From assembly GCF_013410405.1 (NCBI RefSeq), contig NZ_JACCFK010000001.1, positions 1,116,001 through 1,180,000 of the forward strand: a DNA stretch of 64,000 nucleotides, given 5' to 3'. Positions within the stretch are counted from its first letter, which is position 1. Each line of letters starts with the position of its first letter. This DNA comes from Amycolatopsis endophytica (lineage in GTDB: Bacteria > Actinomycetota > Actinomycetes > Mycobacteriales > Pseudonocardiaceae). The notes under the pieces were generated by a model, which was not told the origin of the DNA, made no database searches, and worked only from the letters and a program-made list of their open reading frames with translations. Made by a program: the position numbers and the translations under genes. Shown here one piece after another: positions 1-64,000 of this stretch.

Positions 1-1268
1 AGGCCGGACAACACGTCACCGGACCCGGCGGTGGCCAGCCACGACCCGCGCGCGACGTTGACCAGCACCCGCCCGCCCGGATCGGCGACGATCGTGACGT
101 TGCCCTTGAGCAGTACGACCGCGTCGAACTTGGCCGCGGCCTCGCGCACCGACGCGACCCGGTCCTCTCCCGGTGGCCTGCCCATGAGCCGTTCGAACTC
201 GCCCGCGTGCGGGGTCAGCACCAGCGGCGTGCCCGGGTCGCGGGCGTCGAGGACGTCGGGCTGCTGGGCCATCAGCGTTGTCGCGTCCGCGTCCGCGCAC
301 ACCGGCACCCCGGCGCCGAGGACGTGCGTGAGCACCTCGCGGCCCTCCCGGCCGGTGCCGATACCCGGCCCGACCACCCACGCCTGCACGCGTCCGGCGT
401 CGGTCACCGAACCGGTCGCGACGACCTCCGGCCAGCGCGAGCGCACCACGTCGGCGGCCGGACCGGCGTAGCGGACCATGCCGGACGTGCTCAGCACCGC
501 GGACCCGGTCGCGAGCACCGCCGCACCCGGGTAGGTCGCCGAACCGGCCGCGATACCGGTGACACCCTGGCTGTACTTGTCGTCCCGGGGGCCGGGGACG
601 GGCCAGGCGAGACCGACGTCGACCGGGTCCAGCTGCCGCAGGTCCGGCTCGTCGAGGTCCAGCCCGAGGTCGACGAACTCGACCCGCCCGCAGCGGTCCG
701 GGCCGAGCACGTGGACCGGTTTGCGGGCGCCGAACGTGACCGTCCGGGTGGCTGTGACGGCGTCGCCGGGGACCACGCCGGTGTCCGGTTCGACGCCGCT
801 GGGCAGGTCGACGGCCAGGACCGGCGCGCTGACGTGCTCCAGCAGAGCGGCCGCGTCCGGGCGCAGACCGCCGTGCGCGGACAGGCCCACGATGCCGTCG
901 ATCACCAGGTCCGCGGTCGCCAGCACCCGCGGACCGTCCTCGGCTCCGACGACGCGGCCCCGCGCGCGGCGCAGCGCGGCGAGCCCGGCGGGGTGCGCCT
1001 TCTCCGGATTGAGCAGCACCGCGGTCACGCCGACGTTGCGCCTTCGCAGGAACGCCCCGGCCCACAACGCGTCACCGCCGTTGTTGCCCGCGCCGACGAG
1101 GAGCACGACGTGGCGACCGGCGACCTTGCCGGTGTGCTCGGCCAGCATCTCGGCGGCGTGCACGGAGACCGCGAAGGCGGCTTTGTGCATCAACGCGCCT
1201 TCGGCGGTGACGGCCAGCAGCCGCTCCTCAGCGTGACGGATCCGTTCTGTGGTCCAGAAGCCTCGCAC
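1..1268 (-). CDS. nnr: Bifunctional NAD(P)H-hydrate epimerase / ADP-dependent dehydratase (C-terminus cut by window edge)
   Basis: Repairs hydrated NAD(P)H: the N-terminal domain epimerises the hydrate and the C-terminal ribokinase-like domain dehydrates it with ADP. Reading from a GTG at 1268 gives an N-terminus with RGFWTTERIRHAEE and then VGAGNNGGDA, the YjeF_N signature, near residue 60. The C-terminal domain shows GVTGIAAGSATYPGA and, at the very edge of the window, AGSGDVLSG, the catalytic glycine-rich motif of the dehydratase. About 422 codons are visible and I infer that roughly 50-70 C-terminal residues are missing. It lies 63 bp downstream of glmS on the same strand, so co-transcription is possible. 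The family assignment is secure; the start codon is the weaker part. Confidence 0.9.
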   Translation of the reverse strand, partial: MRGFWTTERIRHAEERLLAVTAEGALMHKAAFAVSVHAAEMLAEHTGKVAGRHVVLLVGAGNNGGDALWAGAFLRRRNVGVTAVLLNPEKAHPAGLAALRRARGRVVGAEDGPRVLATADLVIDGIVGLSAHGGLRPDAAALLEHVSAPVLAVDLPSGVEPDTGVVPGDAVTATRTVTFGARKPVHVLGPDRCGRVEFVDLGLDLDEPDLRQLDPVDVGLAWPVPGPRDDKYSQGVTGIAAGSATYPGAAVLATGSAVLSTSGMVRYAGPAADVVRSRWPEVVATGSVTDAGRVQAWVVGPGIGTGREGREVLTHVLGAGVPVCADADATTLMAQQPDVLDARDPGTPLVLTPHAGEFERLMGRPPGEDRVASVREAAAKFDAVVLLKGNVTIVADPGGRVLVNVARGSWLATAGSGDVLSG

Positions 1269-1331
1269 GGGTCGAGGCTAGCGGCGCGGAGCGCCTCCGT
1301 TGAGGGTGGTGGTGGGGAAGCGGCTGGCTGT

Positions 1332-3194
1332 CTACTCGACCGTGACGGACTTCGCCAGGTTCCGCGGCTTGTCCACGTCGTAACCACGCGAGCGAGCGAT
1401 CTCGGCCGACAGCACCTGCAGCGGCACCGTCGACACGAGCGGCTGCAGCAGCGTCGGCACCGCCGGAACCTCGATCAGCTCGTCGGCGAACGGCCGCACC
1501 GTGTCGTCGCCTTCCTCGGCGATCACGATCGTGCGGGCACCACGCGCCTGGATCTCGCTGATGTTGGACACCAGCTTCGCGTGCAGCACCGCGCGCCCCT
1601 TGGGCGAGGGCATCACGACGACGACCGGCAGACCCTCCTCGATCAGCGCGATCGGGCCGTGCTTGAGCTCACCGGCGGCGAACGCCTCCGCGTGCATGTA
1701 CGCCAGCTCCTTGAGCTTGAGCGCACCCTCCAGCGCGACCGGGTAGCCGACGTGCCTGCCCAGGAACAGCACCGCCTTCGAGTCGGCGATGCCTCGGGAC
1801 AGCTCCCGCACCTGGTCCACAGTGGACAACACCTTGTGCACGGCGGCCGACATGCCCTCCAGCTCGGCGAACTCGCGGGCCACCTCGTCCGGGTACTTCG
1901 TGCCGCGGGCCTGCGCGAGCGCGAGACCGACCAGGTAGTTCGCGGCGATCTGCGACAGGAACGTCTTCGTCGCCGCCACGCCGACCTCCGGCCCGGCGTG
2001 GGTGTAGAGCACCGCGTCGGACTCGCGCGGGATCTGCGCACCGTTGGTGTTGCACACGGCCAGCACGCGCGCCTTCTGGTCACGCGCGTGGCGGATCGCT
2101 TCGAGCGTGTCCGCGGTCTCCCCGGACTGCGACACGGCGACGACCAGCGTGTCCCGGTCGAGCACCGGGTCGCGGTAGCGGAACTCGCTGGCCAGCTCGA
2201 CCTCGACCGGCAGCCGGCACCAGTGCTCGATCGCGTACTTCGCGACCAGCCCGGAGTGGTAGGCCGAACCGCAGGCGACGACGAACACCTTGTCGACCTC
2301 GCGCAGGTCCTGGTCGGACAGGCGCTGTTCGTCGAGGATGACGCGGCCGCCCGCGAAGTGGCCGCGCAGCGTGTTGGCCAGCGCCTCCGGCTGCTCTTCG
2401 ATCTCCTTGAGCATGAAGTACTCGTGGCCGCCCTTCTCGGCGGCGGAGAGATCCCAGTTGACCGTGAACGGCTTGCCCTGCGCGGGCTCACCGCCGAAGT
2501 CGGAGATGTCGTAGCCGTCCCGGCTGATGACGACGACCTGGTCCTGCCCCAGCTCCACGGCCTCGCGGGTGTGCTCGATGAAGGCCGACACGTCCGAGGC
2601 GACGAAGTGCTCACCCTCGCCGACACCCACGACCAGCGGCGACGACCGGCGCGCCGCGACGATCAGGCCGGGCTCGTCGGCGTGGGTCACGACCAGCGTG
2701 AACGCGCCCTCCAGCCGACGGCACACGACACGCACGCTGGCGGGCAGGTCACCGGCGGTGGGGCCGCCGGCGTAGGCGCGGGCCACCAGGTGGGCGGCGG
2801 TCTCGGTGTCGGTGTCGCTGGTCATCTCGACGCCGTCGGCTTCCAGCTCGGCGCGCAGCGCGGAGAAGTTCTCGATGATGCCGTTGTGCACGACGGCGAC
2901 GCGCTCGGAGGCGTCGCGGTGCGGGTGCGAGTTGCGGTCGATCGGGGCGCCGTGGGTGGCCCAGCGCGTGTGCCCCATGCCCGCCGTGCCCGCGAACCGG
3001 TCGAGCCCGGTCTCGGCCAGCGCGCCCTCCAGGTTGGCCAGCCGCCCGGCCTTGCGCTCGACGGTCAGCGCGCCCGCGCCGTCCAGCACGGCCACACCTG
3101 CCGAGTCATAGCCCCGGTACTCCATCCGGCGCAGCCCGCCGAGCACGACGTCCAGTGCCTGCCGGTGGCCGACATATCCCACGATTCCGCACAC
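1332..3194 (-). CDS. glmS: Glutamine--fructose-6-phosphate aminotransferase (isomerizing)
   Basis: Makes glucosamine-6-phosphate from fructose-6-phosphate and glutamine, the first committed step to UDP-GlcNAc for peptidoglycan. The 620-residue length is normal. The start is a GTG followed directly by the catalytic cysteine (CGIVGYVGHRQ), so removal of the initiator Met exposes the Ntn nucleophile. The glutaminase half (about 1-240) is followed by two SIS sugar-isomerase domains, with SQSGETADT in the first. The tail PRNLAKSVTVE is the conserved C-terminal loop that closes over the sugar. glmM lies about 4 kb away, giving two steps of the same pathway in one neighbourhood. A 123-bp divergent spacer separates it from the hydrolase gene. 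I saw no glmS-ribozyme-like leader. Confidence 0.97.
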   Translation of the reverse strand: MCGIVGYVGHRQALDVVLGGLRRMEYRGYDSAGVAVLDGAGALTVERKAGRLANLEGALAETGLDRFAGTAGMGHTRWATHGAPIDRNSHPHRDASERVAVVHNGIIENFSALRAELEADGVEMTSDTDTETAAHLVARAYAGGPTAGDLPASVRVVCRRLEGAFTLVVTHADEPGLIVAARRSSPLVVGVGEGEHFVASDVSAFIEHTREAVELGQDQVVVISRDGYDISDFGGEPAQGKPFTVNWDLSAAEKGGHEYFMLKEIEEQPEALANTLRGHFAGGRVILDEQRLSDQDLREVDKVFVVACGSAYHSGLVAKYAIEHWCRLPVEVELASEFRYRDPVLDRDTLVVAVSQSGETADTLEAIRHARDQKARVLAVCNTNGAQIPRESDAVLYTHAGPEVGVAATKTFLSQIAANYLVGLALAQARGTKYPDEVAREFAELEGMSAAVHKVLSTVDQVRELSRGIADSKAVLFLGRHVGYPVALEGALKLKELAYMHAEAFAAGELKHGPIALIEEGLPVVVVMPSPKGRAVLHAKLVSNISEIQARGARTIVIAEEGDDTVRPFADELIEVPAVPTLLQPLVSTVPLQVLSAEIARSRGYDVDKPRNLAKSVTVE

Positions 3195-3317
3195 ACCACC
3201 AGCCTAACGAGGGAAACGGGGTGCTCTCCCCCGGCTCATCTCCACCGGAGGGGGAACCACACTTCCGCGAGGATGTTGCGCGGCCGTGCCGGGCCCGGCT
3301 GCCCTAAGCTCTCGACC

Positions 3318-4133
3318 ATGGTCAGCAAGCCCAAGGAGCTGCTCGAAGAGCTGTCGCACGAGGGACCGCACGACGTGCTGCGGGGCAATCTCGCGCTCGC
3401 CGGATTGCCCGGTGTGGTCTTCACCCCACGGAGCGGCCTGAGCCTGCCCGCCGTCGCGTTCGGGCACGGCTGGCTGCAGCCGCCGGGGCGCTACCGCGGG
3501 CTGCTGAGCCACCTCGCGAGCTGGGGCATCGTCGCGGCGGCGCCCGCCACGCAGCTGGGGCCGCTGCCCTCGCACCGGCTGCTGGCCGCCGATCTGCGCA
3601 CGACGCTCGACATCGTCACCGGCGTGCGGCTGGGCCCGGACAGCATCAGCGTCGATCCGGCGCGGCTCGGTGTCGCCGGTCACTCGACGGGCGGCGGATC
3701 GGCCGTGCTGGCGGCGGCTGCTTCGGACGGCGTCCGCTGCGTGGCGACCTACGCCGCGGCGCAGACCCTGCCGTCGGCGAGCGCGGCCGCCGCTTCGGTT
3801 TCGGCGCCGGGTCTGCACCTGGCCGCGGACGGTGACCTGGTCGCGCCCGCGATCGGCAACTCCGAGGCGATCGCCAAGGCGTGGGGCGGACCGGTCCAGT
3901 TCCGGAAACTCGACAAGTCGACACACCTCGCGGTGACCGAGGGCAGCCACTGGAGCCAGCGACTGCTGCACGGCAAGCCGAAGCACCGGGTCCAGACGCT
4001 GGTCCGGGCACTGTTCACGGCGTTCTTCCTGACGCACCTGACGAAGACGGACAAGTACCGGCCCCTGCTGGAGTCGGACGTGAAGCGCGCGGCGATCGAC
4101 TTCGAGCGCGGCCCGGAGTCGGTCCCCGCCTGA
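3318..4133 (+). CDS. Alpha/beta hydrolase (dienelactone-hydrolase / PET-hydrolase-like fold)
   Basis: A 271-residue single-domain hydrolase of unknown substrate. The nucleophile elbow GHSTGGGS puts the catalytic serine at residue 123. An acidic residue in AADGDLVAP (Asp173) and a histidine in KSTHLAV (His203) complete a plausible triad. The oxyanion-hole region is FGHGWLQPP near residue 55. No signal peptide is evident, so it is probably cytoplasmic. The ATG at 3318 was chosen because the protein homology starts there; the open frame extends far upstream but is antisense to glmS and nnr. It is transcribed divergently from glmS. Mycobacterium has other genes at this position relative to glmS, so this looks like a local difference. 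Confidence 0.85.
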   Translation: MVSKPKELLEELSHEGPHDVLRGNLALAGLPGVVFTPRSGLSLPAVAFGHGWLQPPGRYRGLLSHLASWGIVAAAPATQLGPLPSHRLLAADLRTTLDIVTGVRLGPDSISVDPARLGVAGHSTGGGSAVLAAAASDGVRCVATYAAAQTLPSASAAAASVSAPGLHLAADGDLVAPAIGNSEAIAKAWGGPVQFRKLDKSTHLAVTEGSHWSQRLLHGKPKHRVQTLVRALFTAFFLTHLTKTDKYRPLLESDVKRAAIDFERGPESVPA

Positions 4134-4140
4134 CCGGCGC

Positions 4141-4369
4141 GCGAGTCCCACCCTCCGGGGCGCGAGTGCTGCGTCGCGGGGCGCGAGCCCCACGCTCCCG
4201 CGCGCCAGTGCTGCGTTGCGGGGCGCGAGTCGCACGGTCCCGCTCGAGTCCCACGGTCCCGCGCGCGAATCCTGCGTTCCCGAGCGCGAGCCCCACGCTC
4301 CCGCGCCCGAGTCCTGCGTCCCCGACCGCGAGTCCCACCCTCCGGGGCGCGAGTGCTGCGTCGCGGGGC
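4141..4369. repeat. Tandem array of eleven 21-bp units
   Basis: Eleven imperfect units (nine of 21 bp, two of 20 bp) with rough consensus GCGAGTCCYRCGYTCCCGCGC fill the space between two convergent genes. Units start at 4141, 4162, 4183, 4204, 4225, 4245, 4265, 4286, 4307, 4328 and 4349. Units 1-2 (4141-4182) recur exactly as units 10-11 (4328-4369), which suggests duplication within the array. No open frame on either strand here looks coding. The 21-bp spacing equals two helical turns. Function is unknown; a terminator, protein-binding array or simple slippage product are all possible. Confidence 0.85.
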
Positions 4370-4419
4370 GCGAAGCTTGCCGGTCGTGCGCGGGCTGGCG
4401 CCGGTGCCCGGCCGAGGGG

Positions 4420-4779
4420 TCAGGCCAGCCAGTCCTTCGTGGAGTAGTCGTCCTCGACTTCCTCGGTGCGGACGTGCCGTCCGCGCGGGCGGCTGGGTGC
4501 TGCGTGCCGGTTCGTGGGCTCGGTGGCGAGGTCGGGGTCTTCGAAGTCCACGCCGAGCGAGTCGTTCGGGTCCGGTTTCTCGGGGCGCTCCCAGCCCGCG
4601 GCCGTGGTCCGGCTCGCGCGCTCGTGCAGGCTCTGCAGCTCCGTGGCGGCCTGCTGGACGAGGTCGTCGGCGCGAGCCTGGCTCTCCGCGAGACTCGTCT
4701 CGACACGACGGCCCGCCAGGTCGTTGCGGGCGGTGCGCTCGGCGCTGATCGCGTCGAGCTTCGCCTGGAAGCCGCTCAC
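4420..4779 (-). CDS. Small charged protein of an ESX-substrate-like cassette
   Basis: A 119-residue protein that I do not recognise. Residues 1-65 are predicted helical and rich in Ala, Glu, Arg and Gln (MSGFQAKLDAISAERTARN), suggesting a short coiled coil. The rest is hydrophilic and disordered with an acidic end (EEVEDDYSTKDWLA). There is no signal peptide or membrane segment. The GTG start overlaps the stop of the upstream 717-residue gene by 4 bp (GTGA), so translation is probably coupled. Position and character suggest a chaperone-like or accessory partner of the large protein, by analogy with the YbaB-like gene of the cassette at 50490. That role is an inference. Confidence 0.75.
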   Translation of the reverse strand: MSGFQAKLDAISAERTARNDLAGRRVETSLAESQARADDLVQQAATELQSLHERASRTTAAGWERPEKPDPNDSLGVDFEDPDLATEPTNRHAAPSRPRGRHVRTEEVEDDYSTKDWLA

Positions 4780-6929
4780 GAGGTCTCCTCGTCGTCCAGC
4801 GAACCGCTGATCCGGCCCGTCGAGCCCGCCACCGCGAAGATGTCCCCGTCGACGCGGTAGGCGCGCGAGGTCCGCTCCGGTTCGTCCTGGGCACCGGCGC
4901 CGACGGGCGGCATCCCGCCGACCATGCCGCTGTCCGGCACCGTGCCGAGGGTTGCCCCGTCGGCGGCGGGCACCGGCTGGTCGAGGGCACCGGGGTCGCC
5001 GAGGGAACCGCTGAGCGCGCCCTCGGTGGCCAGTCCGTCCGCCACGCCGCCGACGGTCGCCGGGACGGTCCCTTCCGTGACTCCGGAGGGATCCACGGGC
5101 AGCGGCGAAGGCTGCGAAACACCGTCCGCTGCGGCCTCGGACCGCCCTGCGGTCCCCACCTGCTCAGCGGCCGGATCGGGCGCATCGCCTTCGCCGGGGA
5201 TGGGCGTGCCCGGCACCGAGTGCCCGGCCTGCTGCCCGTCCGCGGGCTCCTCGCCGAGGGTGTACGTCGTGGGGGTGCCGCTGCCGTCGTCGACGGTGAC
5301 CACCGTCGGACCGGTCTCGCCCTGCGGGCGTTCCGCCGTGATCCGCAGGCCGGCGTCCTCGAGGTGGATCTTGCCGTCCGGCCCCGGCGTGTAGGCGGGC
5401 TGCGCCGGGTCCGCGGCGCCCCAGTTCAGCTGGTAGTCCTTCGCCTCGCCGGGACCGGTGTCGATGCTGATGCCCATCCGGCCGTCCTGGTCCGGTTCGG
5501 ACATTTCGATCCTGCTGTCACCGCGCTGGACCGTCACGGTGTCCCGCTCCTCCGCCACCGGCGGCACCACCGGAGCAGGAGCAGCAGCGGGAGCAACCGG
5601 CGCGGCGGCAGGGGCAGCCGCGGGCACGGCCCCCGCACCACCACCGGACGCCCCACCACCGCCAGACGCCCCACCGCCGGAAGCGGCGCCACCCGCCGAA
5701 CCGCCAGAGCCACCGGCCCCGGCGGCACCCGCGCTCGGCGTGACCACCGCGGCTGCGGCGCCGACGTCGGCGAACGGGTCGTCCGGCACCTTCTGCAGCT
5801 CCGTGTTCAGCGCCGACCACTGGCCCGCCACCGCGACACGCGTGTTCTCGCACATCGTCTGGAAGTCGCCGACCAGCCCGGAGAACCACGTGCAGAAGTT
5901 CGACAGGTACTGCTTCGCCCAGGCCTGGACCGCGTCCAGCAGCTCGTCGGACATCCCGAAGCTCGCCCCGGTGATCAGTTGCGAGGCCAGCGCCGGGTTC
6001 TGCGTGAACAGGAAACCGGTGAAGTGCTTGAAGTCGTCGGCGCTGGCGTTGCGGCCGAGCTCGGCGATCCGGGCGAGGCGGTCGATCTCCTGCGCGGTCA
6101 GCCCGTTCCGCTGCGGCCACGTCTGGAACGAGTACCGCAACACCCACGAAGCCTTGTCGCGGCAGGAACCGGCGATCGCGGCGACGGTGCGGGTGATGAC
6201 GTCGGCGGCGTGTTCGAGGGACTGCTCGACCGTCTTGACCCCGTCACCGAACTTCGTCCAGGACGCGGAAGCCGCGTTCTTCCCGCCGCCCTCCCACTGG
6301 CCGAACAGGTTCTGCATCGCCTGGTTCTGCGTCGGCGACGCGTCCGCGACCGACTCCCGCACCTGCACGATCTCGTTCGCGCCCGCGGTGAACTTGGCGA
6401 AGGGGATGTCCCGCTGCTCGTCGTAGCGCTCGACGACGTCCTGCGCGAGCCGGTAGTCGGGCAGGCCGGGCGCGACGATCGCCCGCGCCTTGCTGTAGAC
6501 CGGCAGCCAGGTTCCGAAGCAGGCGAGACCGGCGTTGCCGGTGTCCAGGATCTCGTTCGAGTTCCCGGCGCCGGGGTCGGTGTCCGAACCCTTCATCGCG
6601 TCCAGGCGCGCCTTGCCGTCGTCGACCGCGCGTCGCTGGTCTTCACGCGCGGCGTCGAGGTTCGCGTCGTGCTGGCCCTGCGCTGTGGAGTACGCGTCGT
6701 AGGCGTAGGCGCCGTCGCGGAGGTCGCCCGCGTCGAAGTCGAACCGGTCCTGGTAAGACTCCAGCAGCCGCTTCTTCTCGTTGTCGTTCTCGAAGCCGTA
6801 GACGACCGGGTCCGCGTTGCCGATGGCGTCGAAGTAGCGGGTCAGCAGCGTGCGCTTGGTGTCGTCGGCGATCTTCGGGTCGTCGACGAGCTGCTGGACC
6901 TCCTGGATCGTCGGCAGCCGTGCCACCAT
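4776..6929 (-). CDS. Large WXG100/PPE-like putative type VII secretion substrate
   Basis: A 717-residue protein without a signal peptide. The N-terminal 370 residues are helical, with LFGQWEGGGKNAAS and GQWSALNTELQ as tryptophan motifs reminiscent of WXG/LXG helical hairpins. Residues about 385-450 form a low-complexity Gly/Ala/Ser then Pro/Ala linker. A beta-rich segment follows (EMSEPDQDGRMGISIDTGPG), then an acidic Pro/Gly-rich tail ending SRAYRVDGDIFAVAG. Long proteins of this shape in actinomycetes are commonly ESX substrates, so I infer export through the locus at 10-26 kb. It is preceded by an EspC-like gene with a 1-bp overlap (TGATG) and followed by a GTGA-coupled small gene, indicating one operon. 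No enzymatic motif was recognised. Confidence 0.8.
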   Translation of the reverse strand: MVARLPTIQEVQQLVDDPKIADDTKRTLLTRYFDAIGNADPVVYGFENDNEKKRLLESYQDRFDFDAGDLRDGAYAYDAYSTAQGQHDANLDAAREDQRRAVDDGKARLDAMKGSDTDPGAGNSNEILDTGNAGLACFGTWLPVYSKARAIVAPGLPDYRLAQDVVERYDEQRDIPFAKFTAGANEIVQVRESVADASPTQNQAMQNLFGQWEGGGKNAASASWTKFGDGVKTVEQSLEHAADVITRTVAAIAGSCRDKASWVLRYSFQTWPQRNGLTAQEIDRLARIAELGRNASADDFKHFTGFLFTQNPALASQLITGASFGMSDELLDAVQAWAKQYLSNFCTWFSGLVGDFQTMCENTRVAVAGQWSALNTELQKVPDDPFADVGAAAAVVTPSAGAAGAGGSGGSAGGAASGGGASGGGGASGGGAGAVPAAAPAAAPVAPAAAPAPVVPPVAEERDTVTVQRGDSRIEMSEPDQDGRMGISIDTGPGEAKDYQLNWGAADPAQPAYTPGPDGKIHLEDAGLRITAERPQGETGPTVVTVDDGSGTPTTYTLGEEPADGQQAGHSVPGTPIPGEGDAPDPAAEQVGTAGRSEAAADGVSQPSPLPVDPSGVTEGTVPATVGGVADGLATEGALSGSLGDPGALDQPVPAADGATLGTVPDSGMVGGMPPVGAGAQDEPERTSRAYRVDGDIFAVAGSTGRISGSLDDEETS

Positions 6930-7243
6930 CAGCTCGCCGCCGTCCGCACGTCGGCCTGGGTCCGGTCGTCAGCCGCCGTGTAGGACTTGCCCGCGCCGGT
7001 CAGGTTGTCCGCGTACACACCGGACGCCCGCACGTAGCTGTCCACACACGCCACCAGCCGCTCCACCCCGGCCCGGTACCCCTCGAACGACTCGTGGTGC
7101 TTTCGGCCGAAGTCCCCGGCCGTGATCCGGACCTCACGCAGGGCGGCCAGCGTGTACTTCAGCTGTGTGCCTGCCTCGTCCCGGACCGCGCCCGCCGCGG
7201 CGTCCAGCTGCTGCGGATCGACCTCGTACCCGGCCACGACCAC
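6929..7243 (-). CDS. EspC-like (DUF2580) ESX secretion-associated protein
   Basis: A 104-residue helical-hairpin protein: GYEVDPQQLDAAAGAVRDE at the start, then a second helix ending ASGVYADNLTGAGKSY. This matches the pattern of EspC-type ESX-1 secretion-associated proteins, which are co-secreted with a larger partner encoded next to them. It has no signal peptide. The start is a GTG. It is the first gene of the three-gene cassette; its stop overlaps the ATG of the large protein by 1 bp. The 63 bp separating it from glmM may hold the cassette promoter, but no clear boxes were seen. Confidence 0.8.
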   Translation of the reverse strand: MVVAGYEVDPQQLDAAAGAVRDEAGTQLKYTLAALREVRITAGDFGRKHHESFEGYRAGVERLVACVDSYVRASGVYADNLTGAGKSYTAADDRTQADVRTAAS

Positions 7244-7306
7244 TTCCCCTCATCCCATGCCGTCCGCACAGAATGTACCCACCGGGTACGACAGTTCGCA
7301 GACAGT

Positions 7307-8641
7307 TCACGAGACCGACGAGACGACCCCCGCGAGCCGGTCCGCGGCGGTCTGCGCGATGTCCTGCGCCGGAGCCTCGACCATCACCCGCACCAGCTGC
7401 TCGGTGCCGGACGGGCGCAGCAGGACACGGCCCTCGTCGCCGAGTTCGGCCTCCACGGCCTGGACGGCCTCGCGCACCAGGTCGGACTTCGCGACCGTCG
7501 CCTTGTCCGTGACCCGCACGTTCACCAGCACCTGCGGCAGCTTGCGCATGACCCCGGCCAGTTCGGCCAGCGGCTTGCCGGTCGAGGCGACACGGCTCAT
7601 CACGCGCAGCGCCGTGAGCAGGCCGTCGCCCGTGGTGGCCAGCGCCGGGAACACCACGTGCCCCGACTGCTCGCCACCCAGCGCGTAGCCGCCCGAGCGC
7701 AACTCCTCCAGCACGTACCGGTCACCGACGGCGGTCGTGCGCAGGGTGACCTCGTGGTCCCGCATCGCCAGGTGCAGGCCGAGGTTGCTCATCACGGTCG
7801 CGACGAGGGTGTCGTGCGTCAGCTCGCCGCTTTCGGCCATCGCCAGCGCGAGGACCGCCATGATCTGGTCACCGTCCACCAGCTCACCGGAAGAGTCCAC
7901 GGCCAGGCAGCGGTCGGCGTCACCGTCGTGCGCGATGCCCAGGTCGGCGCCGTGCTCGACGACCATCGCCTGGAGGTCCTCCGGGTGCGTGGAACCGCAG
8001 CCGTCGTTGATGTTGATGCCGTCCGGGCCGGCGTGGATGGCGATGACCTCGGCGCCCGCTTTGCGATAGACCTCCGGCGCGGCGAACGAGGCCGCTCCGT
8101 TGGCGCAGTCGACCACGATCCGCAGCCCGGTCAGCGGGTGCGGGGTCGCGTCGAGCAGGTGGTCCGTGTAGCGCTCGATGGCGTCGTCGACGTCGGTGAC
8201 GCGGCCGATCCCGGCGCCGGTGGGCCTGCCGCCATTGCCGTCCAGCCCGGCCTCGATCTCGTCCTCGATGCCGTCCGGCAGCTTGTGCCCCCCGGAGGCG
8301 AAGAGCTTGATCCCGTTGTCCGGCATCGGGTTGTGCGATGCGGAGATCATCACGCCGAGGTCCGCCTCCAGCGCGCCGACGAGGTAGGCGACGGCGGGCG
8401 TCGGCTGGATGCCCACGCGCAGGACGTCCGCGCCGGCCGAGGCGAGGCCCGCCACCACGGCAGCCTCCAGCATCTCGCCGCTGGCGCGGGGGTCGCGTCC
8501 GACGACCGCGACGGGGCGGTGCGAGCGGTCGTGCGCGGCGAGCACGCGGGCCGCGCTGGCCGCGACGGACAGCGCCAGCTCCGGCGTCAGCTCACCGTTG
8601 GCCAGGCCCCTGACCCCGTCAGTGCCGAAAAGGCGAGCCAT
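7307..8641 (-). CDS. glmM: Phosphoglucosamine mutase
   Basis: Interconverts glucosamine-6-phosphate and glucosamine-1-phosphate for UDP-GlcNAc synthesis. The 444-residue protein starts [12 protein letters not shown], the standard N-terminus. The active-site loop [14 protein letters not shown] places the phosphorylated serine at residue 102. The metal-binding loop DGDADR and the C-terminal phosphate-binding loop [14 protein letters not shown] are present. A longer open frame begins 43 codons upstream, but the ATG at 8641 has a good ribosome-binding site (GAGGAGAGGATC) and matches the family. It sits just downstream of rplM-rpsI, behind a terminator, as in Mycobacterium. Confidence 0.97.
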
Positions 8642-8766
8642 CTGATCCTCTCCTCGAGCCGTGCGACCCCGACAACCTAGCGTCCCCCCCGTTCGACGGT
8701 AACGCTCACCTCGGACATCGTCGGGAGGGTGCGTTCCGCTGCACGGACGTGCTTTTCGCACGTTAC

Positions 8767-8783
8767 ACACGCACCCTGCGTGT
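8767..8783. promoter_or_regulatory. Short inverted repeat upstream of glmM
   Basis: ACACGCA and TGCGTGT flank a 3-bp centre, with weaker symmetry continuing outward. It lies about 125 bp upstream of the glmM start and just beyond the rpsI terminator, where a glmM promoter or operator would be expected. No convincing -10/-35 pair was found. Confidence 0.25.
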
Positions 8784-8801
8784 CACTTGTGCGTGAACGA
8801 C

Positions 8802-8835
8802 GAAGGCGCCCACCCGGAACCGGATGGGCGCCTTC
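8802..8835 (-). terminator. Hairpin terminator of rplM-rpsI
   Basis: A 16-bp stem with a single mismatch (GAAGGCGCCCA half) and a 2-nt centre lies 20 bp downstream of the rpsI stop. It lacks a long T tract, as is common in high-GC actinomycetes. Confidence 0.85.
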
Positions 8836-8854
8836 GCAGGCAGCTGGGCGCGGA

Positions 8855-9372
<518 letters not shown>

Positions 9373-9376
<4 letters not shown>

Positions 9377-9825
9377 TGGGCGACCTGCGCGATCTTGGTG
9401 ATCTGGAACGGCTGCGGCTGCTGCGCGCCGTGCGGGTGCTGCGGGCCCGCGTAGACCTTCAGCTTCTTGGCCTGGGCGCGGCCGAGCTTGTTCTTCGGCA
9501 GCATGCCCTTGACGACCTTCTCGAGCAGCCGGTCGGGCCGGGTGTCGAGCAGCTCGCCGAAGGAGCGCTTGCGCAGACCGCCCGGGTAGCCGCTGTGCCG
9601 GTACGCGAACTTCTGGTCGCGCTTGTTACCGGTCAGGCGGACCTTCTCGGCGTTGACGATGATGACGAAGTCACCGGTGTCCACGTGCGGTGCGTACGTG
9701 GGCTTGTGCTTGCCGCGCAGCAGCGTGGCGACCTCGGTCGCGAGCCGGCCGAGCACGACATCCTCGGCATCGATCACATGCCAGGCACGGGTGACATCGC
9801 CAGGCTTAGGGCTGTACGTGGGCAA
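9373..9825 (-). CDS. rplM: 50S ribosomal protein L13
   Basis: Early-assembly large-subunit protein of normal length (150 residues), starting (M)[19 protein letters not shown]. The start is a TTG at 9825: it sits behind a clean GAGGT ribosome-binding site and is the only start codon that gives the conserved N-terminus. It is the first gene of the rplM-rpsI pair. The 191-bp divergent spacer to the lipoprotein gene carries the motif CGGGTATCTTT on this strand, shared with the rpsL upstream region. Confidence 0.97.
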
Positions 9826-9907
9826 GGGTTTACCTCGTGGTCAACGGTGCGTTTGGGGTCGGGTGCGCGCCCAGCACGAGATACCTGCTGCACGCACAAC
9901 GACATAT

Positions 9908-9918
9908 AAAGATACCCG
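9908..9918 (-). promoter_or_regulatory. CGGGTATCTTT motif upstream of rplM (putative extended -10)
   Basis: On the minus strand TATCTT is preceded 18 bp upstream by TTCAAG, a weak -35. The same 11-mer occurs upstream of rpsL at 50147. It lies about 85 nt before the rplM start. The promoter role is inferred. Confidence 0.4.
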
Positions 9919-10016
9919 CCGGGTTCGGCGACCTTGAAGGCGGGGTGTCCCGGGCTTACATACTAGGGTTACGCGAAGTCGACAACACGGTAATCCGCCT
10001 GGAGGGGGCCACCGGC

Positions 10017-10922
10017 GTGTCCGCGCGTACGAGATCAAGCCTACCGAGGTTCACCGCGGTGCTCGCCACCGCGGGCCTGCTCGCCACGACGCTCACCGCG
10101 TGCGGCAGCGCCGTCGCCGGCACACCCGTGCCCAACGGCGAGGACGCCGCCACGTACGTGAGCGCGAAGTTCGACGACACCCTCGAAGGGCTGTCCGACC
10201 AGCTCAACCAGAACGAGACGCGCAAGACGCGGACCGACACCGTGGTGCGGTTCGACGAGAAGCGGATCAACCAGACGATCAGCGCCGTGCAGCTCGGCCA
10301 CCCGCCCGCCCGGCTGAGCCGCAACCACTCGAACATCCGCTCGGACGAATACCTGGACTCCTTCCACCCCGCGGACAGCCCGGTGGAGTACCTGCAGCTG
10401 GGCCCGCTCTACGCCGGCCTCGCCCCGACGCCGTGGGTGCAGATGCCCTACACCGCAGGCCAGTACAACGAGTGCTACTGGGAGGGCATGCAGAGCGTGT
10501 GCAAGCTGCTCGGCTCGATGCAGACGGCGGTCGAGGCCGGGCGGGCCATGCAGAGCGCGAACAGCAAGCCCGACGGCAGTCTCGAACTGGTCGCGAACGT
10601 CAGCCTGTCGGCGTTCATCGAGCAGGACGTGGTGACCTTCCCGGCGACGATCGAGAACGAGTTCACCGCCGACATGAAGGCCCAGACCTTCCGCACCCGG
10701 GTCACGCTCGACCCGCGGGGCAAGCTCACCGAAATCCAGATGCAGGGCAAGATCACCGGCAACGGCCACGAACTGGAGGTCGACATCCACTACCGGCTGG
10801 ACGGCACCCCGAGCGAGAACGACCTGCCCAAGGTGCCGGACCCGTCGCAGGTCACGGTGCTCTCCAACAGCGCAGCGGTGAACGACTTCTACGCCCGCAT
10901 GGGCGAGATCCAGGGCGGGTGA
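10017..10922 (+). CDS. Secreted lipoprotein of unknown function
   Basis: A 301-residue predicted lipoprotein. The signal peptide runs through a hydrophobic core (FTAVLATAGLLATTL) to the lipobox LTAC, with the lipidated cysteine at residue 29. The mature part is soluble, with WVQMPYTAGQYNECYWEG and two cysteines near the middle and a C-terminal beta-rich region. I do not recognise the family. The GTG at 10017 follows a strong GGAGGGGG ribosome-binding site; the open frame extends 60 codons further upstream, into the rplM promoter region, and would bury the signal peptide. A DUF4333-like gene follows and may be coupled. The pair sits on the opposite strand between rplM and the ESX genes. Confidence 0.8.
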   Translation: MSARTRSSLPRFTAVLATAGLLATTLTACGSAVAGTPVPNGEDAATYVSAKFDDTLEGLSDQLNQNETRKTRTDTVVRFDEKRINQTISAVQLGHPPARLSRNHSNIRSDEYLDSFHPADSPVEYLQLGPLYAGLAPTPWVQMPYTAGQYNECYWEGMQSVCKLLGSMQTAVEAGRAMQSANSKPDGSLELVANVSLSAFIEQDVVTFPATIENEFTADMKAQTFRTRVTLDPRGKLTEIQMQGKITGNGHELEVDIHYRLDGTPSENDLPKVPDPSQVTVLSNSAAVNDFYARMGEIQGG

Positions 10923-10927
10923 GCGCC

Positions 10928-11611
10928 GTGAACCAGCCGGGGTGGTGGGATCCGCACACGCGGCAGTGGGTCCCGCAGGCCGATCCGAACGCGCCGCGGG
11001 GCGGGCCGGGGCAGCAGCCATGGTCCGCGCCGGGCCAGCAGCCTGCGGGCGCGCCGACGCCCCCGCAGGCTCCGCAGGGATGGGGGCAGCCCGGACAGTG
11101 GAACGTGCCGCAGGGCGGACAGCAGGGAACCCCGAGCGGCCCCTTCCCGCAAGCACCCGGCACGCCGAGCGGCCCCGTCCCGCAGGCCGCGCCGTCGAGC
11201 GGTCCCATTCCGCGGCAGGGCCCGCCGACCGGCCCCCAGCCCGGGCAGTGGCAACCGAGCTACGGCGGGTTCGGCGCGTTCGGTGAGCAGAAACCGAAGC
11301 GCTCCAAGAAACCGTTCCTCATCGGGGGCGCGGTGATCGTCGTGCTGGCCGCGGCCGGTGTCGGGGCGTGGCTGCTCGGCGTGTTCCAGGGCGACACCCT
11401 CGACCAGGCCGCCGTGCAGGACGGCGTGACGAAGGTGCTGCGCGAGGACTTCGGCGAAGGGGACGTCAAGAACGCCCAGTGCCCCGAGGGACAGCCCGTC
11501 GAAACGGGTACCACGTTCGAATGCTCGGTGACCGTCGCGGGACAACCGAAGAAGGTCACCGTGCGCGTGCTCAACGACCAGGCGCAGTACGAAGTGGGAA
11601 TGCCGCGCTGA
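10928..11611 (+). CDS. Membrane-anchored DUF4333-like protein
   Basis: A 227-residue protein. It has a Pro/Gln/Gly-rich cytoplasmic N-terminus (about 1-120, starting NQPGWWDPHTRQW), one transmembrane helix at about 130-150 (FLIGGAVIVVLAAAGVGAW), and an extracytoplasmic C-terminal domain. That domain carries two cysteines (NAQCPEGQ and TFECSVTV) in the arrangement seen in DUF4333 proteins. An alternative GTG at 10919 overlaps the upstream stop codon (GTGA) in the same frame. The start at 10928 has the better-spaced GGGCGGG site, but I cannot decide between them. Likely an operon with the lipoprotein. Function unknown. Confidence 0.75.
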   Translation: MNQPGWWDPHTRQWVPQADPNAPRGGPGQQPWSAPGQQPAGAPTPPQAPQGWGQPGQWNVPQGGQQGTPSGPFPQAPGTPSGPVPQAAPSSGPIPRQGPPTGPQPGQWQPSYGGFGAFGEQKPKRSKKPFLIGGAVIVVLAAAGVGAWLLGVFQGDTLDQAAVQDGVTKVLREDFGEGDVKNAQCPEGQPVETGTTFECSVTVAGQPKKVTVRVLNDQAQYEVGMPR

Positions 11612-11635
11612 CGAAAAACCAGTGATACCAACGAA

Positions 11636-11664
11636 AAGAGCCCCAGCGCGACGCTGGGGCTCTT
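11636..11664. terminator. Bidirectional hairpin between convergent genes
   Basis: A perfect 13-bp stem (AAGAGCCCCAGCG) with a 3-nt loop separates the DUF4333-like gene from the convergent WXG100 operon. A and T runs flank both sides, so it can serve both strands. Confidence 0.9.
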
Positions 11665-11680
11665 CCACGTTCAGCCGGAA

Positions 11681-11974
11681 TCAGCCGCCGAACATCTTGG
11701 TGATGCCGGTGTCGGTCGACTGGTAGCCGTCCGCGATCTGCGGCAGCGCGGTGGCGATGCGGGCCAGGAGGCTCTTCATGTCCTCCAGCGCCTTGTTCCA
11801 CTCGTCCTGCCGGTCGTGCCACGCCTGCATGGCGTCACCGGTCCAGCTGCCGGTCAGCGGCTGCAGGTCCGACTTCAGCTGCTCGAACAGGTTCTCCAGC
11901 TCGCCGCCGGTCTTGGTGCAGTCTTCCGCCGCCTGGTGGATGGTGGCGTAATCGACCTTCATCGGTCCCGACAT
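11681..11974 (-). CDS. WXG100 protein (ESAT-6-like), ESX-4-type
   Basis: A 97-residue WXG100 helical hairpin. The central turn has GSWTGDAMQAW, a W-x-G motif, between two amphipathic helices. There is no signal peptide. By position it corresponds to one of the EsxT/EsxU pair next to rplM in Mycobacterium tuberculosis. It would form a heterodimer with the product of the neighbouring gene and be exported by EccC. It is the last gene of the minus-strand operon and is followed by a strong terminator. I leave the symbol empty because I cannot tell which partner it is. Confidence 0.92.
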   Translation of the reverse strand: MSGPMKVDYATIHQAAEDCTKTGGELENLFEQLKSDLQPLTGSWTGDAMQAWHDRQDEWNKALEDMKSLLARIATALPQIADGYQSTDTGITKMFGG

Positions 11975-12028
11975 GGTTGTCCTTTCTGGTCTGGAAAGTC
12001 AGGTGGGGTGACGGCGCTCAGGCCGCGA

Positions 12029-12346
12029 TCACAGGCCTTCGAGCGCGGCCTGGAGCCCGCTCAGCTGCTGGTTGACGTCCTGGTCCTGCACCTCGTACTG
12101 GACACCGGACGACTTGAGCATCTCGCCGATGTGCTCGAGCGCGTCGTTCAGCTTCGCCGACTTCTGACCGAAAGCGTCCATGACCTCCTGGAACACCTTG
12201 GCCGCCGGGCCGGTCCAGCCGGCCTGCGTCGCCTCGATGTTGTTGGCCAGCTGCATGAGGTTCTGGTCCATCGCCAGCTTGGCCTCGGAAACCTTCAGGT
12301 GCGCGGCCGCAAATTCTGCCGGATCCCCTTCGAAACCGCCTGCCAT
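12029..12346 (-). CDS. WXG100 protein (ESAT-6-like), partner
   Basis: A 105-residue WXG100 protein with AGWTGPAAKVFQEV at the hairpin turn and a longer C-terminal helix (YEVQDQDVNQQLSGL). The ATG at 12346 is preferred over an in-frame ATG 15 codons upstream because MAGGFEGDPAEF is a typical WXG100 N-terminus. A G-rich ribosome-binding site precedes it. It lies 54 bp upstream of the second WXG100 gene, with which it probably forms a heterodimer. The 162-bp spacer upstream could hold a promoter so that the pair is expressed apart from eccC. Confidence 0.92.
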   Translation of the reverse strand: MAGGFEGDPAEFAAAHLKVSEAKLAMDQNLMQLANNIEATQAGWTGPAAKVFQEVMDAFGQKSAKLNDALEHIGEMLKSSGVQYEVQDQDVNQQLSGLQAALEGL

Positions 12347-12508
12347 GAGGATTACCCCCTTCGTTCGTGGTGTCGTCCGCAACGATCCCAACCGCCTACG
12401 GGCTTACGACGACGACCTTGCCATGGCCGGTTCCACCTTGTCCCGCTTTGCGCGGAAGTAGTTGCGAGAGTGAATGCCGCGCTCACCCGGACGTGTGCTC
12501 GTGCAATT

Positions 12509-14425
12509 TCAGACGCTGATGTTCAGCGAACGAATCACTTGTGTGCACGCGTTGTTCACCCGATCCCGCGCGGACTCATTCGCGTACACGCATCCGATGT
12601 TCACCTGGACATTGCCCTGCGCGAGCGCGTACCAGTCGATCGCGGCGTTCTGGTCCGACACGGCCTGGTGGTAGAAGACCACCTTCCGGCCGGCGTAGGT
12701 CGCGTTCGGGTCGAATCCGGAGTATTCGGCGGCGTTCGCCGCGATCTGCGCGCTCAGCTCCGACACCAGACGGCCGGGGTCCGCCGACGCGTCGTAGGAC
12801 AGCGGGTGTTCCTGCACCGTCACCGAGTCGAGCCGGTTCTGCGCGTCGGCCGGCCTGATCAGGGTTTCGCGCTGACTCGGCTCGCCGCCCGTCTGCGTCC
12901 AGTCCGGCGGCGCCGTGAACTGGTAGTGGTACTGGGCGATGACCTTCCCCGGCGGCGGCTCGTCGTCGCCGTCCGCGGTCAGCACGAGCAGAAGACCGGC
13001 GGCCAGCGCGGCGACGAGCACGACCGCGCCGCCGATGATCCACGACAGCTTCGATGTGCGGGCCGGCGCCACCGCCGTCGCCGGAATCCCGCGCGGTGGC
13101 GAACCCGGCCCGTGCTGCGCCGGACGCGGTGGGCCCGGCGGCGGGCGCCGCACGCCCCGCGGGTTCTGCCGCGGCACGGCCGGGCCGCTGAACCCGCCGG
13201 GCGGAGTCGGCGGGCGCGGGGAGAACCCGGGGCGCGGCGTGTTCGGGTTGCGCACGACCTCCGTGCGCTGCTCGGCGAGCTGCCGCGCGGGCGAGCGTGA
13301 TGGCGGCGCGGACGGGGCCTTTTGGACGGCGAGCAGCGCGCCGCGCGCCACGACCGTCTCCGGCTGGTCCAGTGTGGTCGGCACGACGCCGGTACGTTCG
13401 TGGATCAGGCGCGAGACCATCGGGATCCGGCTCGACCCGCCCACCAGGAAGATCGCGGTGAGCTGCTTCGGCCGCAGCTCGGCCTCCTCGATCGCGGCGC
13501 AGGTCAGTTCCACCGCGCGACTCAACGGCGCCGCCACCAGCCGCTCCAGATCCTCGCGCGTGACGTGCGCGTCGGCGAACGGCGGCGGCATCGGGACATC
13601 GGTGTAGGCGTGGCGGGACAGCGTTTCCTTGGCTCCGCGCACGTCCTGGCGCAGCACGCGGCGGCGGCGCCGGTCGGCGAGTTCCCTGCCGTCCACCAGC
13701 TGCCGCCAGGCCTCCGGATCCGCCGACGAGACCAGCCCACCGACGTGCTCCAGCAGCAGCTGGTCGACGTCGGCGCCGCCGAAGCTGGGATCGCCCCGCG
13801 TGGCCAGCACCTGGAACCCACCCCGGTGGCCGGGCACCCGGCTCACCACGCTGACGTCGACGGTGCCGCCGCCGAGGTCCAGAACGGCGAGGGTGGCGCC
13901 GGGCCGGTTGCTGATCTCGACCGTGCGGTCGGAGTTGATCTCCTCCGGCGCGAACGTCGCGGCGTGGAACACCGCCGCCGCGACCGGTTCCGGAACGAGC
14001 GTGACCTCGCGGGCCAGCCCACCCGCGGCCTGGCGCAGCAGCCGGGTGCGGACCGCGCCCCAGTCCGCGGGGTGGGTGAGCACGAGCAGGTCGACCTCGG
14101 CGCCGCCCGCCAGCCGCCGGGCCTCGCTCACGGCACGGTCGAGGACCGCGTGCACGACGTCGGTGACGCGCAGGACGCGTTCGCCGAGCAGCAGCTCGCC
14201 CTCGTCGATGCGGCGCTTCGGGTTCGGCTCGTACCGCGACGGATCCATCGCCGCCTGGCGGTCGGCCTCCTGCCCGACGAACAGGGTGCCGTCGGGTGCC
14301 GCGTAGACGGACGAGGACATCAGCGGCTGCCCGTCGACGACCGCCACCTGCGGCGGGCGCCCGTTGAACGCGGCCACCACGCAGGTACTGGACGTCCCGA
14401 AGTCCACTGCGACGTGCAACGTCAC
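12509..14425 (-). CDS. Hsp70-like ATPase fused to a type VII secretion-associated C-terminal domain
   Basis: A 638-residue protein. Residues 1 to about 370 are an actin/Hsp70-type nucleotide-binding domain: phosphate loop 1 AVDFGTSSTCV, phosphate loop 2 LAVLDLGGGTVDVSVV, adenosine motif FLVGGSSRIPMV. A Pro/Arg-rich linker follows, then one transmembrane helix at about 458-482 (WIIGGAVVLVAALAAG) and an extracytoplasmic domain (YHYQFTAPPDW to SLNISV). That order matches the Rv3446c-type secretion-associated family encoded between eccC4 and the esx genes in Mycobacterium. No Hsp70 substrate-binding domain is visible. Position in the operon eccC - this gene - esx - esx supports a role in the ESX machine; the mechanism is unknown. 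Confidence 0.88.
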   Translation of the reverse strand: MTLHVAVDFGTSSTCVVAAFNGRPPQVAVVDGQPLMSSSVYAAPDGTLFVGQEADRQAAMDPSRYEPNPKRRIDEGELLLGERVLRVTDVVHAVLDRAVSEARRLAGGAEVDLLVLTHPADWGAVRTRLLRQAAGGLAREVTLVPEPVAAAVFHAATFAPEEINSDRTVEISNRPGATLAVLDLGGGTVDVSVVSRVPGHRGGFQVLATRGDPSFGGADVDQLLLEHVGGLVSSADPEAWRQLVDGRELADRRRRRVLRQDVRGAKETLSRHAYTDVPMPPPFADAHVTREDLERLVAAPLSRAVELTCAAIEEAELRPKQLTAIFLVGGSSRIPMVSRLIHERTGVVPTTLDQPETVVARGALLAVQKAPSAPPSRSPARQLAEQRTEVVRNPNTPRPGFSPRPPTPPGGFSGPAVPRQNPRGVRRPPPGPPRPAQHGPGSPPRGIPATAVAPARTSKLSWIIGGAVVLVAALAAGLLLVLTADGDDEPPPGKVIAQYHYQFTAPPDWTQTGGEPSQRETLIRPADAQNRLDSVTVQEHPLSYDASADPGRLVSELSAQIAANAAEYSGFDPNATYAGRKVVFYHQAVSDQNAAIDWYALAQGNVQVNIGCVYANESARDRVNNACTQVIRSLNISV

Positions 14426-14540
14426 GACGCGCCTCCGTGCCGCGCCGCACGAACACCCGCCACGCCGCGGGCTGACCGTCCCCCGTGGACCCGCCGTGGG
14501 GCGTACCCGCCCGAATCCGGTCCACAGTGGACGATACGGG

Positions 14541-17500
14541 TCACTCCGGCTGGATCCACGACACCTGCATGAGCTGCTTGCCGATCTTGCGGCTGACCAT
14601 GGTGCCGCGGCCGGGCGGCATCGGGCCCGGTTTGACGTTGCCCAGCAGCTGGCCTTCGTCCTTGCTGCCGTTCATCACGATGCCCGGCGCCGCGATCTCC
14701 TTCAGCTTGCCGATGATCGGGTCGTAGGACGCCCGCGACGCGCCACCGGTACGCCGCGCGACGACCATGTGCAGGCCGACGTCCTTGGCCTGGGCCAGGA
14801 ACTCCGAGAGCGGCTTGAGCGGGTTGGACGTCTGCGTGGCCACCAGGTCGTAGTCGTCGACCACGATGAACAGTTCCGGGCCCTTCCACCAGGACCGGTT
14901 ACGCAGCTGCTCCTGCGTGACGTCCGGGCCGGGCAGGCGCCGCGTCATCGACCCGACGATGTCCTTGATCATCCCGTCGAGCTGGTTGGACGACACCGCG
15001 TAGCCGAGCAGGTGGTTGCCCTCGACGAAACCGAGCATCGTGCGGCGGTAGTCGACCAGCACGATGACGGCTTCCTTGGCGGTGTAGCGCTCGGTGATCC
15101 CGCGGGTGATCTGGCGCAGCAGGTTCGTCTTGCCGGACTCGCCGTCGGCGAAGGCGATGAAGTGCGGGTCGGCCTCGAAGTCGAGGTAGACCGGGGCCAG
15201 TTCGTCCTCGTTGATGCCGATCGGCACGAGTTTGGTGTGCCGCTGCTTGTCCATCGACAGCACGTCCTCGTACGACACCATCTCCGGCAGCAGCCGCACC
15301 TGCGGCGCCGGACGGCCCGGCCACGCGGACTTGATCTTGGCGACCGCGTCGGCCACCCCCGCGCCGATCGTCTCCGGATCGCTGGACCCGTCGATGCGCG
15401 GCAGCCCGATCAGCATGTGCAGCCGGTCCCGCGTCAGCCCCCGGCCGGGGCGGCCTTCGGGCACGTTGACCGCGACGCGGCGGTCGATGTCGGACTCGCT
15501 GGGGTCACCCAGCCGCAGCTCGAACCGGGTGCCCAGCATGTCCTTGATGGCCGGGCGGATGTCGGCCCAGCGGTTCGCCGACACGATCACGTGCACGCCG
15601 TAGGCCAGACCGCGCTGGGCCAGCGCGGTGATCTGCGGCTCCAGCTCCTCGAAGTCGTCCCGCAGCGCCCGCCATCCGTCGACGATGAGGAACGCGTCGC
15701 CCCACGGGTCCTGCTCCGGGGTGATCTCACCGCGGCGCTTGCGGTTGCGGAACTCGGCCATCGAGTCGATCCCGAGCTGACCGAACAGACCTTCCCGCTC
15801 GTTGGCCAGCGCGTTGAGCTCGGCCACGATCCGGCGCGCCTTGTCCGGCTCCCGCCTCGCCACCGCGACACCACCGACGTGCGGCAGCCCGGACAGGCCG
15901 GCCAGGGTGCCACCACCGAGGTCGATGCCGTAGAACTGCACTTCCTCGGGGGTGTTGGCCAGCGACATCGACATCATCAGCGTGCGCAGCAGGGTCGACT
16001 TGCCCGACTGCGGGCCGCCGACGATCACGCCGTGCCCTGCCGCGCCGGAGAAGTCCGCCCACAGCGGGTCACGCCGCTGCTCGAAGGGCCGGTCGACGAT
16101 CCCGATCGGCACCTGCAGCTTGCCGTTGCCGAAGAACCCCACCGGTGACAGACCGCGGTCGTCGGTCGGGTTGAGGTTGGGCAGCAGGGTGTCCAGCGAG
16201 TTCGACTCGTCCAGCGGCGGCAGCCACACCTCGTGCGCGGGCGGCCCCTGTCCGATCAGCCGGTCGACGATGACCTCCAGCTCGGTGGGCTCGGTGCCCT
16301 CCTCCTGCTGGGGCTTGGGCGCCGCCTCCACCCGCACCGGCTCCGGCTCCGGCTCCGGCTCCGGTGGCAGTTCGACGAAGTCCGGCACGAACAACTGCGG
16401 CCGCTTGTCCGCCCGCACCACGTTCGCGACCGGCCCCGCGGCCTGCATCCCGGCAGGCCGGTACGGACCGGACACGTAGGACGCCTTGAACCGCACCATC
16501 GTCGAGGTGTCGTACTTGAGGTACCCGGAACCCGGGATCGAGGGCAGCTCGAACGCGTCCGGCACCCCGATCGCGGCGCGCGATTCCGCCGCGGAGAACG
16601 TCTTCAGACCGATCCGGTAGGACAGGAACGTGTCCAGACCACGGAGCTTGCCCTCCTCCAGCCGCTGCGACGCGAGCAGCATGTGCATCTGCAGCGACCG
16701 GCCGACGCGGCCGATCTGGAGGAAGATGTCGATGAAGTCCGGCTTCGCCGTCAGCATCTCGGAGAACTCGTCGATGCAGATGAACAGGGCGGGCAGCGGG
16801 TCGAGGTCGGCGCCGTTCTCCCGGGCCTTCTCGTAGTCCCACACGTTCTTGTAGTTGCCCTTGGCCAGCACTTCCTGGCGCCGGTTGACCTCACCCGCGA
16901 TGGCGTCCTTCATCCGGTCGACCAGTGTCAGGTCGCCCGCCAGGTTGGTGATGGTGGCGGCCACGTGCGGGGCCTTGTCCAGGCCGAGGAACGTCGCACC
17001 ACCCTTGAAGTCGACCAGGATCATGTTCAGCGCGGTGCTGGAATGCGTGGCCAGCAGGCCCAGTACCAGCGTGCGCAGGAACTCCGACTTACCGGAACCG
17101 GTCGCGCCGATGCACAGGCCGTGCGGGCCCATGCCTTCGGCCGCGGCCTCCTTGATGTCCAGCTCCACCGCCTGGCCGAACTCACCGATCCCGAACGGCA
17201 CCCGGTAGCGGTCCCGGATCGGGCGCGGCCGCCACGCCTGCTGCACGTCGAACGTCATCGGATCGCCCGGGATGCCCAGCAGTTCCAGCAGCGTCGGGTT
17301 GGACAGCAACGGCTCGTCCTCGGTGGCCTCCTGCGCCGCCGACCCCACCCGGTACGGGGCCAGCTTGCGGGCCAGCGCCTCGCATTCGACGACGCTCAGG
17401 GTGTCCGGCTTGCCGAACCACTCGATCCCGCCGCCGCTGCGCGCGCCCACGCGTTCCTTTTCCACCACCAGGCGCAGGCCACGGCGGGCGGCGAGGTTGC

Positions 17501-18557
17501 CCAGTGAGTCGGACAGGTCGACCAGCGTGACCCCGACCAGGCCCTCCTCCAGGATGATCTGCTCCTCGCGCGTGACCTCCGCGTCGTCCAGCACGATCAC
17601 CACGTGCGGCTGGTCCGGCGACGGCGTCGCGTTGCGGGAGAACCGCGGCCGGTCGCGCAGCTCCGCGTCCAGCCACTGCTCGATCTGAGCCAGCGACCCC
17701 GACATCATCCGCAGCTGGCCGATCCCGTCGGCCAGTTCCGGGTGCTGCACGTGCGGCAGCCACTTCGCCCACTCCCACTCGGCCTTCGCCCGGCCCGTGG
17801 TGGCGAACGCGATCAACACGTCGTCACAACTGTGGAAGGTGACCAGCTGGGCCAGCATCGCCCTGGTCAGCCCGCGGGTCAGCTCCTTGTCACCACTCAG
17901 GCTCACCGCCGCGAAACCACGCAACGTGATCTGCGTCGGCAGGTCCGGCACGATCGAATGCGCGCGCACGAACCGGCGCAGCGCCAGCGTCGCGATCGGC
18001 TCCAGCTCGTCCACCGGGCCCGTCTGCGGCGGCACCAGCCGTGTCGCCAGCCGGTGCGAGCTGCGGCCCACCCGCAGGTGCAGGAAGTCCTGGTCGTTCT
18101 GGCGGCGCTCCCACATCCGGCGCGACGCGGCCAGCGACCACAACGCCTGCGGATCCGGGTGCACCCACTCCAGCGCGGCCCGCTGGTCCCCCATCGCCTC
18201 GCGGGCACGTTCCCGCATCTGGCCGAGGTAACGCAGGTAGTCCTTGCGGTCCTCGTTCATCTCGGCCTTCTTGGCCCCACCGGACTTGCCGCCGCCCGCG
18301 AACATGCCGCCCATCGACATGAGCATCATGAGCGGGAACATCAGCGTCAGCGGGCTGCGCGCGGCCGACCCGCCGGTGGTGAACATGACGGTGACCATGC
18401 CGAGCGTGGCCACGATCATGACCACCGGCATCATCTTCTGGACGACGTTGCCCGGAATGGTCCGCGGCACCTCGGGCGGGGGTTCGAGGTGCACCTCACC
18501 TCCCGGTGGGCGCGGCGCAGCAAGCCGTGGTGACCTCTTGAACTGCAGCGTGCTCAC
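14541..18557 (-). CDS. eccC: Type VII secretion FtsK/SpoIIIE-type ATPase EccC (fused Ca-Cb form)
   Basis: The motor and substrate receptor of the ESX machine, 1338 residues. Two N-terminal transmembrane helices (about 40-90) are followed by three ATPase domains. Their Walker A motifs are GATGSGKSEF near residue 483, GPQSGKSTLL near 846 and DGESGKTNLL near 1136. All three retain the lysine. The GTG at 18557 gives the usual start STLQFKRSPRLAAPRPPGGE and follows an AGGGGA site; the open frame runs 62 codons further without homology. ESX-4 systems have this single-chain form. It heads the minus-strand operon and is divergent from eccD. Confidence 0.95.
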   Translation of the reverse strand: MSTLQFKRSPRLAAPRPPGGEVHLEPPPEVPRTIPGNVVQKMMPVVMIVATLGMVTVMFTTGGSAARSPLTLMFPLMMLMSMGGMFAGGGKSGGAKKAEMNEDRKDYLRYLGQMRERAREAMGDQRAALEWVHPDPQALWSLAASRRMWERRQNDQDFLHLRVGRSSHRLATRLVPPQTGPVDELEPIATLALRRFVRAHSIVPDLPTQITLRGFAAVSLSGDKELTRGLTRAMLAQLVTFHSCDDVLIAFATTGRAKAEWEWAKWLPHVQHPELADGIGQLRMMSGSLAQIEQWLDAELRDRPRFSRNATPSPDQPHVVIVLDDAEVTREEQIILEEGLVGVTLVDLSDSLGNLAARRGLRLVVEKERVGARSGGGIEWFGKPDTLSVVECEALARKLAPYRVGSAAQEATEDEPLLSNPTLLELLGIPGDPMTFDVQQAWRPRPIRDRYRVPFGIGEFGQAVELDIKEAAAEGMGPHGLCIGATGSGKSEFLRTLVLGLLATHSSTALNMILVDFKGGATFLGLDKAPHVAATITNLAGDLTLVDRMKDAIAGEVNRRQEVLAKGNYKNVWDYEKARENGADLDPLPALFICIDEFSEMLTAKPDFIDIFLQIGRVGRSLQMHMLLASQRLEEGKLRGLDTFLSYRIGLKTFSAAESRAAIGVPDAFELPSIPGSGYLKYDTSTMVRFKASYVSGPYRPAGMQAAGPVANVVRADKRPQLFVPDFVELPPEPEPEPEPVRVEAAPKPQQEEGTEPTELEVIVDRLIGQGPPAHEVWLPPLDESNSLDTLLPNLNPTDDRGLSPVGFFGNGKLQVPIGIVDRPFEQRRDPLWADFSGAAGHGVIVGGPQSGKSTLLRTLMMSMSLANTPEEVQFYGIDLGGGTLAGLSGLPHVGGVAVARREPDKARRIVAELNALANEREGLFGQLGIDSMAEFRNRKRRGEITPEQDPWGDAFLIVDGWRALRDDFEELEPQITALAQRGLAYGVHVIVSANRWADIRPAIKDMLGTRFELRLGDPSESDIDRRVAVNVPEGRPGRGLTRDRLHMLIGLPRIDGSSDPETIGAGVADAVAKIKSAWPGRPAPQVRLLPEMVSYEDVLSMDKQRHTKLVPIGINEDELAPVYLDFEADPHFIAFADGESGKTNLLRQITRGITERYTAKEAVIVLVDYRRTMLGFVEGNHLLGYAVSSNQLDGMIKDIVGSMTRRLPGPDVTQEQLRNRSWWKGPELFIVVDDYDLVATQTSNPLKPLSEFLAQAKDVGLHMVVARRTGGASRASYDPIIGKLKEIAAPGIVMNGSKDEGQLLGNVKPGPMPPGRGTMVSRKIGKQLMQVSWIQPE

Positions 18558-18771
18558 CGAAGGGTCCCCTCTTCGACTCGATGTTGCCCTGCTCCTCCAG
18601 CGCCCACACGGTAGCGAACACCGGCCCCGTCCAGGGCCGAGACCGCACAAGCGGCACCGAATGCCTGAAACCACCCCCGTGGCGGAGCCAGGTGCAGTAA
18701 TACTAGGACCGCCCACCGACAGTCCGGAACGATCCGCGGGCACCGGGTGGGCAGGAATTCACGGGCGGCGG

Positions 18772-18800
18772 CTGACTCGGACCGGGTCGTTCGGTATAAG
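18772..18800 (+). promoter_or_regulatory. Sigma-70-like promoter for eccD
   Basis: CTGACT, a 17-bp spacer and TATAAG lie 37 bp upstream of the eccD start in the 279-bp eccC/eccD divergent spacer. A weaker minus-strand candidate for eccC has its -10 (TAGTAT) at 18700-18705. Confidence 0.55.
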
Positions 18801-18836
18801 TAGCCCGCAGCATTCTCTCGGGTAGGGGGCAGGCAA

Positions 18837-20231
18837 GTGGCAACGGGCACGACGGTATTCAGCAGGGTGACAGTGGTCGCGCCCCGCACCAGAATCGACG
18901 TGGCACTGCCCGCCGACGTCGCGGTCGCCGACCTGATGCCGATGCTCCTGGACATGGCCCGCGAGACGGCGCCGGACGGTGGCGCCCGCCACGGCGGCTG
19001 GGCGCTGGCCAAACTGGGCGACGCCCCGCTGGACCCGAGCCGCACGCTCGCCTCGCTCGGCATCGTCGACGGTGACCTGTTGCAGCTGCGCAAGCGCAAC
19101 GAGAACCCGCCGCCGCCGCTCTACGACGACGTGGTGGACGCGATCGCCGACGCCCAGCCGGACACCTTCCGGCCGTGGACCAAGGAGACGGCGCGGCGCA
19201 TCGGCCACATCGCGGGCGGGCTGGCGCTGTTCACGGCGGCGCTGGCCCTGTTCATGGGCGGCCCCTTCTTCGGCGGCAACGGACTGGCCGCCGCACTGAC
19301 CGCGGGTGTCGCCGCGATCGCGTGCCTCGCCGTCGGCGCGACGCTGGCCAAGGCATACCAGGCCGAGGCGACCGGTGTGGTGATCGCGGCCGCCGGCGGG
19401 TTGCCGTTCGCCTTCGTCGCGGGCTTCTCCGCCGTGCCCGGGATGACGGTCCGCGCGAACCTGCTGCTCGCGAGCGGTCTCGTGGTGATACTGGCCGCGG
19501 TCGCCATCATGGTCGTGGGCGCGGGCATCACGACGTTCATCGCCGCCGCCACGGCCGGGGTGATCGGCGTGATCGCGTTCACCGTCGCGACCCTGATCGC
19601 GCATCCGGCCGCCGGCATCGCCGCGGGCACCGCGGCAGGCTCGCTCGCCCTGATCTCCCTGCTGCCGCGCGCCACGATCTGGCTGGCCAAGCTGCCGCTG
19701 CCGCACGTGCCCGGCACCGCGGAGGAACTCAAAGAGGACACCACGTTCCCGGACTACACCGAGATCGAGCGCCGCACCGCCGTCGCCCACAACTACATGA
19801 CGGGCCTGCTGATCGGCTGCGGCAGCGCGACCGCGATCGCCGCGATCATCACCGCGACCGCGCCCGGTGTCTGGGGCATCCTGACCGCGGCCGTCGCGAC
19901 GATGGTGCTGCTGCTGCGCGCCCGTTCCTACGCCAACGGCAGCCAGGCCGTGGCGCTGCTGACCACCGGCATCGTGTCCGGTGCCGGCATCCTGATCGGC
20001 TGGCTGGGCACGCAGGCGCCGATAGGGCGTCTGCTGTGGGTGTTCGGCGCGCTCGTCATCATCGGCGCGGGGTCGCTCGTGGTCGGGGTGATCTTCCCGA
20101 ACCAGCGCTTCTCGCCGCCGCTGCGCCGCACGGTGGAGATCTTCGAGGCCATCTGCATCGCCACCGTGCTGCCGCTGGCACTGGCCGTCATGGACCTCTA
20201 CGCGACGCTGCGTCACATCTCGTTCGGCTGA
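18837..20231 (+). CDS. eccD: Type VII secretion integral membrane protein EccD
   Basis: Forms the membrane pore scaffold of the ESX complex, 464 residues. The N-terminal 85 residues form a ubiquitin-like domain (STRVTVVAPRTRIDVALPAD-type strand pattern, ending DGDLLQLRKRNE). After a short linker, about eleven hydrophobic helices run from residue 120 to the C-terminus. Length and layout match the family. The start is a GTG behind GGGTAGGGGG. The mycP gene follows within 25 bp, so the two form an operon. Confidence 0.93.
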   Translation: MATGTTVFSRVTVVAPRTRIDVALPADVAVADLMPMLLDMARETAPDGGARHGGWALAKLGDAPLDPSRTLASLGIVDGDLLQLRKRNENPPPPLYDDVVDAIADAQPDTFRPWTKETARRIGHIAGGLALFTAALALFMGGPFFGGNGLAAALTAGVAAIACLAVGATLAKAYQAEATGVVIAAAGGLPFAFVAGFSAVPGMTVRANLLLASGLVVILAAVAIMVVGAGITTFIAAATAGVIGVIAFTVATLIAHPAAGIAAGTAAGSLALISLLPRATIWLAKLPLPHVPGTAEELKEDTTFPDYTEIERRTAVAHNYMTGLLIGCGSATAIAAIITATAPGVWGILTAAVATMVLLLRARSYANGSQAVALLTTGIVSGAGILIGWLGTQAPIGRLLWVFGALVIIGAGSLVVGVIFPNQRFSPPLRRTVEIFEAICIATVLPLALAVMDLYATLRHISFG

Positions 20232-20254
20232 GCATGACTCGAGGGGAAACGCAC

Positions 20255-21691
20255 GTGCGCAGACTCGGGGTGCCCGGCCGGGTGGCGACCGTCATGCTGG
20301 CGGGGTCGATCGGGGTGCTGGCGACCGGAACGGCCGAGGCCCAGAGCGGGTACTGGGCGGTGCCGCCGCCCTACGTCGCCAGCTACCTGCCGGGTGACGG
20401 CGGGGGCCACAACAGCTTCGACTACCAGCCCAAGAACGCCTGTGTGACCCGCGACCTGGGGCAGCAGGACGTCGTGCTGCGGGAGAAGCCGTGGGGCCAG
20501 CAGTACCTGCAGATCGACGAGGCCCAGCAGCTGGTGCGGGCCAAGACCGGGTCGGCCGGTGGCGGTGTCCGCGTCGCCGTGATCGACACCGGGGTCACGC
20601 AGCACCCGTACCTCAAACGGCTGGAGGGCGGCGGTGACTACGTCGTCGCCGCCGACAACGGCCTCAACGACTGCGACGGTCACGGCACCGAGGTGGCCGG
20701 GATCATCGCCGCGAGCACACCGGCCGACCAGATCGGGTTCACCGGGGTAGCGCCGGACTCGACGATCGTGTCGATCCGCCAGTCCAGCCAGAACTACACC
20801 AAACCGGACTCGGCCGGTGGCACGAGCGGTCAGCAGACCGGCGGCCGCCAGCAGAACGACGCCAACGGCGCGGGCACCACGCAGTCGCTGGCCCAGGCGA
20901 TCGTCCGCGCGGTGAACCTGCACGTCGACGTCATCAACATGTCGGTGGACAACTGCCGCCCCGCGGACGGCTCGATCACCGAAGGCGAGCGTGCCATCCA
21001 GGCCGCGGTGCGCTGGGCCGTGGACAACGACATCGTCGTGGTCGCCGCCGCGGGCAACACGTCGGAGACGTGCCCGCAGAACGACCAGGCGGACCCGAAC
21101 AGGCCGCGGTCGATCGTGACGCCCCCGTGGTTCTCCGACGACGTCCTGTCCGTCGCGGCGATCGACGAGACCGGCGGCGTCGCGCCGTTCAGCGTCAACG
21201 GACCGTGGGTCAGCGTCGCCGCGCCCGGCACCAACATCATCTCGCTGGACCCGTCGAAGGGCTCGTCGCAGCTGGCGAACCAGACCATCGAGAACGACAA
21301 GGCCACCCCGATCCAGGGCACCAGCTTCGCGGCACCGTACGTGGCCGGGGTCGCCGCGCTCGTGGCCGCGCAGTACCCGCAGCTGTCGGCACGGCAGATC
21401 ATGAACCGCATCCGGGTGACCGCGCAGCACCCCGGCGCCCAGGGCGGACGCGACAACTTCACCGGCTACGGCGTGGTGAACCCGGTGGCGGCGGTGACCG
21501 CGATCGTGCCGTCCGAGGAAGGCGTGGCCGCGGCGACCGCCGAGCAACTGCCGTCCGGGATGCCCGACGACGGGGGCAAGAGCTGGGCGCCGATGACCGT
21601 GGCGCTCATTGGCACCGGCGGCGGGCTCGTGGTGCTGCTCGTGGTGATGTTCGTCATGCGGACCATCCGCCGAACACGCCCGACGCGATAG
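20255..21691 (+). CDS. mycP: Mycosin, subtilisin-like membrane-anchored protease MycP
   Basis: A 478-residue S8 serine protease that stabilises the ESX complex at the outer face of the membrane. The triad is intact: Asp111 in VIDTGV, His143 in GHGTEVAG and Ser357 in GTSFAAPYVAG. A Sec signal peptide of about 30 residues (cleavage near GTAEA) and a C-terminal transmembrane helix (LIGTGGGLVVLLVVMFV) followed by basic residues anchor it. A Gln/Gly/Asn-rich loop near residues 185-205 is typical of mycosins. I chose the GTG at 20255 because GAGGGGAAA sits 7 nt upstream. An in-frame ATG at 20234 lies only 2 bp after the eccD stop and has no clear site. Confidence 0.93.
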   Translation: MRRLGVPGRVATVMLAGSIGVLATGTAEAQSGYWAVPPPYVASYLPGDGGGHNSFDYQPKNACVTRDLGQQDVVLREKPWGQQYLQIDEAQQLVRAKTGSAGGGVRVAVIDTGVTQHPYLKRLEGGGDYVVAADNGLNDCDGHGTEVAGIIAASTPADQIGFTGVAPDSTIVSIRQSSQNYTKPDSAGGTSGQQTGGRQQNDANGAGTTQSLAQAIVRAVNLHVDVINMSVDNCRPADGSITEGERAIQAAVRWAVDNDIVVVAAAGNTSETCPQNDQADPNRPRSIVTPPWFSDDVLSVAAIDETGGVAPFSVNGPWVSVAAPGTNIISLDPSKGSSQLANQTIENDKATPIQGTSFAAPYVAGVAALVAAQYPQLSARQIMNRIRVTAQHPGAQGGRDNFTGYGVVNPVAAVTAIVPSEEGVAAATAEQLPSGMPDDGGKSWAPMTVALIGTGGGLVVLLVVMFVMRTIRRTRPTR

Positions 21692-21879
21692 GCGAGCGCC
21701 AGCGAGCTGCCGTGCCCTGAACGGAGCTGGGTGGTCATCCCGAAGCCGCCCGTGCGGCGAGGACTATCTCCCTTGGTCTTTAGAGCCCCCGGCAGGCGAG
21801 GCTCAGGATGGGGGCGGAGGTCTGGGGCCGTCGCGTGCGGCTTCCGTTGCCGGGTAACGGTTTTCGTGTGGGCAAAGGA

Positions 21880-21911
21880 ACACCCCGCACAGCGGGTGCC
21901 GCGCGGGGTGT
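21880..21911. terminator. Hairpin between mycP and eccB
   Basis: A 9-bp stem (ACACCCCGC) with a 14-nt loop lies 13 bp beyond the eccB stop and about 190 bp beyond the convergent mycP stop. It is weaker than the other terminators here. The 233-bp spacer holds nothing else I recognise. Confidence 0.5.
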
Positions 21912-21924
21912 GTCCTGTGTGGAG

Positions 21925-23550
21925 TCAGTTGCCGGAGGAGCCCGAGCTGCCCGTGGCCCCGGCCTGCTGTTGCCGGCTGGGGAAGGTGCCCGCGTTGGGG
22001 GAGACCGGGACGGAGTCGTAGCTGCGTTGCGCGTCCTGTGAGTTGAGGGATGCGCCGGTCGGAAGCAGGCGCACGATCGCGTCCGGGGCCGGCCTCGGGT
22101 CGGTCAGGCCCAGTGCGTTCGCCGTGTTCGCGTCCGGGACGCCGTAACGCAAACCGCGGTCGGTGACCAGGGAGATCGGGCCCGTGGCGAACGACTGCTT
22201 CGACGTCGCGGAGCGGATCACGGCGCCGCGGCCTGGGGGCATGTAGAAGTTGTCGATCTTGAGGCCGTCGGGACTCGGCTGGCCGATCTTGATCAGCTTC
22301 GCGTCGGCGGGAACCGGGAGCTGGGTTCCGATGTAGACAGCCGTCTGCTGGTCCTCGGTGGCCGGGTCGCCCGGGTTGACGACGTTCCAGCCCAGGCAGG
22401 TGACCGGGCTCTGCGACGGGTCCAGCACGGTCGGCAGCTTCGAGGGCATCGTGTCGACCTTGAGCGCGTCGCCGTCGCCGGGCTGGATCTGGCGGATGCT
22501 GCTGATCACGTCCGGACGGACCTCGATCGGGCGCGGCGCGGAGTTGGAGTCCGACGAGAACCGGATCAGGTCGGCCACCGCCGGGGACACCCGCTGGATG
22601 CCGTTCTGCAGGATCACGTAGCTGTCGCTGGCGCCGCTGGACAGCGGGACCGCGAACACGTCACCGACGCTGAGGCCGAAGTTCTGCAGCGCCGAGAACT
22701 GCGACGAGCCGCCCTGCCCCGGGATCGTCGGCGGGGTGAAAGGCGTCACCTGCGGGATGGCGTTCAGCAGGCCGATCGAGATGCGGCGCGCGTTCTGCGG
22801 GTTCAGGCCCAGCGCCGCGTAGACACCGGCGCGGCCCGGGTCCAGCTCGGCCCGCACGGTGTTCGCGTTGGGCTGGTTCGGGTTCTGCTCCAACCGGTAG
22901 ATCAGGTACTGCTTGCCGTTCTCCGCGGTGGCCAGTACGGCCTCGTCATCGCTCAGTTCGCGTCCCGGATTCGGCACACCGGCGAGCACCGTCGTGGCGT
23001 TCGTCGCCTGCTGCAGCGCGAGCTGCGTGGGCAGATCGGAGCGGATGGTCAGCTGGTCGCACACCGCCCAGTCGTCGGAGATCCGCTGGTCGGTCGAGGG
23101 CAGCAGCTGCGGCCCGTCCACGATGCCGGTCAGCCGCCCGCGCGGGATGTCCTTGAGCTGGTCGTCGGGGACCACCGACGGGGCCACCGCGGACGTCGCC
23201 CCGCCGCTCTGGCCCTGCTGCGACATGAGCAACAGCCGGGCCGACGCGAGGTTGAAGGTCGGGATGAGCTGCTTCGGGTTGCCCGCCACGACGTAGATCG
23301 CGCCGGACTCCTTGCCGATGACGATGTTGCCGGAGTCCGGCACGGCGGGCTTCGGGCTGATCAACCCGAAGATCACGAAGCCGACGACACCGAGCAGGGC
23401 CAGGAGGAAGCCGACGATCGTCGCTCTCCCGTGCGTCCGCATCGGATCGTGGAGCATGACCGAGTCACGCCGGACCAGCGCGGACTGCATGCGGCGCAGG
23501 ACGAACTGGTAAGCGTGAACTTGCGATTTCGTTGTCGGTGTTGACGGCAT
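21925..23550 (-). CDS. eccB: Type VII secretion protein EccB
   Basis: A 541-residue ESX core component with a short cytoplasmic N-terminus (PSTPTTKSQVHAYQFVLRRM), one transmembrane helix at about 43-65 (FLLALLGVVGFVIFGLI) and a large extracytoplasmic repeat domain. The ATG at 23550 gives the conserved N-terminus; the open frame extends 27 codons upstream without homology. Two cysteines in the outer domain (AVCDQLTI and VTCLGWNV) could form the usual disulfide. It is divergent from eccE across a 154-bp spacer. Confidence 0.94.
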   Translation of the reverse strand: MPSTPTTKSQVHAYQFVLRRMQSALVRRDSVMLHDPMRTHGRATIVGFLLALLGVVGFVIFGLISPKPAVPDSGNIVIGKESGAIYVVAGNPKQLIPTFNLASARLLLMSQQGQSGGATSAVAPSVVPDDQLKDIPRGRLTGIVDGPQLLPSTDQRISDDWAVCDQLTIRSDLPTQLALQQATNATTVLAGVPNPGRELSDDEAVLATAENGKQYLIYRLEQNPNQPNANTVRAELDPGRAGVYAALGLNPQNARRISIGLLNAIPQVTPFTPPTIPGQGGSSQFSALQNFGLSVGDVFAVPLSSGASDSYVILQNGIQRVSPAVADLIRFSSDSNSAPRPIEVRPDVISSIRQIQPGDGDALKVDTMPSKLPTVLDPSQSPVTCLGWNVVNPGDPATEDQQTAVYIGTQLPVPADAKLIKIGQPSPDGLKIDNFYMPPGRGAVIRSATSKQSFATGPISLVTDRGLRYGVPDANTANALGLTDPRPAPDAIVRLLPTGASLNSQDAQRSYDSVPVSPNAGTFPSRQQQAGATGSSGSSGN

Positions 23551-23574
23551 TCTCGACCTACTGCTCCCCGAGTC

Positions 23575-23604
23575 GCGGTACGGTTCCGCAGGATAGCGGT
23601 ACGG
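23575..23604. promoter_or_regulatory. Direct repeat in the eccB/eccE divergent spacer
   Basis: GCGGTACGG occurs twice with starts 21 bp apart, i.e. on the same helix face, in the spacer that must carry both divergent promoters. A regulator-binding role is an inference. Confidence 0.3.
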
Positions 23605-23704
23605 GAATGGGGCGGTGTGGGTTTCTCCCAACTCCGGCTAGGGTCAGGTTCCCGGCCGACTGTCCTGTCGGGGTCGCGAGAGGTACGAGGGGAAGAACGA
23701 GCGG

Positions 23705-25213
23705 ATGTCGATCACCACTCCGCCACGTCCGGGCGGGCCGACGGGTTCGCCGCCGCCGAGGGGCCGTCCGCAGGGTCCGCCGCCGCGCCAGGGCAGGCCG
23801 GGAGGACCGGCAGGCGGGCCGGGAGGCCCCGCCGGACCACGCGGCCCCGGAGGCCCGGGGGGACCCGGAGGCCCCGGCGGTCCAGGCGGGCCCGGTGGCC
23901 GCGGCCCCGGAGGACCGGGTGGTCCCGGTGGCCCGAGCGGTCCGCCGCCCGCGCAGCCGCCCGCCGAACGCCCGGCACCGGTCGCTCCCCCGGCACGCCG
24001 CCGCGTCCTGAACACGCGGCTCGGCCCGATCCCGGTGACCAACCTCGTCGTGCTGGAGATCGGGCTGGCGATCGGCCTGATCCTCATCGCGATCAACGAG
24101 TCACTGCTCTACGTCGGCATCGGCGTGCTCGCCGTCGCCTTCATCGTCGCGATCCTGCGGTGGGGCGGTCAGTGGTTCACCCAATGGGTGGGTCTGACCA
24201 TGCGGTACTCGTTCCGCGGCCACGACAGGGCGTCGACACCGCCCAAGCCGGACGCACCGGCCATCGCCGCCGGTGAGGTCTCCGTCACCGGCCCGGAGGA
24301 CACGCGCGTCAGCCTGCTCCGGCTCGTCGTGCCGGACCTCGTGGTCGCGCACGGCAAGGACCACGAGCTGCAGGAAGTCGGGCTCGCCTGGCACGACGGC
24401 ACGTGGACCGCGGTCCTGCTCGTCGAGCCGGCGCCCGCCCTGATCACGCAGGCGGGCGGGGCGCCGAGCCTGCCGCTCTCGGCGCTGGCGCCGACGCTGG
24501 AGGACCGCGGCGTCGTCCTGGACTCCATCCAGATGATCTGGCACTGCTACCCCGGCAGCGCGGCCCTGCCCGCCGACTCACCTGCCCTGACGTCCTACCT
24601 GGAGGTCCTCGGCCCGCTGCCCGCCGCGGCGCGGCGCACGACGTGGGTCGCGATCCGGCTGGACCCGCGGCGCTGCCCGGACGCGATCCGCGAACGCGGT
24701 GGCGGCGTCGTCGGCGCGCACCGGGCGTTGATCGGCGCGCTGTCCCGGGTCCGCAACGCCCTGGAGTCGCAGGGCGTGCCGACGCGTCCGCTCAGCCCGG
24801 ACGAGCTGCTGCGCGCGGGCATCTCGGCCGCGGAGCTGACCGCGGCCGTCGCCGGGGGTTCGCGGGTGACGTTGAAGGAGAACTGGACCAGCGCGACCGC
24901 GGCGGGCATCGGTCACGCCAGCTACGCGATCAGCAGCTGGCCGAAGGGCAAGATCACGACCACGCTGAACGCGCTGACGAGCGTCCGGACGCTGTCCTCG
25001 ACGGTGGCGATGGCCATTTCGCCCGCGGAGGACGAGGGCAAGGTCGCGCTGCGTGGCGTGGTCCGGGTGAGCGCACGCAACCCGCGTGAACTGGACACCG
25101 CGGACGAGCGGCTCAACTCGCTCGCCGACCGCGCCGGCGTGTCGCTGACCCCGCTGCGGGGCCTGCAGATCGACGCGCTCGCCGCGACGATGCCGATGGG
25201 AGGCACCGCATGA
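23705..25213 (+). CDS. eccE: Type VII secretion protein EccE with a collagen-like N-terminal tract
   Basis: A peripheral subunit of the ESX membrane complex, 502 residues. The first 95 residues are an unusual Gly/Pro tract with long runs of GGP triplets. They precede two adjacent transmembrane helices at about 110-150 ([17 protein letters not shown] and [16 protein letters not shown]) and a soluble C-terminal domain. The helices and the soluble domain match EccE. The ATG at 23705 is the only sensible start. The stop overlaps the next gene by 4 bp (ATGA). M. tuberculosis ESX-4 lacks eccE, so its presence marks the fuller version of the system. Confidence 0.88.
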
Positions 25214-25929
25214 GCCTGCGGCTTCGTGACCCGGGCCGTCACTCGGGTGTCGCGCCGGAGTTCGTGGTGGACCCGGTGCTGCTGGACGCGGTCAGCCCGT
25301 CCGGTGACCGGGGCGGCATCGTCGTCGGTTCGGGCCTCAAGGGCGAGCCGCTGACGATCTCGGCACTGCGCGCCCAGCCGACGCGCATCGTGCTGGTCGG
25401 TGGTCTGTACCTGGCCCGGCAGGTTGCGCTGCGGGCGATGGCCGTCGGGGCGTGGGTGACCATCGCCACCGGTCGCCCCGCGGCCTGGCAGGTGCTGCCG
25501 AAGGCCGCGGGCCAGTCGAACGGCCGTCCGTCGCCACTGGTGACGATCCGGCGGCTGTCACCGGTCGAACTGCCGCGCCCGTCGGAGGACGCCCCGCTGC
25601 TCGTGGTCACCGACGGCGGCCCGACCCCGCAGGACCTGTTCCCGCCCCGCTCACCGTGGCACACGACGGTCTACGTGCTGCCCTACCTGCACCCCCAGGC
25701 CACGACGATCGCGAACGCGGCCGATGTCGTGTTGATGCAGCGCCTGCCCGCCGGACAGGCCGATCTGGCCGCCCGGATCTGGCGCCTGCCGCCCCAGATG
25801 GTGCGCCAGTTGACGACGTTGAAGGACGACCAGGTGGTGGCGCTGGGCCAGAACCTGTGGCGGCCGTTGCGTTTGGTGACGACGCCGAAGGAGCAGCAGC
25901 TGCTGGGACCGGTTCGTCGCGGGGATTGA
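25210..25929 (+). CDS. Unknown protein translationally coupled to eccE
   Basis: A 239-residue protein starting with an ATG that overlaps the eccE stop (ATGA). No signal peptide, membrane helix, Walker motif or catalytic signature is evident. It appears soluble and mixed alpha/beta. Hydrophobic strands such as PTRIVLVGGLYLARQVALRA and TPLLVVTDGG-type patterns suggest a Rossmann-like core. The C-terminus is helical and basic (IWRLPPQMVRQLTTLKDDQ). It is the last gene before a large palindrome, so it ends the operon. Tight coupling suggests a cytoplasmic partner of EccE; this is inference only. Confidence 0.75.
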   Translation: MSLRLRDPGRHSGVAPEFVVDPVLLDAVSPSGDRGGIVVGSGLKGEPLTISALRAQPTRIVLVGGLYLARQVALRAMAVGAWVTIATGRPAAWQVLPKAAGQSNGRPSPLVTIRRLSPVELPRPSEDAPLLVVTDGGPTPQDLFPPRSPWHTTVYVLPYLHPQATTIANAADVVLMQRLPAGQADLAARIWRLPPQMVRQLTTLKDDQVVALGQNLWRPLRLVTTPKEQQLLGPVRRGD

Positions 25930-25941
25930 GGCAGGTCTTGT

Positions 25942-26549
25942 AGCCGCTACGCGGGTTTCTCAAGCGCCGGGCTCGCAAGCTCGCAGTCGATTGCCCCTCC
26001 CGGACCCGATCCGTCAGTGTTTTGGCGATCGAGCAGACGCGTCAAGGCGGGAAAACGTGCCTTGACCCGCCTGATCGACCGCCAACGACGGCCGGGGATC
26101 GGTTGCGGGAGAGGAAAGCCCGGCAGACAAGGCGCCGGGTCGCCTCCGCGCTGCCGGGCGCAGCCCGCGAACGTGGAGTTCGGCAAACACGGCGCCCCGA
26201 GCGGCCAACACGCCGCCGGGAACGGCAAACACGGTGCCCGGAGCGGCCAACACGGCGCGGCGCGCGGCGTGTTGGCCGCTCCGGCTGGCGTGTTTGCCGT
26301 TCCGGTTGGCGTGTTGGCTCTTCCGGGCGGCGTGTTTGCTCTTCCGGGACACCACTCACCCGCACAACCGCCGCCCGGCAACGGAACCCGGCCACCCAGC
26401 CGCCCAGTCCTCCCCCGCACCCCGATACACAGCCCAGTTCTGCGGCCGATCAGGCGGAGTCAAGGTACTCTTTCCCGCCTTGACACCGCCTGCTCGGCCG
26501 CAGAAACAATGAAAAATCGGGGCGGCCACAGTCCCTCCGCGTAGCGGCT
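25942..26549. repeat. 610-bp nested palindromic element
   Basis: Three nested inverted repeats occupy the spacer between convergent genes. The outermost is a perfect 13-bp pair (AGCCGCTACGCGG at 25942-25954 and its complement at 26537-26549). The middle is a pair of imperfect arms of about 110 bp (about 26009-26120 and 26405-26515) sharing GTCAAGGCGGGAAA and CGCCTGATCG. The core is four direct 21-bp units (26181-26264) followed by four inverted ones (26266-26349). Units alternate between CAAACAC and CCAACAC so that each pairs with its mirror image. No open frame inside looks coding. It could act as a very large bidirectional terminator or be a mobile or structural element. Confidence 0.85.
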
Positions 26550-26570
26550 CCACACCCCAACCCACACCCC

Positions 26571-26599
26571 TGTGGACAACCCCTGTGGATTGTGGATAA
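26571..26599. other. DnaA-box-like cluster
   Basis: On the minus strand TTATCCACA (26591-26599) and TTGTCCACA (26571-26579) are two exact DnaA-box sequences. A third partial match lies between them. They lie between the palindrome and the truA stop. No AT-rich unwinding region or dnaA/dnaN gene is nearby, so this is not an origin on present evidence. Confidence 0.5.
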
Positions 26600-26600
26600 C

Positions 26601-27506
26601 TCAGGACGCCTCGGAAGCCGCGCGCATGTTCCGCGTCTGCTCCGCCCGCACCGCCAACTCCGAATCCGCCGGGTAGTCGACCCCGATCAGGGTCAAGCCA
26701 TGCGCCGGAGCCACCGCACTGTCCCGCACCCCACCACGCAGCAAATCCGCCGGCCAGGAAACCGGTCGTCGACCATCCCCGACCAGCAGCATCGCGCCCA
26801 CCAGGCTGCGGACCATCGAGTGACAGAACGCATCCGCCGAGACCTGGGCTTCCACGACGTGCGTGTCGATGCGCCGCCACGTGAAGCGTTGCAGCTCGCG
26901 GATCGTCGTGCCGGTCGCGCGCTGCTTGCAGAACGCGGCGAAGTCCCGCAGGCCCAGCAGTGCCTCGGAAGCCTCGTTCATCGCCGTCAGGGACAGCGGG
27001 CGTCCCCACGCGAGAGTGTCGAACCGGTGCAGCGGATCGACGCCCCAAGCAGCGTCGGAGACCCGGTAGCGGTAGTGCCTGCGTACCGCGGAGAACCGGG
27101 CGTCGAAACCCTCCGGAGCCACCCGCGCGTCCAGCACCCGCACATCGCCCGGCAGGAACCGGTTCCAGCGGTGCTGCATCCGCTCCAGATCGGGAATGCC
27201 ACGGGAATCCACCGTGATGCGTCCCGCCGGGCCGGTGAACGGCTCCACGTCCGCGTGCACGACCTGCCCGGTCGCGTGCACCCCGGCGTCCGTACGGCCC
27301 GCCACCACGACCGACTTCGGCACGGCGGCGCCAGGGGGCTGCTTGGCGAGCGCCTCCTCCAGCAAGCCCTGGACCGTCCGTCGCCCCGGCTGGCGTGCCC
27401 ACCCCGAGAACCCCGTGCCGTCGTAGCTGACGTCCAGGCGCAGACGAACGAGCCCGCCCTCCCTGTCGGGAGAAGCGGGCTCGTCGCGGGAAAACTCAGC
27501 CGTCAG
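26601..27506 (-). CDS. truA: tRNA pseudouridine(38-40) synthase TruA (probable CTG start)
   Basis: Isomerises uridines 38-40 in the tRNA anticodon arm. The catalytic Asp is in [11 protein letters not shown] (Asp73 from this start). The N-terminus [18 protein letters not shown] is the family signature, so translation must begin upstream of it. The frame has no ATG or GTG between the in-frame stop inside rplQ and that signature. The best candidate is the CTG at 27506, which overlaps the rplQ stop as CTGA and has AAGGA at a suitable distance. This gives 301 residues, close to mycobacterial TruA. A CTG further in, at the signature itself, is the alternative. A hairpin lies in the 5' part of the frame. 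Confidence 0.85.
27449..27483 (-). other. Hairpin just after rplQ, inside the 5' part of truA
   Basis: CGAGCCCGC pairs perfectly with GCGGGCTCG, with an inner TCTCCC/GGGAGG extension around a 4-nt loop. It starts about 20 bp after the rplQ stop. It may attenuate transcription from the ribosomal operon into truA or regulate truA translation. Confidence 0.6.
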
Positions 27507-28084
27507 GACTCGTCCTTCTTGGCGTCGTCCGTCGTCTCGGCAGCAGCCTCATCGGCGCCTTCGGCCGGGTCGGCGGTCGCCTCGGTGGTGGCCGACTCGG
27601 GCGCCTCGGCGTCCTGGTCGGTCGTCTCCTCGGCCTTGGCCTCCTCGGCAGCGGGAGCCGCGGCGGCGGGGGCCTCGTCCTTGGCGAACTTGGTCCCGCG
27701 AGCCTTCTCGGCCTCCGAGGTGACGGTCTTCTCGGACACCAGCTCGATGACCGCCATCGGGGCGTTGTCGCCCTTGCGCGGCAGCGTCTTGGTGATCCGG
27801 GTGTAGCCGCCCTTGCGGTCCGCGAAATGCGGGCCGATCTCGGCCAGCAGCTTGTGGACCACGTCCTTGTCGCGGATCACGCGCTGGATCTGACGCCGGT
27901 TGTGCAGGTCGCCGACCTTCGCCTTGGTGATCAGCTTCTCGGCGAGCGGCCGCATCCGGCGGGCCTTGGCCTCGGTCGTGGTGATCTTGCCGTGCTCGAA
28001 CAGCGACGTGGCGAGGTTCGCCATCATCAGCCGCTCGTGGGCCGCGGATCCACCGAGACGGGGGCCCTTCGTGGGGGTGGGCAT
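27503..28084 (-). CDS. rplQ: 50S ribosomal protein L17
   Basis: Large-subunit protein at the exit-tunnel side. The L17 core (residues 1-125, [20 protein letters not shown] onward) is standard. A further 65 or so residues are almost only Ala, Glu, Asp, Thr and Pro, an acidic disordered tail that makes the protein 193 residues instead of about 125. Acidic tails on L17 occur in other actinomycetes. It follows rpoA by 78 bp, with a hairpin in the gap, and ends in the CTGA overlap with truA. Confidence 0.97.
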
Positions 28085-28121
28085 TGCTTCTCCTCGTAAA
28101 TCCGGCCGCTGTCAGGCCGGC

Positions 28122-28154
28122 GCCCGCCCCGCACGATCACTCACCGGGGCGGGC
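28122..28154 (-). other. Intercistronic hairpin between rpoA and rplQ
   Basis: A perfect 10-bp stem (GCCCGCCCCG) with a 13-nt loop lies just after the rpoA stop. It may stabilise or partly terminate the message. Confidence 0.45.
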
Positions 28155-28162
28155 GGCCGTCC

Positions 28163-29230
28163 TTACAGCTGCTCCGTCTCTGCGTAGTCCTGGCCGTCGT
28201 CGTGGCCGTTGTCCGACAGACCGCCGACACCCTCGGCGGACCAGCTCTCGCCGCCCTCGTAGGAGGCAGCGGCCGCGGTCGGGTCGAACCCGGGCGGGCT
28301 GTCCTTCAGCGAGAGGCCGAGGCCGACGAGCTTCATCTTGACCTCGTCGATCGACTTCGCACCGAAGTTGCGGATGTCGAGCAGGTCGGCCTCGCTGCGC
28401 GAGACCAGCTCGCCGACCGTGTGGATGCCCTCGCGCTTGAGGCAGTTGTACGACCGGACGGTGAGGTCCAGGTCCTCGATCGGCATCGCGTAGGCGGCGA
28501 TGGTGTCCGCCTCCTGCGGCGACGGGCCGATCTCGATGCCCTCGGCGTCGACGTTGAGCTCACGGGCCAGCCCGAACAGCTCCACCAGCGTCTTGCCCGC
28601 GGAGGCGACGGCGTCGCGCGGGGTGATCGACGGCTTGGTCTCGACGTCCACGATCAGCTTGTCGAAGTCGGTGCGCTGCTCGACACGGGTCGCCTCGACC
28701 TTGTAGGTGACCTTCAGCACCGGCGAGTAGATCGAGTCGACCGGGATCCGGCCGATCTCGGCACCCGCCTGCTTGTTCTGCTGGGCAGGCACATACCCGC
28801 GGCCGCGCTCGACGACCAGTTCGATCTCCAGCTTGCCCTTGCCGTTGAGCGAGGCGATGTGCAGATCCGGGTTGTGCACGGTGACACCGGCCGGCGGCAC
28901 GATGTCGGCAGCGGTGACCTCACCGGGGCCCTGCTTGCGCAGGTACATGGTGACGGGCTCGTCCTCCTCGGAGGACACGACCAGTTCCTTGAGGTTCAGG
29001 ATGATGTCGGTGACGTCTTCCTTCACCCCGGGGACCGTGGTGAACTCGTGCAGCACGCCGTCGATGCGGATGCTGGTCACCGCCGCGCCCGGAATGGACG
29101 ACAGCAGCGTGCGCCGCAGCGAGTTGCCGAGCGTGTAGCCGAAGCCGGGCTCCAGCGGCTCGATCGTGAACCGGGACCGGGTGTCGTTGATCGGCTCTTC
29201 GCCGAGGGCCGGTCGCTGGGAAATCAGCAC
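28163..29230 (-). CDS. rpoA: DNA-directed RNA polymerase subunit alpha
   Basis: Assembles the polymerase core and contacts UP elements and activators. At 355 residues it has the N-terminal dimerisation domain (about 1-230, [20 protein letters not shown]) and the C-terminal domain with [20 protein letters not shown]. The tail ends DYAETEQL, as in Mycobacterium. The start is a GTG giving [11 protein letters not shown]. It lies in the usual rpsD-rpoA-rplQ order. Confidence 0.98.
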
Positions 29231-29321
29231 TTTCTTCTCTTCCTTTCCTGCCGACGCCCGCCATATGACGCCGAAAGGGATGGCGAAGCGGCGGCACGCG
29301 GGTGCGCGCCGCCGCTACCGA

Positions 29322-29927
29322 TCACTTCGAGTAGTACTCGACGATCAGCTGTTCCTGAACCGGAACGTCGATCTGCGCACGCTCGGGGAGCTGGTGCACC
29401 AGGATGCGGAGGTTCGACTGCACGACCTGCAGCCAGCCGGGGATCGGCCGGTCACCGAAGGACTCCTTGGCGGCCACGAAGGGCAGCATCTGAGCCGACT
29501 TCGGCCGCACGTCGATGATGTCGAACTTCTCGACCTGGTAGCTCGGGATGGTCACCTTCACGCCGTTCACGGTGAAGTGACCGTGCGCCACCAGCTGACG
29601 CGCCTGACGACGGGTCCGGGCCAGACCGGCGCGGTACACGACGTTGTCCAGGCGCGACTCGAGGATCTGCAGCAGGTTCTCACCGGTCTTGCCGGGGCGA
29701 CGCGCGGCGTCCTTGTAGTAGCGGCTGAACTGCCGCTCCAGGACGCCGTACGTGTAGCGGGCCTTCTGCTTCTCCTGCAGCTGGAGCAGGTATTCGGACT
29801 CCTTGACCCGGCCGCGGCCGTGCTGGCCGGGCGGGTAGGGGCGACGCTCGAAAGCCTGGTCGCCGCCGACGAGGTCAACCTTGAGGCGCCGCGAGATGCG
29901 AGTCGCGGGGCCGGTGTAGCGAGCCAT
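29322..29927 (-). CDS. rpsD: 30S ribosomal protein S4
   Basis: Primary 16S rRNA-binding protein that nucleates 5'-domain assembly, 201 residues. It starts ARYTGPATRISRRLKVDLVG and has no cysteine, so it is the zinc-free form. The S4 RNA-binding domain (about 92-155) includes RLDNVVYRAGLARTRRQARQ. It lies 91 bp before rpoA in a continuous operon. Confidence 0.98.
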   Translation of the reverse strand: MARYTGPATRISRRLKVDLVGGDQAFERRPYPPGQHGRGRVKESEYLLQLQEKQKARYTYGVLERQFSRYYKDAARRPGKTGENLLQILESRLDNVVYRAGLARTRRQARQLVAHGHFTVNGVKVTIPSYQVEKFDIIDVRPKSAQMLPFVAAKESFGDRPIPGWLQVVQSNLRILVHQLPERAQIDVPVQEQLIVEYYSK

Positions 29928-29950
29928 GTGTTGTTACTCCTCCCCGTTCC

Positions 29951-30352
29951 TCAGACCCGGCGCCGCTTGGGCGGGCGGCAGCCGTTGTGGGGCTGCGGGG
30001 TCACGTCCTGGATGGTGCCGACCTCGAGACCGGCGGCCTGCAGCGAACGGATCGCCGTCTCCCGGCCGGAGCCAGGGCCCTTGACGAACACGTCGACCTT
30101 CTTCATCCCGTGCTCGGCGGCCTTGCGGGCCGCGTTCTCGGCCGCCATCTGGGCGGCGAACGGGGTGGACTTGCGAGAGCCCTTGAAGCCGACGTGGCCG
30201 GAGGAGGCCCACGAGATCACAGCACCGTTCGGGTCGGTGATCGACACGATGGTGTTGTTGAAGGTGCTCTTGATGTGAGCGTGGCCGTGGGCCACGTTCT
30301 TCTTTTCCTTCCGCCGGACCTTCTTGGCCCCGGCGCGAGCCTTGGGTGGCAT
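29951..30352 (-). CDS. rpsK: 30S ribosomal protein S11
   Basis: Platform protein that contacts mRNA at the E site, 133 residues. The N-terminus is basic ([18 protein letters not shown]) and the end [13 protein letters not shown] is the conserved S11 tail. The ribosome-binding site GGAG overlaps the stop of the small open frame just upstream. rpsD follows after 23 bp. Confidence 0.98.
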
Positions 30353-30367
30353 GTTCGGGTGTTTCTC

Positions 30368-30571
30368 CTAGCGCGAGTTGTCGGTCTGTGCGGCGGCAGC
30401 GGCGGCCTCGCGGGCCTCCCGCTGTCCCTGCCGGATCAGCGAGCCGGCGTCGGTGTAGAGCTGGCGAAGCGCCATCGGGCGGGCATACAGGGCCTTCGGC
30501 GAAACGCACGAATTGTTGCGGCGGCGCACCTGCCCGGCGCCGGCAACGACCTTCTTGCCCTGGATGCTCAC
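30368..30571 (-). CDS. Candidate small protein gene between rpsM and rpsK
   Basis: A 67-residue frame begins with a GTG that overlaps the rpsM stop (GTGA) and ends 15 bp before rpsK, filling a gap that is normally short. By my count 59 of 67 codons end in G or C, with the second position far lower, the coding pattern of this genome. The product starts [19 protein letters not shown], so it is basic, and ends in an Ala-rich helix ([17 protein letters not shown]). I know of no ribosomal protein encoded here. GAAGG lies about 10 nt before the GTG. Alternatively it is an untranslated spacer. The function is unknown. Confidence 0.6.
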
Positions 30572-30948
30572 TTCTTGCCAGCCTTCTTCTTGCCGGCGAC
30601 CGTCTTCTTCGGGCCCTTGCGGGTACGGGCGTTGGTCTTGGTCCGCTGACCGCGGACGGGCAGACCGCGGCGCCACCGCAGGCCCTCGTAGCAGCCGATC
30701 TCGATCTTGCGACGGATGTCGGCCTGCACCTCGCGGCGGAGGTCACCCTCGACCTTGAAGTTCTCTTCGATGTGGTCGCGCAGCTTGACGAGGTCGTCGT
30801 CGGTCAGGTCACGCACCCGGGTGTCCGGGTTGAGCGACGTGGCCGCGATGAGCTCCTTCGAGCGCGTACGACCGATGCCGTAGATGTAGGTCAGCGCGAT
30901 CTCCAACCGCTTTTCGCGGGGGAGGTCGACGCCGGCGAGTCGTGCCAT
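30568..30948 (-). CDS. rpsM: 30S ribosomal protein S13
   Basis: Head protein that bridges to L5 and contacts P-site tRNA, 126 residues. It starts [20 protein letters not shown] and ends in the basic tail [19 protein letters not shown] longer open frame begins 29 codons upstream, but the ATG at 30948 matches the family. It is separated from rpmJ by a 205-bp spacer with a hairpin. Its stop is overlapped by a GTG-started small frame. Confidence 0.98.
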
Positions 30949-31079
30949 GGCGCTTGATGCTCCTTCTGGTGTTTCGTCACTCCAGGTGTGCTCCCCGCCC
31001 GGTTCCGGGACCGACTCGCGTGTCGTCCGGAGCACTTGCGTGTCCGGTGTCCCGGCCCCGGCCTGGAGTCCGGGGGTCG

Positions 31080-31099
31080 GCCGGGCCGTGCGGCCCGGC
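31080..31099 (-). other. Hairpin in the rpmJ-rpsM spacer
   Basis: A perfect 8-bp stem (GCCGGGCC) with a 4-nt loop lies in a 205-bp spacer inside the operon. The spacer holds no gene I can support. A second promoter or a regulated leader for rpsM is possible. Confidence 0.4.
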
Positions 31100-31153
31100 A
31101 GGTGCGGGGAGGGTGTTCAGCTGTCCGTCCGCTCTGCGTCGCGCAGGCGGTGA

Positions 31154-31267
31154 TCAGCCCTGCCGCTGCTTGTGCCGCAGGTTCTCGCAGATCACCATGA
31201 TCCGGCCGTGGCGGCGGATCACCTTGCACTTGTCGCAGATCTTCTTGACGCTCGGCTGGACCTTCAC
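31154..31267 (-). CDS. rpmJ: 50S ribosomal protein L36
   Basis: A 37-residue protein, too short for most gene finders. It starts with GTG as (M)[18 protein letters not shown] and ends [10 protein letters not shown]. The zinc ligands follow the pattern C-x2-C-x12-C-x4-H, so this is the zinc-containing form. GGAG precedes the start. It lies 32 bp after infA, as in most actinomycetes. Confidence 0.97.
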
Positions 31268-31299
31268 GTCTCCTGCTTCCTTATGCGTTGCTCACCGTG

Positions 31300-31521
31300 T
31301 CACTTGTAGCGGTAGACAATGCGACCGCGAGACAGGTCGTACGGCGACAGCTCGACGACGACCCGGTCCTCCGGGAGGATGCGGATGTAGTGCTGCCGCA
31401 TCTTGCCGCTGATGTGTGCCAGGACCTTGTGACCGTTCTCCAACTCGACTCGGAACATCGCGTTGGGGAGTGGCTCGATGACCCGACCCTCGACCTCGAT
31501 GGCCCCGTCTTTCTTAGCCAT
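31300..31521 (-). CDS. infA: Translation initiation factor IF-1
   Basis: A 73-residue OB-fold protein that blocks the A site during initiation. It starts [20 protein letters not shown] and ends [11 protein letters not shown], the standard sequence. It is the first gene of the unit infA-rpmJ-rpsM-rpsK-rpsD-rpoA-rplQ-truA. The 251-bp spacer to map carries a candidate promoter and a palindrome about 150 bp upstream. Confidence 0.98.
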
Positions 31522-31667
31522 GTCCTCCGCGTTTCGTGACTTGGTAGAGCAGCGAGTGGCTTCTCTTTCGTACCCGGCACACACGCCACCCCGACCCCGA
31601 GAACCCGAGCATTCATGAACACACTGCGAGCACACTGGAACCGGCGTGATGAGTACGCCGACTAGAC

Positions 31668-31701
31668 AGTTTACGCAGCCGGTGTCGCGCCTCGCGAGGC
31701 G
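31668..31701 (-). promoter_or_regulatory. Candidate infA promoter -10 with overlapping palindrome
   Basis: TAAACT (31668-31673, minus strand) resembles a -10 box. The matching -35 position falls inside a perfect 14-bp palindrome, CGCCTCGCGAGGCG (31688-31701), which could be an operator. No good -35 sequence is seen. Confidence 0.35.
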
Positions 31702-31772
31702 GGGTGATGTGTGGTAGGCAACGCCACCGACGAGGGTACGCCCGAACGCGCCCGGAGGGGTGAAACCGCAGG

Positions 31773-32585
31773 TCAGACGTCTTCCAGGAGGGTCAGGACG
31801 CGCGGGCCGGCGTCGGTGATGGCGACCGTGTGCTCCCAGTGACAGGCCCGGGAGCCGTCCGCGGTCACGACCGTCCAGCCGTCTTCGAGTTCGACGGTCT
31901 CGGCGCTGCCGCCGGTCAGCATCGGCTCGATGGCCAGTGCCATCCCGCTCTTGAGCTTCGGGCCGCGGCCCGGCTTGCCGACGTTGGGCAGGAACGGCTC
32001 CATGTGCATCTCGGTGCCGATGCCGTGCCCGCCGTACTCGACGATCTGCCCGTACTCGCGGCCGTCCGCGGCCGACGACGTCTCCGCCGAGGTCTGCACG
32101 GCGTGCGAGATGTCGGTGAGCCGCGCGCCGGGCACGGCGGCCTCGATACCGGCGAGCATCGCGGCACGGGTGGCGGCCGACAACGCCTGGTCGGCGGCCG
32201 AAACCGCGCCGATGGCCAGCGTGACCGCCGAGTCGCCGTGCCACCCGTCGAGGATGGCGCCGCAGTCCACGGACAGCAGGTCACCGTCGGCGAGCACCGC
32301 GGTCTTCGACGGGATGCCGTGCACGATCTGCTCGTTCACCGACGAGCAGATCGAGGCCGGGAAGCCGTGGTAGCCCTTGAACGAGGGCACCGCGCCAGCC
32401 GCGCGGATGGTCTCCTCGGCGATCTCGTCGAGGTCGGCCGTGCTGACGCCGGGCTTGGCGGCCTCCGCGACGGCCGCGAGGGTGCGGGCCACCACGATGC
32501 CGGCGGCCCGCATCGCCTCGAACTCGCCGGGGCTCTTGATCTCGATGCCGCGGTGGCGGCGGAGCACGGAGGGCACCAGGTTCAC
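31773..32585 (-). CDS. map: Type I methionine aminopeptidase
   Basis: Removes the initiator Met from nascent proteins, 270 residues. The five metal ligands are recognisable in [16 protein letters not shown] (two Asp), [11 protein letters not shown] (His), AIEPML (Glu) and CHWEHTVAI (Glu). There is no N-terminal zinc finger or SH3-binding extension, so it is the short MapA-like form. The GTG start overlaps the adk stop (GTGA). It is the last gene of secY-adk-map. Confidence 0.97.
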
Positions 32586-33136
32586 GAGCGGGCGTCGAGG
32601 GCGTTCACGATGCGGGTTGACACCTCGTCGACCTCGCCGACGCCGTCCACCTTCACCAGGATGGCCGAGTAGTAGTCCAGCAGCGGCGCGGTCTCCGACT
32701 GGTAGACCTGCTGGCGGCGGCGGATGACCTCTTCGGTGTCGTCCGTGCGGCCGCGGCCCAGCAGGCGCTCGACCAGGACATCCTCGGGCACGTCGAGCTG
32801 GATGACGGCGTCGATCCTGCTGTCCGACTCGCCCAGCATCTCGCCGAGCACCTGGGCCTGCTTGGTGTTGCGCGGAAACCCGTCCAGCAGGAAGCCGGCC
32901 TTCGTGTCGGACTCGGCCAGGCGCTCGCGGACCATCTCGTTGGTCACGCTGTCCGGGACCAGCTCACCCGAGTCGAGGTAGCGCTTCGCCTCCTCGCCCA
33001 GCGGCGTCTGCTCCGCCACGTGAGCGCGGAAGAGGTCACCCGTGGAGATGTGCGGGATGGAGAGCCGCTGCGACAGCGCTACCGCCTGAGTACCCTTTCC
33101 TGCTCCGGGCGGGCCGACAAGAACCAGGCGCGTCAT
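32582..33136 (-). CDS. adk: Adenylate kinase
   Basis: Converts AMP + ATP to two ADP. At 184 residues it is the short actinobacterial form without the long lid domain. The P-loop [10 protein letters not shown] is at residues 8-17, the AMP-site helix follows in [12 protein letters not shown], and [10 protein letters not shown] is the conserved core motif. The ATG overlaps the secY stop (ATGA) and the stop overlaps map (GTGA), so all three are translationally linked. Confidence 0.98.
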
Positions 33137-34440
33137 CGCAAGAACCCTTCGTAATTCCGCTGCATCAGCTGGCTTTCGATCTGCTTCACCGTGTCGAGGC
33201 CGACGCCGACCATGATCAGCACCGCGGTGCCGCCGAACGGGAAGTTCTGGTTGTTGCCCTCCTGCGTGATGGACAGGAAGAAGTTTGGCAGGATCGCGAT
33301 GATGCCCAGGTAGAGCGAACCCGGGAAGGTGATCCGGCCGAGTACGAAGCTCAGGTACTCGGCGGTCGGCCTGCCCGGGCGGATGCCCGGGATGAAGCCG
33401 CCGAACTTCTTCATCTCCTCCGCACGCTCGTCCACGTTGAACGTGATCGTGATGTAGAAGTACGTGAAGAAGATGATGAGCGCGAAGTACAGCAGGATGT
33501 GGGCCCAGCTGGACTGGTTGACCACGTAGGTCTGCAGGAACGCCTGCCACCCCGAGCCGCTCGTCGGGTCGCCGAACAGGCGGCTGATGAGGTCGGGCAG
33601 GTACAGCAGCGACGAAGCGAAGATGACCGGGATGACACCGGCCTGGTTCACCTTGATCGGCAGGTAGGTCGACGTGCCGCCGTACATCCGGCGGCCGATC
33701 ATGCGCTTGGCGTACTGGACCGGGATCCGGCGCTGGCCCTGCTCGACGAAGATGACGCTGGCGATGATCACCAGGCCGAACACGCAGACGAGGGCGAAGA
33801 CCAGACCACCCTGGCCGTTGAGGATGTTCATGCCCTCGGCCGGGATGCGGGCCGCGATGTTCAGGAAGATCAGGACGGACATGCCGTTGCCGACGCCGCG
33901 CTCGGTGATCAGCTCACCCAGCCACATCATGACCGCGGTGCCCGCCGTCATCGTGATGACGATCAGGGCCAGCGAGAAGATGCTGTTGTCCGGGATGATC
34001 GACTGCGCGCAGTCCGGGAACAGCTGGCCGCGGTCGGCGAGCGCCACGACACCGGTCGCCTGCAGGATCGCCAGCGCGATCGTCAGGTACCGGGTGTACT
34101 GCGTCAGCTTGCCCTGGCCGGACTGGCCTTCCTTCTTCAACTCCTCGAACCGCGGGATGACCACGGTCAGCAGCTGGACGATGATGCTGGCGGTGATGTA
34201 GGGCATGATGCCGGTCGAGAAGATCGACAGCTGCAGGAGCGCCCCGCCGCTGAAGAGGTTCAGCAGGGAGTAGATGCCCGACTGGTCGGCACCTGCCTGG
34301 CAAGCCTGCACATTGGGATAGGAGACCCCGGGCGCCGGGGTGACCGCACCGATCCGGTACACGGCCACGATCAACAGCGTGAACAGGATCTTCTTGCGCA
34401 GGTCCGGCGTGGTGAGAGCCGAGCGAAAGGCGCTGAGCAC
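33133..34440 (-). CDS. secY: Preprotein translocase subunit SecY
   Basis: The channel subunit of the Sec translocon, 435 residues with ten transmembrane helices. It starts (M)LSAFRSALTTPDLRKKILFT. The plug and first helices carry FSGGALLQLSIFSTGIMPYI. The GTG at 34440 follows GAGGAGGT; the open frame upstream is longer but lacks homology. A 246-bp spacer separates it from the membrane-protein gene, so it may have its own promoter, but I saw no clear boxes. Confidence 0.98.
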   Translation of the reverse strand: MLSAFRSALTTPDLRKKILFTLLIVAVYRIGAVTPAPGVSYPNVQACQAGADQSGIYSLLNLFSGGALLQLSIFSTGIMPYITASIIVQLLTVVIPRFEELKKEGQSGQGKLTQYTRYLTIALAILQATGVVALADRGQLFPDCAQSIIPDNSIFSLALIVITMTAGTAVMMWLGELITERGVGNGMSVLIFLNIAARIPAEGMNILNGQGGLVFALVCVFGLVIIASVIFVEQGQRRIPVQYAKRMIGRRMYGGTSTYLPIKVNQAGVIPVIFASSLLYLPDLISRLFGDPTSGSGWQAFLQTYVVNQSSWAHILLYFALIIFFTYFYITITFNVDERAEEMKKFGGFIPGIRPGRPTAEYLSFVLGRITFPGSLYLGIIAILPNFFLSITQEGNNQNFPFGGTAVLIMVGVGLDTVKQIESQLMQRNYEGFLR

Positions 34441-34686
34441 GCGGGGGACCTCCTCGGCGTCGCCGGTGGGTGTCACCGACGATCGGCTTGGCCGGCACAC
34501 GGGCCGGCAGGAAACACCAGGTCGCTGGCAAGCCAGCAGCGCTCCGGGGCAAATGTCTCCCCGAAGCGCGTCGCCCGACTCTAACAGCCGGGAGTTGGCG
34601 GGCTGTGAGGTAGGCCGTGTTATGGGCTCGGGCCGACCGCACGGTGCAGGGTTTTCCGCCGCTGGGCGAGCGCCCGGCACTCCGGA

Positions 34687-35442
34687 TCAAGAACCGGGTT
34701 GTTCCTCGCGCCGGGGTGCGGGTGCCTCTCCCCTGGCGGCGGCGGGTGGGCCCGTCTGCTGCTGCGGGGGAAACGGCGGTTGCGCCGGGAAGCCGTAGCG
34801 CGGGGTGATCGGGTCGTAGCCGTACTGCGGGGGCGGCGGTGCGGGCGCTCGTCTGCCCCGGCTCGCGGCCAGGACCGCTGCCACGACGGCGAGCACGGTG
34901 GCGCCCACGACGAGCCAGAAGCCGAGCCCCAGCCTGCCGATGGCCGCCACGTCGGCGAAGTTCTGCGCGGCGCCCGTCGGGCGGAAGCTCTCGTTCAGGC
35001 TGATCGCCTGCAGGAAGATCGACAGCGTGGTCGCCGCGAGGAAGCCGGCGCCGATCCCGGTCAGCAGCGCGGCGGCGAACTTCACGCCGGGCGTGGACGT
35101 GCGCCGCGCGGCGGCGAGGCCGACGGCGGCCGCGATGAGGAGCAGCAGCCCGGCGCCGCCGAGAGCCCAGCCGTTGCGGACCGGTTCGCCGAAGGTCGTC
35201 GTCGGGGTTCCCGGAGTGGCTGCTTCGGCGGAGAGGTCCCAGCCGGTCACCGTCAGCTTGAGCTGTGTCGCGCCCCGGAACCGCAGCTCGCCGATGAACA
35301 GCGCCAGAAACGCGCCGGTGACGGCGGACGCCGCGGCGAGCAGCGCCAGCACGGAACCCACGATCCGCTTGCCCTGCCACCCGGGCGGCCGCGACGGGAC
35401 CGGCTGATAACCCATGGGACGTGGTGCCGCCGGGAACGACAT
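34687..35442 (-). CDS. Four-helix membrane protein of unknown function between rplO and secY
   Basis: A 251-residue protein with hydrophobic helices at about 26-53, 91-112, 119-146 and 170-193. The segment between helices 1 and 2 would be extracytoplasmic, with Thr- and Glu-rich strands. The C-terminal 55 residues are Pro/Gln-rich (APAPPPPQYGYDPITPRYG). I do not recognise the family. It is inserted between rplO and secY, which are adjacent in most bacteria. A terminator separates it from rplO, so it is probably expressed on its own. Confidence 0.8.
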   Translation of the reverse strand: MSFPAAPRPMGYQPVPSRPPGWQGKRIVGSVLALLAAASAVTGAFLALFIGELRFRGATQLKLTVTGWDLSAEAATPGTPTTTFGEPVRNGWALGGAGLLLLIAAAVGLAAARRTSTPGVKFAAALLTGIGAGFLAATTLSIFLQAISLNESFRPTGAAQNFADVAAIGRLGLGFWLVVGATVLAVVAAVLAASRGRRAPAPPPPQYGYDPITPRYGFPAQPPFPPQQQTGPPAAARGEAPAPRREEQPGS

Positions 35443-35550
35443 GGTCCGATGGTGACACCGCCGCGACGGCCCTCACGTCACGAGAGCGTCACGATCGTCA
35501 CAGGCCATCCGCAGAGAGCAGCACCTGCGACCGGATGGGCGCACACGAGA

Positions 35551-35583
35551 ACGGCCCGCCGGTCGCGAAGACCGACGGGCCGT
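35551..35583 (-). terminator. Terminator after rplO
   Basis: A 14-bp stem with one mismatch (ACGGCCCGCCGGTC half) lies 16 bp past the rplO stop. It marks the end of the spc operon before the inserted membrane-protein gene. Confidence 0.85.
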
Positions 35584-35598
35584 GTCACGGGTAAAAAA

Positions 35599-36045
35599 TC
35601 AGGCCTCGTTAGCCGAGCCGCCCGCAGCCTCGAGCTTCTCCTTGGCGGAGCCCGAGAACTTGTCGGCGGTGACGTTCAGCTTGACGCCGTTCAGGTCGCC
35701 GTTGCCGAGAACCTTGACGAGCTCGTTCTTGCGAACCAGCCCGCGCGCGACCAGCTGCTCCTTGGTGACGTCGCCACCGTCCGGGAAGACCCGGGCGATG
35801 TCACCGACGTTCACCGGCTGGTACTCGGTGCGGAAGCGGTTCTTGAAGCCACGCAGCTTCGGCAGCCGCATGTGGATGGGCATCTGCCCACCCTCGAAAC
35901 CGGCGGGCACGTTCTTCCGGGCCTTGGTGCCCTTCGTACCGCGACCGGCGGTCTTGCCCTTCGAACCCTCACCACGGCCGACGCGGATCTTCTCGCGCTT
36001 CGAGCCCGGAGCCGGGCGCAGGTGGTGGATCTTGATGGCCGTCAT
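35599..36045 (-). CDS. rplO: 50S ribosomal protein L15
   Basis: Late-assembly large-subunit protein of 148 residues. It starts [20 protein letters not shown] and has the glycine-rich [19 protein letters not shown]. The ATG overlaps the rpmD stop by 4 bp. It is the last gene of the spc block, ended by a strong hairpin. Confidence 0.98.
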
Positions 36046-36227
36046 GCCTTGACCTCCTCAACAGTCACGAGGTGGCGGACGGTGTGGATCAGACCGCGGA
36101 CCTCCGGGGTGTCCTCACGGACCACGGACTGCCGGATCTTGCGCAGTCCGAGCGTCCGCAGGGACTCCCGGTGGTTGTGCTTGGTCCCGATCTTGCTCTT
36201 GACCTGGGTGACCTTGAGCTGAGCCAT
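36042..36227 (-). CDS. rpmD: 50S ribosomal protein L30
   Basis: A 61-residue protein starting [20 protein letters not shown] and ending [15 protein letters not shown]. The ATG at 36227 is only 2 bp after the rpsE stop. The longer open frame upstream is a shadow inside rpsE. Confidence 0.97.
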
Positions 36228-36229
36228 GG

Positions 36230-36859
36230 TCAGACCCCCTGTCCCGCGCGCTGCCGCAGCATCCGGGCGGGCGCGACGTCCTCGAGCGGCAGACCACGAC
36301 GGGCCGCCACCTCCTCCGGACGCTGGAGACCCTTCAGGGCCGCCACGGTGGCGTGCACGATGTTGATCGCGTTGTCGGAGCCCAGCGACTTCGACAGCAC
36401 GTCGTGCACGCCCGCGCACTCCAGCACCGCACGCACCGGGCCACCGGCGATGACACCGGTACCGGCGCTCGCCGGACGCAGCAGGACCACACCGGCGGCC
36501 TCCTCACCCTGGATGGGGTGCGGGATGGTGCCGGCGATCCGGGGAACGCGGAAGAAGTTCTTCTTCGCTTCCTCGACGCCCTTGGCGATGGCCGCGGGAA
36601 CTTCCTTGGCCTTGCCGTAGCCGACACCGACCTGACCGTCGCCGTCACCGACGACCACCAGAGCGGTGAAGCTGAACCGACGACCACCCTTCACGACCTT
36701 GGCGACGCGGTTGATCGCGACGACGCGCTCGAGGTGCGGGGTCTTCTCCTGGCCGGCCCCGCCACGGCCACCGTCGCGGCGGTCGCGGCGGTCACGGCGG
36801 TCGCGGTCGTTACCGCCGGGGCCGCCCTGTCCGCCGCCCTGCCGTGTACGTCCCGGCAT
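36230..36859 (-). CDS. rpsE: 30S ribosomal protein S5
   Basis: Fidelity protein at the mRNA entry channel, 209 residues. The S5 double-stranded-RNA-binding domain begins near [20 protein letters not shown]. The N-terminal 40 residues are an Arg/Asp/Gly-rich disordered extension with repeated DRRDRR, longer than in E. coli. The ATG at 36859 is assumed; the open frame extends 70 codons into rplR. Confidence 0.97.
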
Positions 36860-36896
36860 CAGGCTTTCCTTCCATTCACGAACGTGTGCATCGTCC

Positions 36897-37298
36897 TCAG
36901 AACTCCAACCCCGCCTCGCGGGCGGCGTCGGCCAGCGCGGCGATGCGGCCGTGGTAGCGGTTGCCACCCCGGTCGAACACGACGCTGGAAATGCCCGCAT
37001 CCTTCGCGCGGGCGGCCACGAGCTCGCCGACCTTGGCGGCCTTGGCCTTCTTGTCGCCCTCGAGCGCACGCACGTCGGCCTCCAGGGTGGACGCCGCAGC
37101 CAGGGTGTTCCCGGCCACGTCGTCGATCACCTGGACCGCGATGTGCCGCGAGGACCGGTTGATCACCAGGCGCGGCCGCTGGGCGGTCCCGCCGATCTTC
37201 TTGCGAAGCCGGAAGTGACGGCGCGCCTTCGCGACGCGGCGGCGGGTCGAGATGTCCTTGCCGACCGGCTTCCGCTTCTTCGTTGCCGTTTCGCTCAT
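36897..37298 (-). CDS. rplR: 50S ribosomal protein L18
   Basis: Binds 5S rRNA, 133 residues. It starts [20 protein letters not shown] and ends [21 protein letters not shown] two codons upstream (37304) overlaps the rplF stop as GTGA and is an equally possible start. Confidence 0.96.
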
Positions 37299-37300
37299 GA

Positions 37301-37840
37301 TCACTTACCCGTCTTTCCGACCTTGCGGCGGATGCGCTCACCCTCGTAGCGCAGCCCCTTGCCCTTGTAGGGGTCCGGGCGCCGCAGCTTGCGGATCACC
37401 GCGGCGATCTCGCCGACCTGCTGCTTGTTGATGCCGGACACCGAGAACCGGGTCGGGCTCTCGACCTTGAAGGTGATGCCTTCCGGCGCCTCGATCAGCA
37501 CGGGGTGGCTGTAGCCGAGGGCGAACTCGAGGTTGCTGCCCTTGGCCTGGACGCGGTAACCGACACCGTGGATCTCGAGCTTCTTCTCGTATCCGTCGGT
37601 GACGCCGACGACCAGGTTGTTGACCAGCGTGCGGGTCAGACCGTGCAGCGCACGGCTGGTCCGCTCGTCGTCCGGGCGCTTCACCAGAAGCGCGCCGTCC
37701 TCACCGCGCTCGACCGTGATCGGCTCGGCGACGGTGTGCGAAAGGGTGCCCTTGGGCCCCTTCACCGAAATGTTCTGGCCGTCGATGGTCACCTCGACCC
37801 CGGAAGGGACGGTGATCGGCTGCTTACCGATGCGCGACAT
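37301..37840 (-). CDS. rplF: 50S ribosomal protein L6
   Basis: Two-domain protein near the factor-binding site, 179 residues, starting [20 protein letters not shown]. The conserved C-terminal motif [16 protein letters not shown] is present. It lies 17 bp after rpsH. Confidence 0.98.
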
Positions 37841-37857
37841 GCCTGCTCTCCCTTCCG

Positions 37858-38256
37858 TTACCAGACGTAGGCGAGGACTTCCCCGCCCACACCATTGCGC
37901 TTGGCCTGCCGGTCGGTCTGGAGGCCGCCCGACGTCGAGATGATCGCGATGCCCAGCCCGCCCAGCACGCTCGGCAGCTCGGTCGACTTGGCGTACACCC
38001 GCAGACCCGGCTTGGACACCCGGCGCAGACCGGCGATGCTGCGCTCGCGGTTGCGGCCGTACTTCAGTTCCACCACGAGGTTCTTGTGCTTCTCACCCGG
38101 CTCGTCCCGGAAGCCCGAGATGTAGCCCTCGCGCTTGAGGATGTCGGCGATGTTCGCCTTGAGCTTCGAGTGCGGAACCACGACCTCGTCGTGGTACGCC
38201 GAGTTGGCGTTGCGCAGACGCGTCAGAAAGTCTGCGATGGGGTCGGTCATCGTCAT
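37858..38256 (-). CDS. rpsH: 30S ribosomal protein S8
   Basis: Binds the central domain of 16S rRNA and, in many bacteria, represses the spc operon; 132 residues. It starts [20 protein letters not shown] and carries [15 protein letters not shown] near the end. The ATG at 38256 gives the family length; another ATG two codons later is possible. Confidence 0.97.
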
Positions 38257-38331
38257 GGTGACCTTCAACCTTTCTCGCCTGGTTCCCCTGCCGTGCAAGG
38301 GCCTGTGGCGAAGTGGGAGCTTCTGTCGTTC

Positions 38332-38517
38332 CTACCAGCTGGACTTGGACACGCCGGGCAGCTCGCCCGCGTGCGCCATCTCGCGCAGGCAAACCCGGCA
38401 CAGTCCGAACTTGCGGAACACCGAGTGGGGCCGGCCGCACCGGTTGCAGCGCGTGTAGGCACGCACCTTGAACTTCGGCTTGCGGGCCGCCTTGGCGATG
38501 AGAGCCTTCTTGGCCAT
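38332..38517 (-). CDS. rpsZ: 30S ribosomal protein S14, zinc-binding type Z
   Basis: A 61-residue S14 with the four zinc ligands in TRCNRCGRP and GLCRVCLRE. This is the short cysteine-containing form, used under zinc-replete conditions in actinomycetes that also hold a zinc-free paralogue elsewhere. The ATG overlaps the rplE stop by 1 bp. A 75-bp spacer to rpsH holds nothing I recognise. Confidence 0.97.
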
Positions 38518-39080
38518 CAGTTCTCCTTGAACGGGAAGCCGAGCTTGCGGAGCAGCGCGCGGCCCTCGTCGTCGGTGGTAGCGGTGGTGACAACGGTGAC
38601 GTCCATGCCGCGGGGGCGGTCGATGGAGTCGGGGTCGATCTCGTGGAACATCGACTGCTCGTTGAGACCGAACGTGTAGTTGCCGTTGCCGTCGAACTGC
38701 TTGGCCGACAGCCCGCGGAAGTCACGGATACGCGGCAGCGCGATGGTCAGCAGCCGGTCCAGGAACTCCCACATGTAGTCGCCGCGCAGGGTGACGCGCG
38801 CACCGATCGGCTGGCCCTCACGCAGCTTGAACTGCGCGATGGACTTGCGCGCCCGGCGCACCTCGGGCTTCTGACCGGTGATGGCCGCGAGGTCGCGGAC
38901 CGCACCATCGATCAGCTTGCTGTCCCGCGCGGCGTCGCCGACACCCATGTTGACGACGACCTTGACCACGCCCGGGATCTGGTGGACGTTCTCGTAGCCG
39001 AACTCGCTGCGGAGCTCGCCCTTGATCTCTTCGCGGTACCGCGTCTTCAACCGCGGCACGATCTTCTCTGCGGTCGTCAT
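38517..39080 (-). CDS. rplE: 50S ribosomal protein L5
   Basis: Central protuberance protein that binds 5S rRNA, 187 residues. It carries [20 protein letters not shown] and the C-terminal [20 protein letters not shown]. The ATG overlaps the rplX stop by 1 bp (TGATG), and the stop overlaps rpsZ in the same way. Confidence 0.98.
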
Positions 39081-39394
39081 CAGATGTCCTTACCGTTACG
39101 GCGCGAGATGCGAACCTTCTTGCCGTCCTCGCCGATGCGGTAGCCCACGCGGGCCGGCTTGCCGTCGGAGTCCACGACCATCACGTTCGACACGTGGATC
39201 GGGGCCTCCTGCGTCACGATGCCGCCGGACTGCGCGCCACGCTGGGTCTGCGAGATCCGCGTGTGCTTCTTGATCCGGTTCACGCCCTCGACCAGCACAC
39301 GGTCACGCTCGGGGTAGGCCTTGATGACCTTGCCCTTGGCGCCCTTGTCCTTGCCTGCGATGACGACGACCGTGTCACCCTTCTTGACCTTCAT
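39080..39394 (-). CDS. rplX: 50S ribosomal protein L24
   Basis: Assembly initiator protein, 104 residues. It begins [20 protein letters not shown], the KOW motif that binds 23S rRNA. It lies 2 bp after rplN and overlaps rplE by 1 bp. Confidence 0.98.
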
Positions 39395-39396
39395 GT

Positions 39397-39765
39397 TCAG
39401 AGCACCTCCGGAGCCAGCGAGATGATCTTCATGAACTTGCGGTCACGCAGCTCACGGCCGACCGGCCCGAAGATACGGGTCCCGCGCGGCTCGTTGTCGT
39501 TCTTGATGAGCACCGCGGCGTTCTCGTCGAACTTGATGTAGGAGCCGTCCGGGCGACGCCGCTCCTTCGTCGTGCGGACGACGACGGCCTTGACCACGTC
39601 ACCCTTCTTCACCCCGGCAGCCGGGATGGCGTCCTTGACGGTGGCGACGATGATGTCGCCGATACCCGCGTAGCGCCGTCCCGAGCCACCGAGCACGCGG
39701 ATGCACAAGATCTCCTTGGCACCCGTGTTGTCGGCGACTCGCAGCCGCGACTCCTGCTGGATCAC
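39397..39765 (-). CDS. rplN: 50S ribosomal protein L14
   Basis: Subunit-interface protein, 122 residues. It starts with GTG as (M)[18 protein letters not shown] and ends [12 protein letters not shown]. It is the first gene of the spc block, 79 bp after rpsQ and beyond a hairpin. Confidence 0.98.
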
Positions 39766-39821
39766 GTCAACTCCTGTATGTCGCGCCGGTTCTCACTGGT
39801 TCGTGAGCCTGGCGGAACGGA

Positions 39822-39842
39822 GGAGGCCCGAGGTGGGCCTCC
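39822..39842 (-). terminator. Hairpin between rpsQ and rplN
   Basis: A perfect 8-bp stem (GGAGGCCC) with a 5-nt loop lies 2 bp past the rpsQ stop. It marks the usual S10/spc operon boundary and probably allows partial read-through. Confidence 0.6.
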
Positions 39843-39844
39843 GA

Positions 39845-40150
39845 TTACTTGGCCTTCTCCACGATCCGCACGAGCCGCCACCGCTTGGTGGCCGAGGCCG
39901 GGCGGGTCTCCATGAGGATCACGCGGTCACCGACGCCGGCGGTGTTCTCCTCGTCGTGCGCCTTCACCTTGCTGGTGGAGCGGAGAACCTTGCCGTAGCG
40001 GCGGTGCTTCTTGCGGTCCTCGAGCTCGACCACGATCGTCTTGTCCATCTTGTCCGAGACGACGTAGCCCTCGCGGACCTTCCGGTAGTTGCGACCGCTT
40101 TCCGCGCTCTGGACCGGCTGCGCGGCGAGCTCTTCGGTCTGCTCACTCAT
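39845..40150 (-). CDS. rpsQ: 30S ribosomal protein S17
   Basis: OB-fold primary binding protein of 16S rRNA, 101 residues. The N-terminal 25 residues are an extension; the core begins [20 protein letters not shown]. The ATG overlaps the rpmC stop by 1 bp. It ends the S10 block. Confidence 0.97.
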
Positions 40151-40398
40151 CAGGCAGCACCTTCTTCATTCTCGGCGTCGGGGGAAACGGACAGGCCGAG
40201 CTCGCGCTCCCGCATGACCGTGTAGATCCGAGCGATGTCGGCACGGACGGTGCGGAGGCGGCGGTTGTTGTCCAGCTGCCCGGTGGCCATCTGGAAGCGG
40301 AGGTTGAACAGCTCCTCCTTGGCCTCCTTCAGGCGCAGCACGAGCTCCTCGTTGGTGAGCTCACGCAGCTCTGCGGCGGCGACACCTGCCTGCGCCAT
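40150..40398 (-). CDS. rpmC: 50S ribosomal protein L29
   Basis: Exit-tunnel protein, 82 residues. The core ([20 protein letters not shown]) is followed by a short acidic C-terminal extension ([11 protein letters not shown]). The ATG overlaps the rplP stop by 1 bp. Confidence 0.97.
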
Positions 40399-40817
40399 CA
40401 GAACTCACCACCTTCACGGGTCACGATGCGGCACTTCATGGGGAGCTTGTGGATCGCGCGGCGCAGCGCCTCGCGGGCCTGGGTCTCATTCGGGAAGCTG
40501 AGCTCGAACATGACGCGGCCAGGCTTCACGTTGGCGACCCACCACTCGGGCGAACCCTTACCGGAACCCATGCGGGTTTCGGCGGGCTTCTTGGTGAGCG
40601 GGCGGTCCGGGAAGATGTTGATCCAGACCTTGCCGCCACGCTTGATGTGCCGGGTGATGGCGATACGAGCGGACTCGATCTGCCGGTTGGTCACGTAGTG
40701 GTGCTCAAGCGCCTGGATGCCGTACTCGCCGAAGGTCACCTTCGTGCCACCCTTGGCGGCACCGGAACGCTTCGGTGAGTGCTGCTTGCGGTGCTTGACC
40801 TTGCGTGGGACGAGCAC
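40398..40817 (-). CDS. rplP: 50S ribosomal protein L16
   Basis: Protein near the A-site tRNA, 139 residues. It starts with GTG as (M)[38 protein letters not shown] is the conserved core. It lies 3 bp after rpsC. Confidence 0.98.
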
Positions 40818-40820
40818 GCC

Positions 40821-41666
40821 TCAGCCCTCCGTCTTCTCGGCCGCGTCCGGCGAGCCCTGCGCGGGCGCCTCGCTGGTCGCGACATCCGTGTCGGCCTTCG
40901 CGGCGGCAGCGGCGCGGCCGGCTTCGGTCGAGGTCGGCGTCGTGCCCTGCGCGCCGGAACGGCGCGGGCGCGACGGACGCTCACGGCGCGGACGCTCGTT
41001 GGCGGCCGCGGCGTCCCGCTCGGCCTTGGCCTTGAGGCCGCCGACCAGGTCGCCCTTGTAGATCCACACCTTCACGCCGATGCGGCCGAAGGTGGTGCGG
41101 GCCTCGAAGAAGCCGTAGTCGATGTCCGCGCGCAGCGTGTGCAGCGGGACCCGGCCGTCGCGGTAGTGCTCCGACCGCGACATCTCGGCACCGCCGAGGC
41201 GGCCGCTGCACTGCACGCGGATGCCCTTGACCTGCGACGAGCGCATGGTGGTCTGGATCGCCTTGCGCATCGCGCGGCGGAACGCCACGCGGTTTGACAG
41301 CTGCTCGGCGACACCCTGCGCGACCAGCTGGGCGTCGGCCTCGGGGTTCTTGACCTCGAGGATGTTCAGCTGGACCTGCTTCTTGGTCAGCTTCTCCAGC
41401 GAGCCGCGGATCCGGTCGGCCTCCGCGCCGCGGCGGCCGATCACGATGCCGGGACGCGCGGTGTGGATGTCGACGCGCACGCGGTCACGGGTGCGCTCGA
41501 TCTCGACCTTGGAGATGCCGGCGCGCTCCATGCCGGTGGAGAGCAGCTTGCGGATCTTGACGTCCTCGGCCACGTACTCCGCGTACTGCTTGTCGGCGTA
41601 CCAGCGCGACTTCCAGTCGGTGGTGATTCCCAGCCGGAAGCCGTGCGGGTTGATCTTCTGGCCCAC
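40821..41666 (-). CDS. rpsC: 30S ribosomal protein S3
   Basis: Lines the mRNA entry tunnel, 281 residues. It starts with GTG as (M)[17 protein letters not shown]. The KH domain carries [14 protein letters not shown]. About 65 C-terminal residues after [15 protein letters not shown] are an Arg/Ala/Thr-rich extension absent from E. coli S3. The start overlaps the rplV stop by 1 bp. Confidence 0.98.
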
Positions 41667-42067
41667 TAGCGGCCACCTGCCTTCTTCTTACCGCTCTTCT
41701 TCGCTTCCGGACGCGAAACGACCTCGACCGTGATGTGGCTGGTCCGCTTGCGGATCCGGTACGCACGGCCCTGGGCACGCGGCTGGATGCGCTTGAGGGT
41801 CGGGCCCTCGTCGGCGTACGCGTTCTGCACGAACAGCGTGTCCGGGTCCAGGTTGAGGTTGTTCTCGGCGTTGGCCATGGCGCTGGCGAGCACCTTCGCC
41901 ACCGGCTGGCTCGCCGCGTACGGCGAGAACCGGAGCACGGCGAGGGCTTCGGCGGCGCTAAGACCCTTGATCAGCTCGATCACCCGGCGCACCTTCGTCG
42001 GCGAGTCCCGGACGAAGCGAGCCCGCGCCACGGCCACCTGGGCCGGAGCGGTTTCTGGGGCTGTCAT
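41666..42067 (-). CDS. rplV: 50S ribosomal protein L22
   Basis: Its beta-hairpin forms part of the exit-tunnel constriction; 133 residues. The hairpin region [20 protein letters not shown] is of the wild-type pattern, so there is no sign of macrolide-resistance insertions. It starts [20 protein letters not shown] and ends in a short basic tail. Confidence 0.98.
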
Positions 42068-42098
42068 CGCTTGCTTTCCCTAACTCTCGTGTGCCCGC

Positions 42099-42380
42099 TC
42101 AGCGGCGGCGCGACTTCCGGTCGTCCTTGATGTGACCCTTGAAGGTCCGCGTCGGGGCGAACTCGCCCAGCTTGTGACCGACCATGGCCTCACTGACGAA
42201 CACCGGCACGTGCTTGCGGCCGTCGTGCACCGCGATGGTGTGGCCCAGCATGTCCGGGATGATCGTGGACCGGCGGGACCAGGTCTTGATCACGGTCTTC
42301 TTGCCCGACTCGTTGAGAGCGTCCACCTTCTTGAGCAGGTGGTCGTCCACGAACGGGCCCTTCTTCAGGCTGCGTGGCAT
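42099..42380 (-). CDS. rpsS: 30S ribosomal protein S19
   Basis: Head protein partnered with S13, 93 residues. It starts [20 protein letters not shown] and ends [12 protein letters not shown]. It lies 18 bp after rplB and 31 bp before rplV. Confidence 0.98.
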
Positions 42381-42398
42381 GTTCTCTTACCTCCCTGC

Positions 42399-43232
42399 TC
42401 AGCGCTTCTTGCCGGTGCGACGGCGGCGGACGATCAGCTGGTCGGACGGCTTGCGGCGGCGGGTGCGGCCCTCCGGCTTGCCGTTCGGGTTGACCGGGTG
42501 GCGACCACCCGAGGTCTTGCCCTCACCACCACCGTGCGGGTGGTCGACCGGGTTCATCACGACACCACGGACCGTCGGGCGCTTGCCGCGCCAGCGGTTG
42601 CGGCCCGCCTTGCCCCAGTTGATGTTGGCGTGCTCGGAGTTGCCGACCTCGCCGACCGTGGCGCGGTTGCGCACGTCCACGTTGCGGATTTCGCCCGAGG
42701 GCATCCGCAGCTGGGCGTACGGACCATCCTTGGCCACCAGCTGCACGCGGGCCCCGGCGGAGCGGGCGATCTTCGCACCGCCACCGGGGCGGAGCTCGAT
42801 CGCGTGCACCACGGTGCCGACCGGGATGTTGCGCAGCGGCAGGTTGTTGCCCGGCTTGATGTCGGCGCGCGGACCGCTCTCCACCTTGTCGCCCTGGCGC
42901 AGCTTCTCGGGGGCGATGATGTAGCGCTTCTCGCCGTCGACGTAGTGCAGCAGCGCGATGCGGGCGGACCGGTTCGGGTCGTACTCGATGTGCGCGACCT
43001 TGGCCGGGATGCCGTCCTTGTCGTTGCGCCGGAAGTCGATGACCCGGTAGGCGCGCTTGTGACCGCCACCCTTGTGCCGGGTGGTGATCTTGCCCGACGA
43101 GTTGCGGCCACCGCTCTTGCTCAGCGGGCGCAGCAGCGACTTCTCCGGCTCCGACCGGGTGATCTCGGCGAAGTCCGACACGCTCGAGCCACGACGGCCC
43201 GGCGTCGTCGGCTTGTACTTGCGAATACCCAT
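42399..43232 (-). CDS. rplB: 50S ribosomal protein L2
   Basis: Needed for subunit joining and peptidyl transferase activity, 277 residues. It starts [20 protein letters not shown]. The conserved C-terminal loop [20 protein letters not shown] is intact. It lies 15 bp after rplW. Confidence 0.98.
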
Positions 43233-43247
43233 TGTCTGCTCAGTCCC

Positions 43248-43559
43248 TTACGCGGCGGGTCCGCCGAAGATCTCGATCGGCTTGCTCTCGGCGGACAGCG
43301 TCACGACGGCGCGCTTGATGTCCTTGCGCTTGCCGTACCCGAAGCGGGTCCGCTTGCGCTTGCCCTGCCGGTTCAGCGTGTTGACGCTGACGACCTTGAC
43401 GCCGAAGATCTGCTCGACGGCGATCTTGATCTGCGTCTTGTTGGCGTCCGGCCGGACCACGAACGTGTACTTGTGGTCCTCGAGGAGCCCGTAGGACTTC
43501 TCGGAGATCACCGGCGCGAGCACGATGTCACGAGGGTCCGGGATGGCAACGCTGCTCAC
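43248..43559 (-). CDS. rplW: 50S ribosomal protein L23
   Basis: Docking site for SRP and trigger factor at the tunnel exit, 103 residues. It carries [20 protein letters not shown]. The GTG start overlaps the rplD stop by 4 bp (GTGA). Confidence 0.97.
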
Positions 43560-44238
43560 TGCGCTTCACTCCCTTCAACCTCACTGGCGCGCGCGGAAGC
43601 CTTGACCGGCTTGCCCTTGGTGGGCCCGGCGATGAAGGCGTCGTACGCGGCCTTGGTGAACACCACGTCGTCGTTGACCAGCACGTCGTAGGTGTTGAGC
43701 TGGTCGGGGTTGATCAGGTGCACGTTCGGCAGGTTGCGGGCCGACAGCCAGCCCCGCTCGTCCTCGCGGTGCAGCACGACCAGCAGGCGCTTGGCCTGGG
43801 TCACGGCCGCGAGGGCCTTCTTCGCGTCCTTGGTGTTGGGCTTCTCGCCCGGCACCAGCTCCGTGATGACGTGCACCTGACCGGCGCGCGCCCGGTCGGA
43901 GAGGGCACCGCGCAGTGCGGCGGCCTTCATCTTCTTCGGGGTGCGCTGGGTGTAGTCGCGCGGCGTGGGGCCGTGGACGGTGCCACCGCCGGCGAACTGC
44001 GGGGCGCGGGTCGAACCCTGGCGGGCGCGGCCGGTGCCCTTCTGCCGGTACGGCTTCTTGCCGCCACCGGAGACCTCGCCGCGGGTCTTCGTGTCGTGCG
44101 TGCCCTGGCGCGCGGCGGCCTGCTGGGCCACCACGACCTGGTGCATCAGCGGCACGTTGGCCTGCACGTCGAAGATCTCCGCGGGAAGCTCCACGGTGCC
44201 CTCGGCACTGCCTGCCGGGGTCTTCAGCTCGACGCTGG

Positions 44239-44242
<4 letters not shown>
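43556..44242 (-). CDS. rplD: 50S ribosomal protein L4
   Basis: Its loop reaches the exit tunnel; in enterobacteria L4 also represses the S10 operon. The 228-residue protein carries the tunnel loop [20 protein letters not shown]. The ATG overlaps the rplC stop by 4 bp. The last 20 residues form a short charged extension. Confidence 0.97.
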
Positions 44243-44895
<653 letters not shown>

Positions 44896-44925
44896 GAGTT
44901 CTTATCTCCGCCGCTCGCCCAACGC

Positions 44926-45231
44926 TTACTGGATGTTGACGTCGACGCTCGCCGGGAGGTCGATGCGCATCAGCGCGTCGACCGTCTTCGGCGTCGGGTC
45001 GAGGATGTCGATCAGCCGCTTGTGCGTGCGCATCTCGAAGTGCTCGCGCGAGTCCTTGTACTTGTGCGGCGAGCGGATGACGCAGTAAACGTTCTTCTCG
45101 GTGGGCAGCGGCACAGGTCCGACGACCGAGGCGCCGGTGCGCGTCACCGTCTCGACGATCTTGCGCGCGCTGGCATCGATCGCCTCGTGGTCGTAGGCCT
45201 TGAGCCTGATGCGGATCTTCTGTCCCGCCAT
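44926..45231 (-). CDS. rpsJ: 30S ribosomal protein S10
   Basis: Head protein and NusG/antitermination partner, 101 residues. It starts [20 protein letters not shown] and carries the loop [16 protein letters not shown]. It is the first gene of the S10 block, behind a leader of about 290 nt. Confidence 0.98.
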
Positions 45232-45474
45232 GGTCGCAGCTCGTTCCTTCGTCTTGTGCCGCTATCTTCACCCGCGCTTTCGCGCCGGTTTCCGCACGTC
45301 AACGCCCTCGCGTCCGATCCACGCGGTCGGGCGTGTCGCGCCCGCTGCGCAGACTGATCCCGCAAGAGGATCGTCGTCGTGCCGGTTGGTCTTCACCGCG
45401 AGACGGCCGATGCCGGCCATCTGCCGCGCCCGTGCTCTCCCCCTGGGAACCCACGGACCAGGGCTACTCGCGCC

Positions 45475-45510
45475 GGGGCGGCCGAATCCGCGAGAGATAT
45501 CGGCCGCCCC
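45475..45510 (-). promoter_or_regulatory. Strong stem-loop in the S10 operon leader
   Basis: A perfect 11-bp stem (GGGGCGGCCGA) with a 14-nt loop lies just downstream of the candidate promoter, near the start of the leader. It could be an attenuation or mRNA-stability element. The rest of the leader (45232-45474) holds no gene I recognise. Confidence 0.55.
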
Positions 45511-45523
45511 GCAACGAGCAACT

Positions 45524-45552
45524 CAACTAGTGTCGCACACGTGCTTTCGCAA
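45524..45552 (-). promoter_or_regulatory. Candidate promoter of the S10 operon
   Basis: TTGCGA, a 17-bp spacer and TAGTTG on the minus strand lie directly after the tuf terminator. This is the expected place for a promoter driving rpsJ, with a leader of roughly 290 nt. Confidence 0.5.
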
Positions 45553-45553
45553 C

Positions 45554-45587
45554 CCGGCCCCGGGGGTGTATAGGCCCCCGGGGCCGG
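45554..45587 (-). terminator. Terminator of tuf
   Basis: A perfect 13-bp stem (CCGGCCCCGGGGG) with an 8-nt loop starts 6 bp past the tuf stop. It separates the str operon from the S10 operon. Confidence 0.92.
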
Positions 45588-45593
45588 ACGAAA

Positions 45594-46787
45594 TCACTTG
45601 ATGATCTTGGTGACCTGGCCCGCGCCGACGGTCCGGCCACCCTCGCGGATGGCGAACCGCAGACCCTCGTCCATGGCGACCGGCTGGATGAGCTGCACCG
45701 AGATCTCGGTGTTGTCACCCGGCATGACCATCTCGGTGCCCTCGGGGAGGGTCACGACGCCGGTCACGTCGGTCGTGCGGAAGTAGAACTGCGGGCGGTA
45801 GTTGTTGAAGAACGGCGTGTGGCGGCCGCCCTCGTCCTTGGCCAGGATGTAGACCGAGCCCTCGAACTCCGTGTGCGGAGTCGTGGTGCCGGGCTTCACG
45901 ACGACCTGGCCGCGCTCGACGTCCTCGCGCTTGATACCACGCAGCAGCAGACCGACGTTGTCACCGGCCTGGCCCGAGTCGAGCAGCTTGCGGAACATCT
46001 CGACACCGGTGACGGTGGTCTTGGTCGACTTCTCGCGGATACCCACGATCTCGACCTCTTCGTTGACGTTGATCTGGCCGCGCTCCACGCGACCGGTCAC
46101 GACGGTGCCGCGGCCGGTGATGGTGAAGACGTCCTCGATCGGCATCAGGAACGGGCGGTCGAGGTCACGCACCGGGTCCGGCACGTTGTCGTCGACGGCC
46201 TGCATGAGCTCGAGCACCGACTCGGCCCACTTCGCGTCACCCTCGAGCGCCTTGAGACCCGAGACCTTGACGACCGGAGCGTCGTCGCCGGGGAACTCCT
46301 GCGAGGACAGCAGCTCGCGGACCTCCAGCTCGACCAGCTCGAGGATCTCCTCGTCGTCCACCATGTCGGCCTTGTTCAGGGCCACCACGATGTAGGGCAC
46401 GCCGACCTGGCGGGCGAGCAGCACGTGCTCACGGGTCTGCGGCATCGGGCCGTCGGTCGCGGCGACCACCAGGATCGCACCGTCCATCTGGGCGGCACCG
46501 GTGATCATGTTCTTGATGTAGTCCGCGTGACCGGGGGCGTCCACGTGGGCGTAGTGACGCTTCTCGGTCTGGTACTCGACGTGCGAGATGTTGATCGTGA
46601 TACCGCGCTGCTTCTCTTCCGGCGCGTTGTCGATCTGGTCGAACGCGCGGGACTCGTTCAGCTCCGGCCACTTGTCGTGCAGAACCTTGGTGATCGCCGC
46701 GGTCAGAGTGGTCTTCCCGTGGTCGACGTGACCGATGGTTCCGATGTTGACGTGCGGCTTGCTCCGCTCGAACTTCGCCTTCGCCAC
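45594..46787 (-). CDS. tuf: Elongation factor Tu
   Basis: Delivers aminoacyl-tRNA to the ribosome, 397 residues. The GTPase motifs are [18 protein letters not shown] and NKADM. It starts with GTG as (M)[18 protein letters not shown] and ends [14 protein letters not shown]. It is the last gene of rpsL-rpsG-fusA-tuf. The 132-bp fusA-tuf spacer may hold a tuf promoter, but I saw no clear boxes. Confidence 0.98.
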
Positions 46788-46919
46788 TGGAATGTCCTCC
46801 TGGACTCTTGCTTTGCTTCACCGGCCGACGTGGCTTAGTCGGACAGCGACTCAATTTGGTCGGTTGGTGCGGACCTCAGGGGGAGCCCCGTGCGCGCCCG
46901 CGTTGGGTGCTGGAGGGTG

Positions 46920-49019
46920 TTACTCCCCCGTCGCCTTCGCGATGATCTCCTTCGCGACGTTCGAGGGAACCTCGGCGTAGGAGTCGAACGTCATCGAGTA
47001 GTTCGCCCGACCCTGGGTCCTGGACCGCAGGTCGCCGACGTACCCGAACATCTCGGACAGCGGAACCAGTGCCTTCACGACTCGGGTGCCTGCCCGCTCG
47101 TCCATGGCCTGGATCTGACCACGGCGCGAGTTGAGGTCGCCGATGACGTCACCCATGTAGTCCTCAGGGGTGGTCACCTCGACGGCCATGACCGGCTCGA
47201 GCAGAGCCGGGCTGGCCTGGCGCGCGGCCTCCTTGAGCGCCATGGAACCGGCGATCTTGAAGGCCATTTCCGAGGAGTCCACCTCGTGGTACGCACCGTC
47301 CAACAGGGTCACCTTGAGCCCGACGAGCGGGTAACCGGCCAGGACACCGTACTGCATGGCGTCCTGGGCACCGGCGTCCACCGACGGGATGTACTCGCGC
47401 GGCACGCGGCCACCGGTGACCTTGTTGTCGAACTCGTAGAGAGCGCCGTCGCCGGTCGCCAGCGGCTCCAGTTTGATGATCACCTTCGCGAACTGACCCG
47501 AGCCACCGGTCTGCTTCTTGTGCGTGTAGTCGAGCTTCTCGACCGTGCGGCGGATCGTCTCGCGGTAGGCGACCTGCGGCTTACCGATGTTCGCCTCGAC
47601 CTTGTAGTCGGACTTCATGCGGTTGACCAGCACCTCGAGGTGCAGCTCGCCCATGCCGGCGATGATCGTCTGACCGGTCTCCTCGTCGAGCTGGACCTGG
47701 AAGGTGGGGTCCTCCTCGGCCAGCTTCTGGATCGCGGTCGACAGCTTCTCCTGGTCGGCCTTCGTCTTGGGCTCGATGGCCACGCGGATGACCGGCTCCG
47801 GGAACGTCATCGACTCGAGGACGATCGGGTTCTGCGAGTCGCACAAGGTGTCACCGGTGGTGGTGTCCTTCAGGCCGATGACCGCGTAGATGTGGCCGGC
47901 CTGGGCATCGTCCATCGGGTTTTCCTTGTTGGAGTGCATCTGGAAGATCTTCCCGATGCGCTCCTTGCGCTCCTTGGTCGAGTTGATGACCTGGGCACCG
48001 GAGGCGACCTTGCCCGAGTAGACCCGGATGTAGGTCAGCTTGCCGAAGAACGGGTGCGCCGCGATCTTGAACGCCAGCGCGGAGAACGGTTCCTCGGTGG
48101 ACGCCTTGCGCGAGGCAGCGGTCTCGCCGTCGGGCAGGAAGCCCTCGACGGCCGGGACGTCCAGGGGCGAGGGCAGGTAGTCGATGACCGCGTCGAGCAT
48201 GGGCTGCACGCCCTTGTTCTTGAACGCGGAACCGGCCAGCACCGGGAACGCCTCGCGGGTGACCACGAGCTTGCGGATACCGGACTTGATCTCGTCCTCG
48301 GACAGCTCCTCGCCGCCGAAGTACTTCTCCATCAGGGCGTCGTCGGTCTCGGCGACGGCCTCGATGAGCTTGTCGCGGTACTCCGCGGCGGTCTCGGCGA
48401 GCTCGGCCGGGATGTCCTCGACCGCGTAGTCCTCGCCCTTCTGGACCTCACCGCGCCAGACGAGGGCCTTCATGCGGACCAGGTCGATGACGCCCTCGAA
48501 CTCGCTCTCGGCGCCGATCGGCAGCTGGATCGCCAGCGGGCGGACGCCCAGGCGCTCCTCGATGGTCCTCAGCGTGAAGTAGAAGTCCGCGCCGAGCTTG
48601 TCCATCTTGTTGACGAAGCAGATGCGCGGGACCTCGTACTTGTCGGCCTGGCGCCAGACCTGCTCGGACTGGGGCTCGACGCCCTCCTTGCCGTCGAACA
48701 CCGCGACGGCACCGTCGAGCACGCGCAGGTTGCGCTCCACCTCGACGGTGAAGTCGACGTGACCCGGCGTGTCGATCAGGTTGATCTGGTAGTCGCCCCA
48801 GAAGGTGGTGGTGGCAGCCGAGGTGATGGTGATACCCCGCTTCTGCTCCTCCTCCATCCAGTCCATCGTCGCGGCGCCGTCGTGCACCTCGCCGATCTTG
48901 TAGTTGATCCCGGTGTAGAACAGGATCCGCTCGGTGGTGGTGGTCTTACCGGCGTCGATGTGGGCCATGATGCCGATGTTGCGGACCTTGTTCAGGTCGG
49001 TCAGCACGTCGCGTGCCAC
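46920..49019 (-). CDS. fusA: Elongation factor G
   Basis: Translocase of translation, 699 residues. The G domain has [22 protein letters not shown] and NKMDKLG. It starts with GTG as (M)[16 protein letters not shown] and ends [14 protein letters not shown]. It is full length, with 64 bp between it and rpsG. Confidence 0.98.
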
Positions 49020-49083
49020 TGCACTGTTCCCCTGTCTCGAAGCTTGGGGCCCGGCCTGGCTTGTCTCGGCAGCCGGGCTACGT

Positions 49084-49554
49084 TCACCACCGGTAGTGGG
49101 CGAACGCCTTGTTGGACTCGGCCATCTTGTGGGTGTCCTCGCGGCGCTTCACGCTGGCCCCGAGGCCGTTGCTCGCGTCGAGCAGCTCGTTCTGCAGGCG
49201 CTCGATCATGGTCTTCTCCCGGCGGGCCCGCGAGAAGGAGACGATCCAGCGCAGCGCAAGGGTGGTGGAGCGGCCCGGCTTGACCTCGATCGGCACCTGG
49301 TAGGTGGCGCCACCGACGCGGCGGCTCTTCACCTCGATGCTCGGCTTCACGTTGTCCAGCGCACGCTTGAGCGTGACGACGGGATCCGTGCCGGTCTTCT
49401 CCCGCGCACCTTCCAGCGCGCCGTACACGATGCGCTCGGCGAGCGAACGCTTGCCGTCGGTCAGCACCTTGTTGACGAGCTGGGTGACCAGCGGGGAACC
49501 GTAGACCGGGTCGGAGATCAGCGGCCGCTTCGGGGCCGGACCCTTGCGGGGCAT
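49084..49554 (-). CDS. rpsG: 30S ribosomal protein S7
   Basis: Head assembly protein, 156 residues. It starts [20 protein letters not shown] and ends [13 protein letters not shown]. The ATG overlaps the rpsL stop by 1 bp (TAATG), so translation is coupled. Confidence 0.98.
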
Positions 49555-49928
49555 TAGCTCTTCTCCTTCTTCGCGCCGTACCGGCTGCGCGCCTGCTTGC
49601 GGTTCTTCACGCCCTGCGTGTCGAGCGAACCGCGGATGATCTTGTAGCGAACACCGGGCAGGTCCTTCACACGACCACCGCGCACGAGCACCATCGAGTG
49701 CTCCTGCAGGTTGTGGCCCTCGCCCGGGATGTAGGCGGTGACCTCGATGCCGCTGGTCAGCTTCACACGCGCGACCTTGCGCAGCGCCGAGTTCGGCTTC
49801 TTGGGCGTCGTGGTGTACACGCGGGTGCACACGCCACGCCGCTGCGGACTCCCCTTGAGGGCCGCGGTCTTCTGCTTGGCAGCCTTGTCCTGGCGGCCCT
49901 TGCGGACCAGCTGCTGGATCGTGGGCAA
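49554..49928 (-). CDS. rpsL: 30S ribosomal protein S12
   Basis: Decoding-centre protein, 124 residues. The start is a TTG at 49928, giving (M)[18 protein letters not shown]; no ATG or GTG gives the conserved N-terminus. GAAGG lies about 9 nt upstream. The streptomycin-resistance positions are wild type (Lys in TTTPKKPNS and in [11 protein letters not shown]). It is the first gene of the str operon. Confidence 0.97.
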
Positions 49929-50489
49929 TGGACCAGCCTTCTGTCGCGTATTGCTTGTTCCGTCTGTGTTCTCCCCGGCCCCCGAGGTCGGGCGTGTCGG
50001 CCCGCGTCTGGGCCTCACGGCCGCTGACGTTCCCTCGGATTTTCCGTGGAGCTCCGCTTCGCCGCGACCGTCGCCACGGTGCCGGAGCACCCCCGCTTGG
50101 CCGGAAAGCACGCAGAGCGGCCCGACGCATGCCGGGCACAGTCGTCAAAGATACCCGTCGTGAAGCAGGCGACGACATCGGGGGGCCCTAACGGGCTCAC
50201 ACCCGACCGTCGAGAAGGGCCCCGGCGAGAAGGTGATGCGGCGAGTCTAGCGGAAAGGCGGCCCCGCGGGGCCGTTTCGCGGACTCGCGGCTTCCCCGGA
50301 GCTGTCGTGAACCGGCAGGTCGGCAGGCATCTTCGGCAGTTCTTCCAACGCCGGAAACCGCCGGGCGATTCCCGCGTGGCGAAAGTGGTCGATCGAATCG
50401 GTGAGTTCACCGGAACCCCGCACCGGCCGCGCACGATTGGTGCATCATCCGATACCGAAGGTGCGTTGTCCACCACGGGGAGGAACCGC
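49929..50489. other. Divergent spacer between rpsL and the YbaB-like gene
   Basis: This 561-bp spacer must carry the str-operon promoter and that of the plus-strand cassette. On the minus strand it holds CGGGTATCTTT (see next feature) and a TAGACT -10-like box at 50245-50250. A long minus-strand frame (50015-50491) has no coding signature. I see no RNA gene. Confidence 0.6.
50147..50157 (-). promoter_or_regulatory. CGGGTATCTTT motif upstream of rpsL
   Basis: The same 11-mer as upstream of rplM; the match extends to CGRCGGGTATCTTT. It lies about 220 nt before the rpsL start. A shared ribosomal promoter element (TATCTT as -10) is inferred. Confidence 0.4.
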
Positions 50490-51077
50490 ATGGCGTACGG
50501 CAGCCATGGTGATCTGGTCGGCGAGCTGCAGGAGAAACTGCGCCGGATCGACGAGCTGAAACAGAAGGGTGATCAGCGGCAGGCCGCGCTGACCCGGATG
50601 AAGGACGAGATCGGCGCGATGTCGGTCACGGTGTCCTCCCCGGACCGGACCGTCACGGTCGTCGCCGGTCCGGGCGGTGGCGTGCAGTCGGTCCGGCTGA
50701 GCGAGGAGGCGATGCAGGGCAGCGCCATCCAGCTGTCGTCGACCATCACGACGACGATCCAGGAGGCCGTCGCCGCGGCGGCCCGTCGGCAGGCGACGAT
50801 CGTGCAGGACGCGCTCGGCGGGCAGAGCACCGTCCTGGAGCAGGTGCTGCAGACCCAGGCGGAGGCGTTCGGCACCAGCGTCGCGGCCTTGAAGGCGACG
50901 GTCGAGGCGGAACGCCCCGTGGTGCCGCAGCGGCCCATCGACCAGGGCGCGGACTTCACCGAGGAGGACTTCCTGGCCGAGCAGCAGCCGTCCCGCCCGT
51001 CCCGTCCGGAGGTCCACCGCAAGCCCGCCGAGGACGACGACTTCCTGGACCCGTTCGACGAGGGTGAGCGCCGGTGA
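50490..51077 (+). CDS. YbaB/EbfC-like protein of an ESX-substrate cassette
   Basis: A 195-residue protein. Residues 1-100 have the YbaB pattern: an N-terminal coiled helix (LVGELQEKLRRIDELKQKG), beta strands (AMSVTVSSPDRTVTVVAGPG) and a second helix. A further 60 residues are acidic and Pro-rich (QPSRPSRPEVHRKPAEDDDF). YbaB-fold proteins are nucleoid-associated in general, but actinomycetes place variants next to EspC-like and WXG genes, where a chaperone role is often supposed. The ATG follows GGGGAGGA. The next gene starts within its stop codon (GTGA). Confidence 0.8.
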   Translation: MAYGSHGDLVGELQEKLRRIDELKQKGDQRQAALTRMKDEIGAMSVTVSSPDRTVTVVAGPGGGVQSVRLSEEAMQGSAIQLSSTITTTIQEAVAAAARRQATIVQDALGGQSTVLEQVLQTQAEAFGTSVAALKATVEAERPVVPQRPIDQGADFTEEDFLAEQQPSRPSRPEVHRKPAEDDDFLDPFDEGERR

Positions 51078-51415
51078 GCGGCGGTTTCTCGGTCGACGTG
51101 GCCGCACTGCGCAGGACGGCCGCGGCCGCGGCGGGCCAGACGTCGCGGGTGGACGCGTTGCGGCGGTCGCTCGGGGAGGCGGACGTGCCCGCGGTGTCGT
51201 GGGGTCTGCTCGGCCAGCCCGTCGTGCACACGGTCTACAAGGACTTGCTCGATCAGTTGAAGGACCACCTCACGCAGATGACCGAGGGTTACCAGGCGAT
51301 CGGCGCGAAGCTGACCACCGCGGCCGACCGGTACGACGGGATGGACGCCGAGGTCGTCGACGCGTTCGAGGGCATCGGCGAAGACCTCGACGAGGCAGCC
51401 GAGGGGGCGATCTGA
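51074..51415 (+). CDS. EspC-like (DUF2580) ESX secretion-associated protein
   Basis: A 113-residue helical protein starting SGGFSVDVAALRRTAAAAAG and ending in an acidic stretch (FEGIGEDLDEAAEGAI). A loop with VSWGLLGQPVVHTVYKDLL separates the helices. It resembles the EspC-like protein at 6929. The GTG start overlaps the YbaB-like stop; the following gene starts 2 bp after its own stop, so the three are one operon. Confidence 0.78.
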   Translation: MSGGFSVDVAALRRTAAAAAGQTSRVDALRRSLGEADVPAVSWGLLGQPVVHTVYKDLLDQLKDHLTQMTEGYQAIGAKLTTAADRYDGMDAEVVDAFEGIGEDLDEAAEGAI

Positions 51416-51416
51416 C

Positions 51417-52556
51417 GTGCCCGGAGAAGAGGGATCCCCCATCGACGAGACCGCTCCCGTGAAGATCTACTCGGCCGGGGCGGCGGCCTACGACGCCACC
51501 TCGAAGCTCCGGGAGGACCTGAGCGACGGGGATCTGGGCGCGCTCGCGGCGGACGCGGCGAACACGTTCAACACCGCCACGGGCTTCGTCAACGAGGCGG
51601 CAGGCACCATCACCGGCATCGTGTCCGACCCGCTGGGCTGGCTGATCTCGAACGGCGTCGGCTTCCTGATCAGCTGGATCGAACCGCTCAACGAGGCGCT
51701 CGAAGTGGTCACCGGCGATCCGGAGGCGCTGGAGGCGGGCGCCGACGCGTTCAACCAGCTGGGCGCCGACATCGAAACCCTGCGGGCGGACACCGAGCAG
51801 CTGCTCGTCGACGGCCTTGCCGACTGGCAGGGCCCCGGCGCCGCGGCCGCGGGTGAACGCCTCGCGGAGTTCCGGGACGCGCTGCACGGCACGGCGGGCG
51901 CCACCGGCGAGATCGCCACCCTGCTCGCCGTCAGCAGCGCCGTGATGAGCGTGATCAAGGACGTCGTCACCAGCATCATCAGCGATTTCGTCGAGTGGCT
52001 GATCGTGACGTGGCTGGCCGCGCTCGCGTCCTCCGTCGTCACCTGCGGCGGCTCGGTGGCTTCCGCGGGAGCCGCGACGGCCGTCCGCGCCGGCACGGAG
52101 ACCATGAAGGTCAACCGCTGGGTGACGAAGTTGAAGTCGATCATCGACAAGCTCCACGACCTGATCGGCAGGATCCAGGGCTTCCTGCGCAAGATCCCCG
52201 GCTTCACGAAGCTCAGCGAAAAACTCGCCGACCACACGCTGACCGAAAACCTCACCGGGGACCTGGTCGGCAAGCTCAAGGACGGCACGACGACCCTCGG
52301 CGGGGCGATCCGCGAGCAGGCGGGCGAGAAGATCCGCGAATCGGCCGTCAAAGCGGCCAAGGATCAGGTGTTCTCGACCTACGACAACCTGCTCAAGGAC
52401 GAGAAGGGCGACAAGATCGAGATCCCGGACATCGTGGGCACGGCCGAAAAGGCCACCGAAGCCCTCAAGCCGTTCCAGGACGCCGTCGACCGGCGCACCG
52501 CGGCGGGCGATCCCGACATGGACGACGCCGACATCGAGCGCGGACTGCGCTTCTGA
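51417..52556 (+). CDS. WXG-type large putative type VII secretion substrate
   Basis: A 379-residue protein without a signal peptide. Residues about 85-175 form a WXG-like hairpin with DWQGPGAAAAGERLAEF at the turn. Hydrophobic stretches follow (MSVIKDVVTSIISDFVEWLI and WLAALASSVVTCGG), then a Lys/Asp-rich helical C-terminal region (KSIIDKLHDLIGRIQGFLRK). No nuclease or other toxin motif was recognised, although the two-part shape resembles polymorphic-toxin carriers. The start is a GTG. The cassette closes with a strong bidirectional hairpin. Confidence 0.8.
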   Translation: MPGEEGSPIDETAPVKIYSAGAAAYDATSKLREDLSDGDLGALAADAANTFNTATGFVNEAAGTITGIVSDPLGWLISNGVGFLISWIEPLNEALEVVTGDPEALEAGADAFNQLGADIETLRADTEQLLVDGLADWQGPGAAAAGERLAEFRDALHGTAGATGEIATLLAVSSAVMSVIKDVVTSIISDFVEWLIVTWLAALASSVVTCGGSVASAGAATAVRAGTETMKVNRWVTKLKSIIDKLHDLIGRIQGFLRKIPGFTKLSEKLADHTLTENLTGDLVGKLKDGTTTLGGAIREQAGEKIRESAVKAAKDQVFSTYDNLLKDEKGDKIEIPDIVGTAEKATEALKPFQDAVDRRTAAGDPDMDDADIERGLRF

Positions 52557-52566
52557 GGCGCGAAAA

Positions 52567-52599
52567 GAAGGGGCCCGGGGCATGCGCCCGGGCCCCTTC
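52567..52599. terminator. Bidirectional hairpin after the ESX-substrate cassette
   Basis: A perfect 13-bp stem (GAAGGGGCCCGGG) with a 7-nt loop, with A- and T-rich flanks, lies 10 bp past the cassette stop and 14 bp past the small minus-strand gene. Confidence 0.9.
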
Positions 52600-52613
52600 C
52601 GCATGTCGGAGAC

Positions 52614-52763
52614 CTATTCGTCCTCGTCCGGTTTCGCGTGGTCCGGCTTGCCCGGGTTGGGGTCGCGGGACAGGTCGATGGCCGGATGTCGTGGAGCCCC
52701 CTCGGGCGCCGCGTGCCGCCCCTTCGCCGGCTGCGCCTCCTCCGAGCCCTGATCTGCGTTCAC
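52614..52763 (-). CDS. Small hydrophilic protein, 49 residues
   Basis: A short gene missed by length filters. The GTG at 52763 follows a strong GAGGAGGG site, and the frame ends 14 bp before a bidirectional hairpin. The product NADQGSEEAQPAKGRHAAPE continues into DLSRDPNPGKPDHAKPDEDE, so it is acidic and disordered, with no signal peptide or membrane segment. An in-frame ATG seven codons upstream lacks a ribosome-binding site. I do not recognise the family. It lies downstream of rpoC, beyond the rpoC terminator, and is therefore probably transcribed from its own promoter. Confidence 0.7.
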   Translation of the reverse strand: MNADQGSEEAQPAKGRHAAPEGAPRHPAIDLSRDPNPGKPDHAKPDEDE

Positions 52764-52834
52764 AACGCCCTCCTCGTGTCGCATCGGTGTGAACCCGGGT
52801 TCACGCTACCTCCGCTCCGGAACACCGACATGAC

Positions 52835-52870
52835 GAAGCCCCCGGCTCCGACGGGGGAACCGGGGGCTTC
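52835..52870 (-). terminator. Terminator of rpoB-rpoC
   Basis: A 15-bp stem with one mismatch (GAAGCCCCCGGCTCC half) lies 14 bp past the rpoC stop. Confidence 0.88.
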
Positions 52871-52884
52871 GCTTCACGAGCCGA

Positions 52885-56796
<3,912 letters not shown>

Positions 56797-56882
56797 GTGG
56801 GTGCATCCCCTTGGGGTTGATTCGGCTAGAGGAGTCTGGGGACCGGGCGGGGCGGGTCATCCACCCCGCCCGGGCTCCAACG

Positions 56883-59800
56883 TCATTGCACGACGTCGTC
56901 CACCGAGGGCGACTCGTTGCGGGACAGGTTGATGCCGAGGTTGGCGGCGGCGCGCTCCAGATCCTCGTCGTCGGAGTCACGCATCTCGATCGCGGCACCG
57001 TCGCTGGAGAGGACCTCCACGTTCAGGCACAGCGACTGCAGCTCCTTGAGGAGAACCTTGAACGACTCGGGAATGCCGGGGTCGGGGATGTTCTCGCCCT
57101 TGACGATCGCCTCGTACACCTTCACGCGTCCGACCACGTCGTCCGACTTGATCGTCAGCAGCTCCTGCAGCGTGTAGGCCGCGCCGTAGGCCTGCATCGC
57201 CCAGCACTCCATCTCACCGAAGCGCTGACCACCGAACTGCGCCTTACCACCCAGCGGCTGCTGCGTGATCATCGAGTACGGGCCGGTGGACCGGGCGTGG
57301 ATCTTGTCGTCGACCAGGTGGTGCAGCTTGAGGATGTACATGTAGCCGACGGCGACGGGGTACGGGAACGGCTCACCGGAACGGCCGTCCAGCAGCACCG
57401 CCTTCCCGTTCTCCTTCACCATGCGCTCGCCGTCCCGGTTGGGCCGGGTCGACGCGAGCAGGCCGGTCAGCTCCTCTTCCTGGGCGCCGTCGAACACCGG
57501 GGTGGCGGTGTTCGTGCCGGGCTCGACGTCGTACAGCTCCTGGTTGAGGTTCTGCGCCCACTCCGGGGTGCCCTCGATCTTCCAGCCCTGGGAGGCGAGC
57601 CAGCCCAGGTGCAGCTCCAGGATCTGCCCGATGTTCATCCGTCGCGGCACACCGTGCGTGTTCAGGATGATGTCGACCGGGGTGCCGTCCTCCATGAACG
57701 GCATGTCCTCGGCGGGCAGGATCTTGCCGATGACGCCCTTGTTGCCGTGGCGGCCGGCGAGCTTGTCACCCGGCTGGATCTTCCGCTTCTGGGCCACGTA
57801 GACGCGGACCAGCTCGTTGACGCCGGGGGGGAGCTCGTCGGAGTTGCCCCGCTCGTCCTCCTCGCGGGAGAAGACGCGGACGCCGATGACCTTCCCGGTC
57901 TCGCCGTGCGGCACCTTCAGCGACGTGTCGCGGACCTCGCGGGCCTTCTCGCCGAAGATCGCGCGGAGCAGGCGCTCCTCCGGGGTCAGCTCGGTCTCGC
58001 CCTTCGGCGTGACCTTCCCGACCAGGATGTCGCCGTCGCGGACCTCGGCACCGATGCGCACGATGCCGCGCTCGTCGAGGTCGGCCAGGACCTCTTCGGA
58101 GACGTTCGGGATGTCCCGGGTGATCTCCTCGGCGCCGAGCTTGGTGTCGCGGGCGTCGATCTCGTGCTCCTCGATGTGGATCGAGGTGAGAACGTCGTCC
58201 TGCACCAGGCGCTCGGAGAGGATGATCGCGTCCTCGTAGTTGTGACCCTCCCACGGCATGATCGCCACGAGCAGGTTCTTGCCGAGCGCCATCTCGCCCT
58301 CGTCGGTGGACGGGCCGTCGGCGATGACCTGTCCGGCCTCGACGCGGTCGCCCTCCGACACGATCGGACGGTGGTTGAAGCAGGTGCCCGCGTTGGTGCG
58401 GCGGAACTTGTGCAGCCCGTAGCTCTTGCGGGTGCCGTCGTCGTGCATGACGGTCACCAGGTCGGCCGAGAGCTCCTCGACGACACCGCCCTGCTCGGCG
58501 ACGAGCACGTCACCGGCGTCGACCGCGGCACGCAGCTCCATGCCGGTGCCGACCAGCGGCGACTCGGCGCGCAGCAGCGGCACGGCCTGGCGCTGCATGT
58601 TGGCGCCCATCAGCGCGCGGTTGGCGTCGTCGTGCTCCAGGAACGGGATCATGGCGGTGGCGACCGACACCATCTGGCGCGGCGACACGTCCATGTAGTC
58701 GATCTCCAGCGGGTCGAGCAGCTCGACCTCGCCACCCTTGCGGCGGCCCAGCACCTGGTTCTCGGCGAAGTGGCCGTCGTCGGTCAGCGGCGCGTTGGCC
58801 TGCGCCTTGACGAAGCGGTCCTCCTCGTCGGCCGTCAGGTAGTCGATGTGGTCGGTGACCCGGCCCTCGACGACCTTGCGGTACGGCGTCTCGATGAAGC
58901 CGAACGGGTTGACCCGCCCGTAGGAGCACAGCGACCCGATCAGGCCGATGTTCGGGCCTTCCGGGGTCTCGATCGGGCACATCCGGCCGTAGTGGCTCGG
59001 GTGGACGTCACGGACCTCCATGCCGGCGCGCTCGCGGGACAGACCACCGGGGCCCAGCGCGTTGAGGCGGCGCTTGTGGGTCAGGCCCGACAGCGGGTTG
59101 TTCTGGTCCATGAACTGCGACAGCTGCGAGGTGCCGAAGAACTCCTTGATCGCCGCCACGACCGGGCGGATGTTGATCAGGGTCTGCGGCGTGATCGCCT
59201 CGACGTCCTGCGTGGTCATCCGCTCGCGGACGACGCGCTCCATGCGCGAGAGGCCGACGCGGATCTGGTTCTGGATCAGCTCGCCGACCGTGCGCAGGCG
59301 CCGGTTGCCGAAGTGGTCGATGTCGTCGACCTCGACCGGGACCTCGGACTCACCCTCGCCCATCTTGACCTCGCCCGCGTGCAAGCGGACCAGGTACTCG
59401 ATGGTGGTGACGATGTCCTCTTCGGTCAGCGTGCCGGACTCGTACGGCAGCTGCAGGCCCAGCTTCTTGTTGACCTTGTAGCGGCCGACCTTGGCGAGGT
59501 CGTAGCGCTTCTCCTTGAAGAACAGGTTCTCCAGGAGCAGCTGGGCGCTCTCCTTCGTCGGCGGCTCGCCGGGGCGCAGCTTGCGGTAGATGTCGAGCAG
59601 CGCCTCGTCGGTGCCTGCCGTGTGGTCCTTCTCGAGCGTCGCGAGCAGGGTCTCCGAGAAGTGGAACCGCTCGCGGATCTGCTCGGTGGTCCAGCCCAGC
59701 GCCTTGAGCAGCACGGTGACCGGCTGGCGGCGCTTGCGGTCGATGCGGACGCCGACGGTGTCGCGCTTGTCCACGTCGAACTCGAGCCACGCGCCGCGGC

Positions 59801-60398
59801 TCGGGATGATCTTGACGCTGAAAACGTCCTTGTCGGTGGTCTTGTCGACGCTGGTGTCGAAGTACACGCCGGGCGAGCGGACGACCTGGGACACCACGAC
59901 ACGCTCGGTGCCGTTGATGATGAAGGTGCCCTTCTCGGTCATCACGGGGAAATCGCCCATGAAGACCGTCTGGCTCTTGATCTCGCCGGTCTCGTTGTTG
60001 ATGAACTCCGCGGTCACGAACAGGGGGGCCGCGTAGGTCATGTCCTTGTCCTTGCACTCCTCGACGGAGGCCTTGACCTCGTCGAAGCGCGGGTCGGAGA
60101 AGGACAGCGACAACTTTCCGGCGAAGTCCTCGATCGGGGAGATCTCGGTGAGAACCTCCTCGAGGCCGCCGACGGGGTTCTCCTCGCCCTCGTTCACGCG
60201 GCGCTCGAACCACTTCTCGTCACCGGTGAACCACTGGAAGGACTGGATCTGCACGTCCAGCAGGTTGGGGGTGGGGAGGGGTTCGCGGATCTTCGCGAAC
60301 GAGACCCGCTTGGGGGCTCCGGGAATTCCCGTCGGGTTCGGCTCCGTTACAGCCGAGGTGGTCGCAGCAGTGGCCTGGTTCGCGGGAGAGACTGCCAA
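56883..60398 (-). CDS. rpoB: DNA-directed RNA polymerase subunit beta
   Basis: Core subunit and rifamycin target, 1171 residues from a TTG at 60398. That TTG follows GGAAGGA and gives (M)[16 protein letters not shown] before the conserved [18 protein letters not shown]. The frame is open 22 codons further to a start that overlaps the promoter and is less likely. The rifampicin region reads [20 protein letters not shown] followed by RLNALGPGG: Asn446 replaces the usual Ser (E. coli 531). Nearby, [11 protein letters not shown] differs from the common SLSVYARVNPF. The rest is typical. Confidence 0.98.
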
Positions 60399-60435
60399 GA
60401 TGCGTCCTTCCGGGGACAATGAGCGGTGCGCAGCC

Positions 60436-60464
60436 GCGTTAGCAACAGCTAAAGCGACTGTCAA
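60436..60464 (-). promoter_or_regulatory. Proximal rpoB promoter candidate
   Basis: A consensus TTGACA, a 17-bp spacer and TAACGC on the minus strand lie about 38 bp before the TTG start. The -10 is poor, so this is moderately supported. Confidence 0.5.
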
Positions 60465-60482
60465 GGGTGCCGTGTGCCCACC

Positions 60483-60512
60483 ATCCTAGCTCCCGTGTCC
60501 GGGCAGCCTGAA
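60483..60512 (-). promoter_or_regulatory. Distal rpoB promoter candidate
   Basis: TTCAGG, an 18-bp spacer and TAGGAT on the minus strand. The -10 fits the actinobacterial TANNNT pattern. The remaining 370 bp up to the mce terminator hold nothing I recognise. Confidence 0.45.
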
Positions 60513-60885
60513 AGAGGGCAGCGCAAAGAAGCAGTCTAGCCCGAACGACGCGTTCTGTCGAGGGGGCCTCTCGATGGGGCCCGGACCTCGATCACGACGC
60601 CTTCAGGTACGCCTCCCGGCAGTCCCTCCCGCAGGGCGCTGCCGTTGGCGATAAGCGTGAACCCCCGGCGCCGAAGAGTCAAGGTGCCACGCGGCGAACC
60701 CGCCGGTTGGCGCAACGTCATCGCGGTGCGTGCACAGCTCCGACCTGCGGTTTTGCCACGTCCGCGGCAGTCCGCGGCTCATCCGGTGACGAGGGGTCAC
60801 GGGTGCCACCACGGCGGGCCAAGATCGTTCCGGGTGCACGTGGAGCGATGCTTGCGCGAGCGGGAAGCGGGTGCGCGGGAACGAC

Positions 60886-60923
60886 CACGGCCCGCCGGGC
60901 CGGTGCGGGCTCAGCGGGCCGTG
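60886..60923 (-). terminator. Terminator of the mce operon
   Basis: A perfect 10-bp stem (CACGGCCCGC) with an 18-nt loop lies 17 bp past the last mce-associated stop. It separates the mce operon from rpoB. Confidence 0.7.
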
Positions 60924-60940
60924 CGGCGACGGGAACGGGG

Positions 60941-61840
60941 TCAGCCGGATGGCGTCGGGGACGCCGGTGGGGCGCCGGAGGCCGGCGGGGCGGTCGTCGT
61001 CGGTGTGGGCTGCTCGGAGTTGTAGGTGTTGAGGTCCGACACCTTCCACTTGCCGTCGACGTACTGCAGGTTCAGCCAGAGCTGCGCGCTGCCGCTGGAG
61101 GTCTGGTTCTGGTCGGTGCGCGTGGCGGTCTGGTCGACGAACACCATGACCCTCGCGCGGTCGCCCTCGAGCATGACGACAGCACTGCGCGTCGCCTTCA
61201 CGGTGACCACGATCTTCTGCTGCGGGGCCAGCCGCTCGACCTCGCCCATCAGGCTCGTGTACCGGGCCCGCACCTCGTCGTTGAGCAGCAGGTCCTTCGC
61301 CGCGTCCTGGGTCTTGGCGATGTTGTTGAAGTCATAGGAGAACAGCGTCTCCGCGGCGCTGGACCCGGCCTGGCTGACCTCGGCCGTGCGGGCCGTGTCC
61401 AGCAGGGCCGTGTTCGACGTCATCGCCTCGGTGTCGTTCGCCTCGATCTTGAAGATCACGGCGGCGGCGGCCAGCACCAGCGCCAGGCCGAACAGGGCGC
61501 CGGCCAGGACGTACGGGCTCAGCTTCCGGCGCGGCGGAACCTCGGCGGGCTCGTCAGCGGGCTCCTCGGCGGCCGCGGTCTCGGCGTCCTCGTAGCTCTC
61601 GGGCTTCGGCTCACCCGCGTCGCGCGCCTTCGGGCTCGGGCGCGGCCGGGACGGCTCGGCGACCTCCTCCGGAGACTCCTCCGGCGCGGTCTCCTCGGCG
61701 GAAGCCTCCTCCGCGACGAACTCCTCGGGCTCGACGGCGTCCTCGTCGTGGGGCCGCGGGCTCGGCGAGGGACGCCGGATTCCGGCGCCGGCGACCTTGG
61801 GACGGCGGCGCACCGGCGGTTGCCGGCGAGACGGTGGCAT
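60941..61840 (-). CDS. Mce-associated membrane protein (long cytoplasmic tail)
   Basis: A 299-residue protein. The first 105 residues are a disordered, Glu/Pro-rich cytoplasmic region (EEASAEETAPEESPEEVAEP). One transmembrane helix follows at about 110-132 (YVLAGALFGLALVLAAAAVI). The extracytoplasmic domain has the Mce-associated pattern, with SYDFNNIAKTQDAAKDLLL and a C-terminal strand YVDGKWKVSDLNTYN. It ends in a Pro/Thr tail. Such proteins stabilise Mce complexes in mycobacteria. It is the last gene of the mce operon. Confidence 0.85.
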   Translation of the reverse strand: MPPSRRQPPVRRRPKVAGAGIRRPSPSPRPHDEDAVEPEEFVAEEASAEETAPEESPEEVAEPSRPRPSPKARDAGEPKPESYEDAETAAAEEPADEPAEVPPRRKLSPYVLAGALFGLALVLAAAAVIFKIEANDTEAMTSNTALLDTARTAEVSQAGSSAAETLFSYDFNNIAKTQDAAKDLLLNDEVRARYTSLMGEVERLAPQQKIVVTVKATRSAVVMLEGDRARVMVFVDQTATRTDQNQTSSGSAQLWLNLQYVDGKWKVSDLNTYNSEQPTPTTTAPPASGAPPASPTPSG

Positions 61841-61873
61841 GAGTAGGTCCTCTCCTCGTACGCCTGGCGGCCG

Positions 61874-62476
61874 TTACTGCCCGCTCACGAGCGGCACGGA
61901 CCCGATCCCGGAGACCTTCCACTCGTCCCCGACCCGGGTCATCTGCACCTCGAGCCGCAGCGGCTTGGCGGCGGGCTGCGCGCCCTCCTTCGCGACCAGC
62001 GTGCTGATCGCGGCGAGGAAGCTCGCCTTCCCGCCGTGCAGGTCCAGTTCCTCCACCGCGATCTCCTGCACGGTGGTGGTCACCTTGGTCTTGGCGTCGG
62101 TCATCGCCTGGCGGTAGTTCTGCTCGGTGGCGGTGATCTGGTCGGCCAGCTCCTGGGTCGACACCGCCTTCTGCCGCGCGAAGTAGGCGTCGGGGTCGGT
62201 GTAGTCCAGCTCGGTGTACGCCTTGACGGCCGTGTTGCCCGTCCTGATCACGTCTTCGCGGGCCTGCGCCAGGTCCAGGTTGTCGTCGGCCGCGGCGACC
62301 CACCACTGGATGCCGAACACGGCGGCCACGATCAGCCCGGCCAGCGCCAGCGCGGCGGAGCCCAGCACCAGGTACCGGCCCGTCCGGTCCTCGCGAGGCT
62401 CGTCGCCGGTCACCTCGTACGGGTTCTCCTCGGGGGTGACCTCCTCGGTCTCCTCCCGCGGCTCGTCCGAACTCAT
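61874..62476 (-). CDS. Mce-associated membrane protein
   Basis: A 200-residue relative of the neighbouring gene: acidic cytoplasmic N-terminus, transmembrane helix at about 36-58 (LVLGSAALALAGLIVAAVFG), and an extracytoplasmic domain with LDYTDPDAYFARQKAVSTQE and VGDEWKVSGIGSVPLVSG. It lies 25 bp after mceF and 33 bp before the next gene, in one operon. Confidence 0.85.
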   Translation of the reverse strand: MSSDEPREETEEVTPEENPYEVTGDEPREDRTGRYLVLGSAALALAGLIVAAVFGIQWWVAAADDNLDLAQAREDVIRTGNTAVKAYTELDYTDPDAYFARQKAVSTQELADQITATEQNYRQAMTDAKTKVTTTVQEIAVEELDLHGGKASFLAAISTLVAKEGAQPAAKPLRLEVQMTRVGDEWKVSGIGSVPLVSGQ

Positions 62477-62501
62477 AACTCTCCAGACTAGGTAGGTCGG
62501 G

Positions 62502-63758
62502 TCAGGGCAGTCCCAGCAGGCCGCTCAGGCTGGTGATCGACACCGCGGGCGAGCCGGCGACACCGGGGGTCCCCCGCATGTAGGCCAGCTGCTCCTCATC
62601 GCGGTCGGAGTTCTGCTGCACCGCCTCCGGCGACGGCGCGACCGGCACGCCGTTGTACGGCGCGTTCTGCGCGCCGCGCACGTCGATCGGGCTGCCCGCC
62701 GGCTCCGCGCAGTAGGAGCCCAGGTTCGGTTCGCGCGGGGTGGTCTCCGCGCCCGTCCGGTAGTCGTCCGGGTTCATGTAGCCCTTGGTGCACACCGGCG
62801 GGTCGAACAGGTTGAGCGCGAGCCCGAGGTGCGCGGTGCCGTCGCCGGGCGCCACGCTGCGGGCGCCGACGGCCAGCACCGGGTAGCTGACCAGCACCTG
62901 CTGGATGCCGTCCTGCCGGGTCAGCAGCAGGTTCGACGTGGTCAGCAGGTTCGCGGTCAGCTCGCCGAGACCGGGTCCGAGGTCGGCGACGAACTGGTTG
63001 AGGGTCTGCGCCGCACCGGGCGCGACCTCGATCAGCTTCCGGATGTCGGCGTCCGAGCCCTTGAGCGTCTGCGACAGCGAGTTGAGGTTGGCGCTGAACT
63101 CCTTGAGGTTGCCTGCCTGCTGGTTCTGCGTTTCGAGCACCTGCTCACCGGAGTCGAGCAGCTGCACGGTCTGCGGCAGGTACTGCTGCGCGGTCGAGGT
63201 GAAGTCGCGCGCGGTGTCCAGCAGCTCCTGCAGGTCGGGGCCGGTGCCGTTGAAGGCGTTGTAGGACTCGTCCACGACGGTCCGCAGCGCGTCCTTGGGC
63301 ACCGACGAGGCGAGGCTGTTCAGGTCGGTGATGATTTGGTCGGTCCCGATCGGCACCTCGGCCTTGGCCGCCGGGATGACCGAACCGCCCTCCAGGTACG
63401 GGCCGCCGTCGGCGACCGGCCGCAGGTCGACGAACTGCTCGCCGACGGCGGACCGGTTCGCGACGACGGCCTGCAGGTTCGCGGGCACCTGCGGCGTGTC
63501 CGGCGCGATCTCCAGGTCGGCCTGCAGCCCGTCCGCGGTGAGCCGCAGCTGCCCGACCTTGCCGATGTTGAACCCGCGGTAGGTGACCTCGGCGCCGGTG
63601 AAGATGCCGCCGGAGGAGGTCAGCTCCAGCTTCACCGTGTAGCCGGTCTGGCCGAACACCTGGCCCAGCCCGGCGAACCGGATCAACGCGTACACGATCG
63701 CCACCACGGAGATGACCAGGAACGCGAGCAGCTGGATCTTCGTCTTGCGGACCAGCAT
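62502..63758 (-). CDS. mceF: MCE family protein, MceF-type
   Basis: A subunit of the Mce lipid-transport complex, 418 residues. One N-terminal transmembrane anchor (about 7-28) is followed by the MCE domain (VKLELTSSGGIFTGAEVTYR to about residue 115). A long helical domain and a C-terminal region with PVCTKGYMNPDDYR complete it. The F designation rests on position: last Mce protein, after an E-type gene, before the associated genes. The ATG at 63758 overlaps the upstream stop by 1 bp (TGATG); a GTG one codon earlier (63761) is possible. Confidence 0.85.
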   Translation of the reverse strand: MLVRKTKIQLLAFLVISVVAIVYALIRFAGLGQVFGQTGYTVKLELTSSGGIFTGAEVTYRGFNIGKVGQLRLTADGLQADLEIAPDTPQVPANLQAVVANRSAVGEQFVDLRPVADGGPYLEGGSVIPAAKAEVPIGTDQIITDLNSLASSVPKDALRTVVDESYNAFNGTGPDLQELLDTARDFTSTAQQYLPQTVQLLDSGEQVLETQNQQAGNLKEFSANLNSLSQTLKGSDADIRKLIEVAPGAAQTLNQFVADLGPGLGELTANLLTTSNLLLTRQDGIQQVLVSYPVLAVGARSVAPGDGTAHLGLALNLFDPPVCTKGYMNPDDYRTGAETTPREPNLGSYCAEPAGSPIDVRGAQNAPYNGVPVAPSPEAVQQNSDRDEEQLAYMRGTPGVAGSPAVSITSLSGLLGLP

Positions 63759-64000
63759 CACACACCCCCCGCCAGCAGGCCGAAGATGCCCGCGACCCCG
63801 GTCTGTTGCGGTTGCCCACCGGCCGATCCGGTCGACGGGCCGGTGTTCTGCTGCTGCGCGGCCTGCTGCTCCTGCGGCAGCGGCAGCGGCAGCGGCGGCG
63901 GCTGGTTGGCCTGCTGGCCCTCGACGCCGCCGGTCAGTCCGTCCAGCGCGTCCGGCAGCAGGCCGCCGAGCGGGTTCTGCCTGCTGCGGCTGAGGTTCTG
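63758..64000 (-). CDS. C-terminal end of the upstream Mce protein (probably MceE), cut by window edge
   Basis: Only the last 80 codons are present. The segment is Gln/Pro-rich (QQANQPPPLPLPLPQEQQAA) and ends GVAGIFGLLAGGV. This low-complexity tail fits the end of an Mce subunit. The E-type call is inferred only from its place before mceF. Its stop overlaps the mceF start. Confidence 0.65.
   Translation of the reverse strand, partial: QNLSRSRQNPLGGLLPDALDGLTGGVEGQQANQPPPLPLPLPQEQQAAQQQNTGPSTGSAGGQPQQTGVAGIFGLLAGGV

Follow-up and report, generated by a model that had tools for sequence, protein, structure and literature searches.

In Amycolatopsis endophytica, the eccE operon is separated from truA by a spacer of 671 bp. 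It holds a long palindrome, and this palindrome is one copy of a dispersed family of mosaic palindromic repeats, not a one-off structure. Members of the family keep a constant order of modules, lie preferentially in convergent spacers, covary along a hairpin stem and turn over at orthologous sites. The original prediction proposed a genome search for the arm sequence and the 21-bp unit, and it was this search that revealed the family. We think it probable that the palindrome is a full-length copy of a lineage-specific, BIME-like mosaic repeat, which spreads between sites and species and most likely acts as a bidirectional terminator without a U tract. Two of the roles first suggested for it, a mobile element and a giant terminator, are both close to this reading, the family being dispersed, patchy and biased towards convergent spacers. 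All coordinates refer to the window, by which we mean the whole stretch of 64,000 nucleotides that was analysed; the genome comprises 7.2 Mb in two contigs and is 96.6% complete. The features of the locus are the following.

25210..25929, + strand: flanking gene of 239 aa, the terminal gene of the eccE operon, with its stop at 25929
25930..26600, no strand: convergent spacer of 671 bp, wholly occupied by the mosaic element (from the flanking stops and the self-palindrome)
25939..25954, + strand: T module, left end (TAGCCGCTACGCGGGT at 25941), 11 nt past the stop codon
25996..26111, + strand: H element, type B; apex GTCAAGG...CCTTGAC at 26041-26066, stem 26022-26048 / 26059-26085
26112..26180, + strand: linker from the type B H to the core; CTGCCGGGCG is a variant of the conserved GTTGCCGGG motif
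26181..26258, - strand: left half of the core, four 21-bp units (GGCGTGTTKGC... on the minus strand)
26266..26347, + strand: right half of the core, four 21-bp units
26349..26413, - strand: linker from the type A H to the core, containing GTTGCCGGGCGGCGG
26414..26529, - strand: H element, type A; apex at 26459-26484, stem 26438-26465 / 26478-26505
26537..26552, - strand: T module at the truA end, diverged, 94% complementary to the left T module
26601..27365, - strand: flanking gene truA (tRNA pseudouridine synthase), PF01416, E 2.3e-26

Positions 26005-26521 (spacer positions 76-592, 517 bp) form one imperfect palindrome, which aligns to itself at 70.1% over 539 columns in a gapped alignment. 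The H-bearing arms reach 80% identity over 80 bp, and both values exceed the level of about 60% below which the arms would have told against the original prediction. The self-alignment scored 227, whereas the best of 200 dinucleotide shuffles reached 43, and folding of both strands, as had been suggested, gave structures far more stable than shuffled sequence (z-scores of -15.8 for the plus strand and -13.6 for the minus strand, 20 shuffles per strand). Taken together, these values rule out a chance palindrome. The nesting originally described was likewise confirmed, from the terminal 16-mers (25939-25954 / 26537-26552, 94% complementary) through the H arms to a core with four 21-bp units on each strand, whose 77-nt arms are 83% complementary (26183-26259 / 26263-26339). 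The H element, of about 110 bp, carries a 7-bp apical stem and a 12-nt loop, and the T module opens with (G)TAG ahead of a CCGC-TAC-GCGG hairpin.

The palindrome does sit in the spacer, although it does not fill it exactly as had been claimed, since 48 bp beside truA fall outside it. Similarly, the flanks are indeed truA and the last gene of the eccE operon, but the adjoining gene is the 239-aa gene and not eccE, the EccE family match being at 24035-25210. Family searches returned no Pfam or NCBIfam match for the 239-aa gene, and truA scored 116 bits against TIGR00071, under the cut-off of 142.85. No T-tailed hairpin of the canonical terminator kind was found at the gene ends flanking the spacer; the single one within it (26139-26119, minus strand) compares with 0.8 expected from shuffles. 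A search of Rfam over 25400-27000 gave 12 matches at E ≤1, none of them above the gathering score and 8 of them to miRNA-precursor models.

Genome-wide, the H 14-mer GTCAAGGCGGGAAA occurs 52 times exactly and a further 19 times at one mismatch, and the 32-bp core pattern (a pair of 21-bp units) matches 222 times at up to two mismatches; the reversed control gave 0 in both cases. The T module (TAGCCGCTACGCGGGT, up to one mismatch) has 30 copies and a second 21-bp unit type, v, has 142 pattern matches, each with 1 match in its reversed control. A T pattern requiring the second hairpin proved too narrow, with 3 matches. Elsewhere in the window, a 286-bp convergent spacer at 4134-4419 is filled by a v-type 21-bp array (GCGAGTCCYRCGYTCC), its units all in one orientation. 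Across 60 fetched loci and the window, module order and polarity are constant and the core units face outward on both sides. H faces the core, mostly from 110-170 bp away, the exceptions being L010 and L011, where it lies farther off, and L017, which is irregular. The sequence upstream of H is either T, accompanied by small palindromes, or a different conserved module (CATCCCGGAGCC...GTCCGGCGAGGAC...); on its downstream side, GTTGCCGGG precedes the core. The composite element measures 250-670 bp. Moreover, when 47 spacers of 300-1000 bp were ranked by palindrome score, the top ten were all element-bearing. We did not find the family described in searches of a full-text collection with few subscription journals, and it may have been described elsewhere.

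Genomic location was assessed in a sample of 800 kb with 791 called genes, made up of 40 stretches of 20 kb at even spacing. A spacer was counted as element-bearing if it held H, or T, or at least two u or v units, because 11-nt core motifs taken singly at one mismatch turn up inside genes as well (47/121 for u and 63/88 for v in this sample). Elements were present in 17 of 129 convergent spacers as against 7 of 622 others (p 5e-9). The latter comprised 6/490 co-directional and 1/132 divergent spacers, as called by a codon and hexamer caller made for the analysis, which misses genes, so some spacers counted as co-directional may be convergent. With spacers restricted to at least 150 bp, the figures were 12/31 convergent and 6/102 others (p 3e-5), and none of the 8 H or 10 T copies of the sample lay inside a called gene. 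The loci fetched for carrying elements divided into 38 convergent, 19 co-directional and 2 divergent (n=59), as compared with 35/304 convergent among their other spacers. Among the matches listed for named relatives, H-bearing spacers were convergent in 46 cases, co-directional in 29 and divergent in 4 (n=79), other spacers were convergent in 105/701, and H fell inside a called gene twice. The convergent bias was weaker in 18 H spacers from 20 further stretches of other genomes (7 convergent, 10 co-directional, 1 divergent; 12/77 of the other spacers convergent), a set that overlaps the named-relative set, its G035 stretches being Actinokineospora loci counted there. The T module is anchored at stop codons: over all 30 genome copies, 29 are in sense with the upstream gene, 26 start between -3 and +25 nt from its stop codon and 22 lie in spacers called convergent, whilst in 9 the TAG of T doubles as the stop codon itself.

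This location and stop-codon anchoring, the simple hairpins without a U tract that occupy this position in some relatives and the U-tract-free 3′ ends known elsewhere together point to bidirectional termination. In Streptomyces clavuligerus, 353 of 535 structured 3′ ends lack a U tract (PMC8269248), and a stable hairpin without a U tract, with T at stop codons, favours termination at our element too. We therefore hypothesise that the elements move between sites and species, settling mostly in convergent spacers and running from the stop codons onward in the order T, H hairpin, linker, inverted 21-bp array, linker, H hairpin, T. A transcript from either side would then form very stable hairpins at which RNA polymerase would stop or the 3′ end would be fixed, and convergent transcripts would thereby be kept from colliding. 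The dispersal of the modules, the covariation of the H lower stem and the differing occupants at two gene pairs support this reading as well. Neither the want of a canonical terminator at the gene ends nor that of pairing among the core units beyond the family consensus favours termination. Further observations count against it, namely that simple terminator-like hairpins stand beside H in some spacers (by eye, at L027 and L037) and that some copies occupy the co-directional (6/490) and divergent (1/132) spacers noted above, with 10 of 18 being co-directional in other genomes. In spacers of at least 150 bp, simple hairpins at gene ends were no rarer with the element (4/24) than without it (4/38, p 0.70). 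A depletion of simple hairpins at element ends was considered and rejected, as the pooled difference (17/110 against 53/140, p 1e-4) was lost when lengths were matched; the grid sample taken by itself gave 6/32 element-bearing ends against 37/112 (p 0.13). In other Amycolatopsis, perfect-looking long hairpins (e.g. around ACGAATGTGGCTTTCGAGAC) share spacers with H (L295, L296, L301, L302 and L303), and these may be further repeated terminators.

The H hairpin is maintained by pairing. We compared 161 copies with 124 distinct arm pairs, drawn from the A. endophytica loci and from named relatives among the matches listed, with pairs counted outward from the apex without gaps. Lower-stem positions 1-16 were Watson-Crick in 89.2% of cells. 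When right arms were dealt among copies, the average was 43.7% and the highest of 200 shuffles 49.2%. Thirty cluster representatives gave 88.1% paired as against 41.7% reshuffled (maximum 51.0% in 500). Pairing within copies is thus far above that between copies. The most conserved part of H is its centre and not its ends, the stem varying with compensation; the near-invariance of the apex is partly by construction, as copies were found by their apex (exactly, or with up to 5-6 mismatches inside loci). RNAalifold on a gapped H alignment returned a poor consensus because the subfamilies differ by one base pair. What looks like a single H site in three species (L105, L138 and L177, which share neighbour proteins) carries compensated stem changes and an exchanged loop.

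Stem mismatches in the 124 arm pairs, read in the H-sense orientation, included 107 A.C and 11 G.U. An A.C mismatch is a G.U on the opposite strand. G-U pairs made up 0.55% in the H-sense orientation, and over the 30 clusters there were 27 A.C, 5 G.U and 25 other mismatches (p 1e-4), with simple clustering as the only guard against relatedness in these counts. Wobble is therefore tolerated mainly on the antisense strand, which would be the one read by transcripts from the farther gene. The bias may reflect selection on the antisense RNA or strand-biased mutation. The folding energy of the whole H showed no strand difference, 25 of 50 copies being better in sense.

We examined turnover at the truA / 239-aa-gene spacer in 19 genomes of the genus, in 16 of which it was bounded on both sides. 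It measured 0-159 bp in ten of these: 0 bp in G012, 6 in G011, 15 in G004, 28 in G005, 45 in G003, 47 in G001, 67 in G010, 107 in G002, 108 in G018 and 159 in G007. In G003 and G010 the spacer is hardly more than a single simple hairpin (32 bp at 94% and 38 bp at 92%, respectively). One H was present in G008 (513 bp), G015 (674 bp) and G016 (830 bp), and the doubled-H form occurred in A. endophytica only among the 19. G014 also carries one H, its partner gene not being found in the locus; the partner gene was likewise not found in the locus of G006, and the G017 locus stops at a contig end. Beside H in G015, G014 and G016 (L076, L077 and L070) stands a second, unrelated palindrome, self-aligned over some 150-165 bp at 72-78%, and a similar one occurs at L300. 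The spacers of G009 and G013 (L086 and L087; 1239 and 1358 bp) carry an inserted ORF with an inverted 21/22-bp array on either side. A DUF559-type gene, the family guessed by eye for this ORF, was rejected as a partner of the element, PF04480 having one match in the genome with no link seen.

At a second gene pair (L046), the nine best orthologues were inspected. The full element of A. endophytica (569 bp) is represented by half-elements in G014 (247 bp) and G006 (251 bp). In G015 and G017 its place is taken by nothing more than a 38/39-bp hairpin, in G010 (126 bp) by a palindromic hairpin, in G001 (285 bp) by a u array that runs with the opposite polarity and in G005 by 32 bp; no assignment was made for G002. 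By eye, no remnant of a simple hairpin was seen beside the element in G014, G006 or G000, and therefore the spacer looks replaced in its entirety rather than interrupted. Accordingly, neither of the two orthologous gene pairs offered a clean empty site at which a target-site duplication might show. With their naturally different occupants, these two gene pairs provide a ready comparison.

The strongest rival to a terminator is a purely selfish REP- or ERIC-like repeat, without host function, that survives only at sites where neither a gene nor a promoter is disrupted; we regard this as a real possibility, if on balance an improbable one. The palindromes would serve the mobility of the repeat as single-stranded DNA hairpins, and in a compact genome the tolerated sites would be convergent spacers. 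Such a repeat should be patchy, and the family is: the exact 26-nt H apex occurs in 62/390 genomes of the bacterial family and 5/46 genera, two of which (that of A. endophytica and g11) include genomes called Amycolatopsis at NCBI, and in genus g4 it was found in 1 of 16 genomes (8 copies). Moreover, the H subfamilies are species-specific and the 14-mer varies from 0 to 62 copies within the genus of A. endophytica. This patchiness, the species-specific subfamilies and the range in copy number speak for the spread by copying that our preferred reading presumes. A class-wide sample of 394 genomes had the apex in A. endophytica and once in G442, from another family; the latter copy (L285, G442:C23:3680-3705) is one exact apex close to where a contig of 3.8 kb ends, and may reflect transfer or contamination. 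A scan of species genomes returned at least 119 H stretches, in Amycolatopsis, Actinokineospora and Halosaccharopolyspora.

A selfish repeat would also account for an apex conserved in sequence and not in shape alone, for the simple terminators adjoining some copies and for the near absence of G-U in the H-sense strand, as a DNA hairpin predicts. However, tolerance leaves the stop-codon anchoring and sense bias of T (29/30) unexplained, and our searches for an agent of mobility count against it. The Y1/RAYT transposase family PF01797 had no match in the A. endophytica genome, whereas control genomes were positive in 5/14, and a RAYT partner was rejected on this basis. No recurrent neighbour gene family stood out near H; the largest protein cluster spanned 7 loci and appeared generic by eye, and some such clusters represent one site in several species. 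Searches of viral contigs with the exact apex pattern, and of plasmid and phage collections by blastn with the spacer, returned no match. The selfish and terminator readings are nevertheless compatible, in that a selfish repeat which terminates transcription would persist best in such spacers. We further suggest, as a speculation that we hold to be rather unlikely, that the elements are self-spreading "mobile terminators", which would copy into gene ends, anchored by T, oust the prior terminator and rewire 3′ ends by way of a non-RAYT protein that recognises hairpins.

The palindrome might instead be a site at the DNA level, its 21-bp arrays, spaced at two helical turns, binding a protein of the nucleoid or of DNA topology. 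One such site would be a gyrase-type target, which has been proposed for BIMEs and would remove the positive supercoils that build up where genes converge. The 21-bp spacing and convergent position fit such a site, as does GTGTT[GT]GC, which is nearly invariant over 34 arrays from a single genome that do not preserve mirror pairing, although this near-invariance is partly by construction, as the units were found by the motif. Nevertheless, the lower stem of H is clearly kept by pairing, and a 21-bp u array lies in reach of 29 of the 51 H copies but not of the other 22; we hold a DNA-level site to be very improbable.

The original prediction took the alternation of CAAACAC and CCAACAC, each facing its mirror copy, as a sign of whole-arm inversion or conversion at a single locus. 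The mirroring holds for 4/4 unit pairs in this palindrome; it is not supported as a rule of the family, as mirror pairs match in T/G state in 56/93 cases across 34 arrays, with 48.9 expected by permutation (p = 0.058). Mirror units are alike at 16.2 of 21 positions, as are units of different arrays (16.2), and across the 34 arrays we found no pairing of core units beyond the family consensus. Among the A. endophytica stretches fetched, the truA half of the palindrome matches L021 at 93.6% identity over 264 bp and the opposite half matches L055 at 83.7% over 326 bp, whereas the two halves share only 70.5% identity. Judged by upstream sequence, 51 H copies fall into subfamilies A (15), B (8) and C (24), with 4 unclassified; all four spacers with two H combine an A and a B type, and from their sequences the two arms here belong to different subfamilies. 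Since each half is closer to other loci than to its partner, this copy was not made by inverting one arm, and we reject an origin by inversion or conversion as extremely improbable.

If our reading is right, it describes a REP/BIME-like system of unusual size in actinobacteria that is tied to gene ends. It would bear on how convergent genes are insulated in high-GC bacteria with few U-tract terminators, and on the turnover of terminators. Moreover, several copies lie at contig ends of draft assemblies (e.g. L092, L094, L099, L104 and L166), which is of practical importance when genomes of these antibiotic producers are assembled.

Among known systems, the element works like a BIME, and we do not file it as a member of the RAYT-REP family. 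The REP literature describes high-copy extragenic palindromes of 20-40 bp, tagged GTAG or CGTC with the GTAG class tied to RAYTs, which form inverted pairs, often heterodimers, with conserved accessory motifs, lie downstream of genes, for the most part where ORFs converge or run in one direction, and have untagged REP-like counterparts mentioned in M. tuberculosis (PMC3733652); the term actinobacteria is absent from that paper. For mosaic architecture, BIMEs served as the comparison system (PMC2817692). Like these, our family has many extragenic palindromic copies (52 H 14-mers, 222 core matches, 30 T) and inverted pairs with conserved linkers, the four two-H spacers all being A-B. It differs in the size of H (about 110 bp) and of the composite (250-670 bp), in lacking the GTAG/CGTC tag, the (G)TAG start of T being a resemblance only, in a genome without a Y1/RAYT gene, and in its near-invariant 26-nt apex, 21-bp core array and stop-codon-anchored T module. 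ERIC-type repeats are imperfect palindromes of near 127 bp, extragenic and patchy across species, for which we know of no transposase. H resembles them, and miniature inverted-repeat elements, in each of these respects, with a similar size, but it has a different host clade, is one module of a larger mosaic and is, to our knowledge, unrelated in sequence to ERIC. MITEs are conserved at their outer ends, whereas H is most conserved at its centre and varies, with compensation, along its stem. Lastly, the element shares with the U-tract-free "I-shaped" terminators of GC-rich bacteria (PMC8269248) a stable GC-rich hairpin at the gene 3′ end without a U tract. Those are single short hairpins, whereas the element here is modular, repeated and hundreds of bases long, has an apex of conserved sequence and is predicted to terminate transcription.
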